Positions 1 through 64,000 of a stretch of 64,000 nt of DNA are shown one piece after another. The notes beneath the pieces were generated by a model. The model was not told the origin of the DNA. It did not search any database and saw only the letters and a list, made by a program, of their open reading frames with translations. The DNA is from Malachius bipustulatus (taxonomy: Eukaryota > Arthropoda > Insecta > Coleoptera > Melyridae): NCBI GenBank assembly GCA_910589415.1, contig OU342630.1, positions 88,470,186-88,534,185 of the forward strand, given 5' to 3'. A program made the translations under genes and the position numbers. How positions within the stretch are numbered: the stretch's first letter is position 1; each line of letters starts with the position of its first letter.

Positions 1-104
1 CGAATTTCATAGATAAATTTAAAAAACCATATGGCAAGCACTATTTCGGCGTATTTTACAAATGTTGACGTTTTTCGACGATTTTTTATTGAAATTAAGA
101 ATAA

Positions 105-454
105 AAATTTCAAAAATTTTTTTTTGAAGTTTATTAATTTTTGGTTTCCATTATTTTTTTCATATCGAACGACATAAAAATATAATATGGCGGCCATAAG
201 AAAAACGAAAATTGACTGTGAAACTCTTGGATCTAGTATTAATTTCCAATAATAAAAAAGATATGAGGAAAATAAGAAATCTCGATTTTTCCGTTTTTTC
301 AGGATATTTCAGGAACGGTCACAGATATCTTGCATGTTTTGACGAATGCGAGATGGCCACAAAACTGCGCATCTTTTCTCTAATTTAACCGACCCTGTAT
401 CTCTTAGCGTTCAGGAGATAGCAATATAAAGAAGGATACATGGTGCACCCTGTA
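105..454 (-). repeat. GGTGCACC foldback element, partial copy (centre and right arm)
   Basis: This stretch matches the centre and right arm of the full palindromic element at 44806-45577. Shared landmarks, in order, are the ATGGCGGCCATAAG block, the aataaaaaagatatg block, TTTTTCAGGATATTTCAGG, CGAGATGGCCACAAAA and the terminal GGTGCACCCTGTA. Its left arm is missing or lies off the window edge. The terminus CACCCTG-TA fits a mariner-type TIR with a TA target. No coding capacity is visible. Bases 1-104 are AT-rich and not clearly part of the match. Confidence 0.75.
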
Positions 455-1164
455 TAGCTCTTTTCCAGTGCATCTGAGCCCTCTTCGAGGGTTGATTCCT
501 CGTCCGCCAATCCGCGCTCGAAGTTGCGCTGTTTATTACCGTGTTAGTTTGAAGCCTCTCTAATACTCGAGTGTCGTGATTTGGCGCGTTCACGGTTCGC
601 GCTGCATTTCTCGCTTTTGTAACTAATATAACGCAAATTAATCAAGATCAACGACATATTCGTTAATTTTATGCCAAGAACACGCATTTTAACATTGAGG
701 AAAAATTAACAAAAAATCAATTTCGTCAATTTCGGTGTTCCCACTCCGGGAAATATATTGAAAAAATTCTTAGGGCCACTTATTCCATCGAAATTGAAAA
801 TAAAAAAATTCCCCTAAAATTTTTGAAGGAAAAACCATCTCAATATTGCTCTTTTTAAGGGGAAAGAATTTCTCGAAGAGAAACTCGAAAAAAAATCAGG
901 TTTGTCGATTATTGAATTCGCGTTTCTGAGTATAACGCTCTTCGTTGAAATTGTTTTTGTAGAAGGCGTTCTTGCCGGAGGGGTTGAATTTTTGTGCGTG
1001 AGTGGTGAGGTTGGAAAAATATGAAAAATCGCGAATGGGCCAAAATCTATTCCTAAATGCACTGGACTAAATCACTAATTAGAGGAGCTAATATTTACCT
1101 TTCCATTTGACATGTGATTTTCATGTGTCTCCAAAACAGATTTACCCCTTTTTTAGATTTAAAA
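455..1164. other. AT-rich intergenic stretch, no gene seen
   Basis: Nothing recognisable. The short minus-strand reading frame around 814-1062 is rich in F, S, T and K, as expected from AT-rich sequence read by chance, and shows no domain. Confidence 0.6.
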
Positions 1165-1930
1165 ATTAATCTCGAATCTGAGATATGCTGATGACTCCAC
1201 CATATTGGCGACCTCGTAGGAGGAAATGGTTGAGCTCTTGCAAAGATTAAGAGAATCGGCAGCGACCTTGGCCTGAAACTGAAAAGAGGAAAATGAGCTC
1301 TGATGATAATTGATCGAGTCGGGACATTACCACTACTACCTACGTATCATGAATGACAACCAGATCAACAAAAAACAAGTAACATATCTACGAGCCGTAA
1401 TTTCTAATAAGAGAGGAAACGAATAGGAAATAAAAATAAGAATTCGGATGGAAAAATCAGCTCTGGGAAGACCAAAATTTGGAAAGATCACTTGATTTCG
1501 AAAGGTGTGGAGCTGATATTGGTGAGGTCGCTGGTATATTTCCTATAGATATATACGGGTCAGAAACGTGGACCATATATCGCAGCTTGACACGGGAGGA
1601 TAGAGGTCTTCGAGATGATTTGCTACACAAAAATGCGCAGAATACCATACACCGCACAAAGAACGAATATATCCATTCTAAAAAAAACTCAAGACATGAC
1701 CTAAAGTTTTTCGGCCATGTAATAAGAAGAGGAGGAATGGAGCGTTAACGATCCAAGGCTAAGTCGAAGGCAATATAGAAGGCGAGGAAGGTCCCTGAAT
1801 GGATTCACTGACCAAATAATTACTAATAGGCCTCACAAAGTCTGAGATCATGAGCAGCTCAGAGGATCCTGAACTCTGGCGGACCATATCTGCACAACTC
1901 TAAATTTAGGACAAGCTGTAACTCATTCTT
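1165..1930 (+). pseudogene. Decayed non-LTR retrotransposon (RTE/CR1-like) reverse transcriptase, 3' half
   Basis: Read across several frames, this preserves the order of a LINE reverse transcriptase C-terminal half. ISNLRYADDSTILATS carries the catalytic YADD box at 1184-1195. It is followed by RIGSDLGLKLKRGK, a block resembling YGSETWTI near 1555, then RRIPYTAQRTNISIL near 1640-1680, KFFGHVIRR near 1710, an RRRGRSLNGFTDQI block near 1770 and PELWRTISAQL near 1870-1900. At least three frameshifts and several stops separate these blocks, so no protein is made. In intact elements this part copies the element's own RNA at the target site. Family placement rests on the block order (YADD, WT.RRTN, FGHV.R, LWRT) and not on a search. 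No poly-A or target duplication was found. Confidence 0.8.
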
Positions 1931-4580
1931 TCTCAGCATGTACTGTAATCTTCAAGTAAGTACCTATAGAAATTTTAGCGATCATGATTTAAAACATAGT
2001 GTTCATGATATTACTCTAATGCTCTGCTATTCCAAAATGCATCCTGCAAAATTATATATCGTCGCTGATTCTGCAAATGACCTTTTAGTCTAAACTTTTT
2101 TTTTAGTTTTTAAGTAAAAGTAATCAATGTTGAGGTTCGTCTCTGATGTAAGCGTATATAAAATCGCTCTACCAATGAAGTTTTTAATCACATCAGGAGT
2201 TATACACCCAATAATTTCCACATGCCCTGCGGATCAACATTTGCGTATGAACATTCTATTTGTCGACATTTTCGTTTTGACCTCTTTGTGATATCAACGA
2301 CGATATAACCACCTAACACACGATGTTTTTCCAAGAGTAATAAACATCGCTTATGTATGTATAAAGAGAAGTATGTCCTACGTATAAAGAAAATATACTA
2401 GGTAAGTACTAACAGGTATGTGTACGAATCAGCAGGGATCGGCAGAATCATACATATAGGTAAGCTCAGAATCCTATAGGAGGAACACATCGCGGCAACC
2501 TGAACTGACTTCAACAAATTGATGTAATTTGAGTAATGTGACTACCTAATGTGATTTTTTTTTTGGAAGGCGTGAAATTTTTTTCATAAAAGCGGTGAGA
2601 TATACGATTCGGTGCGATTTCTCTCCCATATTCTGTAGCTATAAATAATAATTCTATATCAATTCCCTCCGGGGTTTGAATGGTTAAATGGACTTATTGA
2701 CTAAGCTTGTGAACTTGTGACCTATATAGCATAAGTGATTCCAGGGTTGCGATTCCGTAACTGAGTATAATTGAAAATGATTATTATTCATTTGTAGTAT
2801 AATATTATGAAAATCTAAATCCTAAATAAAATATTGTGTCATTCAGATCTGAGAAGCTAGACGTGCTGGTCGAGTTGGCACTTCCATGTAAAGATTATCA
2901 CGTCCGAAGTTCATTCTATCACTCTTACAAATGTTTCACGAACTTCAATTGTTTCAGAATGTAAACTTCCTACTTTTATGTACCATGTACACAGGCTAGT
3001 ATAGAAGAGTTAAAAGAAATCGTTTCCTGAATCCACAAAAGAAGGTCATTCAATTTTCTAAGAGAGATTTTGTTCTTCTTTTCCGAAATGGCATAGTCAT
3101 GCTCTGGTAGTTTTGGACTTCGTGGTCTCGTCTAGCTTTGATTTTCAGTTGTATTTGAACGCTTGTTCTGCACTTTTTACTAAAATCTTACATACTTAAT
3201 TATCTGCACTGCAAGCAGTAGCTTATTAGTTTCAATAAATGAGTGTTCCCAGTTTCCAGGCGATCACTCATACATACATATAAGTATTATGACCACACTC
3301 GGCGTTGCTTCGGTGACCTGTGGGAATTTTTTATTTTATTGTAATAATTACTACATAATTAAGTTATATGTTTCAGATCTATTTTAGTATAAGAACATTG
3401 AATTTCGTAAAACATGGTTGTTTGGGTAGGTAGGTCCCTCCTAATAATGATTAGTCGGTGGTCATGAATTTCAGAGGTAGCTATTATAATATTTTGATGT
3501 TATCATTGCCTGGCCATATTCTGTTACGCCAGATAATCATGGAACAGAAACATGATAAAATCCACGCACGGCTCTTCTTAGCCAGCTAACTAGACATATA
3601 TCTTGCTGCAGCAGAAATGCACTCATTACTGCAACTGCAAACTCGTTTCGGTCGAATTCAATGCAATCAAGCTGGAGTGCAGAAAGCCTTAACCTTTCAC
3701 ATGTAGCTTTCCTTTGTGGCTGAGTATTTATTTAATGGGATGCTTATGTATGAATCATATTATTTATATCTTGCGCTTATTGAACATTTCAATGAAAGCC
3801 GGATGTCATTTAGATCTGTAGGCCCATTATGCAATTTTCAGCATAATTATTATAAGTGAAGCAAAATCTAATATATTGTAGAGATGTTTTCAGTGTCCTC
3901 TGGTCAATGCGACTTATGAGATTCACGATATTATTTGCGAAGTGAGAAAATAAAATTTTATACAGAAGTCGCTTTTTCAAGCTTCAGTTTGATATTAGGT
4001 TACCTAGTTAGAATGAGTGAGTTAAAGCAGGTTAGAGTTAGTTAGAATATGGTTGACGAGCTTTAATAAAAGCGAAACATGGATGTCTCTGTTTTTACCA
4101 AATCATCTGCACTTGCTACCGTTGGTGGCAGTGGAAAGTCTTTATTAATGGCAGTTGCGGGAAACATATTTGAAGACTAATTGCCCTTTCAAATTTTAAC
4201 TGACTAAATAGTGACTAAAATTGTAACGGTAATCGGAAGAATATAGTGTATTATATTATTAACCAGCCCTGGAACACTGTCAAATTAATGTCAAGATAAA
4301 TGTCACCCTTGTCTTCAGACATTACGAAAAAGGGTTCGACTTTAAAGAATATACCTGTGTGATTATTGCTTTTGCAGCGTTCAAGTAAAATAAACTTTCG
4401 ATTTTCCTGGTACGATTACCATGTAAAAATTGCCATTTCTATTCTAGTGCGACCTATGGGTTTATGTGATGTTTGCATGGTCAGAAATTGTAAAAAAGTC
4501 ATCGTTTCTAAAAAGTCATCCTTTATCAATATTTTATAGCCGTCGCTTCCGATTTATGGGGTTTTCTCCTGCTGGCCATT
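1931..4580. other. AT-rich intergenic stretch, no gene seen
   Basis: About 2.6 kb with no recognisable gene, RNA or repeat boundary. Short TA/TACCTA-rich motifs are scattered through it. Confidence 0.55.
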
Positions 4581-4623
4581 ATATGGGGTGCCAACTTTTG
4601 AAGGCGTCGCAAAATCAAATTTA

Positions 4624-4637
4624 CCCCCCCCCCCCCC
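4624..4637. repeat. (C)14 homopolymer
   Basis: Fourteen consecutive C residues on the plus strand, inside a patch that is more GC-rich than its surroundings (about 4560-4890). That patch ends in CACCCTGTATA at 4877-4887, like the ends of the mariner-type repeats elsewhere in the window. Confidence 0.95.
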
Positions 4638-5206
4638 ATATATGGGTGAGAAAGAGGGAGCAATTACCTTCGTCTTTTTAGGCGTAAAATCCGAATCTGC
4701 AATAAAAAATAAGGCTTCCTATGAAGATTCCAAAACTACCCCCCACATCCCTAGGCAGAGTGGGGGTAGGAGGGCCAAGTTTAGTATCATTGGATGTGCC
4801 CTTTCCAGACGAACAACTTGCATGGGCGATTTGTTTCGATCCGATGCGTAGTTTTGGATATATTCCCATGTTTGATCACCCTGTATATCGGCACTGAATT
4901 ATGTATCAATATTTAAAGAATGGCAGGTATTTCCAAAATGATGTAGGTATGTTAGGTATCCATATAACAATTCTTGTTTTCAAATTCATAGGCCTTGTAA
5001 ACCATGAATAAAAGATAAAAACAGTATAAAAATAGTAAAAACAAGTTGTAAATAGTCAATTTAATTTTACAAAATTTATCTCAAAAAAGTTTTCCCCGCC
5101 TCCCAATCGTTAACTGCTGCAGTTGTGACAAAAGTCATGGGGGGCAAACTTATAGGGCTCGGCAAACCAACAAAATATTTTAAAACAAATTTGGAACCTT
5201 TTGGGA

Positions 5207-5221
5207 CCCCCCCCCCCCCCC
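5207..5221. repeat. (C)15 homopolymer
   Basis: Fifteen consecutive C residues in otherwise AT-rich DNA. It is the second of four such tracts within 3.2 kb. Confidence 0.95.
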
Positions 5222-5944
5222 TTCGCCATCCGTAACGCAAAGATTGTAGACTTCTGTGCATCGGACCCAGAGAGATGCATAAATGCTTCAAGCGTATGCA
5301 AAAATGCATCGAGATAAATTATATTAGGTATGTTTCCAGATCCCTATCGATAAACTCTCGCCATAGTACCGTGTTTATACGCACCTTAATTAATTCATAT
5401 TAAAATTAATGAATGTTGAAATACGTGAGAGTTAAATTTACAATAATAGTAACGCCTAAATGTTTAAGTGGCCCTAAAATTTAAGAAGTCAAGTTGAGGA
5501 TCTAGCTATCTATTTGAATCGCTATAAGTTGTTGCCAGATACCTAATGCAGTTGATGAACACCTTTATTACATATTATCCATCGTTATCGATCAATATCT
5601 ATGGTGACATTGATAAGGATTGAAGGTTGAATAATGTTGTCTGACAACAACAAAATCGATCTTATTATAATTTTAACCTTTGCATCGAGACTAATAACAT
5701 TTTATTTTCTTCCTCTGCTCTACAATGCATCTTAATTTAACTATCGATTCCGACTTTCTTTAATAAATAAACAATTAGTTCCCAGAATTTTTTTTATATA
5801 TCTACAAAAGTTGCTGTCGGTTTGAAGCAGCATGTAATCAGGAGACGTTCTCAGCTCTTCACACCATCAGGATATGGTTATTTCTCCAGCAAAAACATGT
5901 GATTTTTCAGGAACATATAAGGCGAGCTTATTATAAATTTTCTT

Positions 5945-6250
5945 TTTAAGCAGAGTCAGTTAAATTAGCGAAAAGTTGCACTAATATTTTGTGCTTATCA
6001 AGAATCTGAATCAAATTTTAGTATAAGTTGGTAGTTGCTGAAATATGCTAAAAAACTGAAAAAAACATGATTTCTTATTTTAGCAATATCTTTTTTTATT
6101 GAAAATAAATAAATTGTTTTTTTTTTTGTAGATTTACATAAACCGTCAGGACTATCCATTTAACATTTCAAAAATCGCCAAAACCGACTACATCCTGCAG
6201 GGCAATATCTTTTGTTCATGCCATTCGGTTTGAAAAAATATAGGATTCTA
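5945..6250 (+). repeat. Diverged arm of the GGTGCACC foldback family
   Basis: Follows the left arm of the element at 44806 in order: GTCAGTTAAATTAGCGAAAAG, a CTGAAATATG block, ATTTCTTATTTTAGCAATATC, TTGTAGATTTACAT, the CAAAA.CCGACTA block and ATGCCATTCGGT. It is strongly diverged, lacks the terminal inverted repeat and has no coding content. Confidence 0.6.
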
Positions 6251-6919
6251 AAAATCTCTCATATTAAAAAATAAAACAGAAAAAATATGTATATGTGATT
6301 AAGTCACCTCCCTAACGTTTTGTATGTTTAAAATTTTTTGGAGTATTTTCATCTCTTCCAAGGAAAAAATCTTACCTGCACAACCAGATTAGCCCATCAA
6401 CCTCAACCATACAAGGTTTGTCATAGTATCTGGGACCCGACAGAAAAAAAGTAAAATAATAAAAAGCACTTATTTGTCAAAAATTGTTTTCTTTTTGGAG
6501 GCATATAAAGGAAATATAAGGTCGCGCAAGCAACCAGTGGCGGAGTGAAGAGGTGAGTCACCACCACTAAATATTTTTTTGAAAGTAGACGTTCCCTTTA
6601 AAAATAATTGTTTGCTACATAGAATAGTGTTATCAATAGAACTCTTGTTATGTGGCCGATGTGGCGCTGAGGTGGGGAAGGGCGATAAAACAAAAATTTC
6701 CGGTAAAAAACCGAAATCTCGTGAGTGCGCACAATCTGATGTGGTAGTTTTTTTTTTGCCAAAACGGAAGTCACCAGGAGTAACGAACGGAATATGAGGG
6801 GGATATTTCAGGGGGAGGCAATGAGTTTATACAAGCGAAAAAATTCACTCATGTAAATTAAGACACGTTTCCCAAGGGTTTCGGTCAATTTTTGCGCAGA
6901 TGGGTGTATTACGGGCGAA
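6251..6919. other. AT-rich stretch, no gene seen
   Basis: Contains a 72-codon open frame (6579-6797) with no recognisable domain, judged to be chance. The GGCGGAG..GAGTCACC wording near 6540 looks like repeat sequence but has no defined ends. Confidence 0.5.
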
Positions 6920-6932
6920 GGGGGGGGGGGGG
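6920..6932. repeat. (G)13 homopolymer
   Basis: Thirteen consecutive G residues on the plus strand, preceded by GGGCGAAG. Confidence 0.95.
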
Positions 6933-7113
6933 ATCTGAACCACACGGAATTAGACATGAAAGTGGACTTCCACAGTTTTCCTTCATTTGAAACATGTATT
7001 TGTTGGAAAATATAATAGAAAAAAAATTAATGTATAAACATTATTGAAACTTAGTTCAAGGACAATAACTGACGCCAAAAGTTGACTGTATACGTTTATG
7101 AACATCTACAGGA

Positions 7114-7301
7114 TGTTTGGTAGCTGGACAGCCAAAATCAGACGTCATGTAGAAAATCGTGTTTTAAACACAAATGACAGAATAACTTTTCTCAAGAGCG
7201 TAATGTGTGTTTAGTAGCTGGGCAGCCAAAATCTAAAGTCATGTGTATAAAATTCAATTACAAGCACAAAAGAACGAATAACTTTTTTTAAAGATCGCGG
7301 G
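7114..7301. repeat. 94-bp tandem duplication, diverged
   Basis: Two consecutive copies begin TGTTTGGTAGCTGGACAGCC (7114) and TGTTTAGTAGCTGGGCAGCC (7208). Each contains GTCATGT about 30 bases in and ends near GAATAACTTTT. A second, looser duplication follows (about 7393-7445 and 7512-7570), sharing GATATG(G)AAAAAA and CTCTTTTATGTTTAA. Confidence 0.75.
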
Positions 7302-7828
7302 CCGCGTTTAGGAAATATTTCCAAAAATGTCGAGTTTTTCTTAGCAACTTCTTATTAGTTCTACGTATGGAAATAATTCTTAGCTTATTTCAGATATGAA
7401 AAAATTTTATGCCCTCTTTTATGTTTAAAATGAGATTTTATGCAAGACTCTATTTTGGTTGTCGAGTTACAAAAAAAAATCATTTTCACAGCAGCCTTTC
7501 CTACCCGATGCCTGATATGGAAAAAAGTTACTCTCTCTTTTATGTTTAATTAAAACACGATTTGTTTCTCGTGTCATGGTTGGTTATAAAATGACTTTCT
7601 TAATTCTCACACTTTTTCTAGCCTTTCTAAAACATGTAGTTCTAGCCATCCATCACCCCCATGGCGCAAACCGTTTGACTGCTGCAATTTTTATTAGTGT
7701 TATATTATTTTGCTATTATTTTGTTATTTAATTATATTATTTTTCACATCTGAGTAATTTTTCAAACGCTAAGAAATTGCTTGAATTTGAACATTGAAAT
7801 ATTTTCGTATGCGGCGCATCTTGAAACT

Positions 7829-7844
7829 CCCCCCCCCCCCCCCC
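7829..7844. repeat. (C)16 homopolymer
   Basis: Sixteen consecutive C residues. It is the longest of the four C/G tracts between 4.6 and 7.9 kb. Confidence 0.95.
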
Positions 7845-8582
7845 TCTTGTAACATTATTAGTATGAAGATTTACATGAACTAATTTTGCAATTCGCAAGT
7901 CGCCAATGCCCCACCCCAGTTAGCCATATGCGTGTATTTTCTTGTAAAGAGGGGCGCATTATTTTTAGTAGCCCAAGGGCGCAGAATATCTCAAGACGGC
8001 CCTGTACCTACAACTTCACGACATAATAATTATAGTCAATTGTCGATATTTTGCTTCGAGTTGATATTGGAAAAAAGTTATTATTCGGCAAATACCATTA
8101 TTATGTGCCTGCATGTAAATATTTCTAGGAATAATTAAAGAAAACGACATAAATTAATTTTTCACCATTTTATTAATAGCTAAATGTTATGTAGGCTACT
8201 TTCTAAAACTAATCATTGTTCTTTGGTTTAAAAAAGAAACGTCATTACATAATTTAAAAATTAATAAATAATCAAAAAGTACATACATATTTAAATTACA
8301 ACAACTATAATATCGCTATTAAGCGTTAAAACACCATGTTTCCTACAAACAAATTTCACAAGGTGGCTTTTATTATTGTCTACACTTTAATACTTTTTCT
8401 GAGAAATAATTCAAACGCATAAAATGAAAATAACGACGATATGTTAATGACACCTTCAAAAAGATGTTTCACAGATAGTGTTACATATTCCCTATTATAG
8501 GAATAATTAATTACTCGTACATTAATGCAGATAATATCATTTTTCAAAAATATTTTACTTTAGGTATACCTAATATAAAAAT

Positions 8583-8606
8583 TATGTATGTATGTATGTA
8601 TGTATG
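8583..8606. repeat. (TATG)6 microsatellite
   Basis: Six perfect TATG units. Confidence 0.95.
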
Positions 8607-8680
8607 TAGTTTATAATCGTTAGAAAGTATAGTTAGGTCACACATAACAGGGTATACGGTAAGGGCCAGTTTTACATAAA

Positions 8681-8698
8681 TAGGTAGGTAGGTAGGTA
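8681..8698. repeat. (TAGG)4 microsatellite
   Basis: Four perfect TAGG units plus TA. The same TAGGTA/TACCTA wording recurs all over the window. Confidence 0.95.
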
Positions 8699-10297
8699 CG
8701 TTATAGTAATACATCAAAAAATTCCATTGAAATATGTTGCAAATTAATATGACTTGCAAAATATGTGAATATAAATTAGGAATACGGTAGTTATATTTTA
8801 TTACACTTGAAGAACACTTACAGTATACATAAAGTTTAGTTTATAGTGTTTACGCAGTTTCGATGGTTGTTTTTTTATTTATTTTAGAAACAATGAATAA
8901 AAATTTAAGTCAAAGATTGAATTTATTAAACTTTAAATTTTGAAAACAGTTCGCTATAACAAGTTATAAAAAGTATGCCACAAAATTTAGAGAAACTATT
9001 TGCCTAAAAATGCTAAATCTAAATTGGAATACTTATTACAAGGATTCTTTTCTTGATATTATTATAATACAATTTTGGATTCATTTACTTATAAAACACC
9101 TTTACTTCCGTAATAGAAGTATGACAAGCATACTTCGTCAAGGTTATTTAGGTAATTTGTTTGACTAACATTCTAATTTGTATTTTTTTTTATTTACACG
9201 TAAAAGACTAATTATTTTTTACACTTAGCTTTCGTATAAATATATCCTAGAATATACAACTATTCTAGTATTTATGATGTCTCTGTATTTACCATCAAAG
9301 ATTTACATTTATTTATTTATTTAAAATTTTATGATTTTTGTATTAGCAATTTATTTATATTTTTGATTGAAACTTGGAAATCGGTAATAAATAAGATATG
9401 ATATTGCACAACAATTAATAGTAAAAATAATATCAACAACAAAATACATTTTACGACATAAAATAATGTCTTAGCTTTAAACAATCAACCTTGAAATAAT
9501 AAACCATTAACCTAAAAGCTCAACATACAACATACAACTTGACTCAGGATCATTATCAAAATACATACTTTTACAAGATAGGCAATATGGCTCCATTAAT
9601 ATTTAACGTTTGCAACATTTATACCTACCGTTTTGTTTACCTAATGATTTCAAAACAACTGTACTCCAGTAGTAATCACTAGTAGGTAGGTAACGTTTAA
9701 AAAATTAATCAATCTTTCGAGAAAAAATCTAGAAAGCTTGATAACGCAGACGATTTTTTGACTCTATAAATTTAAGGTTTAGGAAATTTTCGACTAATTT
9801 TCGAATTTATTTTATGGCCATTTCAGTACAGACAGACCTCTTTTTCTTTTGAATCGACTCCCGCAATTAATAGGCGAGTGAAAGTCGTGCTGCTTTCTAC
9901 CAGAATTTTACCAACATGATCTATCATTCTTTGCTAATAAAACAGCCTATAGAGAATTATATAAAATTATTCGACAATTAAAATGACAGAGATTCCATTA
10001 TCGGCCATAACGGTCCATCGATAATAATCTTCCAGCTGAATGACTAAAAACATCGTTTAATGAGAAATTCAACAACAGTTGGATGGATGCCTTAAGTAAT
10101 GCATTGTTATAGATGGCTTTTCTGTGATTAGAAGATATCGATTTATCTAGATATACAGGGTTACCGTTTTCAAGAAGACCGGCCATAGGGAAAATGCATT
10201 GAAAACCAGAAACATCAGATTGTTGTTGTCCACTTAAAGAGAAATTACAATTTTAACAAGATTTTCCTTACGAAAATCTTGGCCTGCCGGCGGCGTC

Positions 10298-10331
10298 GGG
10301 CCTTCGGCCCTCCATGGCGGGCCTTCGGCCC
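10298..10331. repeat. Twin GGGCC-TTC-GGCCC hairpins
   Basis: Two identical 13-base hairpins (10298-10310 and 10319-10331; 5-bp stem, TTC loop) separated by 8 bases that contain the palindrome CCATGG. The GCCGGCGGCG just upstream adds further pairing potential. In an AT-rich genome such twin hairpins are more likely part of a mobile element end than a host terminator. Confidence 0.8.
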
Positions 10332-12070
10332 GTAGTGTCAGTAGATCCCAGTCAAAGTTGAAATTTGTCATCAGTTGTTTTTTTTTTAATTGCAGTTTTT
10401 CTATATCAGTACGGCCCTGAAAGCAGTAGATTCCCCGTCAAAGTTAACGCCTGCCACCTTCTTTCTTGTGACTATTTTTTCTATATCGCTCCTGAAGGAC
10501 CAATATGTGAACTTACGAAAATTCGCGTGGAAGTTATAGATTCGCGTAAAAAGTTACTTTCGTGTTAGTTTGAGTCCAGGGTGGGGGACGTGATCCTTTT
10601 CTTAGCCACACGCGAGTACCTCCGTGATCTTATTTGGATCACCGCGAACAGATTTACATCGAAAAATGTGCGAAAGACCATTGAAAATTTTCGCTTCCAA
10701 CCGACTAAATCGCACGCCATTTTATTAAAATCGTTCAAACAAAGTCGGCGGTTATATTAAACAGAAGGTAATATATGCAACTGAAGCAAATTAGTGCACG
10801 ACATTTGAACTCTTACCGGAAAGTCAATTTTTGCGAACGTAAACTTTGAAATTTCGTCAAAATACTCGGCCATTTTCGATCCGTTGTAGCGTCGCCATTT
10901 TTGAAACTTCAGCGAAAAAAAATGAAAATTGTGACAAAAGAATTCTTCGACTACCAAGCGCAAGTCATCCCCGAGTCTCTGTACCCGGAAATTGCGAAGA
11001 AAAAAATTTCCGAATTTTTGCTAATTTTCTCGTATTTTTCAGTGCGCATTTTTTCAAATTTTAATACAATAATCACTTCAAATTATTAGTGAAAGACTAA
11101 TAGTACGTCGCAATTAATTGTAAAAACAATTATTAAAAAAATGCATAAGAAAAAACAGAAATTAAGCCGTTACCCGAACAGTAGCCGCGCGTATATTATG
11201 GTTATACCTATACCTACCGGACGTAATGATAATAATAGCGGGGACGATCAGCGAACGAGGCCGGCTTCGACGGGTCAAGAAGACACGAGCCGTCGCCGGC
11301 ATTGCCGGGAACGTACCTACCTAGTACATATTGATTTCTTAAAATTGTCATATCTTCGTTTTTAAAAGACCAATGTGGATAATTTTTTCACAGTCATTTT
11401 GGCAAATCAATTGTCGTTGCGACTGTCCTTCTAATTTTCCCAATCGTTCATAAAGAATAAGACAAAAAAAATAAAAAAGGATTAATTTATCGTATTTTTA
11501 ATAAAAATAAAAGTGTAAGCTAATTTTCGAGCAGCGAAAAACTTTTTTATTTTTAGTTTAAAGTACATACATAATCGAGATGAAATAAAGCCGAGACTTC
11601 AAATTATGTGTTGAAGAAAAAAATTTTTACATAAGTTGAACTATGTCGTCGATGGAGGGAGATATATTCGAAACACGTCTGAACCGTCTCAATGTCCTGC
11701 CGAAGTTTTTCCGAATTTTGACACTTTTTCCAACGGTTAAGGAAAAAAACTATATCTATCTTTTTTGTAGGTAAAGGTCGTCTCTATCATAAAGCTTTAT
11801 TATTTTCTCGATCGGTCGAATAAATTTTGAAAAAAAATTGAAAAAACCGAAAAATCATGCGAAAAGAGTATATTCCATTCTTTGAGGGCCGATTACCGCT
11901 GACCTAATTATTTTTTCGAAAAACGATCTCCACAAAGTTTGTACGTCCATTCTTTCCCTAAGTAACTGTACTAGCAGAATCTGTCCGCGATGTACCGTTA
12001 CCGAGAAACAAATCCTTATGTCGGGACGTTTTTAAAAAAATACGGCCCTGAACGGGGGTCTTAAAATTCT

Positions 12071-12345
12071 CGGATCCGGCCCATTTTCAATAGGTCGTAT
12101 TTGGGGGTCCCCAGGTACGTCCCCACCAAGTTTCATTCCGATCGGTACAACTTTCGGACACTTAGAGTGTTTCCTAGCAGATTCCCGAAAAAACCCGAAA
12201 TTCCCGAAAAAAAGACACTTCCCGGTAACGGATCCCGCTCATTTTCAATAGGCATCGCGGGACCGTGCGCCTCTTCGATCGACCCAAATTTCATCTTTCC
12301 CAGATGAAAACTGGCGACTGTAGAGTGTTTCCTAGAAAAGTCACA
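12071..12345. repeat. 158-bp tandem duplication
   Basis: Unit 1 starts CGGATCCGGCCCATTTTCAA (12071) and unit 2 starts CGGATCCCGCTCATTTTCAA (12229). Both continue through AATAGG, a TTTCAT block and GTGTTTCCTAG (12168 and 12325). The units are clearly diverged, so the duplication is old. Confidence 0.8.
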
Positions 12346-12453
12346 GACACACAGACCGACCGACAGACATTTTAGCGGCGGTAGTTTCCAGATACTTACT
12401 CAAAATTAATAAAATTTATATTTTCAATATAAATTGTATTATTTTCGTAAGTT

Positions 12454-12805
12454 AACAATTAGATCACAACAGCAATCCTTGGGTTTGAATCTGACAGCTC
12501 TGTACAAAATATTTGAAATGATTAAATCGTTCAAAACTCTTCTACTAAAATGACACAGAATGGAGCTCACTTTGAATATTTGTTATTTATAATATTAATT
12601 TTACCCTATCTATGTACCTAATAATCGTTACCTACATATTACTAAATACAACATTTTGTATACCTATATTATTAATTTGTATACAACTTCGCTTTTCTTG
12701 TCAGTTATTATTATAATATAAAAAAATTTAATGATCGATTTTTTTTACAGAACTGTCAGATTCAAAGGCACGAAATTGTTCCGAAGCTGTTGTGATTTAA
12801 TTGTT
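12454..12805. mobile_element. Small TIR element (MITE), 352 bp
   Basis: Terminal inverted repeats of about 50 bp. The left starts AACAATTAGATCACAACAGC and includes TTTGAATCTGACAGCTCTGT. The right reads ACAGAACTGTCAGATTCAAA and ends GCTGTTGTGATTTAATTGTT. The interior is AT-rich and non-coding. No target duplication is obvious, so superfamily is not assigned. Confidence 0.75.
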
Positions 12806-14822
12806 GAAATTAATATTTTCTTTGATTTTTCAAGGAAGTTATTGAGTATTCTGAGGGGGTTGATCACATGATGTGCTAAATTCCTTTCTCTTCCATTTGG
12901 TACCATTTTTATACTCCTAGGGCACAGTGAGAAGCAACGATCTGCAAGTTTGTGGTTTCAATGCTTTTTCACTATGATGGCCAGTTTTGAACGTGGTGGC
13001 CTTGTATAAGTTCTGTAACAAGTAAAAAAATTTAAATTTGATTCATAAAACTCTGCCAGCTAAAATCTCCACTGTAATTATTAGCAAAATGAGAAATTTT
13101 TTATTTTAGCACGTAAATTGAATTAATGAATTATTTAGTTGGAATGAGCAGCAATTGTACAACTTGGTGAAAACTATGGGGCTTTACATAACACTTTAAT
13201 AATAATTATTATTATTAGTTTCCGTGGTTGAATGATACTAGTAGTCGAGACCGAAAAGCAAAAAAAAAATTATTCTGTAGTAAAAAAAAAAAATTAGATA
13301 AGTAAGAACCGAATATCAGGCTTAATTTTATGAAAAATGGAAAAATATTACATTATACTCATCCTAGCACCGATTGATTAATTTTTTCACGCAGCGGTGT
13401 AGAAGTATAAGTGCTCAGTTAAATACAATAGTGACATTACAACTATCATTTCGGAGTATGTATTTGAAGGCTTATAGGTTACTCGTAAACTTAAAATAAC
13501 AACATTTACGTAACATATACATCAAACATAACATTCTCAGACATTTAATATATTTTTTTATTATTTACAGTTAAATACAAAGATATATTTTTTACATTCA
13601 GGAACATTTTAATATTTTGTAATAAGCGTGGAATGTTACCATTAATTTTATACATCCATAAAATTATTTTTGAATAATATTGAATATTATGGAACAGTTA
13701 GCTTTGAAGTACATAATAATTAATGTATGTTACAGATTTTAAAATGGTATCCAATTGCTGAACAGTTGCAGACTAAGAACATATAGCCAATAAATAATAC
13801 AGACAATAGATCAGTATATTAGACCGTAGAAGGAAAGCAATTATTAGGTAATATCTACATAGTAGCAAAGTATAATTTACACTTTTTGTCATTTAATTTA
13901 TCTACCTACATTAGGATGTCCCAGTTTATAGTAGGGTAACTTCAGAATTCGATAGAAAAAGTCATTTTAAGGAAGAAAATTTTATAGAGCTTGTATCGAA
14001 AAGTTTTTAGTTCTCGAGATATTAAAGGGTTTTGAGTTTTCTCAAAATTTCTCTCAAAATTTTTCACAGCAGCTGCCTTCGTTAATTGAAGTAAATACGT
14101 GATTTAATGCTCACAAAGAAACATTATTAAATTCAGTGGCGGAGATCTGGGTTTGTTATATCTTTTTTTCTAAATTATTTCTACGCCACTGCTTTTAATG
14201 AAAATATGACATTCTTGTTAGATAACTTGTTTTATTTTGAGGAAAAAAGTCATCCTAAGTTTTTGTCGTAACTTCTAGAGAGTTGAAATTATATAATTGT
14301 ACTTTCATTAACTTTGACTATAATAATTATTATAATGCTAATTTTTTAGTACTATTCTCTCGAAGGTTATAACCAACACTATAAATTTTTTTTTTTAAAG
14401 TTCCATTCTAAGGTCTCATTTAATGGTTTTTGTTCATCTATAATGAAATATCGGTTATATCGGGAGTGGGGTAATAGAATTACGAAGAAAAATTTGTGCA
14501 GCCTTTGTTAAATTAATGCATTTACCAAATTTATAATTTTGATAGTGATTTCCATTTACAAAATTCGGTATGTTGAGAAATGTATTCTAAATCATAGCAT
14601 AAAAAATATCCAAGGATTTGTTTCAAATTCAATTTTTTCAAAATTCTGTATCTACCCCTAGGTAACTTTTTCATTTTGTATAAATAGTTTTAATGGTGGT
14701 TTTCATGACCTGAAATAATATTGTCAAGTCCCATCACTGAATTAGACACTCCGATAATATAATGAAAACTCGGCTATAAAATACACATGGGTATTTTTGC
14801 TCACATGACTCTTAACTCGGAT
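12806..14822. other. AT-rich stretch with repeat scraps, no gene seen
   Basis: Contains a mariner-like end (AGGATGTCCCAGTTTATAGTAGG, near 13914) and a small CAGTGGCGGAGA ... CGCCACTG inverted pair near 14135-14190. Otherwise AT-rich and featureless. Confidence 0.5.
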
Positions 14823-15699
14823 ATACAGGACAGGGTGTCCCATTTTTATGTCCCACCCCGGATAACTTTTGTCAGTGACCTTGAAACAAAAATTGTTTGG
14901 TACAAAAGTTGTACAACTTGGAGGGGGATATTCGATGGCACTAATAATTTTGACCTTGGGTACAAGGTTCAAGGTCATTCAAGGTCAACTTTGTTTTTTT
15001 AAATGGAACTCCCTATTTTTGACATCGGCAATCGATTGCGCGTGAAAAAATATGAGACTTTTGTCTGAAACTTTTTTTCTAAAAACGCAAATTTTCTCAA
15101 TTAATTTAGCCTTCAAAATTGAAAATTTTAAAATTTTTGAATTTTCAAGTCGAGAATGGTGAGGTTTAGAAGAGAACCGCAAGTTAGATTTTTCATCAAG
15201 AAAAGTTTAATTATTCCTTTGGTACAAGCAGCTCAAAATTAACAATTTTCCATCAAGAAAAGTTTAATTTTTGATTCGGTACAAATTGCTCAAAATTAAC
15301 GAAAACTCTGTTCTCAGCGCCTGTGTTCAAGAAAATTCGTGACGGTTCCTTGAGCAAATCCAAGCACTTTTTGTCTCTGGCGGATTTTCTTAGCTTAAAA
15401 ATTTTTAATTTTGGCAGCTGCATAAGTCGATTAAATTTGCGTTTTCAGAAAAAAAGTTTTAGACAAAAGTCTCATATTTTTTCACGCGCAATCGATTGCT
15501 GATGTCAAAAATAGGAAGTTCTATTTAAAAAAACAAAGTTGACCTTGAATGATCTTGAACCTTGTACCCAAGGTCAAAAGTATTAGTGCCATCGAATGTC
15601 CCCCTTCAAGTTGTACAACTTTTGTACCAAACAATTTTTGATTCAAGGTCACTGACAAAAGTTATCCGGGGTGGGACATTAAAATGGGACAGCCTGTAT
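14823..15699. mobile_element. Foldback/MITE element with ~270-bp inverted repeats
   Basis: The left arm (about 14823-15095) starts TATACAGG-ACAGGGTGTCCC. The right arm (about 15435-15699) ends GGGACAGCCTGTATA. The arms match over ACCCCGGATAACTTTTGTCA, the GTTGTACAACTT palindrome, CAAGGTTCAAGGTCA and CGCGTGAAAAAATATGAGAC. The CAGGGTGTCCC terminus and TA flank fit the Tc1/mariner group. The centre holds a 57-bp tandem duplication (15194-15307) and no transposase remnant. Confidence 0.85.
15194..15307. repeat. 57-bp tandem duplication inside the foldback element
   Basis: Two adjacent units start CATCAAGAAAAGTTTAATT at 15194 and 15251. Both contain a GGTACAA block and GCTCAAAATTAAC. Confidence 0.8.
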
Positions 15700-16470
15700 A
15701 ATGAACAAATTAAGTATCGAACACAGTTGATCGTACCGATCTTTCATCCCTTATCTTATCTTCATTTCGTAGAATGTGTTTTTTTATTAATTACATCATT
15801 ACATGAAATCAATAGCTTAATAGTGCCTGTGGCTAACTTTTAAAACGTGGGTACTGAATAAGCAGTGACAAAAAACTGCTGGATTTCCTGGGCTTACTAC
15901 CTTTTGGAGAAGTTTACTTTGTGGAATAAAAGCTTACTAGTTCTACAAATTGAGGTCGATTATCTAAATGATCAGCTATAAATGAATTAAGCTTATTAGG
16001 AAGGCCAAAGCGGTTTAGTCCGGTATTACAATCCCCATTGTTGAAATGATGAAAATTAAATGCCTTGCTGAAGTCTGAAAATATGACAATTTAAAATCCC
16101 GAATCCAAAGCTCCGCGCTATTGCTAATGTACCTATTTAATTTTCGTTCATAATTATACTTATACGGTGTCCCGTAATTAGTGGCGGATAAATTCTTGGG
16201 TACGCTATTTAGGGCTCATCAAGGAGTCACATAAAACTAGTACAAAAAAGTCTCTACTGCATCGACCGAGATATTATGAAGAGGTGAACTTGAGGCCTCA
16301 ACTCCTTAAATATCGAAAATTTTACAAAATTTATTTTCTTATATGTAGAGATCATACTGTAGACTTGCACTATTCTTGTATCAATAAGTCTGACAACGCT
16401 TTTTCTATTATACCGTCAGAAAAAATAAACGAATTAATATAAGAAGTATAAAATATTATATCAATAATAT
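15700..16470. other. AT-rich stretch, no gene seen
   Basis: Holds a lone element end, ACGGTGTCCCGTAATTAGTG, near 16165. Nothing else is recognisable. Confidence 0.5.
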
Positions 16471-16476
16471 ATGAGG

Positions 16477-16809
16477 ACACAACCTCAGATGGTCTGGTGA
16501 AGACAGATACATCAATGTTTCGCTGCATTGTTAGCTCATCAAACTGCCATATCAGTGACAAGTTACAGAAGCCTCTAATTAAGACTCTCTGGTGGCAAAA
16601 TGAAAGTAGTACTTTCAGCCGCTTATATGCCATGTAAGCCACAATGTTTCTGATGGATCAAATTTTCTAAATACCTACATAGCTCGATTCTTTCTCTTTT
16701 CGGTACACTTCTCTCCTGGAGTGTTCGTGGTTGATATGGCAGACTGATGAGCTCACAATATAGCTAAGCATCAATGTATCTGTCTTCACCAGACCATCTG
16801 AAGTTGTGT
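16477..16809. mobile_element. 333-bp hairpin element
   Basis: Inverted arms of about 78 bp (16477-16555 and 16734-16809). The left starts ACACAACCTCAGATGGTCTG and continues GTGAAGACAGATACAT. The right ends ATGTATCTGTCTTCACC, AGACCATCTGAAGTTGTGT. The ~180-bp interior is AT-rich and non-coding. Looks like a MITE or a large stem-loop. Confidence 0.8.
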
Positions 16810-17166
16810 TTGAATTTTTACTAAAAGCAACAATAATGAAAATTAAAAAAAATATCTATTTGCACATTTGAAAACTGCTGTCTGTATGACTGAATGTATA
16901 AATCTCGTTTTTATATTTTAGCGTGCAAAAATTTAATGAAGTAGGTATATAGAAAAATTCGATACTACATAAAAATAACAGCCTAAATAATCCGAAACAA
17001 TGAAAATCGATACTATTTTTATAAAACAGAGAGATGCTGAAATCATCAGCTGCACTGTCACATACCTAACCAAAAATAATGTTATAAATGTTGCTAGTTA
17101 ATTATTTTTAATACTTTTTTTCTGCGCAATCATACTTGAACTGACATCTTTGCAGACGCTCTATTT

Positions 17167-17410
17167 ACAGGGTGTTTCTTTAATAGTGCGAAAAAATTAA
17201 AGATAGACTCTTTGATCCAAAATAAAGAAAAAATTCCCCATTAACGTATATGTATGTCTAATGCACCATTTTTCAGTCAAAAAAGTAATTTTTCCAGTTT
17301 TTAAAGATTTTTTAAATCTTTTTTTCTCGGGAACCGTTTGAGATACAGATACCTACAGAACTCATCTTTTGTACATGTCATATCATTAATGCAATCTATT
17401 TTTTTAATGC
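17167..17410 (+). repeat. Mariner-like terminal fragment
   Basis: Begins TACAGGGTGTTTCTTTAATA and is followed by wording typical of these ends (AATAGTGCGAAAA, CTCGGGAACCGTTTGAG). No partner terminus was found downstream. A loose inverted pair, GCCATAGGCGGAGATTT near 17430 and AAATCTATCCGCCAATGCC near 17650, may belong to a neighbouring element. Confidence 0.45.
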
Positions 17411-17820
17411 CAACAAACTTTTTTTTCATTGCCATAGGCGGAGATTTTATGGTTGTGGGAGTTTTTTTGCCATTTTAAAAGGCACATTTTAAACCAATAT
17501 TTTATACAGAAAAACGATATACTCTTGATCATAATAATGGCTAATGTGAACCGTTTTTGGAAAAAACGGCCATTTTCGATGAAAACTTGCTTTGGATGTT
17601 TCAAAATATGTGTCGGAAAATGGAAGGCAAAAAACTTCTCTCAATCCTGAAATCTATCCGCCAATGCCACATGCAAAAAAATAAATTGGTATTGAAAAGG
17701 TAGCTAATAAGGGCAACAGCCGTTTTCGAGTTTTTAAAGCCGTTGTCCTTATTGACGACGGCTGCGAAGGTAACTTCATGGGGTTTTGTTTAATTATTTG
17801 AAATTATTTTGCATCAAGAA

Positions 17821-17890
17821 AAAGTTAGGTTTGAACCGGGGACCGCAGAGTGGAAACCCTACCTCTAGGCAAGCTAACCGAATAAATACA
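17821..17890 (-). pseudogene. tRNA-like remnant or SINE head
   Basis: On the minus strand, TTAGCTTGCCTAGAGG resembles a pol III A box. About 35 bases on, CGGTTCAAACC fits the B box consensus GGTTCRANYCC. GTTAG near the 5' side can pair with CTAAC after the T arm. The anticodon arm does not fold into a clean 5+7 stem-loop, so this is not a functional tRNA by eye. A tRNA-derived SINE is the alternative. Confidence 0.35.
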
Positions 17891-17899
17891 CTGAAAGTT

Positions 17900-20800
17900 T
17901 ATCTCGTGGGTTATATTATGATTTTCTCTATACATGATGCTTTTTGATAAGGAACAATCATATATCTAAAATTTCGAATTTTCAAAACATGGTTTTACAA
18001 AAAAGTTGTGTAAACCTTGACCACGTCTTTGGTTAGAGTCTTCGTGATTGCCTTGATTCGCCGTAAAAGGGCCTCGAATGCTTAATCCCTGTACTATAAA
18101 GAATGATTTCGCGGCCTTTGGTGTACAGAAATCTTTTTACCTGTCTTTCTATAAAGACCTTTTAACAACCCTCAAAGCTTTATCCGTATAATAACTTACT
18201 GCATGGACATCCGATATTCATAACACATTGCTGCTGTTAAATTTTACAGCCGTTTATTAAGGTTAAATTATGTTGTTTAACCTATTAGGGAAGTTCCCTT
18301 TTGGCGCGTAGTCGTCTTGGGTTGATCGTCTGCGCGGGCTTCTAATGCAGCCCTTCTGGCTGTCTTCTGCTTTAGCAGAAGCGTCTTGGCACTTGTTCAT
18401 AGTTCTGCAACCCACTGAAAAGGCTGCTGATTTCACTCCTCTGACGAGTAAAGAGCTCGAGATCTTCAATTGGCACCTTTCGCTGCTTACGGTTGTATAA
18501 TGTAAGCAAAGAGCAAACGGAACAGATTAGAAATAAGTAATTAAAATAATGGAATGATAAGTGGGAACGAAAGGAAGTGCATACATAGAGACAAAGGTTC
18601 CTAAAGAATCAAACCGAGGAAAAATAAATGGGCTTCAATTAGGTCTAACCATTGTTGAACGTTTCGATCAGGCTGACAGAGGAACTCATAAATAACACTT
18701 TTAATAAAAAAATACCATCATAATGAATGATCCGTGTCTATTGAACTTAACCCTAATTAGTATGACTCTTCTTAAATCTTAACGGTGATTCACAATAAAA
18801 TTTCGCATGCTTCACACTACTAATCAGCAAGATGCAGTCTCGGCACAAGACCATTGTTCAGGATGAACCTTCTGAGCTGCAGCTTTGTTATTAATACACA
18901 AATTTGGATATATTGCACGATTTGTTCACTTTATTAAAGAAGCATGGGACAAAGTAAGACACGAAACGCTTTATGTTTAATAAACATATTGACAACCGTG
19001 ATATCAGAATTATCTCAAATCGTCACTGAAACCAGGCAGAAAAAGTCGATAATGAGATATCCGGTCGTTTGCGGAATGAAAATGAGCCCGTTCACGACTG
19101 TTTGTTGTTTTATCAAACCGCGACTCATTTAGTTAAGTCACGCTTATTCGAGATAGGTACGTTATTGCTTTCTTTTACAGTTTTGATATTTTTATTATTT
19201 GAAATTATTAAAAGTTGAGGTAAGTATAAGGTATAATACGGTAATAGGGTAATATGAAATGGCTTATCAAATATTAAAGAAAATTATTATTTTAATAGTT
19301 ATTTTATTGTTTTACTGTTTTAGTAGAAATAGCAGCTAATAATACACACCGCTGGTTACCTTCCAGCACGTAATATTCATTGTTTGAATTCAGTAGTTCA
19401 CTAAGCCACAAATTAGCTTTCTCGTTACATAGCAACTTTTAACACTTTGCAACTACCAAATTCAAAACAAATACCTGACTTTCTTTTAGAAAGGCACAAC
19501 CTACGTCACTTATAAAGTTAATCTAGTGATCGTATTTTTTGCAATCGGATGATGATTCAATAGAGTAGCGGGTGAAGGTATAAACGTTATTATGCATTAT
19601 TAAAAGTTTATTGGACTAGACATTGCTAAAAGTCGAGAACTAGATTAGAAGTTACCATAATATTTTTTCCACAAAGTCAAGATAAAAAACATGCCAAAAG
19701 AAGTTTTCTTCTTATTTATTACACGAACGTTATCCTCCTGCTTTACTTTTAATTGTAAAATAAAATTCATAAAAGTAGTGCAGTCGAAATGATGAAGTTC
19801 TATTTTTTAGTGTTTAGGTCATGGGCTAGATTTTTCAGACGGAAATGTACGTAAAATAGTATTTTATAACAGAACATATCACGTAAGTACGTAATACACA
19901 CTTATTTAACATCGGATTGTGCATGAGATAACATCACAACAAGACGCTCGCTCTTGATCGTGTTAAGCCTTCGGAGTCAACAAACTCATAAAATGAGGCA
20001 CCAGAGCAAATATTTTTCTCAATCATGTAATAACTTAACCAGACAGAGTTAACTATCTTGTAATTATGATTTAATGGAGAATTATTTCAGAAGTTTCAGA
20101 GGGTGATTTAAAATGCCACATGCGGGGATATGGTGTCAGTTTTGCCAAAGTAACTGTCAAAAAAGCAACTGTACCTGTACGGCATTTATTAGATTTAAAA
20201 CTTAATGTAACAGTTGAAAATGCGGCATATCACGTAAAAATAAGGCATTAAAGATTTGAATCTAAAACTGATTTTCAACATGAATGTTGATAATAAACAT
20301 ACCTGCTACATAGTATTGTGTAAATTTTCTCTTCCTACATAAAAAAAAATATTTAATGGGCAAAAATAAGTCCAAAAATAACAGAATTTTAAGCGCATCC
20401 GTCTATTAATTTTGCAGTCATTACAAAAAAACTTGTAATGTCAAATTTCAGAGAACGGCAAATTTAATTGATATAGAATTACAAGACATTAGCGTGATAA
20501 AATTATCGTCTATAACATCTCGTGACTGTTCTAATGCATGAACTTCTTAAAGGGGTGTTAAAACGTAATCACTCTAGTCACGTAACGTTGTATTTCGATG
20601 CATATTACATTCAAAGCGAGTTTAGCGTCAAAAGAAAACTAATTTTTATAAAGACTAGTCTTATACCATCAGTATCTGCCACTTATTTAATTTAAAAGTT
20701 TCGTTGACCATAAACTGGAAAATTATCGATTATAATTACTGTAATGATTCTTCCACCCCTTTAAAACAGTAAACGATTTTCAAAGGTATTACCTATCATA

Positions 20801-21849
20801 ATTTATATTTTGTACACAATAATAATTATTGTTAATCAAATAACAGTGTTTTTGCAAAAAAGTACATCGTGATTGTTATTGGATTCCTACAGATGAATGA
20901 TTTTGTGTATTTAATTATTTTCTAAAGGCTGTTTTAGCCCTGAATAATACATTTTAGAAAATATAGGTTCGACTTTGAATTAAGTACCCAAGTAGGCTTG
21001 CATTCATTTCGGTTTACTTTTTAAGTTAAGCATGTAAGAGCATAGCATAAGACAGCATTCAAGCATAAGGATTTATGGCTTGAAAAAGGACTCGTAGAAA
21101 TTCCATTTGCAAGGCTTGAAGCCTTTTTTGAAACCAGAGCTTGTGGCTTACAGCTTGAACCATTTATAAAAAAAAATTGGAATTGTGAATGCGAACAAAA
21201 AAAAGCAAAAAAAAAACGTTAATTCCTTTTGGGGGCGTCAGGATAGCTCTAAATGGTGGTGACTGGTATTATAGCTTGAAATACTGAAAGGCTTTTCAAG
21301 CCTGTAACCAATGGGACTTGCGAGAATTTTTAGAAACTATACGAAATCTCTTAAAAGCAAAAATTTGAGCATACTGAACATTCTTGCGAGTAGCAACATG
21401 TTAAAAAGATGGTAGGGAGCTCTGGAAAGAATTTTAAGGTTCAGTTGGTTTGGTGTACCTGACTTTATAATTTTTCGACAATTTACAATGGCAAAGCCTG
21501 CATTCAAGTTTTCCTTTCATTTATTTCTATTCATATCACCGCCAAATTAAAATATAGTTTAATTTACCTTCTGAATGCTACTTGCAAAATGTTTGAAACC
21601 ACATAGTTATATTAACCTTTCAAGCTTTTTAAGAACTTCAATGTTCTTCAATGCTCTTTTTCAATTATTGGTTTCGAGCTCTTTTCAAGGGCTTCAGGTT
21701 CATTTGCAAAGTTTCCACCTCATGAAAAAATCAGCTCATAAATCCTATGCGAAAGGGCTTGTGGCTGTCATTCCTTTTCAAGTGAATTGAGAATTATACA
21801 GCCTCCACGTTTGACATTACGATCAGTCTAAAAATTTGGATAAAGATAC
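17900..21849. other. AT-rich intergenic stretch, no gene seen
   Basis: Almost 4 kb. Around 21050-21320 and 21570-21790 there are many CTTGAA/TTCAAG palindromes (for example GGCTTGAAGCC), but no unit with clear ends. The short open frames have no domains. Confidence 0.5.
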
Positions 21850-22035
21850 CTACAAAGTTTAGTGAAGGCATGGTTCGCATGAGTACAAGATTTATTGCCT
21901 TCATTGAAAATTTCATGAAAATCTTACCAAATCGAAACACTATATAGCATGAAATTATCTGGTCAAACAATCAGAAATGGTTAGCATCTTTAAGATGTAA
22001 ATTTTAAGTACTTACAAGACCAAGGTGTTGTTAGC
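21850..22035. repeat. Direct repeat, copy 1 (partner at 24785-24960)
   Basis: Shares with the partner the blocks AAGGCATGGTT, AAGATTTATTG, TTTCATGAAAA, CCAAATCG, GCATGAAATTATCTGG and ATCTTTAAGATGTAAATTTT. The copies differ by scattered changes, so the duplication is older than the LTR element that lies between them. Confidence 0.7.
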
Positions 22036-22454
22036 ATAGCATGTTAGCAGCTCATAAAAATCTCAGTTTATAAATTCTTTGCAAAACGTCTTGTGATTTT
22101 CGTTACTTTAGTTAATTTTTAAAGTTTAAAAAGTTCAAAAAGGAATTATATCGCTTTGGGCTTTCAAGCTCTTGCGTGAAGGATTTTGCCCAGCTCTGCT
22201 TTAACGAGGCCATTTGGCTATTGATATTGTAAAAAATAATAAAAATATAAAATTTCATATTGTGGTGGATGAACTCGTCTTCTGCTGATATCTCGCCATC
22301 GAGGGAGATAATTCGTAGCCGAAATTTTATACCTACATAAAATATCTTCTTTTGCATTGACATTCGATAATTTTTGGGCTTTTTCTTGACCGTAATAATT
22401 AGTCTCATAACCTCGTTCAGTTAACATAATAACCATAACAACCAGTGCATGCAC

Positions 22455-22642
22455 TCTTGAACTTGCCTAGTTTAGTTAGTTTTACCACTCGGCAACAGGT
22501 GGCGATGTTGGATCGAAATTCATGTTTCAATCAAATAAAGTGGCTAGGCGGACACCTTTATAGTAGGGATTTAGACAATGATATCTTATTTAATAATATT
22601 AAATGGAGCTAATTAAAGAATAAAACCTTTAACGACGTTACA
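22455..22642 (+). repeat. 188-bp terminal direct repeat, upstream copy
   Basis: Starts TCTTGAACTTGCCTAG and ends TAACGACGTTACA. It contains AATAAA in two places (near 22537 and 22617), usable as polyadenylation signals. Identical by eye to the copy at 24210. Confidence 0.85.
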
Positions 22643-22646
22643 CATG

Positions 22647-22793
22647 TGTAACGTCGTTAAAGGTTTTATTCTTTAATTAGCTCCATTTAATATTATTAAA
22701 TAAGATATCATTGTCTAAATCCCTACTATAAAGGTGTCCGCCTAGCCACTTTATTTGATTGAAACATGAATTTCGATCCAACATCCCCACCAG
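22647..22793 (-). repeat. Inverted partial copy of the terminal repeat
   Basis: Starts TGTAACGTCGTTAAAGG and matches the reverse complement of the 188-bp repeat for about 146 bases without a difference that I can see, breaking off after GATCCAACATC. With the upstream repeat and the 4-base spacer CATG it forms a near-perfect palindrome centred at 22644/22645. Confidence 0.9.
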
Positions 22794-24197
22794 GGATGCC
22801 AATTGCTGCGGTCGGGCTAATTTGATTAGGCTCTGGGCCAATTAAAATGATTCTTGGCCAATTAAAATTCGATCGTTGTTGAAATAATTGCCGACTTACC
22901 TTCGTTGGGCCGAAGTATTAATTGATGCACCAAAATCTCATTCAGATTTCAAGCGACTGTAGTGGCATCAGCAGCATAAAGCGGTACGGTTTAATTACCC
23001 CTAAGATAAAAGATAGTGGGATGCCAGTGCCTTATGGTTTTTGAATAATTGATCTAAAGTAACCTGAACTATAAAGGCATCAAAATTCACTCAGGTTATG
23101 AGATGTTTACTATTTCTAACTACTGTAGTATATACCTACTGAATAATAGGGTTGATCTTTTAATGAAAAGTATATTTATGAATTCTGTTTACAAAATAAC
23201 TTATTGAAATTCTATGGTTATGAAATTACTAATTAATTGATCATGAAGTTAATTGCAAAATATCTCATTTAACAGTTTAACTGGTAGAGAAAATAGATCT
23301 ATTTTTCCTTCACATAAAAAGTGACAAATTCATTTCAAGTATTACTTGAATAATAATGGTGATTATAAGTATTAATTAATAAAACATCATCAATTTCTTG
23401 ACGAGATAAGGCAATAAAAATACACAAAACTCCTAATAGATTTCTCTGATATCACTCTGAGCAATAAAAGGTTATGTCACACTTTGCTTACTGATACGAC
23501 ATTTTGCCTTCCTTGGAATGTCGTGCCGAGACTGGAGAGCGGGGCCCTGGACGAAATCTCAGGATAGGAGACCGTGGTCTCCCTCTGGGGTGGCAGAAAG
23601 ACTGGTGAACGGTGTCGCGTCCCGTGGGAACACGTGCCTAACACTGGTAGCGTGGTCGTCCTTCGAGGTTAGATGAAAGATGAAAATATGAGGCTCCGAA
23701 TGATGAGATCCATTATTTAGGGGCAGGTAGCAGCAAAACCTTCAGATAGTGTAAGAGATTCCTTCCATAAAAGCGGATATTCGGATGCAGTAAATATTGA
23801 AAATCAATATGGCGTCCGTGAAGACAGGTGGGGTTCAACTTCGTAGATAGGTTTTCCGATGGGATAAGATAGTACCCCGATTGATAGGGTAGGTAGAAAG
23901 AACTATAACAATATATAAACTCTATTAGAGAAAGTTTCAGATAGTTTGAACAATTTACTTACCCGATTTATTAATCGGTCCTTAGATAAAGAGAAAAGGT
24001 AGGGGTGCGACTTGTCGCTTCAAGCACCAAGAATGGAAGACCAACAAACTTGTCCAGAAAGTGCGGAGCACCTTTTCCGCGCAGCTCGAAGAAAGGGTTG
24101 CTGTATTTAAATTCGCGAAACTACATCACAGCGACATCTGTGTTTCTAATTTATCGAAAAGGAAGATTGTAAGAGAAGGAAGTTACAGATTGTACTC

Positions 24198-24209
24198 AAA
24201 AGGTAGGGA
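24198..24209 (+). promoter_or_regulatory. Candidate polypurine tract
   Basis: AAAAGGTAGGGA, purine-rich except for one T, ends exactly where the downstream 188-bp repeat begins. This fits the plus-strand primer of an LTR retroelement read on the plus strand. A similar AAAAGGTAGGGG lies at about 23995. Confidence 0.45.
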
Positions 24210-24397
24210 TCTTGAACTTGCCTAGTTTAGTTAGTTTTACCACTCGGCAACAGGTGGCGATGTTGGATCGAAATTCATGTTTCAATCAAATAAAGTGGCT
24301 AGGCGGACACCTTTATAGTAGGGATTTAGACAATGATATCTTATTTAATAATATTAAATGGAGCTAATTAAAGAATAAAACCTTTAACGACGTTACA
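24210..24397 (+). repeat. 188-bp terminal direct repeat, downstream copy
   Basis: Identical by eye to 22455-22642 and followed directly by the GCAC target duplication. Confidence 0.85.
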
Positions 24398-24589
24398 GCA
24401 CATTTAATTCATATCAATATTTTTTTTGTAATTTTCTTCCTGAACTAACTCTTCACAAAAAACTATGACCAGCTAATGATCTCATTTCATGATTATCAGC
24501 TTCATTTTATACGTATATGTTAATGAAACAACAAAAAATATTATATGGAAAACAAAACATTTGCTTGCTTAACAAGATAATTCTAAAGA

Positions 24590-24725
24590 GGCTGACCTGA
24601 TGGGGTTAATAATGTACCACGACTAGTTGTGAGCCACAATAGACCTTCGGTCGCAGTGGAGGTGTCACAATGGTGCACTCACGATAAATCTAATAAATCT
24701 AATCTAAAATCTAAGAGAATTTTTT
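24590..24725 (+). repeat. Possible LINE 3' end with ATAAATCTA tail
   Basis: A moderately GC-rich segment ends in iterated ATAAATCTA/ATCTAAAATCTA units at about 24683-24719, as 3' ends of some LINEs do. It contains GACCTTCGGTC, a short hairpin. No coding block is recognisable, so the call is weak. Confidence 0.3.
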
Positions 24726-24784
24726 ATGGATGGAAACACATTACCAGCCTGCAGATTGAGTACACATAGTTTGGTAATAACAAA

Positions 24785-24960
24785 GCTAAGTAAAGGCATG
24801 GTTAGTAGAAGATTTATTGTCTTCATTCAAGATTTCATGAAAAGCCTGCCAAATCGGACACTGGCATGAAATTATCTGGCCGAACAATAACAAATATTTA
24901 GAATCTTTAAGATGTAAATTTTAAGCATAAGACCATGGTCTTGTTCGCTTAGTTATATAC
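24785..24960. repeat. Direct repeat, copy 2 (partner at 21850-22035)
   Basis: See the partner entry. Same order of blocks and same orientation. Confidence 0.7.
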
Positions 24961-25099
24961 ATATGAATAGACAAAAGTATCTCTTTTGCCTTTCAATGAG
25001 TGTTTGTTGTGAATAGGTTTATAAGCGACCATCTACATTTATGCAAATTCAGGCATGTATTTGAAAAGGGGTGCATTTTATAGCATGTTTTTTCCTCTC

Positions 25100-25120
25100 T
25101 ACCTCTCTCTCTCTCTTACA
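25100..25120. repeat. (CT)n microsatellite
   Basis: A short imperfect CT run, CCTCTCTCTCTCTC, followed by TTACACACATTCTC. Confidence 0.8.
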
Positions 25121-25499
25121 CACATTCTCTTATGTAAGAAATATCCATACAACATACAAAAGATGCCTACAATGAACCTGGAGATTTTCCTATTGCATCA
25201 CTATTCCAGTCTGTGAGCGTATTTAAAGCAATGGACCGAATAATGAGCTTTCTGGTCGTGAAACCTCTATAATACAATAATGCTTATACAATGTTTTCAA
25301 TATTAGTGCTATTACTTATATGTATAATTACATTCATACTCATGACGTCAAAGGCTTAACAGTAATATTTCATCTGTTTTGAGTTTGCGGATAGTTTGAA
25401 AAAATATTTTTTCGCCCTTTGTGGGGATACCCTATGGCATGCAGTTCCGATCCTTATATTATACAAGAGCGGTTTTTTTTTTTATCTCCGCCATTGGGA

Positions 25500-25640
25500 C
25501 CGCGCGAAAAAGCAGACATACAGGGTCGTTTAAATTAGAGAGAAGTTGCACAATTAAACGCACAACTAAAAAATCGAGATCCTTATTTTAGCCATACAAC
25601 GTTTGATTGCCATATTGATTTTTTTCATTTCATTCGCTAT
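25500..25640 (+). repeat. Diverged arm of the GGTGCACC foldback family
   Basis: TACAGGGTCGTTTAAATTAG, AGAAGTTGCACAATT, AAAAAATCGAGATC, TTATTTTAGCCATA and GCCATATTGATTTTTTTCAT follow the order of the family arm. The internal part is deleted relative to 44806. Confidence 0.6.
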
Positions 25641-25965
25641 TTAGTCCCTAATTTATTTATAGTCCTTATTATCCGGTACATCCTAGTTCCTGATAGGTAT
25701 TTGTACCTATCTTCCTCGGTGGAAGAGCAACAAACGCATCATCACCATATCAACAAATAAATCATTCATCGTCTCACCTCCAGCCAGCTACCCGCTATTC
25801 AAAGAACCGTAATACAGTGAGTACTGTTTAATTTCTAAATTGGACGACCCAAAAAGGGTGTCCCAGTTTTCTCAGTGAGCTCTTCTTTTTACTGTTAAAT
25901 ATTTTCTTGTTCTGTAAAACGTAAATCTGATTCAATCTCATTCAGTATACATATTTGGTATCGAT

Positions 25966-25973
25966 ATATAAAA
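25966..25973 (+). promoter_or_regulatory. Candidate TATA box for the 26-27 kb transcript
   Basis: TATATAAA lies about 30-35 bases before the point where the composition changes and the candidate first exon would start. In AT-rich DNA such a match is weak evidence by itself. Confidence 0.25.
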
Positions 25974-25999
25974 TCCAGTAGATATGTAACAACCGGTCG

Positions 26000-26205
26000 C
26001 TTTGTTAATATAAACATCCGGATGCTGAAGAGTTAACGTCCGTTGCGTGAAGAAAATGAAATATCCATATGACCCTACTTGACCGCAAGATGCGAGAAGT
26101 ACCTACTCTCGACCAGTTGTGCTTTGAAAGTCGCCGAGTGAGAGTTGGTGGTTTACTTGTGTTTGTGTTTGGTGCATTCTGGCGTTCTTTTGTAATAAAT
26201 AACAG
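26000..26205 (+). ncRNA. Candidate first exon of an unrecognised spliced transcript
   Basis: This GC-enriched stretch ends at CAG|GTGAGT (26203-26211), a full match to the metazoan 5' splice consensus. A plus-strand frame opens with ATG at 26069 and stays open to the donor (45 codons, leaving two bases of the next codon). The peptide starts MTLLDRKMREVPTLDQLC and I do not recognise it. The 5' end is a guess from the TATA-like motif at 25966. The segment may be a short coding exon or the 5' exon of a non-coding transcript. The strand is supported by the hairpin array at 26786, whose kink-turn pattern exists only on the plus strand. Confidence 0.35.
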
Positions 26206-26211
26206 GTGAGT
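26206..26211 (+). promoter_or_regulatory. Strong 5' splice-site consensus
   Basis: GTGAGT preceded by CAG. The nearest plausible downstream acceptor on the same strand is TTTAATCTCTTTAG ending at 27334. Confidence 0.4.
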
Positions 26212-26539
26212 TGATTTACTCAGTAAGTGTCCTATTCCTAAGATAAATAGAGTTAGGGATAAGCAACAGAGAGTTAAGTAATCATGATTATTAATTGAGA
26301 TATAATTGATAAAGATAATAATAATTATTATTAGCCTGTCTTAAGAATTGAAGTTAATGAGCTCAGATCTATTTAGAGTCAAAAGGAGAAACTGCATGTA
26401 AGCATGAAGCATGAATAAAGCATGAATAGGCAGAGAGGTAAATCAGTGAAAGACAGAATCATGATAAGTACTTATTGAGAGACAAAGGTTAATTAATGCT
26501 GAAGATGTCTAAATTGCTGAAGTGTAAAGTAGAAATGAG

Positions 26540-26785
26540 CGTTGATCGTAGAGTTCCAGTGGGCCTGTGTGGCCTGTGCATGTGTTCGTTTGAGTCTCTG
26601 AGAGAAGGTCTGTAGCCTGTGAGGCTGAGAGCGGCTTGGTGGCCGAAGGCAAGTGATGCCTGTGTGGTCTGCATGTGTAGACCCGAGAGACCTGAGAGCG
26701 GCCCGTGTGGCCTGCGTGACCTGCATGTGTAGGTCAGAGTGGAGGCCAGTGTGGCCAGTGTGGCCTGACCTGACCTGACTTTGTT
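26540..26785 (+). ncRNA. Structured GC-rich segment with covarying GCATGTGT-loop hairpins
   Basis: Two hairpins share the 8-base loop GCATGTGT but differ in stem sequence while keeping pairing: GGTCT/AGACC (26666-26670 with 26679-26683) and TGACCT/AGGTCA (26717-26722 with 26731-26736). Each is preceded by a related block, CTGAGAGCGGCTTGGTGGCC (about 26625) and CTGAGAGCGGCCCGTGTGGCC (about 26692), so the segment is a duplicated module. Other short hairpins occur (AGCCT-GTG-AGGCT, AGGC..GCCT). GTGTGGCCTG recurs. No open frame on the plus strand is convincing, and the long minus-strand frame here is a shadow of the repeats. Confidence 0.55.
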
Positions 26786-27068
26786 CCGGGTGTGAAGGAT
26801 CGAGAGGATGATCCTGCCGATCACCCGTGAGTGGTTTCTGAAACCGGGCGTGAAGGATCGAGAGGATGATCCTGCCGAACGCCTGGTGGTCTGGGCGTGA
26901 AGGATCGAGAGGATGATCCTGCAGAACGCCTAGTGGTCTCTAACCGGACGTGAAGGATCAAGATGGATCCTGCTGACCGCCTGGTGGTTCCCCGGGAGTG
27001 AAGGATCGAGAGGATCCTGCCGACCTCCCGCGAATGACCTTGAGATCGGGAGGACCGAGGTGGGTCCT
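26786..27068 (+). ncRNA. Tandem array of five kink-turn-like hairpins plus one degenerate unit
   Basis: Each unit has a C-stem AGGATC/GATCCT closing a purine-rich loop (GAGAGGAT in the first three) and an asymmetric loop of GA on the 5' side opposite GCN-GA on the 3' side, then an outer stem. This is the kink-turn layout (3-nt bulge GCC/GCA/GCT, tandem G-A pairs). C-stems start at 26796, 26854, 26901, 26954 and 27002. Outer stems: CGGGTG/CACCCG (26787/26822), CCGGGCGT/ACGCCTGG (26844/26879), CTGGGCGT/ACGCCTAG (26891/26926), CCGGACGT with CCGCCTGG (26944/26977, two mismatches), CGGGAG/CTCCCG (26993/27025). A sixth unit at 27051-27068 pairs AGGACC with GGTCCT but lacks the kink. Sequence changes in both stems are matched on the opposite side. 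Kink-turns are bound by L7Ae/15.5K-type proteins. No known RNA family is recognised. Confidence 0.65.
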
Positions 27069-27334
27069 GGTTACCACTGCGTGCCTTGGCGCCGTAAACC
27101 TTGGCAAGGCTACGATCAACGGCTTAAGAGCAAGATGTCTTAAGTAGAGTCTTGAGTCGAGTAACTTCAGCAATGACCTTGAACAGTGATTTACGTATCT
27201 TCAGCAAGGTGATGTCAAAGCTCGATGTCAAAGCTCTATAGAGAGGCTACCAAGAAGGCTAAGCAGTAGTTAATGATAAGCTTAAGCAAGCTTTAGGAGG
27301 AATAAGACACTTATGCAAGTTTTAATCTCTTTAG

Positions 27335-27369
27335 GGAGTGAGCCGAGACGTCGCAAGGCAAGAGAAACG
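27335..27369 (+). ncRNA. Candidate short exon after the hairpin array
   Basis: TTTAATCTCTTTAG| precedes and |GTGAGT follows a 35-base, GC-rich segment (GGAGTGAGCC...GAGAAACG). If real, the hairpin array is intronic between 26206 and 27334. Alternatively, this is part of a terminal exon ending after the AATAAA at 27402. Confidence 0.3.
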
Positions 27370-27401
27370 GTGAGTGACTAGAAAAACAACGGCCCTGACG
27401 A

Positions 27402-27407
27402 AATAAA
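27402..27407 (+). terminator. Candidate polyadenylation signal
   Basis: AATAAA followed by TTTGTGTATTTACATGTG, a GT-rich stretch as seen downstream of cleavage sites. It lies on the same strand and at the edge where the GC-rich island ends. Confidence 0.3.
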
Positions 27408-27539
27408 TTTGTGTATTTACATGTGAGTAATTCTTTCCCTCTTTTCTGCGTTACAGTTCTGATTTTTCTAACATAAGTTTGATAATTTATTGTTTCGTTA
27501 AGGAGTAACAGGAAGGGTTGGCCACTCATACCGTACTCA

Positions 27540-29640
27540 TTTTGTTATTTTTTTCTGTTTCTTGTTCAATATAAACGAGCTAGTTATTTGTGTATTAAAA
27601 ACTTGCCCATAATATTTTGACAGCAAGTTACTTGTTGAGTACACATTTAAATTTCAAAAGATCTCACCTCGAATATTATTATTTATGTACCTAATTGATT
27701 GGCACGGGGATAATTCAAACCATTATTTTTTGGTTCATCGTAGTCCCCGTTTCAATACATGGTAAAACAGAAGGCTGGGTAAATTAGCATGACCGGTTTT
27801 TAATATGGGCGGACTTTTTACCTATAGCATTTTAACAGCATAATTATGCGAATTCATGACTTCGCGAACATCTTCAAAAAATCCTAGTAAATATTTAAAT
27901 AGAAGTTGTTTTAGAAGATGGTTATAGTAGTGCAAAGCCAAATAATTATTCGATGAAAATTTAATAATTGTGAGAATGTTATAATTACCGTTCCTTAGAG
28001 AAAACCCATTTTAGATGGGAGAGTGATTTTAAGCTAACTGACAGTGTCGAAATAAAATTTAAAAGTATTGTTAGAACTCTGTAGATGCGCTGACATGAAG
28101 GAACGGTCTGCAGAAAACATTAATCGGCCTTGCAAATTCCAGACAGACGCCTCGAAGAAGCATTGAAAACAATTTGCATTTTCACCCTTACAAAATTCAA
28201 ATCAAGCAAGACTTGCAAGACCTCTCTAAATCTATAGCCTTGTGGCACTCTGCAGAAAACTCATGCAAATTTTGAACTCGGTGTAAGATGACAACGCCAG
28301 CGCTATTATACATTTACCTGGTTTTGATAGCAAGTATAATTGATAGTAAACGGAGCATCTAAAACAGCCTAGCAACCATCAGAACATCACTTATTATTAA
28401 AGGTAACTCCGTATGATAATATAAGACTAAGAGCAACGTAGCTTTTGGTTTCAACAAAATGGCGCGACGGCCCAAACAGCAATGTTCCCTAAACAAAGTG
28501 ATCTCGAAATGGTCATATATATTTGGGCACAAAGACATCTCGTGGAACAAATGTGTAATGCCAGTTTCTGAACCGTGTATTATTTTCATGATTTTGAATA
28601 ATATCTATATAAATTTTGACAAAAACAATGAAAGGTAACTGATCAATTGAGTAGAATAGGATGGTGGAATTTTTTTTCGAATTTTTCTTGTTATGGTCTT
28701 TTCCAGCACATTTAATTTTGGCATTTGAATCGAAATTAAGTGAAAATTACTGAATTCAGATTCCTGAATATTGTAAAGTTTGTTCTTATTAATCTTAATA
28801 ATTTAACAAGCTCTGCAATTGTCTTAATAATGATCACATATTTGTATTATACGTTATTCCTCTAAAATGAAAAATTGCAGTGTAATTGAAACATACCATG
28901 TAATCTATATTTAAATCAAGAAAGCTTTCAGTGATGATATAACATTTATGTAGTTGCTCATTGTCAAACAAGCTCAAGGACAGCTCAATTTCACGATTAA
29001 ACAAAACAGGAAAATCTGGAATAAACTATTCCCATCGTATCCTATTACATGCAAGTAATTTTCCTCCATTTAAAATTACCAGACTTGAAACAAACGACTA
29101 TATTGATTTACGCTCAATTCTCAAATTATGTTATGTCTATTTAGAAACTTCAGTCATAATAACTAATAAGTTGGAAGGATCGGTAAATAAATGACAAAGG
29201 AACATGTTTAATGTGTAGGTTATGGGAAAACTTTCGTTTGTAACGAAAGCCTGCATAAATTATGTTTTCATTTGCTCACACGATATATAATCAACTTTTA
29301 TGTAAAATTTTCAGACCTCCCATAGGTATTAATTCTTTATAGCAACAACAATATTATTGTTCTGCTATATGTACGAGATCAATTTTTCTATTAAGTAAAA
29401 AAATGACAAAATAAAAAACTCAAGAATTTTAGTTTGAAAATTTTAATTTATAAACTTTTACCGATATGGAGAAACCATTCCGACATTTTTGTCCTCTTCG
29501 TTTATAAGTACATAAATATAATAACTGGGCGCATATAGAGCTGGGAAAGTTGTTGTAACTGAACCTCGGATGTCAGATGTCGAATTAACTTTGTGATACA
29601 GAGTGATTCAAAACTCGAACAACAACTTCAGCAGAGTGTG
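27540..29640. other. AT-rich intergenic stretch, no gene seen
   Basis: About 2.1 kb. Open frames at 28359-28589 (-) and 28961-29194 (+) have no recognisable domain and AT-driven composition. Confidence 0.5.
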
Positions 29641-30294
29641 TGTGAAAAAAGAAGATGAAAGTTCCTTTGACGTTTTCTCCAGATTTTGCGTTGTTAGAAT
29701 GACACGACCTTTCAAAGTTGATGACTTATGACTAATTTATTGCCATTCTATTGAGAATGCAATGGTTATAACGGCTCAATCAATTTTTCCTAGAAATTTG
29801 AGTGATTCCATAATCATTTGATTCTCTATCAAACCTGCCCCATCAATTTTTGGGAAATGGAACCACGTGAACCAGATAGTGCCATAAGACTTTCCTGCTC
29901 GCTTTATTGGTGATTTTAATCCCAAATTATAATTTATTCCCAAATCAGATTCCTTACATCTTTATACTGGAAAAAGGTCCCATTATTCAATATATGAAAA
30001 ATGTATAGTTTAAAAAAAGATTTACCTACATTTCAAATGATAAAGAAGTGGTCACCGTTTCCGTTCAGACAGCCATGAATACGTCTTATTATCAAAGACT
30101 GCCGAACTCGAAAATTTCAGGAGTTTCTCTGATTGTTTCATAATCTTAGCGTAGGTATATTCGTTGCTCTATACTCTCACTCAATTTCACTAAACTGATG
30201 CCCAAAACAATTTCCCCAAAATAATCAGTGAAAAGTCTTTGTTATAACGCAAAACCTGCAGAAACGTCAAAAGAACTTTCATCTTCTTCTTTCA
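29641..30294. mobile_element. Small TIR element, about 650 bp
   Basis: The inverted arms of about 55 bp share GAAGATGAAAGTTC, TTTGACGTTT and TTTTGCGTT (29641-29695 and, inverted, 30241-30294). The arms are diverged and the interior is non-coding. Exact termini and target duplication were not resolved. Confidence 0.6.
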
Positions 30295-30486
30295 CGGGAA
30301 CTGATCGATGAAGCTTGTAGGTCAAGTTTAGAATCTCTCGCTATAAGCTTTCATAAACAAGACGAATTAATCAACCTTTAAGTATTCCGACTAGAATCTA
30401 TGCAGTTGCTAAGATGCAATAATATGTACTTCACATCAACTTACTGAAAATTATGTAATCTTATTGTTGAGATGGAGAAAACTTGA

Positions 30487-31085
30487 ATGTTTCCTAATGC
30501 AGCTTTCCGTATTATCCTGAATATTTCGTGGATCGATAAAGTGGGGAAACTCAAGTGCTCCAACATTTCACTAAACTTAAAGAGGTCCTACAAACTTAAA
30601 AGGCGAAAGTTCGAACTTTTGATTTTTAAACGCCTCAAAAAGTACAAATTCGGTGTTGTAAAATTACTAATCTGCAGACATAGCATGCAGAATAGTAATA
30701 CCAGACTTTCGCCTTTAGTTCACACCCAGCAGGACCACTCTAATAAATGTGCTAGGAGAAGTATAAAAAGTTACTTAAAAAAATCTCCAACAATGACATC
30801 GGAGTCTCCTGCCAAGACAGTCACAAACAAAGAAATAAGAAGAAGAACAGGTGTTATGGATGCAGTGAAGCGAATAGCAATCCTAAAGTGGAACTGGGTT
30901 GGTCATATTGCTAGAAAAACATACGAACGGTGGACCAAGAAGATAAGATAAGTTGAGACCACGATAACAGGCTTACAGGAGGAGAAGAAGACCACCGACC
31001 AGACGGGCAGATGACATTAAGCGCATCCGAGGAAACTGGATACAAAATTTATACAAACTTTTGATACAAATTACAAATATCATAT
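30487..31085 (+). pseudogene. Decayed RTE/CR1-like LINE, C-terminal pieces
   Basis: Two LINE-like parts lie in one 154-codon frame. The first (30507-30560) reads FRIILNISWIDKV, the pattern of the thumb region RRIL.ISW.D. The second (from about 30835) reads RRRTGVMDAVKRIAILKWNW, VGHIARKTYERWTKKI. After a stop and frame change it continues RRRRRPPTRRADDIKRI, RGNWIQN to about 31060. This is the usual C-terminus of RTE-type reverse transcriptases. The middle (30600-30800) is unlike the family and may be an insertion. Frameshifts make it non-functional. Confidence 0.8.
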
Positions 31086-32235
31086 ACAGGTGACCCTTCG
31101 AAAAGGTAACAAGCCTAATAACTTGGAAACTGAAGATGTGCGCGAGAAACGCTGAAACGGGTCAATTTTGTTATCGAGGTGGACATATTTCGGTGGCAGA
31201 TTTAGCTACCTAAGTCTCCAAATAAATTCGCTTTACAGCGAATCGTTGGGCATAAAATCAATGAAACTTGGCAACCTTGGTGTAACATTGCTGTGTAGAG
31301 TTTATGAGTTCACAAACAACATCACGGCTTTAAGAACATATAACATACTACATCTACATACATACTAGGTACACCTAAAATGCTAAATTTATACATTTAC
31401 TGCCAGTTTAGTTGAGTTGAGATTTCATTAGTGTTTTCATTTCCTATTTCCCATATAATTTTTCCTAAACGTTCTTCCGCTGGTATCGTAAACGTATGTC
31501 TCTAGTAAATTGAACGCAAGCGTTTAATAATTTGTTAAAGCTTAATATACCTAATCATTACAGCAATATGCGGGCAAGGGTTAGGACTCAAAGCAACACG
31601 TTAAGATTTGAATGAAATATTGTTTCATGACTACCATTTTTTTATTCTTTCAGCAGGCAATATCTAAGTTGCAAGAATTTCAAGAAGTATGAAGTATCAA
31701 AATTCAGGTAATGTGACAAATTAGCCACACTGCTGAGTTGCAAGAAGTTGTTACTCAATGGTAAGTATCAACATAGTGGCTTATCAAACTAGAACCGAAT
31801 CCACCTTATTACCAAAACAAAGGTTATACCCCCAGGTCTTTTGTCTTTCGAACATAACTAACCTGAAGTACCTAAAAGCTACCGAAAAGCAAAGATAGCG
31901 TAGTTTTAAAAACTATTTTTTTGGTACTTAGTATCAGCCTTTTAACGTTTTAAAAAACATTTTTCATTTGCTCTTCCTTTTTGCACGATTTACCATCTTT
32001 GGTTTTCATCTCTTCCGCATATAAATGTTCTTTCTTACGCAGGTTCAGACCTGTATTGTTCGTGCTAGCCAAGCTGATCAGTCAATCCATAGTTTGAATC
32101 CCCAATAAGGCTTTTGTCCTATTATAGTAATCATAATTTTCATGGTAAATAAAATTTTGGGAAAATACTTATCCATTTACCCGATAAATTCATCATTATG
32201 GTATATTGCTATACTTATAGTTATATTTCCACGTT
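31086..32235. other. AT-rich stretch, no gene seen
   Basis: No feature recognised. Confidence 0.5.
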
Positions 32236-32239
32236 ATGT

Positions 32240-32475
32240 CCCAAATATTCAGTTGAGCTGTAGGAGGGTGATACAGGGCCCAATGAAGGACATTATCGTG
32301 ATCAGCGGCGTCGTTGTCCGACATCAGGGCTGCTGACGGGGATCCAAACTGACATACCACAGCTGCCACAAAAGCTCTGGTCGGCCGCTGACCCGAACCC
32401 TTTTAACGGGCCCGGTTGAGGGGGGCTGGTAGACACTCTCGGTCCTCCCGCTATTTTGGGCTGGAGAAGAATCGA
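32240..32475. other. GC-rich fragment, probably retrotransposon-derived
   Basis: An abrupt GC-rich patch (GGGCCCGGTTGAGGGGGG near 32409; CGGTCCTCCCGC near 32440) lies in AT-rich DNA. It has no long frame. The composition contrast suggests an inserted fragment, but I could not match a family. Confidence 0.35.
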
Positions 32476-32479
32476 TTCT

Positions 32480-34870
32480 TTGGTACCAGATCTAACTACT
32501 AATGGTATATTTTAGACGAACGGACGATTTGAATAATTTTAGATCCTCCAGTTGTAATAAAACTGCTTGTACTTTTCAACGTGATAGGAATAATCTTCAC
32601 TGGAGGACTCATCCCTTCGTAAGATTATGTATAAAGCAATGTGACGGTAAGTTAAATGAAATTTAAAACGTCAAGGCCAGAAAACTGAATACAGTGGATA
32701 GCGGCAAGTCTTCAGAAAACGGCAACATATTTTCTATTCCATGGGTGTGACGGCTATGAGAAATTTTCCTCGTATCTTTGTAAAGCATCTGTAGACTAAA
32801 AGTATAGTAGGCTAAATCCGGGAGAAATCCCCTCCGGGGTGGTGAGATGGGCATGAGCTCATATTAGCTCTTTTGAACACAAGTGCTTCGAAACGTCGCA
32901 TTAGTCACAATCTGTGTTTAGATATTGTATGAGTGTGTTATTTTCGCCATAAAAAGGGTTTACTTGCTTGATAAAACGAATAATTATTGCCTGGAGATTG
33001 TTCAAATTTATTTCAAATGATCAATCTATCATATTTTGTCAGGTCAGAGCGGTTTTTTTCTTTAATTGCGTAGAATTCATAACACCTTCGAACAACTCTA
33101 ACCTTCTTGCTGGCCACCTAACAACCCTCTTATCCAAAGGGGTACAATAAGCGCAAGCTTCAGTACAAGGGCTTTGAACCTACCCTAGAAGTAATAATAA
33201 TAACAACCCTCTTACTGGCTATCGGGAAATGACCAAGTAACTAATGGTAGAGATGCCCCTGGCAGAGACCACAGAAAAGAAAATTCATCAAAACCAACCG
33301 AATGTCTTAACAGAAATTGCATGGACAATGGCCAAAAGGAGTAATCAGCAGATATCAGAAGCCTTGATGGAAGGGTAGGTTTAGTGAAGCTTCATTCATG
33401 TTAGAATTTCCATCCATCTATTTCCAGCCTTATATTATTTTTTTTAACCAACTAAACCACATGTTAGATCTCTGTAATTGTATAAAATAAAGATTGCGTT
33501 GATAACTGTTGATGAATTGATGATTTTAGTCAGGGCATCACTTCCTTTTATACAGGGCATCTCACCAGCGCATAGTCGATAGAGAAGGACAAAAATATTA
33601 TTTTGTTCAAGAAATCTTCTTCTATTACAATTATTTCTTGTGCTTATAACACTTCACAGGACTCGGCAGTGAGCTGGGACAGCAAGCTGTCCTGGACTCC
33701 TCCTATAGGTACAAATTTTACAAAATAAAAATAAAAATAAATGCACGAGTACAAGCTGCGGGAGAATTAATTGCATGTTTAGAACTTGGTTAAGTGCACG
33801 TATATAGCATTAATTGTATTTGGGAAACTATTAAGAAACCTTATCGGTCAAGTTTCGAAAGTTGCTCATTTCATCACTCAGCAACTAACTATAATAGTCA
33901 ATTAGGAAACTTACCAAGCAGTAATGAAAATAATAATTAAGAAACTTATCTTTCCTAATTGCTCATTAATGGTAACTGCCATTAAGTACCAAGTTTTGGA
34001 GAACTAAATGCCTGCGAGGTATTTCGTCTCCTGTCTGAAGTCCCTGTTGCGCTGTGTTTTGACAATCAATATGGATTCTTTCCATCTTTATTGGTAGCCA
34101 TTAAAATTAAAATTTCGGTTTTCTCTCAAAAATGAAAACTTGTATGCTTTCTTGGACCATCTGATTACTTACAAACTCTTTGGCGACTTTCCTGTCAAGC
34201 ATTTTCTGTCCTGAAGCTTTAGAGTTATGTAATGGGTTAGGTTTTCTTGAAAAAGTTAACCTCAACTTTCCTATGGAGCTGGAAGTTTGGAGACGCATTA
34301 CGGTTTCATTGCCACCCATTTTATTAATTTTTTGCTAAGATTTACAGTCTGAACAACTTGTACGATTTAAAAAATTCTCCTCTGAAAAAATCGTAGCCCA
34401 GACGGACCACGTTTATTATTCAGAACAATGGGTCTGGTGATAACCTGTATTGCTGCATTTAAATGATGAATTACACTGAATGTATATCTTACTATTACGG
34501 AGATAATAATTTATCGCAAAAACTTTAGGCGATAACAATAAATATAGGAGAAAAATCTGACAATCTGGTTGTGCAGAAGTAATTTCCCAAGAAATTGTTA
34601 AGTCGGTAGTCAGATCAGAACGTCTTATTGAAAGACAAAAGCCAAGTTGGGAGGCCAATGGAATATGCACTATGATTATATACTTCTTTCACTTCTTCTC
34701 TTGATTTATGATATAAAAAATGATTCGCGTAATCTTATTCCAGATGAATTTACAAGAAAATTTTCTCTCTTTGGTATATGTATTAATTTTGAGATTTTCA
34801 AAAATCGATGCTTGAAATTTTTCCCCCAGAAAAATCTTCACTGCTTTTGATAAATGTTAGGTAGACAACT
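32480..34870. other. AT-rich intergenic stretch, no gene seen
   Basis: Contains a TATACAGGGCATCTCACCAG element-like end near 33551 and a GGACAGC-AA-GCTGTCC hairpin near 33687. No gene recognised. Confidence 0.5.
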
Positions 34871-34877
34871 TACATAT

Positions 34878-35444
34878 TGTTACGAGGTAAGAGTGATTCT
34901 GGATTTATTTGGAACTGGAGGCTAGGATCAAGACATTGAAATGGTATTTCAGCTGGTCTGTCATATTCTAGAGTGGCATTCCGTGCGAGAACGCCACTCT
35001 AGAGCGTCACACTCCCTATCGAGATGCATAAGAGACACGTTATCGCAGAGCAGAGTAGTAGATTCTGCAGCTATTAGAGGAAGTTGGAGAATTCGCGACA
35101 GAAGTGAACAGTGATGTGTAGTTGTACTAATGGAAGTAGAACAGAAGAAAAGAAAACAAGAAGACTAGTAATAGATATATATTAATAGACTAGTGCAAGA
35201 GAAGAGTTGTGTTTAGCAATGCGGGAGAAGAATTTGTAGAAGGTAAAAATGCATGATTGTGAACATTGCATGAACTTGTGACAGTAGTGCATGGTTTAAA
35301 TTAAAAAGAACAGATAGAATTTTATATTATAGAGATTATTGTAAAGTGAATGAAACAAGACTGACGTTATTTATTATAATAAATTATGGTAAGAATTTGT
35401 TATAAACAAATGAGTATTCTTAACCATATTACTGCCACGATACT
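34878..35444 (+). repeat. LTR-like segment (possible solo LTR)
   Basis: Starts TGTTACGAGGTAAGAG, a common start for insect Gypsy-group LTRs, and ends near CTGCCACGATAC, roughly the inverse of that start. It is more purine-rich than the flanks, has AATAAA near 35380, and carries an 11-bp stem TCTAGAGTGGC/GCCACTCTAGA (34967-34977 with 34993-35003). No matching second LTR or clear target duplication was found, so a solo LTR is only the likeliest reading. Confidence 0.4.
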
Positions 35445-36065
35445 GTCACTATAAGTACAAAAGATTGCCACTGAGAACTTGTTTTTTTCCTTCTGCTTAA
35501 ATATCCACCAAGTGTGAAGGATAAAAGAACATACAAGCAATAATATCCCTTATCCCATTTTGACTTATGCGGTGAGGCGATGACATCATAATGAACAAAG
35601 GACACGCGCATCCAAACCACATTGAACTCGGATCTCTTAGCCCATATTCAGGGTCCCCATTTCTTTCATGCAGGGCGATCCAACCCCGACTGATCGATCG
35701 GCTAAAATAGACAACCAAATTAAATATGATGCACATTACAGCTGAATGAGAGTACTTAATGAGTATAGTAATGAGTTTAAGTCAACTTAAGGGATATATC
35801 CTTGGACAAAATCAGCGGTACTTAAGGAAGGATAATCGGTAATTATATAACTTTTTTCAGTAACATATCTCAAGTGACTGTCCTTACAACTTAACAAATT
35901 TTTTGTCAATCTTCCAAAAATAATAGTCTTCGTAATAAATCAATTTGATTTCGAATTGAGTTTTCAGTTTTTGATCTTTATGAACTTTTTCTTTGAGGTA
36001 CCCGTATATACCCAGCAGAAAGAAGTTAGGACTATCAGAAGTCAATAATTGTATTTAGGCCTGGA

Positions 36066-36178
36066 GATCGGGCCGGCCAACCCGAGTCAACAAATCGTGA
36101 AATTATTCAACGTTTCAATGTTTCTTGGTCGAATAATTCCACGTTTTGGTGATTCTGCTGACCGCGGCCCGATTGCCA
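36066..36178. repeat. Imperfect ~110-base hairpin
   Basis: ATCGGGCCGGCC ... GTCAACAAATCGTGAAATTATTC pairs, with small bulges, with GAATAATTCCACGTTTTGGTGATTCTGCTGACCGCGGCCCGAT across a ~18-base loop centred at about 36122. The shape is that of a miRNA-like stem-loop or a short MITE. Confidence 0.6.
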
Positions 36179-36189
36179 GAGGCAGCTTT

Positions 36190-37650
36190 GCCCTGGACTC
36201 TTTCCTGTGAAATACCTCAAAGGAAAAGTTCATAAACGGCCTATATGCACACTTCAAGAGCTTTAAAACATGATGAATTCAGAATGAAATTGCGAATATT
36301 GGACTTGATTTATTACTTCTTAAGAGTGTACGTAGGTTTAGATATCAATAAAACTTAAGGCTTAGTCTGCGTAAAATAGAAGGAACATTTTTGCAACATT
36401 TTGATTGACCTAAGTAATAATGAAAAATCAAAAGTTTCCTGCGTTTACAGTAAAGAACCGGAAGCAGTTTACATCGAAAGGAAGCGATAGGCTGACAGAT
36501 CTTGACGATAATTCAATGAATTCAAGAAGCTTATTAGGTTGTTTTCATGAAGGTTTTCCAAAGTTTTAATTCAATTATTCACAGTTTTGTGACTTCCGTA
36601 GGTAGGTACCAGATAATTCATTCAAAATGAACTAATTGGATTGCAGTCCTTAGACCTGGAAATCTCTCCTAACTCAACAATTCAACATGTCAAACAATTA
36701 TTTAAAAAAATATTCTCTCATGTTTTCAATCGATTACATTAACATCGGTTTATTAAGGCTTCCTGCTGACAAACAGCTTAAATGTTATATCTGAAACAAA
36801 CTTCTCGAAAATTCCATCTATAATTTATTAGTGTATTTTTTAATAAAAAAATACACTATTGAGGACGACATCACTTTTCGAAAATTACCCAAACTCATCA
36901 AATGTCCACCGATCATGACCCCCAGGTCACGAAAAAGTGGTTTTCCAAAATTCATCTGCCCACGATATATATATATTTATATATATATACACATTAAGCT
37001 TATTTCACGAAGCCCGGTACGTTGCACAGGTAACCGGAGTCCCGCCCTTAATAATAGACTTCATGGTGTGTATTATAACTGAAAGTGAAGAGAAACATCA
37101 TATTAATCGAAGCAACCTGCGAGGGGTAAACATTTCACAACATACAAATCTGGTTATATCCTTAAGAATTTTAGAATCCCTGAACGTTCTTATGTCAATA
37201 CATAGCCCACTGCACTAAAAGTATATACCCATCCGATTACCGGAAACCCTGCTTTGTTGCCACTTCTCAGGGCCTCGGATAAGCAGTATTAGCACAGAAT
37301 ATGTCTATTCTGTGGATATACAGTACCTACAGAACATCTAAGTGTCCCCGGATCCGGATAGACGAATTGTCTCTTTGTACAGGCTGGTTCGTCCTAGCGC
37401 AATTATTATCATCCTTACGCTAATGGATACTTACTTACTACTAAAAAAAAAACCATTGTAGAAACTATTAATGTTTGAATAGTATTAAAGGTATATTACA
37501 TTCATTAATTTCATTTTATTTCCGTTCATTAAGCTTTTACTTAAAAAAAGTTGCACCCAGAGTCCGGGTCACATGACATCTTTTGTCTCGTACAAAAAGG
37601 TAAACTATTTTTATTACATTTTCGGTATGCCATTGTAAATTGTACTGCAA
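36190..37650. other. AT-rich stretch, no gene seen
   Basis: Includes a (TA)n run at about 36965-36988. No gene recognised. Confidence 0.5.
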
Positions 37651-37972
37651 AAAAGACATACCGTGTGACAAGTTTCAAAGCAGAACATAGGCGAATAGCA
37701 TGGGAAATTACATATTTGCAGTTTATTTCTCACCACTTTTATCTACAAGAACGGTAATGGTGTCTATCGAAAGAGAATTATTTTCTGAGCACGCTGATAC
37801 CAAATACTTAATAATTAACAGTTTTTTTATCATGCCAGAAGAACTAAAACATTTCCAAAATTAAAATTGTGAGCGGCCATGACATGCCTAATTCGAATAA
37901 TTTTGTTACTGTCAAAACAAACATTTTTAATTACCAATACGCGTTTCCCTGAAAAGATTGTCAATGAATAAT

Positions 37973-40900
37973 AGTGGAGCGAAATCGGACCAAAAATGTG
38001 TTGTTTTTTTTTTTTGGCGTATAACCAGCTGCCACTTATACGTATGATGTATTAGACTCGTCCCGACAAGAAATGGACATTTACGACATTTTTCCGTAGG
38101 TCAGGGCTTTTTAAATTGAAAAAAATTGCAAAAATTTGTAATTCAGAAAAATTACTTTTAAAAAATATAAATTGTCATATCTTTGAAACTAATTGAGCTA
38201 TCGACGAAATTTTTTTTTAAATATAAGTGCATACATAAGCGCTTCTTTTGGAGGTAATTTTGTTTTAAGGACTTTTATATTTGATTGTGAAATCAAAAGT
38301 TAATTGAAAATTTCCTCAAAAATGTATTGATATTTTCAATCAGCGAGAAACTTTTTTATTTTTGAAAATTTATTTACACATGCAGCGAAGAAATTAGAGC
38401 CAAAATATTAAGGAAGTTTTTAAAAGGAAAATTTTTGTCGTATGTTTGGTAGTTATTGAATTATGAATTTTTAATTGTGATCTACTTCGCGCGATGGCTG
38501 AACGGTAAGCTTACGCACGGACGCATAGCCAGTCGCTTCCCTCTCTAGTATGTGTTTGTGGTATCGTCGGGCTGAGAATAAATATTTTGATTACTTTTGT
38601 AGTTTTTCCTTCATTCCCTATGATAGATAGTTAAGTAAAAACTTTCCACTTAAAATACTTTCTTTTTTTAACATAATTCGCTTTCCGCATTCAGCTTGTC
38701 GTTTTTCCCGACAAGCAAGTAAGTAGGTAATATGATTACTAATGACAACATACCTTGTAGATATTCTCGGTTTTTGTACAACTGTCTTGTCTTTAACACT
38801 CACAGCTTTTTTACAAATAAATCATTGAACACACGTTGTTGAATAAAACTCAAAAAGGATCGAAAGATGTGTAATTGCATGGTCAACCATGGCTAACCAG
38901 TCAAACATTTTCAGAATCTAATTCTATCGGGTGTTTTTTATTAAGGAAATGCTTTTTTCAACTGTTTATAGAATTGATCAAGGCAAATAACTTTTTCAAA
39001 TAAGTTTTCCTAAAAAAGTAAAAAATAGATGAGATACAGCCTTTGTAAGTTAAAAAAATCAGCCCTGTGATAAATTAATGTAACTAAACTGATTTCATGC
39101 AATCAACAATCAGAAAAGCACTTCCAACACATAAGGTTACCTGGGTAAACAAAACGAAAACTAACAGGAAACAAACGAAAATAACTGAAGTATAATAGGT
39201 AATGTTTATTAGGTAAGTTAAATGAAAAAACAAAGGATGGAAATTTTCATTTTATTTCATTTTTATTTCCTGTTATTTTGCTTTTGTTTCCTAGGTAACC
39301 TTACGTACTCGATTTTTGATTGTTTAGCAAAATCAGTTTGGCAAAGTACCTATGTAGTTGAATTTACTATAGGTCTGGACTTTATTTTTTATTTTTAGCT
39401 TCCAAAGGCTGTATCTCGTTTATTTGTGAGTTTTTTGTTTAAGAAAAGTTATTTGAATAAGTTATTTGACTTGATGAATTATTATAATACACAGTCGAAA
39501 AAAGTATCGCCTTAAAAGACATCCCACCCCATATGAATATTGGCTTATTAATTTATGTCAATTCAGGTATTATAGTATGTAGTTTGTATTTTTTGTTTTA
39601 TTTCACATATTTTTTCGAAGGTTATTCTTCGGTATACGCAGTTACCATTAAATAGGTGCACGTATATACTACCAAATACTCTAGACTTACCTAGGTCTAG
39701 AGTATTTGATACTACCTATACCTTGCCTCGTACCTTGCTGACTGCAGACTTCCTCATACTCACTGCAAGATCATACTTAATTAAATATAATTTGGTGATA
39801 ACCAGTTACTTACGTATATTCTTTGTAGCTAGGTACTGTAATTTATAAGTTTGGTGGGTAGGTAGGTGATTAAAAAAACCTACAAAATTTTCAAAATTTA
39901 TAAAAATACGTAATAAAATTCCATAATCTGCACAAACACTTTCTAAACAATTTATATACCTACCTATTATTTTTATAAGATACTTTTCATGATGCGCTAC
40001 AAACAATAATTAGGTATTATAAGCTAATGCCATTGAAATAAAACTTAGCTCCAAAATGAAATTAGAATTTATATTTTATTTTTGGTCTTCTACAATTTTC
40101 AAAACGACCTGTAGATATTTTATACTTTTGATTACAGATCAATATATTGATTTAAAATGAAGAAAAAACATTCGTTTATGGCACATTTCAATAAACAAAA
40201 GGTATATACCTACATAATTTGGATTCCATATTCATTTTGATGTCCAATAACAATAATTATTAACATTAACGTATAATAATAATTATTCTACCTACAATAA
40301 TAATATGTACCTACGTTCTACTTTAAATTTAATTAGTTTTTGAAGCCCAAATATTAAAAAATTTTAATTTATGCTTTTTTGGTAACGTTTGAGAACATTC
40401 ACGTGTATTTGCTGTCTGTATTTGCTGGTCATACTGACCAGAAACCTGGTCCAAGGACACGTGTCCAGGGCAATAAATCTTTCCTACAATAATAATTGAA
40501 GGTAATACCTTAAATGTTTACCTGACAGGTAAAGTGGGACCAGCCTGAGTGTAAGACTGAAAAAATATGTCTTATAGCTTATATTAGGTATACCTTATTC
40601 CTATATTTGGATTAATGTAGGCCTTGCATTTGACTCGGCGCTCTCTATGTAAGGGGTAGCGCACGATATTGGCGCGACATCAGTTGAAAAAAAGGTCATA
40701 ACTACCAAACGGCAATCGCTACAAAGAATAATTTTTATACAAAAACTTCTACTATATCTTGGCTTCATTTTGTTCGCTGTATGTGTACAAAAATTTTCAC
40801 AAATAAAAAAGTTTGTCGCGTAGTGAAAATATCAATACACGTTTTGCAACATGCATCGTTTGTATTATTTTTGCGAGTCAGCTATATATACTTAAGGTCA

Positions 40901-41201
40901 GCAAGATACACGATTGGAAGCGCCCATTTGTCTGCTTTAATTTGATGAAAAAATCATTTCAATATCTTGATTACTTTCAAAGATATAGTCATGTAAATGT
41001 TCAAAAGTACAATTTTTTAAAATCATAAATTTTTATGTTTTTTTAAAATATCAAAGTCGTGACCTACCCAAAAATGTCGTAAATAGCCGTTTTGAATGCA
41101 AAATTATGCAATGAACAAAACCTATTAGGTCTGACCTGGTTATACGTCAAAAAAAAAAAACTCGATAACGGAGCGACTTTTACACCGAATTTCGCTCCAC
41201 T
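37973..41201. mobile_element. 3.2-kb non-autonomous element with AGTGGAGCGAAAT ends
   Basis: The left end is AGTGGAGCGAAATCGG (37973) and the right end CGAATTTCGCTCCACT (to 41201), flanked by ATAAT on both sides (37968-37972, 41202-41206). The long inverted arms run inward through the ACGTATAA/TTATACGT blocks to the CAGCGAA..AAATT..AGCCAA blocks near 38380 and 40770. Inside is a second palindrome (about 38936-39478) with CCTAGGTAACCTT and TTTCCTGTTATTTT. An A-box-like TGGCTGAACGG lies at about 38498 without a B box. There is no transposase frame. A partial inverted copy sits at 48600-49827. Confidence 0.75.
40407..40473. repeat. Adjacent short perfect palindromes
   Basis: CTGGTCA-TAC-TGACCAG near 40426 and GGACACGTGTCC near 40456, both in the interior of the 3.2-kb element. 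Confidence 0.7.
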
Positions 41202-42095
41202 ATAATAATAATGGCTACTCGTATTCTAATGCGGGACGCGTGTTTATCGCCGTGGTACTATTAACTGGGCGGCCAGATCTTCCGATTTAGCACCTTATCC
41301 TTGTTGTGGTTTTTCTTGGGATCTTGGGGTTTACCAAAAACAAAATTTACAGAGCTAGTCATTGTTGAATGTGCACTCTTAATAGCCAACAACTCGGACA
41401 AGTCCGAAGCACAATTTATAAAAGGGTCGGAATATTGATAACAAATAGAAGGACTATTTGAATATTTGTTGTACTTCGTTATTGTTTTAGTTCAATTATT
41501 GTACGTGTTTATTTTTCATTGTCAATTTTTGGTAAAACAAAATGATGGTAAATGAGGATTTTCGTAATTGTTTAGTGATGTTCAATCAGAATTAAAATAA
41601 ATTAAATAATTGAAAATATTTGCTTTGACAGCGAGAAATTTATCCGAATTTAGCATGTCATGGCTGCTCATCTTTTAATTTTGAAAATGTTTAAGTTCTT
41701 CTGGCATGATAAAAAACTGTTAATTATTAAGTATTTGGTATCAGCATGCTCAGAAAACAATTCTCTTTCGATAGATACCATTACCGTTCTTGTAGATAAA
41801 AGTGGTGAGAAATAAACTGCAAATATGTGATTTCCCATGCTATTCGCCTATGTTCTGCTTTGAAACTTGTCACACGGTATATAGGTACCTACTTATACAA
41901 TTTCGATAGGATTTTTCGATAAAAATTCAAATGTAGCGTTTTTAACTTTTTTAATAGTTAAATATTAAATTTTTATTTAATAGGGTAATAAGATAACTAC
42001 CATAAATTGTATAAGCCATAAATACAATACGACCTTTCAGAAAAGTCGGTCGTTGTTTAATTTTATGATACAGGCTGAGGTAAAAAAAACTGAAT

Positions 42096-42146
42096 GAAAC
42101 GGTAAGAGTCATATCTCTTACCGTTTCATGCAGTTTTTTTCGGTTT
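42096..42146. repeat. Near-perfect 50-base hairpin
   Basis: AAACTGAATGAAACGGTAAGAG pairs with CTCTTACCGTTTCATGCAGTTT across a 6-base loop. The same TCTCTTAC.GTTTCATGCAG wording ends the family copy at 50480-50815, so this is a junction product of that element end. Confidence 0.75.
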
Positions 42147-42149
42147 TTT

Positions 42150-42445
42150 CAGTTTTTTTCATGCAGTCGGTTAAATAATTATAAAAAAGTTGCGCTGTTT
42201 TGAGACGAGTATTTGGCCATTTTTTTTCTCAATAATCCCAGAATTTCCTGAAATATCCTGATCAAACTTGAAGCATGCAGATTTATTTTAGCCATATCTT
42301 CTCTATTATTGAAAAAAGATTTATTATTTTTTGTATGATGAGCTACTCAAATAATGAGCTACTCATTTGACGTTTCAAAAATTTCCAAAGCCGACAAGAT
42401 CTTGCGATTTTCGAAGTCAACTTTTGTTTTTCTTATGGCCACAAA
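42150..42445 (+). repeat. Diverged arm of the GGTGCACC foldback family
   Basis: CTGAAATATCCTGATCAA, GCCATATCTTCTCTATTATTG, TTTGTATGATGAGCTACTC and CAACTTTTGTTTTTCTTATGG follow the arm order. It is more similar to the inverted copy at 50480-50815 than to the copy at 44806, and the two share the ACGACCTTTCAGAAAAG flank (42030; inverted at 50850). Confidence 0.65.
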
Positions 42446-42449
42446 AGTT

Positions 42450-44805
42450 AATTGCACCTTTAAATAAATAATTGTTTTTGCTCTGATTTTTTCATATTAT
42501 AATTAGCAAAAAAATTTGTATCCGATAACCCTCGAACTTTGATAAATGCTCAAAAATTTTATAACAACTTTCTCAAGCTTGTTGCTTGGCAACAGACCGA
42601 CGCCTAAATTATCATGTCCTTGAGTTATTACTACTGTTAAACGTAAGTGTAAGTTCTATTTACTTTCATAAGTCTAATAACCTTAGGTCCGGTTGCACAA
42701 ACGTTAAAGATCTGCCAGATAATTACTGATTTTAAAATGCCCTGTATTATCAAAATGTTGGTCAGGTCAGGAAATAAATTCTACTCCCCTTTAGAAGAGT
42801 TAAATCACGGGTAAATAACAATAAAAGATCATTCAAAATATTCACCCATAATTTCAAAATTGGCAATTTAAAATCAGTAATTATCTGACAAATCTTTAAT
42901 TAACTTTTGTGCAACTAGCCCTTAAACTATATAAATATAAAGATTTTTTATTTCTCGATACTTATTTTCGGGCTGCATGTGTGTTTTAGTTTTATGAAAT
43001 ATTACTAACCGGTTAACCGACGATTAACTGGTTATCCTCTTCATCAGTAAAAAATAAAAAGCTATCGGTAATAAAAATTTAATAGATAAAATTATTTTAT
43101 TCAATTAAAATTAGCACAAAATTATGTACCTACTTCTAATGCCAAATTAACAAACATATTTGAAGTAATTATGTTCAAGTTCAACTGTTTGCTAATTTTA
43201 ACTAAATAACAAATACTTTGTATTATAAAAATAAAACAAAAGCAATTCATTAAAATGAAAGGAACCAGAATAAGTGCCCTATCATAATCTGCCTTATAAA
43301 TCAAGATTTATTGATATGCAACATGCAGGAGCAGGATGATGTCACATTACTCACATTACGCTACAAAAAGTCATAAACAGCTTCCAGAAACCTGTTTTCT
43401 AAATAATAAAAACAAAAACTAAGGAAGTAGGTACTTCATTCAAACTCAAACAAACCGGAAAAAATAATCCGACGACCGCATCTGATGGCCACCGTCAAAA
43501 AGTGAAGAAATTATTGAGAAAATGTTTCAAATTCCTCTCTGAAGTGTAAATAAATATACCAGACAGTGAGTCTTGTAATATTAAGATACCTACTTAGGTA
43601 TATACTGGACACATATTTGAATTTTAAGCAATCCCTTATTATCCCTTACAATCCCAATTATTATTTTTTGCAGTCAATAAAAAGCTGCATTATCTGATTT
43701 ATGATCCATTACCCTGTGAAGGTTCCTCACAACATCCCGGGCCAGCGATTAGTGTCTCTTGTATTTCTCTCTTTTTTCCTCTTTTTCTGAAAGTAGAATC
43801 ATCCATCTTCTACCCTTTTCTACTTCCACTTCTCAAAATTTCAGTTCAGGGGTCTAAAGATTGCATCCAGTGTTACAGACTATCCGACTGCGGGAACCTT
43901 TCATTGGATTTTATCCGCGTTTAAGATTATTAGACCAGCAGTCTGCCGATTTTTTTTTTAAGTTAGAAAATAGATAGAGGAGAGGACTATACCTAAAACG
44001 GTTAACCGGTAGTAAGATATCCATTCTATATTAATTACATATACCTACAGGGTATTCTATAGTTAGAGTGCCAATCTAGCAATAAGTTGTCGCCCTGTGG
44101 GCCTTTAGAGTAGGTACATGGCTGAAATTTTCAGGAATGGGCTAAATACCTAATTCTCGTCAAAAAATCGTCCTGTGCAAAAAGGCACTATTCAAAATTG
44201 TCAATTTTTTTTGCAAAATGTGGTAGTTTATAAATGAAACTTTGTTGTTCCAATTTTTCAAAATGGTATCTGTGATAGTTAAGTTAGAAAAACTTCAAAA
44301 CTGTTTCCGAAAAGCATTGCTAATACCATAATCGGAACTTTAAACAGCAATTATTATGTCGCTTCGGTGTACGGCAAAAATAGACTACCAGCTACTTACT
44401 GCTTAATCGAGAATTTCTACAGAATGGCGACATTAACAGTGGATATTTCATACATATTTTGATAATGAAAATCTACAATTTGTGTATAAATGTAAGACAC
44501 AAATAATGTGCTAATTACTAAAGTGAAGTCATCCCTCATTTTAAAATTACTTAAATTAATGATTTTTTTTATTATTAAAAAAAAAACAACTGATTGGCAC
44601 TTGCCTAGAGACACCGCGTACCTAAGTACCTACCTATATCATTTATCATTTTATAAATACATAATAGTAAAATAATATTAAAAAAAATAACAAAAATACT
44701 AATAAATAAAAGGTAAATAAATAATGACCTTTAATAAATTAATTATGAAAAAATCGGTCAATATTTACACCTGGGTATCTTACAGTTTCACTATGGCACC
44801 TATAA
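42450..44805. other. AT-rich stretch, no gene seen
   Basis: Contains a ~60-bp inverted pair near 42700 and 42890 (GTTGCACAAACGTTAAAGAT ... ATCTTTAATTAACTTTTGTGCAACT), marking a further ~230-bp MITE-like hairpin at about 42690-42918. Otherwise no gene. Confidence 0.5.
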
Positions 44806-45577
44806 TACAGGGTGCACCATATATCCTATTCTCTATATTGCTATCTCCTGAACGCTAAGAGATATAGCATATAGCGTCGGTTAAATTAGTGAAAAGATGC
44901 GCAATTTTGTGGCCATCTCGAATCCGTCAAGACATACAAAATATCTGTGACTGCTCCTGAAATATCCTGAAAAAAACTGAAAAATCGAGATTTCTTATAT
45001 TATTTGCCATATCTTTCTGATAATTGGAAATTACTAAATAATGTTTTGTAGGCTTACAGAAGTCGTCAAGAGCTATACCAATCTGTCAGTATAAAAATGT
45101 TCAAGGCCGACTAGATCCAAGAGTTTTCACAGTCAACTTTCGTTTTTCTTATGGCCGTCATATTATTTTTTTATGTCATTCGATATAAAAAAATAATGGA
45201 AACAACAAATTAATAAACATAAAAAAAAATTCTATGAAGACTATGAAAATTCTGAGATCTAGTCGACTTTGAAAATTTTTTAAATGTCAGATGGGTAGCT
45301 CTTGCCGACTTATGTAAGCCCACAAAAAATTATTCATTAATCTCCAATAATAAAAAAGATATGGAAAAAATAAGAAACCTCGATTTTTCAGTTTTTTCAG
45401 GATATTTCAGGAACGATCACAGATATCTTGTATGTCTCGACGGAATCGAGATGGCCACAAAATTGCGCTCCTTTGGACTTGTTTAACCGACCCTGTATCT
45501 GTTAGCGTTAGGAGATAGCAATATAGAGAAGGATACATGGTGCACCCTGTAGAGAAGGATTTATGGTGCACCCTATA
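44806..45577. mobile_element. Full GGTGCACC foldback element
   Basis: The inverted arms of about 330 bp start TACAGGGTGCACCATATATCC (44806) and end GGATACATGGTGCACCCTGTA (45551). They pair through TTGCTATCTCC, GCGCAATTTTGTGGCCATCTC, TCCTGAAATATCCTGAAAAA and GTCGACTAGATC. The loop of about 100 bp has no coding content. The last 26 bases are tandemly duplicated (AGAGAAGGATACATGG... and AGAGAAGGATTTATGG...), so the right end is at 45551 or 45577. A TA flank and the CAGGG start suggest Tc1/mariner mobilisation. Confidence 0.85.
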
Positions 45578-45948
45578 TAGGGGTAGAGGACGTATCTATA
45601 CCTATAGTAACACTAGGAAGGTATTCATTTGCTTAGCAGATTCATGATTAGCAAAAAAATGGCACTAAAAATCGCAGTAGGGAGTCCGGTCCTGGTTAGC
45701 CGGCGTATAAACACATATAAACATGCACCAGACCAGAGAGGTGATGAATACGTCAAGACGGATATAAGCTTTCTCATATCGTATCCAGATTAAAGGGACT
45801 GATGTTACGCTTTTTGGAATGAAAATGCAAAATAAATTAAATTCAAAATAATACCTAATCGTGCTACTATTGAAGAAAAATGAAAGTGAAGAAAAAAATA
45901 GCAATGCGACCGTAGTGTCAAAGAGGCCATAGTTGTGACCTTAATATT

Positions 45949-46055
45949 AGTTTGCAATGGCTGTTTTTAGCTCTTACCCACCCAGCACCCCTATTTCGCT
46001 CCTCGGTCCCGAAAAAATTGATGGAACTTAGGATACGTAGATGTAAATATTTACC
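45949..46055. repeat. Inverted pair with 48408-48520
   Basis: GTTTTTAGCTCTTACCCACCCAGCACCCCTATTTCGCTCC and the TTGATGGAACTTAGGATACGT block recur inverted at 48408-48520. The copies are about 90% alike by eye. They flank the 46238-47415 element and a family arm. Confidence 0.75.
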
Positions 46056-46237
46056 CAATTTAATTCACTAACAACACTTGGGCTTTACCACAGCCATACG
46101 ATATTTATTTATATATTTATTTTATTGGAGAAAAATCTCATATAATAAGATTTTTTAATTTTTTATGAAATTTTGGTACATTTTTTACTTTACTGACTGG
46201 ACTACATAATTGTGTATTTCACAAAAAGATTTTAATA

Positions 46238-47415
46238 TACAAGGTGTTTCTAAATGGAGTACCATAAATTGGAGGACTTGTAGATAAAGTTAAAAAAATA
46301 CGAAAATGTAGGAAAATTTTTTTTCGAAAAGGCTTTATTGATGAGATACAGGGTGTTAAAGAGTCGACCGACAGACCACTATTTTGTTAATATTTGTTGA
46401 AACAATAACCCAACTGAGACAATTTTTTGTGTGTAACAACAAGTTATAAAGAGCAATAATCAGACAAATTTTCGGTTTATTTCAATAAGCCAGTGGCGTA
46501 GAAACAGGGGTCGTTTGACACTTTTCACTCTTTAAAAAAGTAAGGGCTAGGTTTTTTGATGTGTCTTATTACTTTTTTCTGAATCAACGGTCTTTTTACA
46601 ATAAAAAAGCCATACTTGTTTAATTTGCCCAGAGGCGTCCGTTTTTGAGATATTTGCCTTTTTTTTGCAATTAAAAAATTTCATTTATTAAAATTGTGAA
46701 GGTAGCTTTGAAATTTAAATAAACTAATTTTTGGACTTACTTGTCAGTTTGACATTTCATATCCGAAGTAAAAATTAAATAATTTTATTGTCAAGAATTT
46801 TATTCAACACATAACAAAACATAAGTAATTGAACAAAAGATACCTAACATAAAATTACCTAATGATTATCTAATATTGCTCGAAGTGTCCTCCGTTTGCA
46901 CGTACACATGCATTTAAACGCTGCTCCAACGAAAACATTATTTTTGGTTGATTTGATAATCGTTCAAATGCATTTTTTTTTTTTTTTACACAAAATTGCA
47001 AATATCTCAAAAACGGACGCCTCTGGGCAAATTAAACAAGTATGGCTTTTTTATTGTAAAAAGACCGTTGATTCAGAAAAAAGTAATAAGACATCAAAAA
47101 ACCTAGCCCTTACTTTTTTAAAGAGTGAAAAGTGTCAAACAACCCCTGTTTCTACGCCACTGGCTTATTGAAATAAACCGAAAATTTGTCTGATTATTGC
47201 TCTTTATAACTTGTTGTTACACACAAAAAATTGTCTCAGTTGGGTTATTGTTTCAACAAATATTAACAAAAGAGTGGTCTGTCGGTCGACTCTTTAACAC
47301 CCTGTATCTCATCAATAAATCCTTTTCGAAAAAAAAATTTCCTACATTTTCGTATTTTTTTAACTTTATCTACAAGTCCTCCAATTTATGGTACTCCATT
47401 TAGAAACACCTTGTA
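46238..47415 (-). mobile_element. Mariner-type foldback element with long inverted repeats
   Basis: The arms of about 430 bp (46238-46675 and 46988-47415) are nearly identical. Ends: TACAAGGTGTTTCTAAATGG and CCATTTAGAAACACCTTGTA. TA on both sides fits a mariner target duplication. The arms include CCAGTGGCGTAGAAACAGGG and GGCGTCCGTTTTTGAGATAT. The ~310-bp centre keeps the last codons of a transposase on the minus strand (separate entry). This looks like an internally deleted element whose remaining end was duplicated in inverse to give a self-complementary MITE. A transcript across it would fold into long dsRNA. Confidence 0.9.
46870..46974 (-). pseudogene. C-terminal remnant of a mariner/IS630-type transposase
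   Basis: The minus strand keeps an open frame of 34 codons ending in TAG (46870-46872). It contains AFERLSNQPKIMFSLEQRL followed by NACVRANGGHFEQY. The ending NGGHFE just before the stop is typical of insect transposases of the mariner/IS630 (DDE) superfamily. The catalytic DDE core is absent. The frame meets the inverted arm upstream at about 46985, so only the tail survives between the two arms. Confidence 0.6.
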
Positions 47416-47419
47416 TTAT

Positions 47420-47985
47420 AAAACAAGATGATTCAGTGGTTAAGTACCATAAAATGAGACGGGTGTGAAGACATAAGATTTTATTCAGCAACGGTTTTAC
47501 TTGCGTTTATTTTACTGCCAACCAGATAGGGATTTATGTTCAGAAATCATAATTTAGGAACAAACGAGTAAGTAGCAAACAAAAGAATCAGTCAGTTCCA
47601 GTCTTCCAGTTCACTCTTCAATTTCTAGGTGGTAGGTAAAGTATGTGTATTCTTTTACTAGTATCACAAAACTGTTGGTCTGCTGGAGAACTAACCAGCT
47701 GGCATGCTGGTCTAATAAGAGGGCAAAAAATGTCAATATAGCAAGCAGCCCGCGGTAGGTACTTATTCCGTGTTATGAAATTATTGTAAAAACAAAAAAT
47801 TTAAACAATCAACGTACGTTATTATGCTCTGATCAAAATAAAATTCAAGCCATTAAAAGTACTTACCTATATTTTGATCATTGCATGTTAGCATGTTACC
47901 TGTTATTATAGGACCTACCTAAACCTATACAATAATGTGTCCAGTTGTAAGTGGCAGTACTACATGGGGATCTTGGAAACGGCAA
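47420..47985. other. AT-rich stretch, no gene seen
   Basis: No feature recognised. Confidence 0.5.
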
Positions 47986-47989
47986 GAGA

Positions 47990-48320
47990 TACAGACCCGG
48001 TTAAATTAGAGAAAAGCTGCACAATTTAATGCTTAATGAGAATCTGAATTTTTTCTTTGAATATTTTTAGTCGTTGCTGAAATATCCTGAAAAACCTGAA
48101 CAATCAAAATTTCTTTTTTTAGCCATATCTTTTTTATTATTGGAAATTAATTAATTATTTTTTGTAGACTTACATTAGTCGTCAAAAGCTATCCCTTTCA
48201 CATTATAAAAATTTTCAAAGCCGACTAAATTCCAGAGTTTTTAAGCCTACTTTTGTTTTTCTTATGGCCGCCATATTGATTTTTTCATGTCGTTCGGTAT
48301 AAGATAAAAATCAAGGAAAC
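47990..48320 (+). repeat. Arm of the GGTGCACC foldback family
   Basis: GGTTAAATTAGAGAAAAGCTG, CTGAAATATCCTGAAAAACC, TTTTTTTAGCCATATC, TTGTAGACTTACATTAGTCG and CTTATGGCCGCCATATTG follow the family arm. The terminal inverted repeat is lost. Confidence 0.7.
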
Positions 48321-48599
48321 AAAAATTAATAACATTCAAAAAATTTTATATTGATAATTATTATTATTATTTTTAATTATATTCTTTTTTCGAAAAAAAA
48401 CTTTTGTAAATATTTACATCCACGTATCCTAAGTTCCATCAATTTTTTCTGGATCAAGGAGCGAAATAGGGGTGCTGGGTGGGTAAGAAGCTAAAAACAG
48501 TTATTGCAATCTAATCTTCACTTTCAGGGCAAGGAATATCTTCGAAATTAACAGTAGCACGATTATTATTTAGTGCTATTGAAATGCCATCATTAAATC

Positions 48600-49827
48600 A
48601 TTTATACATTTTCTTATAAAAGAAAAGTTTATTAAATTTTTTACAAATGTTTTTTCTTCATCTAAAATCAATTAAAATCAATGAATATCTGTAATCAGAA
48701 GTAATAATACTTAATACGAGTATGTAATCAAAAGTATAAATTATCTGAAATATCAGACCAAAAAAATCTAATTTCATTTTGGAGCTAAATTTGTTCGTCT
48801 AGGTTTATAGCGCGCTTAGAAAAGTAACTTATAAAAACAATAGGTACATAAATAGTTTAGAAAGGGTTTGTGCATAATATTATAGAATTTTATCATGTAT
48901 TTTTAAAAATTTTGAAAGTTTCATAGGTTTTTTTTATATTCACCTACCCACCCACCAAACTTATAAATCACAGTACCTAACTACAATATTATAAGTTTTA
49001 AAATCATCATCAATGAAAATATAGGTACATAAGTACCTAACTGATTATCACCAAATTATAATTATTAATTTGTGATCGTTTAAAGACTGCAGTCAGTAAG
49101 GTAGGTATGGTATAGTCGACCAAGAGATATAACGAAATGATCTAATTGTTAAACTGTCATATTTTATGACTTCAACAATATTTCAATAATCCAAAAATTG
49201 ATAAAATGACAGAAGTCGTTTCGTTATATCTCTGGTCCAACTATACTGCATGCACCTATTTAATAGTAACTGTATTTTGTAACTTTGTTTTTTGATTTAA
49301 CTTACGAGTACCTACCTAAACATTACTTGAGTTATTTTCGTTTATTTCCTGTTATTTTGATTTTGTTTCCTAGGTAACCTTTTGTATTGGAACTGTTTTT
49401 CTCTGATTGTTGATTGAAATCAGTTTAGTTGGATTGATTTTTCACAGGGCTGAACTTTTATTTTTTTTAACTTACTCAAAAAATATCGATACAATTTTGT
49501 GGAAATTTTCAATTACCTTTTGATTTCACAATCAAATATAAAAATCCTAAACAAGTTTACCGCCAACAGAAGCGCTTTAATTTAAATGAAAAATTTTGTC
49601 GATTTCGTCGAACTAGTTGAGTAGTTTCAAATATTTAAAACTTTTAAAATGCAATTTTTCTGAATCATCAATTTTTGAATTTTTTGTAATTCTAAAAGTC
49701 CTGTCCTGCAAAAAAAGTCGTAAATGTACATGTCATGTTAGGAGTAGTCTAAACATGATACATATAAGTGGTAGCTGGTTTTACGCAAAAATAAAACAAC
49801 ACATTTTCTTTCCCATTTCGCTCCACT
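48600..49827. repeat. Partial inverted copy of the 3.2-kb element
   Basis: Read backwards from CATTTCGCTCCACT (ending 49827), it matches the left end of 37973-41201: the ACTTATA..GTAGCTGG block, AACAAAAT..ACCGCCAA and TTTTGATTTCACAATCAAAT. It then matches the CCTAGGTAACCTT block, the GACTGCAGTCAGTAAGG block (compare 39740) and TAATCAAAAGTATAAAT (compare 40120). It lacks about 600 bp present at 38340-38935 and one arm of the inner palindrome. Confidence 0.7.
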
Positions 49828-49914
49828 AGTTGGAAAAACCGGACTTTATTCAATTTAATTATACGAGGTTCCATTAACTGGGTATTCGTGACTCGCTACG
49901 TGGACATCGGAAAT

Positions 49915-50130
49915 AGTAAAAAAAAACAGGGTCTGTTAAATTTCAAAAAATGTGGACAATTTTAAATATTGAGAAGTATTGAGAATCTGAAAAAAAAATA
50001 GGATAATAATAGGATGCTGCTGAAATATCGTGATAAAAAAACAAAAATCGAGATCTTATTTCAGCTAAATCTTTTTAATAAGGTACCATGCACAAAGTAA
50101 GAAACCACAAATTAATAAACAGAAAAATTT
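49915..50130 (+). repeat. Highly diverged arm of the GGTGCACC foldback family
   Basis: AACAGGGTCTGTTAAATTTC, GCTGAAATATCGTGA and AAAAATCGAGATCTTATTTC follow the arm order over a short distance. Confidence 0.45.
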
Positions 50131-50235
50131 AAAAATTTTAACACACTTTGTTTATTCTGACTCCTTTATTAAAGTTTATTAATTCCAATGAGAACGAAAT
50201 ATTAAAATTTAAAGAGGACCGTTTTTTTGACATAT

Positions 50236-51000
50236 TGTATCGTAAAGTACATGACATGCATGTAGGTATTGAAAATTTAAAACGACTTCTAAGTTACAAT
50301 GGGTAGGTACAACATAAGTTAATATAGGGTGTAATGTTTTACATATTATTACCTATGGAAATACTTTAAAAATGCACTTTTTGACATTCGGTAAAATTTT
50401 ATTACGTTATTTTTAATAAAGAAGATTACATTTTTTCGAATTTATTTGCAATTTGATCAATTTTTGGGTTCCGGGATTTTTTCTATAGCGAATGGCATGA
50501 AAAACAATATGGCGGCCATAAGAAAAACAAAAGTTGACTTTGAAAATCCCAAGATCTAGTCGGCTTTGTAAATTTTTGAAACGTCAAATGTGTGGCTCAT
50601 TAAGGCTTATGTAAACCTACATAAAATTTTTTTTTTCAATAATAAAGAAGATATGACTAAAATAATAAATCTGCATGTTTCAAGTTTTTTTCAGGATATT
50701 TCAAGAAATTCTGGGAATATTGAGAAAAAAAAAATTGCCAAATACTGCGCAACTTTTTTGTAATTTAACCGACTTCGTATCTCTTACAGTTTCATGCAGT
50801 TTTTTTTTTCCTCAATGGGACAAGTATAATTAAATTAAACGACGACCGGCTTTTCTGAAAGGTCGTATTGTAAAGTAGATGGCATGTACTATTATTGAAA
50901 ATTAAAAACGACTTCCAAAGTAGGTACAAGACATTAAGTTAACATAGGGTGCATATTTTTACATGCTACCCTATGGCAACACTTAAAAAAATGCACTGTA
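50236..51000. repeat. Direct repeats flanking an inserted foldback arm
   Basis: About 155 bp at 50236-50390 (GTAAAGTACATGACATGCATGTAG ... TATAGGGTGTAATGTTTTACAT) recurs in the same orientation at 50868-51000 (GTAAAGTAGATGGCATG ... CATAGGGTGCATATTTTTACAT). Between them lies the foldback arm 50480-50815. The pair looks like a segmental duplication or two solo copies of one short element. Confidence 0.65.
50480..50815 (-). repeat. Inverted arm of the GGTGCACC foldback family
   Basis: AATATGGCGGCCATAAGAAA, AAAATCCCAAGATCTAGTCGG, AATAAAGAAGATATGAC and CAGGATATTTCAAG follow the right arm order of the family. The end (CGTATCTCTTACAGTTTCATG) matches the sister copy at 42120. Confidence 0.7.
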
Positions 51001-51467
51001 CCTATAGTTTGTATGTTGTTTTTTGTTAGTCACGCAACTGCATGTTTTTGTTTATTTGAATGTTATTTGCAGTGCTGATCAACATTTTTAAGTAACAATT
51101 TTTGATATTGTCGAAAATAAAACATTTTACTTATAACAATAAATATAAATAAATAATAAAATAACTATTTTACTCTTTGGTACTATTCGTGTTTTAGGAC
51201 AAAGCTCGTATACGATTGCAAAAATTTTATGTCAGACTATTCCATTTTAGGTTTCAGACCAAGCACAACTTTTTATGGAGAATAACTTTTTTTCCAAAAA
51301 TGGATAATAAAAAAGTGACCACGAATTGAAATTTTTCGTTTGGCGCGTTATTTCCCAATAAACTTTAATATCAGCTAGGAAATTTATTAAAATAGCTATT
51401 TATGATATTGGTGTTAAAAGTGAAGTTTTATTTTGTGAGTGAAAAGGTTTGTGAAATGAGCGAAGCG

Positions 51468-52605
51468 TAGCGGAGCGAATTTTACAAATTCACGAACATA
51501 TAATAAAATCACTTCTAAGACGAATATCATACAATGGTTTTTGTAAAACTGCTCTATTTTGATAATAAAATAGATGAATTTAGAATGACACAACTTCAAA
51601 TTGCATTTTAAAATATTACAGATCAGTACAAGTAGTGTACTATGCATAGAAACCGTTGCCGACGCTATGGTTACTAACAAATAAATGCGTGCATACAAAT
51701 AAAAGAGATGCCATAATAATTATTATTATTGATTGCAATTTCTGAACAATTATTATTGTCTTGAATTCTTGACTAGGTACTTATTTTTTTATTAATATGT
51801 TTGCCAGTAATAAAAAGAATATGAAAAAATCTTACTACCTATAATTTTGTCTGATTTCGTCATGAGAAAATGTAGTTTAAAAAGAGAATGTAAGTAAGTA
51901 CAGATAAAGTAGATAGAATTACTTTTAACACGAGTGTTGTAATGTACTTTTAACACTAGGGTTAAAAGTACTTTTAACACGCTTCCATTTAAACAATCAC
52001 TTTTAACACTGTCAGCTGTCGTTAAAAGTGATGTATGTGTCTTTTAATGGCAGTTGCACAAAAACATTTTTTTGTGCCATTGAAGCCCATGGAAGCGGGT
52101 TAAAAAAATTTGTAACAGTGTTAAAAATACATTACAACACTCGTGTTAAGAGTAATTCTATCTACTTTATCTGTACTTACTTACATTCTCTTTTTAAACT
52201 ACATTTTCTCATGACGAAATCAGGCAAAATTATAGGTAAGTAATAAGATTTTTTCATATTCTTTTTATTACTGTCAAACATATTAATAAAAAATAAGTAC
52301 CTAGTCAAGAATTCAAGACAATAATAATTGTTCAGAAATTGCAAATAATAATAATTATTATGACATCTCTTTTATTTGTATGCACGCATTTGTTAGTAAC
52401 CATAGCGTCAGCAACGGTTGCTATTGCATAGTACACTACTTGTACTTACTTGTCTGTAATATTTTAAAATGCAATTTGAAGTTGAGTGTCATTCTAAATT
52501 CATCAATTTTATTATCAAAATAGCAGTTTTACAAAAACCATTGTATGATATTCGTCTTAAAAGTGATTTTATTTTGTTCGTGAATTTGTAAAATTCGCTC
52601 CGCTA
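51468..52605. mobile_element. 1.1-kb foldback element with ~490-bp arms
   Basis: The arms (51468-51957 and 52118-52605) are inverted copies over their full length. Shared blocks include GCGGAGCGAATTTTACAAATTC, ATCATACAATGGTTTTTGTA, AGTACACTACTTGTA, GCGTGCATACAAATAAAAG and GAGAATGTAAGTAAGTACAG. The loop carries repeated CTTTTAACAC motifs in both orientations. The open frames on both strands of the arms are mirror images of each other and show no domain. No transposase was found. Superfamily is unknown. Confidence 0.85.
51958..52117. repeat. TTTTAACAC iteron cluster in the foldback loop
   Basis: ACTTTTAACAC or its inverse occurs at about 51917, 51949, 51961, 51970, 51998, 52021 and 52118. One pair makes a perfect stem CACTTTTAAC/GTTAAAAGTG (51998-52007 with 52021-52030) around ACTGTCAGCTGTC. 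Confidence 0.75.
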
Positions 52606-52609
52606 TCGC

Positions 52610-53500
52610 AAGTTTCATCTTTTAGTTTTAAAAAGCAAGGTCGCAAGGTATATTTCTTTTAAATAAATTGCTATAATGCAAAAATACAGTCAGAACATCT
52701 GAACACGATAATGTAAAAAAATACGTTGTTCTATTTCAAAAAATTAACCGGGTAAAAATGGGACACCTGTACCTATACCTATAGCTGAAAATAATGTTGG
52801 CTTATGCATACGTAGGAATTTTAGTTTAAAAGTTCTGTGCTAAAATTGTTAAAATACCAAGAATTTATGAGGTGATCCAAGAATGGTTGATTGGCTATTA
52901 TGCGGTTATTATACGAAACGCAGCTCGTAATGCTTGCGCTGGCGACTGTAAACACAGTTGCTCTCGGGTTAAATTATTTTACTGGAGAGGAGATTGAAGA
53001 GCTCGTGATGCTTATGAATTGATGTAAACATATCATCACTCAATGCACCGTTGCCAATTTTACCGGGACTCGAATAATCGGCTGTGCGTCTACAGGCTTC
53101 GAAAAATGCTCGACATACACACAATTATATACTAACGTGCGCCGCTCCCTCTGTAGAACGTTTCGTTGAACTATGTCGCGTATGTTTTAGGGTACCCCGG
53201 TGTCAAAGTGATGCCCTGGGCAAAATTTATCCAACGTTTCCACCGATAGATGGCCATGCTGTACGACGTTTATACACGTTAAAATTTTCGAAGCCCGAAG
53301 TCGGGCTTCACATGGTAGGTCCAGGCTTCGAATACTCAACTGAACATAGCATTTTAGGCTTCGTATGGGCTCTTAATATGTCTATATATATCGTGGGCAG
53401 ATATATATATATAATTATAATTATCAATATTTTATATTTATATATATATATATATATATTTATAATTACAATAACAAAGTGGAGCGTTATTCGAGCCAAG
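52610..53500. other. Stretch without a convincing gene
   Basis: The 141-codon frame at 53084-53509 ends in a (TA)n microsatellite (53398-53462) and has no recognised domain. A perfect GAAGCCCGA-AG-TCGGGCTTC hairpin sits at 53290-53309. Confidence 0.5.
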
Positions 53501-53503
53501 TAC

Positions 53504-53574
53504 ATATAGTAAAAAGAAGAAGTTTGTTTATTATGAGCCCTAGAACCCAAACAAACTTCTTCTTTTTACTATAT
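53504..53574. repeat. Perfect 26-bp hairpin with 19-base loop
   Basis: ATATAGTAAAAAGAAGAAG... (53504-53529) is the exact inverse of 53549-53574, around the loop TTATGAGCCCTAGAACCC. The arms are purine-rich on one side and pyrimidine-rich on the other. It abuts the tandem array that starts at 53573. Confidence 0.9.
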
Positions 53575-55620
53575 TTCTCCAAAATCACGATTTTTCGATT
53601 TTAAAAACGCTCCTGTAGCTTTATCTTTCAAGATTAGTGAACGAAATTTTGGATTCTTGTAAAGCTTGGGAATGACTTTAGATTTTCGTTGAAAAAAATT
53701 CCAAAAGTCACGTTACTTCTACAGGGTGTCCTTTCAAAGTTCCCCAAATCCGGACTTTGAGGCACGGTTTCTGGCCGCAGTTTTCAATCTAGGGGGCTGA
53801 AATTTTTGTGAGAGTAAGATGTCCACAAGGAGTGGTCTGGTATTGCACTTGAGCAAAATCGGCCGAGCCGTTTCAAAATGGCTGCCATTTTAATTTTTGG
53901 AAAAAGGACTATTTTTTGAACCCCTGTATAAGCTAGATAGAAAAAGAGTTTTATATCAACTTTACAAGATTGGAAGTAAATGACTTGAAATTTAATTTAG
54001 TGTAATAAAATTTGCATTTTTTTTATTAATAAGCCAGTGGCGTGGGTAGAAAAAGGGTAAAAATGGCTAAATTTCTCCAACAATTTATGAGCACATTTAT
54101 AAAGTAATTAAACTGAAATTTTTACAGTAGACAACTATACTAATAGGCTTCAACCCTTGAGAATTTCACGAAGTAACTAAAAAAAATGGCGGAGATATTC
54201 GATTTTTTTTTTACATGATGTTTATTTCTCTAAAATTTTAAACACGCTCCTGTAGCTTCATCTTTCAAGATTAATGAACGAAATTTTTTACTCTCATAAA
54301 CCTCAGGGCTGACGTTTAATTTTCGTAAAAAACATTTTCCTAGAGTTGCGTTACTTCTACAGAATGTCCCTCCGAATTTAAAAAAAAAAACCGTCCGTGA
54401 GGCACAGGTTCTGGTCGAAGTTTTCAATCTAGAGCGCTGAAATTTTTCTGGTAGTAAGATAACCTCAAGTAGTCGTCTGGTACTGTATTTGAGTAAAATA
54501 GGTAAAGACGTTCCAAAATGGCGACCATTTGAATTTTCGGAAAATTTACTGTTTTTTGAACCCCTGTATGAGCAAGATGGTAAAATAACTTTTAAATAAA
54601 ATTAACAGGATTGGAAAAAAATTATTTAAAATTTGAGTTAATGCAATAAAATTTGCATTATTTCTATTAATAAGCCAGTGGCGTGGGTAGGAAAAGGGTA
54701 AAAATGGGTAAATTTCTATAACCGTTTTTGAGCACATTTTTGAAGGAATTGAACTAAATTTTTTACAGTAGACAACTATACTAATACTCTTTAATCTTTA
54801 AAAATTTCAAGGATCAAATAAAAGAAATGGCGGAGATATTCGAATTTATTTTACATGATGTTAATTTCTCTAAAATTTTAAAAACCTTCTAGTAGCTTCA
54901 TCTTTCAAGATTAGTGAAAGAAATTTTTTACTCTTGTGAAACTTTGGGATGACGTTAAATTTTCGTTGAAAAAAATTTTCAAAAGTCGCGTTACTTCCAC
55001 AGGGTGTCCTTTAAAATTTCGAAAAATCCGGTCCATGTGGCATGGTTTTCGCCTAACAAAATAATGAGAATGGCAACTAAAGGCTTGTCTAATAACTTAA
55101 CGATTGAATGTTCATTATTAGAATAATATAAAAATGAGGAAAAGCCCATCAGCGATGCGTCGTGTACCCACCAGCACCAGCGCACCGTTTTCATCGCGCT
55201 CGGCTCGGGCGCGATCACCCATGCAGATATGCCTGCTCCTGCCAACCCCAATTGCAGAAAATAAAAACTGCTACACATCTGTATTAAGAAGATTGGATTA
55301 AAATGATTTGAAATTTGAATTAATGCAATAAAATTTTAATTATTTTTAATAATAAGCTAGTGGCGTGGGTAAGAAAATGGTAAAAATGGCTAAATTTCTT
55401 TAACTGATTATGAGCACATTTTTGAGAGAATTTACCTGAAATTTTCAGAGTAGACAACTACACTAATAAACTTTAACTCTCCAAAATTTCAAGAAGCAAA
55501 TAAGAGAAATGGCGGAGTTATTCAATTTTTTTACATGATGTTTATTTCTCTAAAATTTCAAATGTTCGATTTTCAGAACTCGCCTGTAACTTTTTAAAGT
55601 TAGTCAGTGGCGGGTATAGG
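53573..55620. repeat. Tandem array, three ~650-bp units plus a partial fourth
   Basis: Units start at ATTTCTCYAAAAT: 53573, 54224, 54864 and 55544 (spacings 651, 640, 680). Each contains CTCCTGTAGCTT or a variant, CTTTCAAGATTA.TGAA, a mariner-like ACAGGGTGTCC (53721, 54358, 54999) and AAGCCAGTGGCGTGGGTAG. Each also has GAGCACATTT and ATGGCGGAGATATTC. The third unit has about 180 bases replaced by unrelated GC-rich sequence (55047-55270). Copies are 80-90% alike by eye. No coding frame is conserved among the units. Confidence 0.85.
55047..55270. other. GC-rich foreign segment inside the third tandem unit
   Basis: Between CCGGTCCATGTGGCATGG and ACACATCTGTATTAAGAAG the third unit holds sequence absent from the others. 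This includes a GC-rich core (55155-55250: GCGATGCGTCGTG, CATCGCGCTCGGCTCGGGCG). A 95-codon minus frame crosses it (LGLAGAGISAWVIAPEPS, then VRWCWWVHDASLMGF), and plus frames are open too. It may be a captured exon or another element fragment. I recognise neither product. Confidence 0.4.
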
Positions 55621-55624
55621 AAAA

Positions 55625-56957
55625 GGGACGAAATTGTTCAATTTTGTAATTTTTTTTTGGTTTATTATGTGTAAAAATCTATTTTATGGCACGCTTTCAA
55701 ACGAAATGAAATGAATTTTCACATCAGTAAACCTCTACGAAAATTCGACCTGACTATGGAAAAATTCAGAAAGCCAATTTAAAAGGCGGCAAAAATTTTC
55801 ATAATTGAATCGCATAAAAATACACTATTTCTGCGATTGATGCGCAAGAAGGTTTTTTTTGGTTGTATTCTTTTCCGAAAGTTTCACTTTTTTTTTAATA
55901 TTATTCAATCCTATAACTACAGTATCCATTAAAACGTCACGTAAGGAAGTTTTGGCTGTACTGTCTGTTGTACATATTTCACTGAATTCTCGTAATCGAT
56001 TCGAATCCACGGAAAACTTCCAGCAGTTCCAGCGAACGGCTGAATACGTTTGTAGAATATCCTGACCTAATTCTCTTATTTTCATTCCGCATTCAAATGT
56101 GTCGTCCTCCAGGAGTACTGATATTGAATTCATTGATTTATGTTTAGTTCCATGAAAGTCTAGTTCAACAGAAAAACTCCATTTTGAGCTTTTCCATTCA
56201 AACAGAGCTGTTTTTAGATAATAGTCATTTTATAGAATATAGAAGGCGACGTCACTGGGATGTTGGAGTTGGAAGTAAGTAAGCTTTCAGTTCAGCACTT
56301 TCAGCTTTCTATCCGTCCTCTTTTCCGGTTGAGTATTGATTTTAGACGGTCGATGTCTTCCCGACTCGACACGAAACAGAAACAGTGTTCTACTCTACAA
56401 GCTCACAGCTGGAAATGCGCCGTAGCTAGCGCCGTTGACCGTTCTTGTGAACGCAGGTCATAGACAGCGTTCCGCAAATTCCTCTCATCCTTCATGCCTC
56501 GCCACGCCATGGCTCAAGTTTACTTGCTTTAAGTAGTTGCATTGATTCAATGCTTCATACTTCTCTTATTCCATCTTAAACCTACAGGAATTCTTGCGTT
56601 TAATATTTCGAATTGTTCAAGCTCCATTCATTGGACGAAGTTGTGTGTAAATCTATATATAAACGTCGAAAGTTTGAGAAGTTACAATACCAAAATACCG
56701 ACCCACGGTTTATGATGTTGCTCATACCTATCTAGGTCAGGGTTCACGGTTGGCTAAAGAAAATAGCAAATTGCTTTGAGCGAGGTAATTTTACGTTACG
56801 TTCCGGGTTTGTAGGTTCGTGGGTGAAAACTCTGCTTAAAGTTGATATTCTACCTCTCCCTACTAGGGAGGGCAAATAGGAAATTCAGATTGAACTTTGA
56901 AGCTGAATATCTGATTGTTTTTACATTTTGATTTATCGTTTTCAAGATATAAGGGTT
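55625..56957. other. Stretch without a convincing gene
   Basis: Open frames on both strands at 55825-56133 overlap each other and show no domain. The part at 56240-56470 is more GC-rich, without a recognisable product. Confidence 0.5.
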
Positions 56958-57923
56958 GATTTTTTGAAAACAGCCATCAACTGGCTTAGCACATATTATG
57001 ATAAGTGGAAAATAAAACTCAATGCAAGCAAATGCGAAGCCAAAATCTTCACGCTAAGAAGACCAGCCGATCCTCCCCTAATAATATTAAACGACCATCC
57101 AATACCATGGAATCCATCAGATACCACAGTCAGATACCTTGGACTCCATTTGGACAGGAAACTAAGTTTTAGAGCTCATGTAAATAAGAAACTCAACGAA
57201 GCATATGCACGTCTTGTGATGCTATACCCGATCCTAAACAAGAAATCCGAACTGAAGCTTGAATGTGCAGTTCTAATATACAAATCAATCCTAAGACCTA
57301 TGATTATGTATGCCTGTCCCGTTTGGAGCACAACCTGTAAAACGAACGTAAAGAAGATCCAAACATTCCAAAACAAAGTACTGAGAATAGCAACGCACGC
57401 ACCTTGGTTTATACGAAGTACCCAGATCCACAGAGAGACGTCAACCCCATATATCTCAGATTACATTTCTAAAATTACCAAGAAATTCCTTAAAGATCTA
57501 CACAAGTGCCCAGCAACCGAACTCTATAGACTAGGGAGCAAAACCCAACAAAGAAGACTTAAGAAACGCCTACCACAAGATCTTTATTTATCCAGCGATT
57601 CTGATGACAATGAATATGACGCCAGTCAACACGTAAGATAACATGAAAACTGCTGATATCAACATTGTTACCAATCATTGTTATATTGCATTCATCCATA
57701 TATTTATCTGCTTATTTACTATTATTTCTCCGGCTATGCTGGACACACAATTATGTAACCCTGTTACCCCATTTTCCTTCTTTTCACCATATCAAACTGT
57801 GATAATTTAATTTAAGTTCCTTTAAATACTTATGATCTCAACCTTGTATAATATGTAATATATTGAGCGGGTTAATAAAGATATTAAAAAAAAAAAAAAA
57901 AAAAAAAAAAGATTTTTTGAAAA
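56958..57923 (+). mobile_element. 5'-truncated Jockey-type LINE with poly-A and 13-bp target duplications
   Basis: The inserted sequence runs from about 56971 to the end of a 25-base poly-A (57886-57910). It is flanked by identical 13-bp repeats GATTTTTTGAAAA (56958-56970 and 57911-57923), the signature of target-primed reverse transcription. Only the last ~220 codons of the polymerase ORF and a ~240-bp 3' UTR were copied. The frame is still open and the flanks are perfect, so the insertion is young. Confidence 0.92.
56970..57641 (+). pseudogene. Reverse transcriptase C-terminal part (Jockey-like LINE)
   Basis: The first 14 codons of the surrounding open frame (from ATG 56928) are target DNA. 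The LINE protein enters at about AINWLSTYYDKWKIKLNASK. It shows the post-palm block KWKIKLNASKCEAKIFTLRR, then VRYLGLHLDRKLSFRAH, then the thumb-region pattern IYKSILRPMIMYACPVWS, then KIQTFQNKVLRIATHAPWF. It ends in a charged tail (SSDSDDNEYDASQHVR). These are characteristic of Jockey-clade ORF2 C-termini. The catalytic palm with the YADD box, the endonuclease and ORF1 are missing through 5' truncation, so it cannot be active. No internal stops are present. Confidence 0.9.
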
Positions 57924-58574
57924 TGTACCAGGGAATCTCAGTTAATCTCAGTTAAGTCAAGTGAGCTTTGTTTGAAGGGAACTTTTTTTGACTAACGTGG
58001 GTTCACTCTCACATCACGTATCACTCACTCCCTCTTCCTCATCATTCGTCCTTAAAAATATCAAATAGGATGCTACCTTGTTCGCATCCCACATGTTTTC
58101 TTTAAGATTTCTTTAAGGGTGGATGATGTGGGCAAAGGGGTTAGTGTATCATATTTTTTTAAAGAAGGAAATTCTGGTTCCTCAATAATTTAAGCTAAGT
58201 TCGCATTACTGTTCAATGCAAAAATGCAAAAACCTTGCAAATTTTTGATATTACATACTTTAAGACAATTCAATTTACATTGAACTGCGAAGCAGTAAGT
58301 CTAAAATGCAAAGTAAAAAAAGAAAAATTGCAAAACTTTTTATTTTTCATGAAAAAATTTCGTTTTCATGAAAGGATAACGGAAGTTGGAGTGACTGATG
58401 TACGTGTCAGTTATTGTTAGTCAAATTATTTCTCTCTCTCTCTCTCTCTCTGCCCGTAATCCTGCGTAAGGACGTGGTGATATCATGACACCTGATCAAT
58501 GACTCTAGTCCATTTCTCCCTGTCACAGGCCCGTCAGGAAGCTTCTGGGTAGGTAAGGCCAGTAAGGCCTTAGC
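57924..58574. other. Stretch without a gene, with (TC)n microsatellite
   Basis: The microsatellite (TC)n is at 58431-58451. GCCAGTAAGGCC near 58558 is a short duplication. No gene recognised. Confidence 0.55.
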
Positions 58575-59690
58575 TTGGTCCATCCATCGTGTGAGAAATC
58601 ATCCTCTGGTTCTTTTGCCCCGAACATTGCATTTCACTACACAATCATGGTTACAATCAAAGTTACATTGGTCAAAATAGCTGATTTTATTTACATTCTT
58701 GTTTCCTGTTGCAATAAGTGTCGTTGTGATGTTCAGTTCCTCCAGAATGAAGATGTTCGTGCGGTGCGCGGTCCACGGAATTCTCCGATATACCCACATT
58801 TCGAACCCGATGCGTTAATTCGCTGTACGTCTGCCTTTTTGATGGTCAAGGTCTCTGCTGCGTTTCTGGCAATTGGGAAAATAAGTGTATTAATAAGCCG
58901 TAGTTTGGTACACATTGTTATTCAACCATCCCTTCATATCTTCACTAGTTTCCCAGTTGCTGTTATAGGCCATAGCAAGACGTCTACGGATTTCGTCCTC
59001 GCAGCCTCCATTATTTGTTACTAGTGAACCCAGGTGGTTAAAGTAGATACCAGAGACATTTTTGTTCCAGGCTGATTGTTGCGGACTCTGTCAACGATCA
59101 TCACCTTTGCCTTTGTCCTATTTACCCGGAGTCCATATCTTTTAGTCTCTCCATGATGCTGCGAGGATCTTCTTGGGGATGCCTGGTGTCCTGGTCAGAA
59201 CCATGGTGCCATCGGCATACCGCGGGTTTGTAATTTTTGTCCCGTCTACTGTTATTCCATACCCTGTCACTCATCAAGCACTTGTCTCATAATATGTATA
59301 TTCACTATAGATATTAAATAATATGGGAGATACAATAATTCATCCCTGGCGCACTTCCGCCCCTGTATTGAAGTCCTGCATGTGAGTATGTGTTACGCAC
59401 ACGGATGGTAGCTGCATCTATCGCTTTCATACAGATTGCGGAGAAGTCATATTAGATGATCAGAGGCTCCCATCATCTTCAGTATTTCCCATGTATCATT
59501 CCATATCACAGTATCATACATACATACATAGATTGTCTGATCTTTTCTATAACATGGCGTAGCTTAAGGATCTTCTCGCGGCCGGTGCCCCTTCCCGGCA
59601 CAAATTCTGTCTGTGCCTTATGAGTAATGAGAGTTATGTGAAGATGAGTTATATTTTTGTTTATTCAGAAATGCTGTTTAAGAAATATTC
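58575..59690 (-). pseudogene. Decayed RTE/CR1-like LINE reverse transcriptase
   Basis: On the minus strand, from 59690 downward, the blocks come in order: a FVPGRG-like region near 59600, YNDTWEILKMMGASDHL-like near 59470, the LYESDRCS block, an ARD.L.SPYLFNIYSEY-like block near 59310 and TNPRYADGTMVLTRTPG (YADG at 59208-59219, second catalytic Asp changed to Gly). They continue with LRVNRTKAKVMIVDRV near 59100, FNHLGSLVTNNGGCEDEIRR near 59010, LINTLIFPIARNAAETLTIK near 58880 and YRRIPWTAHRTNIFILEELN near 58760. Several frameshifts and stops separate them. The plus-strand 149-codon frame over the same DNA (58575-59024) is an antisense shadow. The order and blocks match the fragment at 1165-1930. 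Confidence 0.85.
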
Positions 59691-59699
59691 GCAGATGGC

Positions 59700-61080
59700 C
59701 GCTTCCCATTTTGATACAGAGAGTAGAGAGTACGGTATTAAATGAAAGATTAAAAAAATTTGCATATCATGTGACTATTTATTTTCAGAATGTAGTAAAT
59801 CGCTGAAGAAGCAGCAAAATAATTTACTTGTAATAATTGTTAAACTGACTTTTCAAAATCTATTTCTTGAAAACGATAAAATACCAACCCAGGGTGACCG
59901 TAAAATTCAAAAACTTGACCACCCTGAAGTAGTAATTTGTCATTCCCATGAAATAGAACTTAAAAATGTTATAGGTAGTAGGACTAGTAGAGATATGTAA
60001 ACCGTTTTGCTGCATCTTCAGCCCTTTTCTAGTTTTAGGTAACCAGGTACCATGATCTTGAGTTTTACACACTGTTTTCAACGAATATTGAAAACGAATT
60101 CTGAAAAAAAAACTCTCTGGGTCAAAATGGGAAGCAGAAATTTCCAATTTTTTGTTTCCCATCAGTTATCGTATTGCCAGCTTTGAAAGTGGTAACCCTG
60201 TATAACTATGCGATAGCAGAGAATGAACCCAAGTAAGAATTTCCTGAAAAGCAATAAATATAATCATTATTCATTTATTATCTCCGACATAGTTAAAACT
60301 TATAGATAGATGATTAACACATACGTCCTGCATTACCCAATTTTTTTGCTTGCATATAATTTTTAGGTGAATGTTTTTTAGGTAAATGAATTATTGGTGG
60401 CCAGATCAGCCAGATCAGTTAAATCTGTCTGCCTAGGTCTCACTTCGATAAACTGAAGAAGTAAAAACCTTAGCTAGTCCTCGATAAGATTGAATTTGAA
60501 TTCGAATGTGTATGTCCTTGAGAAACCCTAAAACTTGAAGCAATTCCTTTTTGAAAAGTCAGATTCATCAATCTTATAATTGAAATCCTCTTTCCCAATT
60601 ATCAATATAACCAAAGCATCAGTCAAGCCATCTTCTGCGATAGAATCTCACAAAAAGCCCTAACAGAAAAAAAATTAATAAATGAAGCAGACGACTTTAT
60701 TTAGAAAGATGGAAAGTAATTTTTCTAGGTAATAATAAATTAAGTACACTATTGGTAAAAAATTTATTATAGTATAGTGGCAGTGACTAAGTTTACTCCA
60801 AGCAATACAGTAATGGCTGAGCTGCTGTAGTATTTAATAATGAAGGAAGAAGCTTATGAGGCTTGCAAAAAGAGGATTATGAGCATTATAATATCTTTTC
60901 CTAATATTTTACCAATTAGTTTACTTCTAATCTAAAAAATAAAATGCAGATTTAGTTCAGTTGGATTTTTTTTGCTTCAACCCTATCACGCTCTTACGAT
61001 TCAGGCAGTCCTTGTCAGATTTTTTTGCATGGACCATTATCACATATGGCGATTCTGACCAAGCACTAGAAATTTGTTAA
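59700..61080. other. AT-rich stretch with a mariner-like end, no gene seen
   Basis: A fragment from about 59865 to 60200 ends GGTAACCCTGTATA, similar to mariner-type termini, and starts near CCAGGGTGACCGTAAAATTC. The 100-codon minus frame (59860-60162) lies within it and has no recognised domain. Confidence 0.45.
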
Positions 61081-61082
61081 TA

Positions 61083-61238
61083 CGAGTTTATATTCGTCAC
61101 CGACTATATAATATGCTACCTGGTGACCTTAAGACATTGAACAGTTTAGGATTGCTTAGGATGAAAGTAAAGAAATTAATAGCTACTTGGCCTCGAGTAA
61201 TGATATGCCGATATATCGAACAATGCTCTGGGGGTTGA
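61083..61238 (+). pseudogene. LINE ORF2 C-terminus (CR1/L2-like tail)
   Basis: A 51-codon open stretch reads RVYIRHRLYNMLPGDLKTL and NSLGLLRMKVKKLIATW before a stop at 61236. The pattern W/YN.LP..L+...S...F+..++..L is the standard end of CR1- and L2-group reverse transcriptases. Upstream sequence is degenerate. Downstream (61240-61610) is T/G-rich, as a 3' UTR would be. No poly-A or tandem tail was resolved. Confidence 0.55.
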
Positions 61239-61239
61239 C

Positions 61240-63783
61240 GAATCTGTTCAATAGTCAGTAGATTAGATTGTATGCAATTTGATCAAATAGGTTGGTAGAT
61301 AACAAACTGCTAGTAGTTGGTAGATTTAGTTAGACAATAGTTGGACAATTATGTGGAGAGACATTATTGAGAGGAAATGTTGAAGAACTACAGTAATAAT
61401 CCATATTCAAGGTACCGATAAGCTTTTACTTATGTGGTTGCGTTGGTTCGCTTGACTTGTTGTTATCCCCCTTGATGATTTGTATTGTATTTGTTTATTG
61501 TATAAATGTATTGTGTTCATTTATTGTGATTAATTGTTATTGCCTAAAGTGCTTGAAATTCGAACACTCTTTAAAATTTTATTTGCATGATTTTCTTGCC
61601 TATAAATTATTATTATTATCAATATTATAATCACACCTCTACCTATTCTTGTCTACTTTTCTCGGATAGCGAAAGCAAGAGCAAAAGGCAAAAAAATTTG
61701 TTTTATATGTACGTACTTCTATTCTTTAAACAAACGCATTAGTGTAAAAAAACGTAATTTATGAAGCCTCATCTTCATCGAATTATAGAGATTTTTTTCT
61801 GAATCGTGTCATTCATTATTGAAAAACTAGGTAAGTACCAGGAATATTTTTTGATTTATTTTAAAAACCTCGGAATCTACTGTTTCAGGTATTACCTAGG
61901 GGAAAATTATCATGATCAAAATAATAATTATTAAGCTAAAAATCATGTAGATATGTAAATATACTATAAATGTACTAAAAAATACAACCTGTGAACATTT
62001 CAAACAGAAATCGCTGAAAAACCGAAATCGCAGGATATAATAAAGCTTCTAAATAGTTCATCATAGAGATTTCTCTGATTGAGATTAAGATAACTTTCAT
62101 GAAGCGCATCTGCATGTTTTCTAGTACCTGCAGGTACCAACATGTTGAGTGGCATAAATGAATTTTATCAAGATTATTTCACGTTTAACTTTCACACCAT
62201 TCTTGGATGACATTAAATTTCAGACTTCTTTGAAATGGAAAAATAAAATATCTGGAGGTATTATTAAACCATAATAGGTAATGGTATTTTCAATAAATTA
62301 TTATTATCTAATCTATGTATAACCTTTCACTAAGCGCTTTGATCATAAGTAATTTTATACAAAAGCATTAACTTGTATCTAAAGAAATGTCAATAGATTT
62401 AAACAAAATTGGCTTCACTAACTTGCTTTACAAAAATTGACTACTAAATGTCGGTTAATAAGGCTTCTTGGATTATTCCCTCAATTTATATTTAGAGTAA
62501 CATAGGTATTAAGGTGACAAAACACATCATTGCTATACACTACTACGCGAATAGTATTGTTGTTCAATACTTTTTAATTTTGTCATTTGTTAATTTTGAT
62601 TTTAATCATTTCAAATAAAAACAACATTTTTCTGATCTCTTGAATGACATAATTCCTTTAACAAGTCTTTTTCTATTGAAATATTTCCTACCTGTTCTTA
62701 AATTCTGGCTAATAATGTCCACTTTTAGGTGTTATACAACTACAACACTGTTCAGCAAATTAGATCCCAGACAAAAACGAGCGGATTATCTACTAACATG
62801 ATAAGAAAAGTAAACATCAGTGTACCTTGTGCTGTAAATCATGGAGTAGGTAATTATTATGTTTACCGAATGGATAGGCGACGAACAAACGATTAGGCGA
62901 TGGCCTGGTGAGTGTTCATTTGGAGAAATAATCAAAGTCGAACCCTGTGAAGGAGGCGTCGGAATTGGCGCCCTGATAATTATTTGCTGTCCTCCAGCCT
63001 TGTGGAGGCTGAAGCCGATGCTATTCTCCCGTCGCTGTTACCGTCGTCCAATTCCATGGGCTGCTGTAACCTTTTTGGCTGAAAGAATAAAAGCATAGTT
63101 ACTATAAAGTTATCAACATTTCAGCATAATGGAAAACATGCATTTTATTAGTTAATATATAAGTTTTATACAAGCGATATCACATGTTGACGTCATTCGG
63201 AAGAAAAATGCTTTTTTTTTGAAAAAAGAAGAAAATTTCGAAAAAATTTATTTTTACAATTCTAGATTTTTGGTCTTCGATTTTTTCTCAGACACAATGA
63301 CAGAATTGAGCAAAAAGATTTGATTTGTGAAATCTTTTTGGTTCTTTTCGCCGAACTTTAAATCATTATTAATATTTATTCAATAAGTAATTTGTGATTT
63401 CATTTTCATCATTTGGTAACATTTTTAATTATTGTTAAAGTCGAAGTAGGTAATAATGAAAATGCCGTCCCCAATTGAAGACCTCTTCCCGATTTTCTTA
63501 GAAAACGACTTAGCAGACTTGAAATGTGTAGCACCAGAAACAGCTTTTCAATCTTAATAAATATATGTAATACCTAATATTTTTCTTTGCAAAATTTAAG
63601 GAAAACATTATTCAAGGGATTTCCCGAAGTCTCAAATTGAAATTAACAACCTTAATAAAATAAACTAGGTAAAATGTAATAGGTATCACTTACTTAGATG
63701 ATCACAATTTTTTAATGCAATGGAATAATCTTTTGAAACTTGTCCTGTGAAATTTTGAAATATGGAGCTTTAAAAAATTGTAG
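61240..63783. other. AT-rich stretch, no confident gene
   Basis: The only compositional exception is 62880-63080, with a 79-codon plus frame (MFTEWIGDEQTIRRWPGECS...). It contains the hairpin CCTCCA-GCCTTG-TGGAGG and no recognised domain. It may be a fragment of a repeat or an exon. Confidence 0.45.
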
Positions 63784-64000
63784 TACAGTAGAGTTCCACT
63801 AATCCGATATGATTCGGATTAACTATAGACTCTGTATATTACAAAAAAATGTAATTGAGAATCTCGAAAAAGTAAAAAGCAAAATAATCTTAAAGCACAA
63901 GAAAAAGACAATATTCTGAAATAATATAAAAGAAATAAAACAAATAATTTAATAATGAGTAGGTATGTACACCTCTGACGCTTCGAACCTCGGCATAACA
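63784..64000 (+). mobile_element. Pogo/Tigger-like element, first ~215 bp
   Basis: TA-CAGTAGAGTTCCACTAATC matches the style of pogo/Tigger terminal repeats (CAGT.GA.C.TC....AATCCG), with TA as target. The inverted AATCCG ... CGGATT follows directly. The element continues beyond the window, so autonomy and target duplication cannot be judged. Confidence 0.55.

Follow-up and report, generated by a model that had tools for sequence, protein, structure and literature searches.

The five tandem hairpins lying between positions 26787 and 27030 of the window (the whole 64,000-nt stretch of DNA that was analysed) belong to the LTR of a Ty3/Gypsy retrotransposon. They are predicted to form kink-turns in the leader RNA of this element, where they may serve as a repeated recognition module for the packaging of the genomic RNA; this is our leading, still tentative, reading of their function. 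The hairpins are real, but they do not form an RNA gene by themselves, and the LTR in the window is a solo one.

The hairpins lie in a solo LTR of a Ty3/Gypsy retrotransposon

25909..25912, no strand: left target-site duplication GTTC, directly before the TGTAA end
25913..27455, plus strand: solo LTR of a Ty3/Gypsy retrotransposon, 1543 bp, with sharp ends common to the copies; two-LTR copies carry pol domains
27456..27459, no strand: right target-site duplication GTTC, directly after the TTACA end

The cuticle-protein family PF00379 has 83 matches in the 544-Mb genome and none in 14 control genomes, which is indicative of an arthropod. The pattern of one hairpin unit has 367 exact matches in the genome and, reversed as a control, none. 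The array segment was found at 40 scored genomic places including the window itself, with 90-100% identity, these being the best-scored 40 of 211 candidates. Comparison of the flanks of the copies set the LTR termini at TGTAA...TTACA, and the LTR copies are 86-96% identical to the window LTR. Identical 4-bp flanks were observed in 16 of the 24 complete LTRs. Of the remaining eight, six belong to a two-LTR copy or adjoin internal sequence, and the flanks of the last two (L123 and L125) do not match. The TG...CA ends and the short target duplication are those of an LTR.

The two-LTR copy L101 comprises, in one frame, an RVT_1 domain (E 5.3e-41) followed by an rve domain (E 4.9e-15), hence RT upstream of integrase, and the closest solved chain to its RT is that of Ty3 (E 1.6e-66). 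Of two gag pieces, one contains a zf-CCHC match (E 3.5e-06) and one has no family match. The named relatives of the RT include insect sequences at 46-59% identity and also plant sequences, with none found in the viral contig collection. In two two-LTR copies the LTRs differ at 0/1512 and 1/1522 positions, and thus the family moved recently.

The element resembles other Ty3/Gypsy elements (Metaviridae) in its TG...CA ends, 4-bp duplication, TATA-like and AATAAA motifs, CCHC gag and RT placed before integrase. It differs from them in the length of the LTR (about 1.5 kb), with a putative R region that is about 1.4 kb long and full of hairpins, and, in the two or three copies read, in having neither a primer-binding site directly after the LTR nor a purine tract directly before it. 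A TGGCGCC is situated about 22 nt after the 5' LTR in L101, L102 and L105, where no TGG primer-binding site follows immediately. The stretch preceding the 3' LTR in L101 and L102, the two copies read, is not rich in purines.

The sequence-only reading had not seen that the sequence is part of a Ty3/Gypsy LTR. Since it is a dispersed part of an LTR, the RNA would be the leader of the element and not the product of a separate tandem-hairpin gene; a stand-alone lncRNA or ncRNA gene was rejected because of the genomic copies and their sharp shared ends.

Structure of the hairpin array

26787..26827, plus strand: predicted kink-turn unit 1, outer stem CGGGTG/CACCCG, core UGA / GCC-GA-U, inner stem AGGATC/GATCCT, loop GAGAGGAT
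26844..26886, plus strand: predicted kink-turn unit 2, outer stem CCGGGCG/CGCCTGG, core UGA / GCC-GA-A
26891..26933, plus strand: predicted kink-turn unit 3, outer stem CTGGGCG/CGCCTAG, core UGA / GCA-GA-A
26944..26984, plus strand: predicted kink-turn unit 4, outer stem CCGGACG/CGCCTGG with an A-C mismatch, core UGA / GCT-GA-C, loop AAGATG
26993..27030, plus strand: predicted kink-turn unit 5, outer stem CGGGAG/CTCCCG, core UGA / GCC-GA-C, loop GAGAG
27051..27068, plus strand: sixth hairpin, AGGACC/GGTCCT pairs, no GA/GA core

Each unit consists of an outer stem, UGA on the 5' side and the inner stem AGGATC/GATCCT, which is followed on the 3' side by the 3-nt bulge GCN and then GA. The kink-turn layout, that is, a 3-nt bulge and GA opposite GA between two stems, was found in all five, which bears out the kink-turn consensus claimed in the sequence-only reading; its claim of five tandem units sharing the inner stem at a spacing of 47-58 nt was likewise confirmed, the starts of the shared core being 58, 47, 53 and 48 nt apart. 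The shared 9-mer TGAAGGATC occurs five times in the 64-kb window, always inside the array (shuffles: mean 0.47, maximum 3). Folding of the array region, a check named in the same reading, is more stable than that of all 100 shuffles (z -3.48).

The flanking stems are complete in units 1, 2, 3 and 5, unit 4 has an A-C mismatch, and the predicted fold is mixed. The earlier statement that the outer stems differ and still pair thus holds for these four units and for the paired changes described below, but not for unit 4. The sixth hairpin pairs through its altered inner stem, as had been stated, but is no kink-turn, since GGG / GGTTAC replaces the GA/GA core.

When the 64 kb were scanned for the kink-turn layout, the plus strand yielded units 1, 2, 3 and 5 and three AT-rich sites elsewhere, unit 4 being missed because of its A-C mismatch; the minus strand yielded one site. 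The plus-strand bias of the pattern is supported. The strand order within the units is that of the C'/D' kink-turns.

Box C/D, C'/D', U4 and Kt-7 kink-turns share with the array the succession of a stem, a 3-nt bulge, GA opposite GA and a second stem. Unlike these, the array comprises five tandem units, each a closed hairpin with its own stem, and has U:A next to the bulge. The 3b:3n position is U:U in unit 1, A:U in units 2 and 3, and C:U in units 4 and 5. According to published rules, metal ions induce only weak folding when the pair adjoining the bulge is U:A (PMC8191799), a pair that is rare in ribosomal k-turns, at 1.7% (PMC5689011); U.U at 3b:3n is described as common in box C/D (PMC5689011). 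A Watson-Crick 3b:3n pair prevents ion-induced folding and C at 3b permits it (PMC4382518). Folding of the units would therefore be expected to need protein or tertiary contacts.

Position of the array in the LTR

25965..25972, plus strand: TATA-like motif TATATAAA, putative promoter, exact in 19/36 aligned LTR copies
26203..26211, plus strand: perfect splice-donor 9-mer CAGGTGAGT, putative donor, the sole CAGGTRAGT on the plus strand of the window
26557..26770, plus strand: upstream short hairpins with GTG-type loops, rich in GTGTGGCC and TGCATGTG, folding z -2.93
27370..27375, plus strand: second donor-like GTGAGT, about 30 nt before AATAAA; GGTGAGT kept in 33/36 copies
27402..27407, plus strand: putative poly(A) signal AATAAA followed by a GT-rich stretch, probable end of R

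The donor 9-mer is kept in 33 of the 36 LTR copies (changed in one, the stretch being absent from two), and AATAAA at 27402 (AAATAA) in 34, the other two being without this stretch. An end of R at the AATAAA at 26194 was rejected because AATAAA is present there in only 1/36 copies, namely that of the window, with AATAGA in 27/36. Judging from these motifs, the R region would extend from about 26000 to about 27425 (about 1.4 kb) and hold the array downstream of the splice donor; the TATA motif, the donor 9-mer and the conserved AATAAA at 27402 would thereby place the array in the leader RNA.

The stems of the upstream GTG-loop hairpins differ from one another, and few stretches of the LTR vary as much as this one (13.5% in one 60-nt window); in L101 it seems to carry duplications. 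Between 26394 and 26723 there are seven GCATG on the LTR plus strand and no CATGC (shuffles of 26000-27399: mean 1.2, maximum 5, n = 500), three of them situated in TGCATGTG of these hairpins; GCAUG is the Rbfox site. Long minus-strand frames exist in this sequence, but they overlap in several frames and follow base composition, and a protein-coding reading was rejected.

Conservation and covariation of the units

Among 38 distinct copies, stem positions vary by 1.0% and unpaired array positions by 3.0%. The pair cells of these copies (n = 2622, with the constant A-C of unit 4 scored as unchanged) comprise 2568 unchanged cells, 33 that are changed but paired, 18 broken and 3 gaps. The sequence-only reading had named a dispersed repeat losing its pairing as evidence against itself; the sequence is indeed dispersed, but the copies largely keep the pairing, as these 2568/2622 unchanged cells show. 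The GA/GA core is kept in 759/760 cells (five units in each of the 38 copies, unfiltered), and the positions L3, 3n and 3b, which kink-turns leave free, are changed in 30/570 cells of the same copies.

In an alignment of 12 units, 94.2% of the cells are paired, compared with 26-50% when the partner is slid, and nine cells are changed on both sides vs 3.6 in shuffles (0/500 shuffles reach nine). For 71 distinct units the corresponding values are 91.4% vs 25-54%, and 24 cells vs 7.5 (0/500 reach 24); related copies are not independent in any of these covariation counts. When pairs with double changes are counted, there is no excess in either alignment: three vs 2.2 in shuffles for the 12 units (177/500 reach it) and three vs 2.3 for the 71 (153/500). 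No double changes were observed in the inner stem in either of them. Alignment A3 contains 150 of the 151 matches from a search of 33 loci; the one left out is the weakest (L176, 206-248), and its inner stem seems, by eye, to be changed on both sides.

The arms of the outer stems were also compared directly, with units found by a pattern allowing one change per inner arm. The 38 distinct arm pairs form 189/228 pairs; the highest number obtained in 5000 re-pairings is 179. The second outer pair of the first unit found was compared across 57 arrays and is TA 42 times, CG 13 times, and TG and CA once each. Of 317 units found by the pattern, 40 were excluded for having fewer than three of the four GA bases, and the eight of these that were examined are sixth hairpins. 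A further 13 units, with AGGAC arms, were excluded before the 57-array count, whose 1049/1056 is conditional on this filter.

Thus, the outer stems differ between units and between subfamilies, yet mostly pair, including the exchange of T-A for C-G. The exceptions are the outer stem of unit 4, with the A-C mismatch in 38/38 distinct copies, and the older subfamily with an A-A mismatch in unit 5 (by eye). In the predicted folds of the 38 copies, the outer stem of unit 4 forms in 2/38 and unit 1 in about half. The number of units varies between arrays. Some parts of the LTR are more conserved than the array, whose conservation exceeds that of the remainder only to a moderate degree: 60-nt windows vary by 1.2-3.3% within it vs 0.6-13.5% over the LTR. 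Selection on RNA structure is likely, though not proven.

Search for relatives of the array

No Rfam family matched the array at its gathering score, in agreement with the earlier statement that no RNA family of this kind was known, and the six Rfam matches in 25900-27700 are at chance level. The best weak match, the Actinomyces-1 RNA (RF02928; 19.5 bits vs a gathering score of 39.1, E 0.86), is not a member. Units 2-3 align with it in hairpin and bulge layout, but it is bacterial and not a tandem of five. It is described as a bacterial RNA with a confirmed k-turn (PMC8191799), and the match thus speaks for the kink-turn layout and not for membership.

The array model R1 matched the same-family loci. 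In three related families (RT identity 67%, 58% and 58%) its best scores were at chance level in the sequence examined, which for the 58% relatives covered the RT loci and about 3 kb upstream of RT, so that LTRs may be missed. The array may therefore be special to its own Ty3/Gypsy family. The unit pattern also matches 87 prokaryotic contig stretches (one match per listed row) and five viral ones, which were taken as chance. Among the papers listed for kink-turns together with retrotransposons or retroviruses, none mentions tandem k-turns in an LTR in its title or abstract opening.

One of these relatives, the 67% Gypsy family, occurs on the 15.8-kb contig G000:C45 (L145, L146, L168, L186) twice in the same direction, 7161 bases apart, and the 3795-base RT loci of the two copies are identical.

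Possible function of the array

The array could be a signal for packaging of the genomic RNA, a docking platform for a host protein, a structure without a function of its own, or a set of sites acting as DNA.

The packaging reading, which we favour with reservation, would work as follows. Transcription would start after the TATA motif and end after the AATAAA at 27402, and the genomic RNA would carry the array, as part of a long R region, close to each of its two ends. The units would bend at their kink-turns, each holding the inner stem and the purine-rich loop (GAGAGGAU, GAGAG or AAGAUG) in a fixed pose, and the repeated loops would be bound by Gag, the nucleocapsid part of which carries the CCHC zinc knuckle. 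Splicing from the upstream donor would remove the array, and hence only full-length RNA would be packaged; the conservation of the putative donor 9-mer upstream of the array (33/36) is relevant to this restriction to unspliced RNA.

There are precedents. Mouse mammary tumour virus uses looped purines in the leader as a packaging signal (PMC8096270), the encapsidation signal of MoMLV contains an A-minor k-turn, packaging of Ty3 RNA depends on UTR or POL sequences (PMC4974528), and conservation in long R regions has been linked to stem-loops (PMC3601003). The array resembles the MMTV and MoMLV signals in comprising leader hairpins with purine loops and, for MoMLV, a k-turn of the A-minor type; unlike them, it is situated inside the LTR itself, and the likeness is one of layout. 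Against the packaging reading weigh the absence of an excess of doubly changed pairs, the conservation of the array relative to other parts of the LTR, the mixed predicted folds, the mismatches in units 4 and 5, the weak folding expected in metal ions and the chance-level R1 scores in the three related families. A related proposal, possible but rather doubtful, is that the leader is a tandem, copy-number-variable row of kink-turns, which would be a modular RNP platform near both genome ends, where a k-turn-binding host protein or Gag would assemble in several copies and mark the RNA as genomic.

The main, close rival to packaging is that the array docks an L7Ae-type protein of the host (15.5K/Snu13, SBP2 or a ribosomal relative), through which the element RNA would be controlled in its nuclear retention, stability or translation; taken by itself, we rate this as somewhat unlikely. 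The core fits the target of this family (a 3-nt bulge and GA opposite GA), with U.U at 3b:3n in unit 1 (PMC5689011), and the U:A by the bulge together with A:U at 3b:3n in units 2 and 3 leads one to expect protein-dependent folding (PMC4382518, PMC8191799); moreover, archaeal L7Ae is reported to bind its own mRNA at a k-turn hairpin of the 5' leader (PMC6298567). On the other hand, C at 3b in units 4 and 5 permits folding in ions (PMC4382518), and five sites are more than one regulatory switch needs.

The array could also be a single tandemly duplicated hairpin without its own function, the pairing of which persists because the copies are young and the units share descent; this we consider improbable. 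The identity of the copies to the window LTR (86-96%), the near-identical LTR pairs (0/1512 and 1/1522), the variable number of units and the failure to find the array in the examined sequence of the three related families are all consistent with it. However, the differences of the outer stems between units and subfamilies mostly keep the pairing, and within the core it is the free positions that vary and not GA/GA.

Finally, the repeats might act as DNA, namely as tandem sites for a host factor in an enhancer or insulator, the least probable of these readings. Drosophila gypsy carries tandem Su(Hw) sites. The inner arms form an AGGATC/GATCCT palindrome, and tandem motifs in LTRs are a known theme: Sirevirus LTRs carry palindromic repeated motifs (PMC2829016), similar to the array in being tandem short palindromes. 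Those motifs, however, lie upstream of the TATA box and are read as DNA-level activators, whereas the array is downstream of it. In addition, the separation of the palindrome halves varies (5, 6, 7 or 8 nt), and DNA sites leave unexplained both the outer arms, which differ and yet pair, and the GA/GA layout found almost only on one strand.

If the packaging reading is true, a Ty3/Gypsy leader with such a hairpin module, compact, repeated and defined in sequence, would be a ready test case. The module would also show the k-turn in use as a tandem array, whereas the k-turn RNAs of the papers compared here use single ones, and, if the protein bound is of the L7Ae type, it would tie a transposable element to this host machinery.

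Other elements in the window

Frames at 1440-1745, 30487-30951 and 56907-57641 resemble, by eye, remnants of LINE reverse transcriptases, with no Pfam match at E 0.001. An element-like unit at 22645-24397 has 145-bp terminal inverted repeats that are 99% complementary and resembles a DNA transposon lacking coding capacity; 22455-22642 and 24210-24397 are exact copies of one 188-bp piece.
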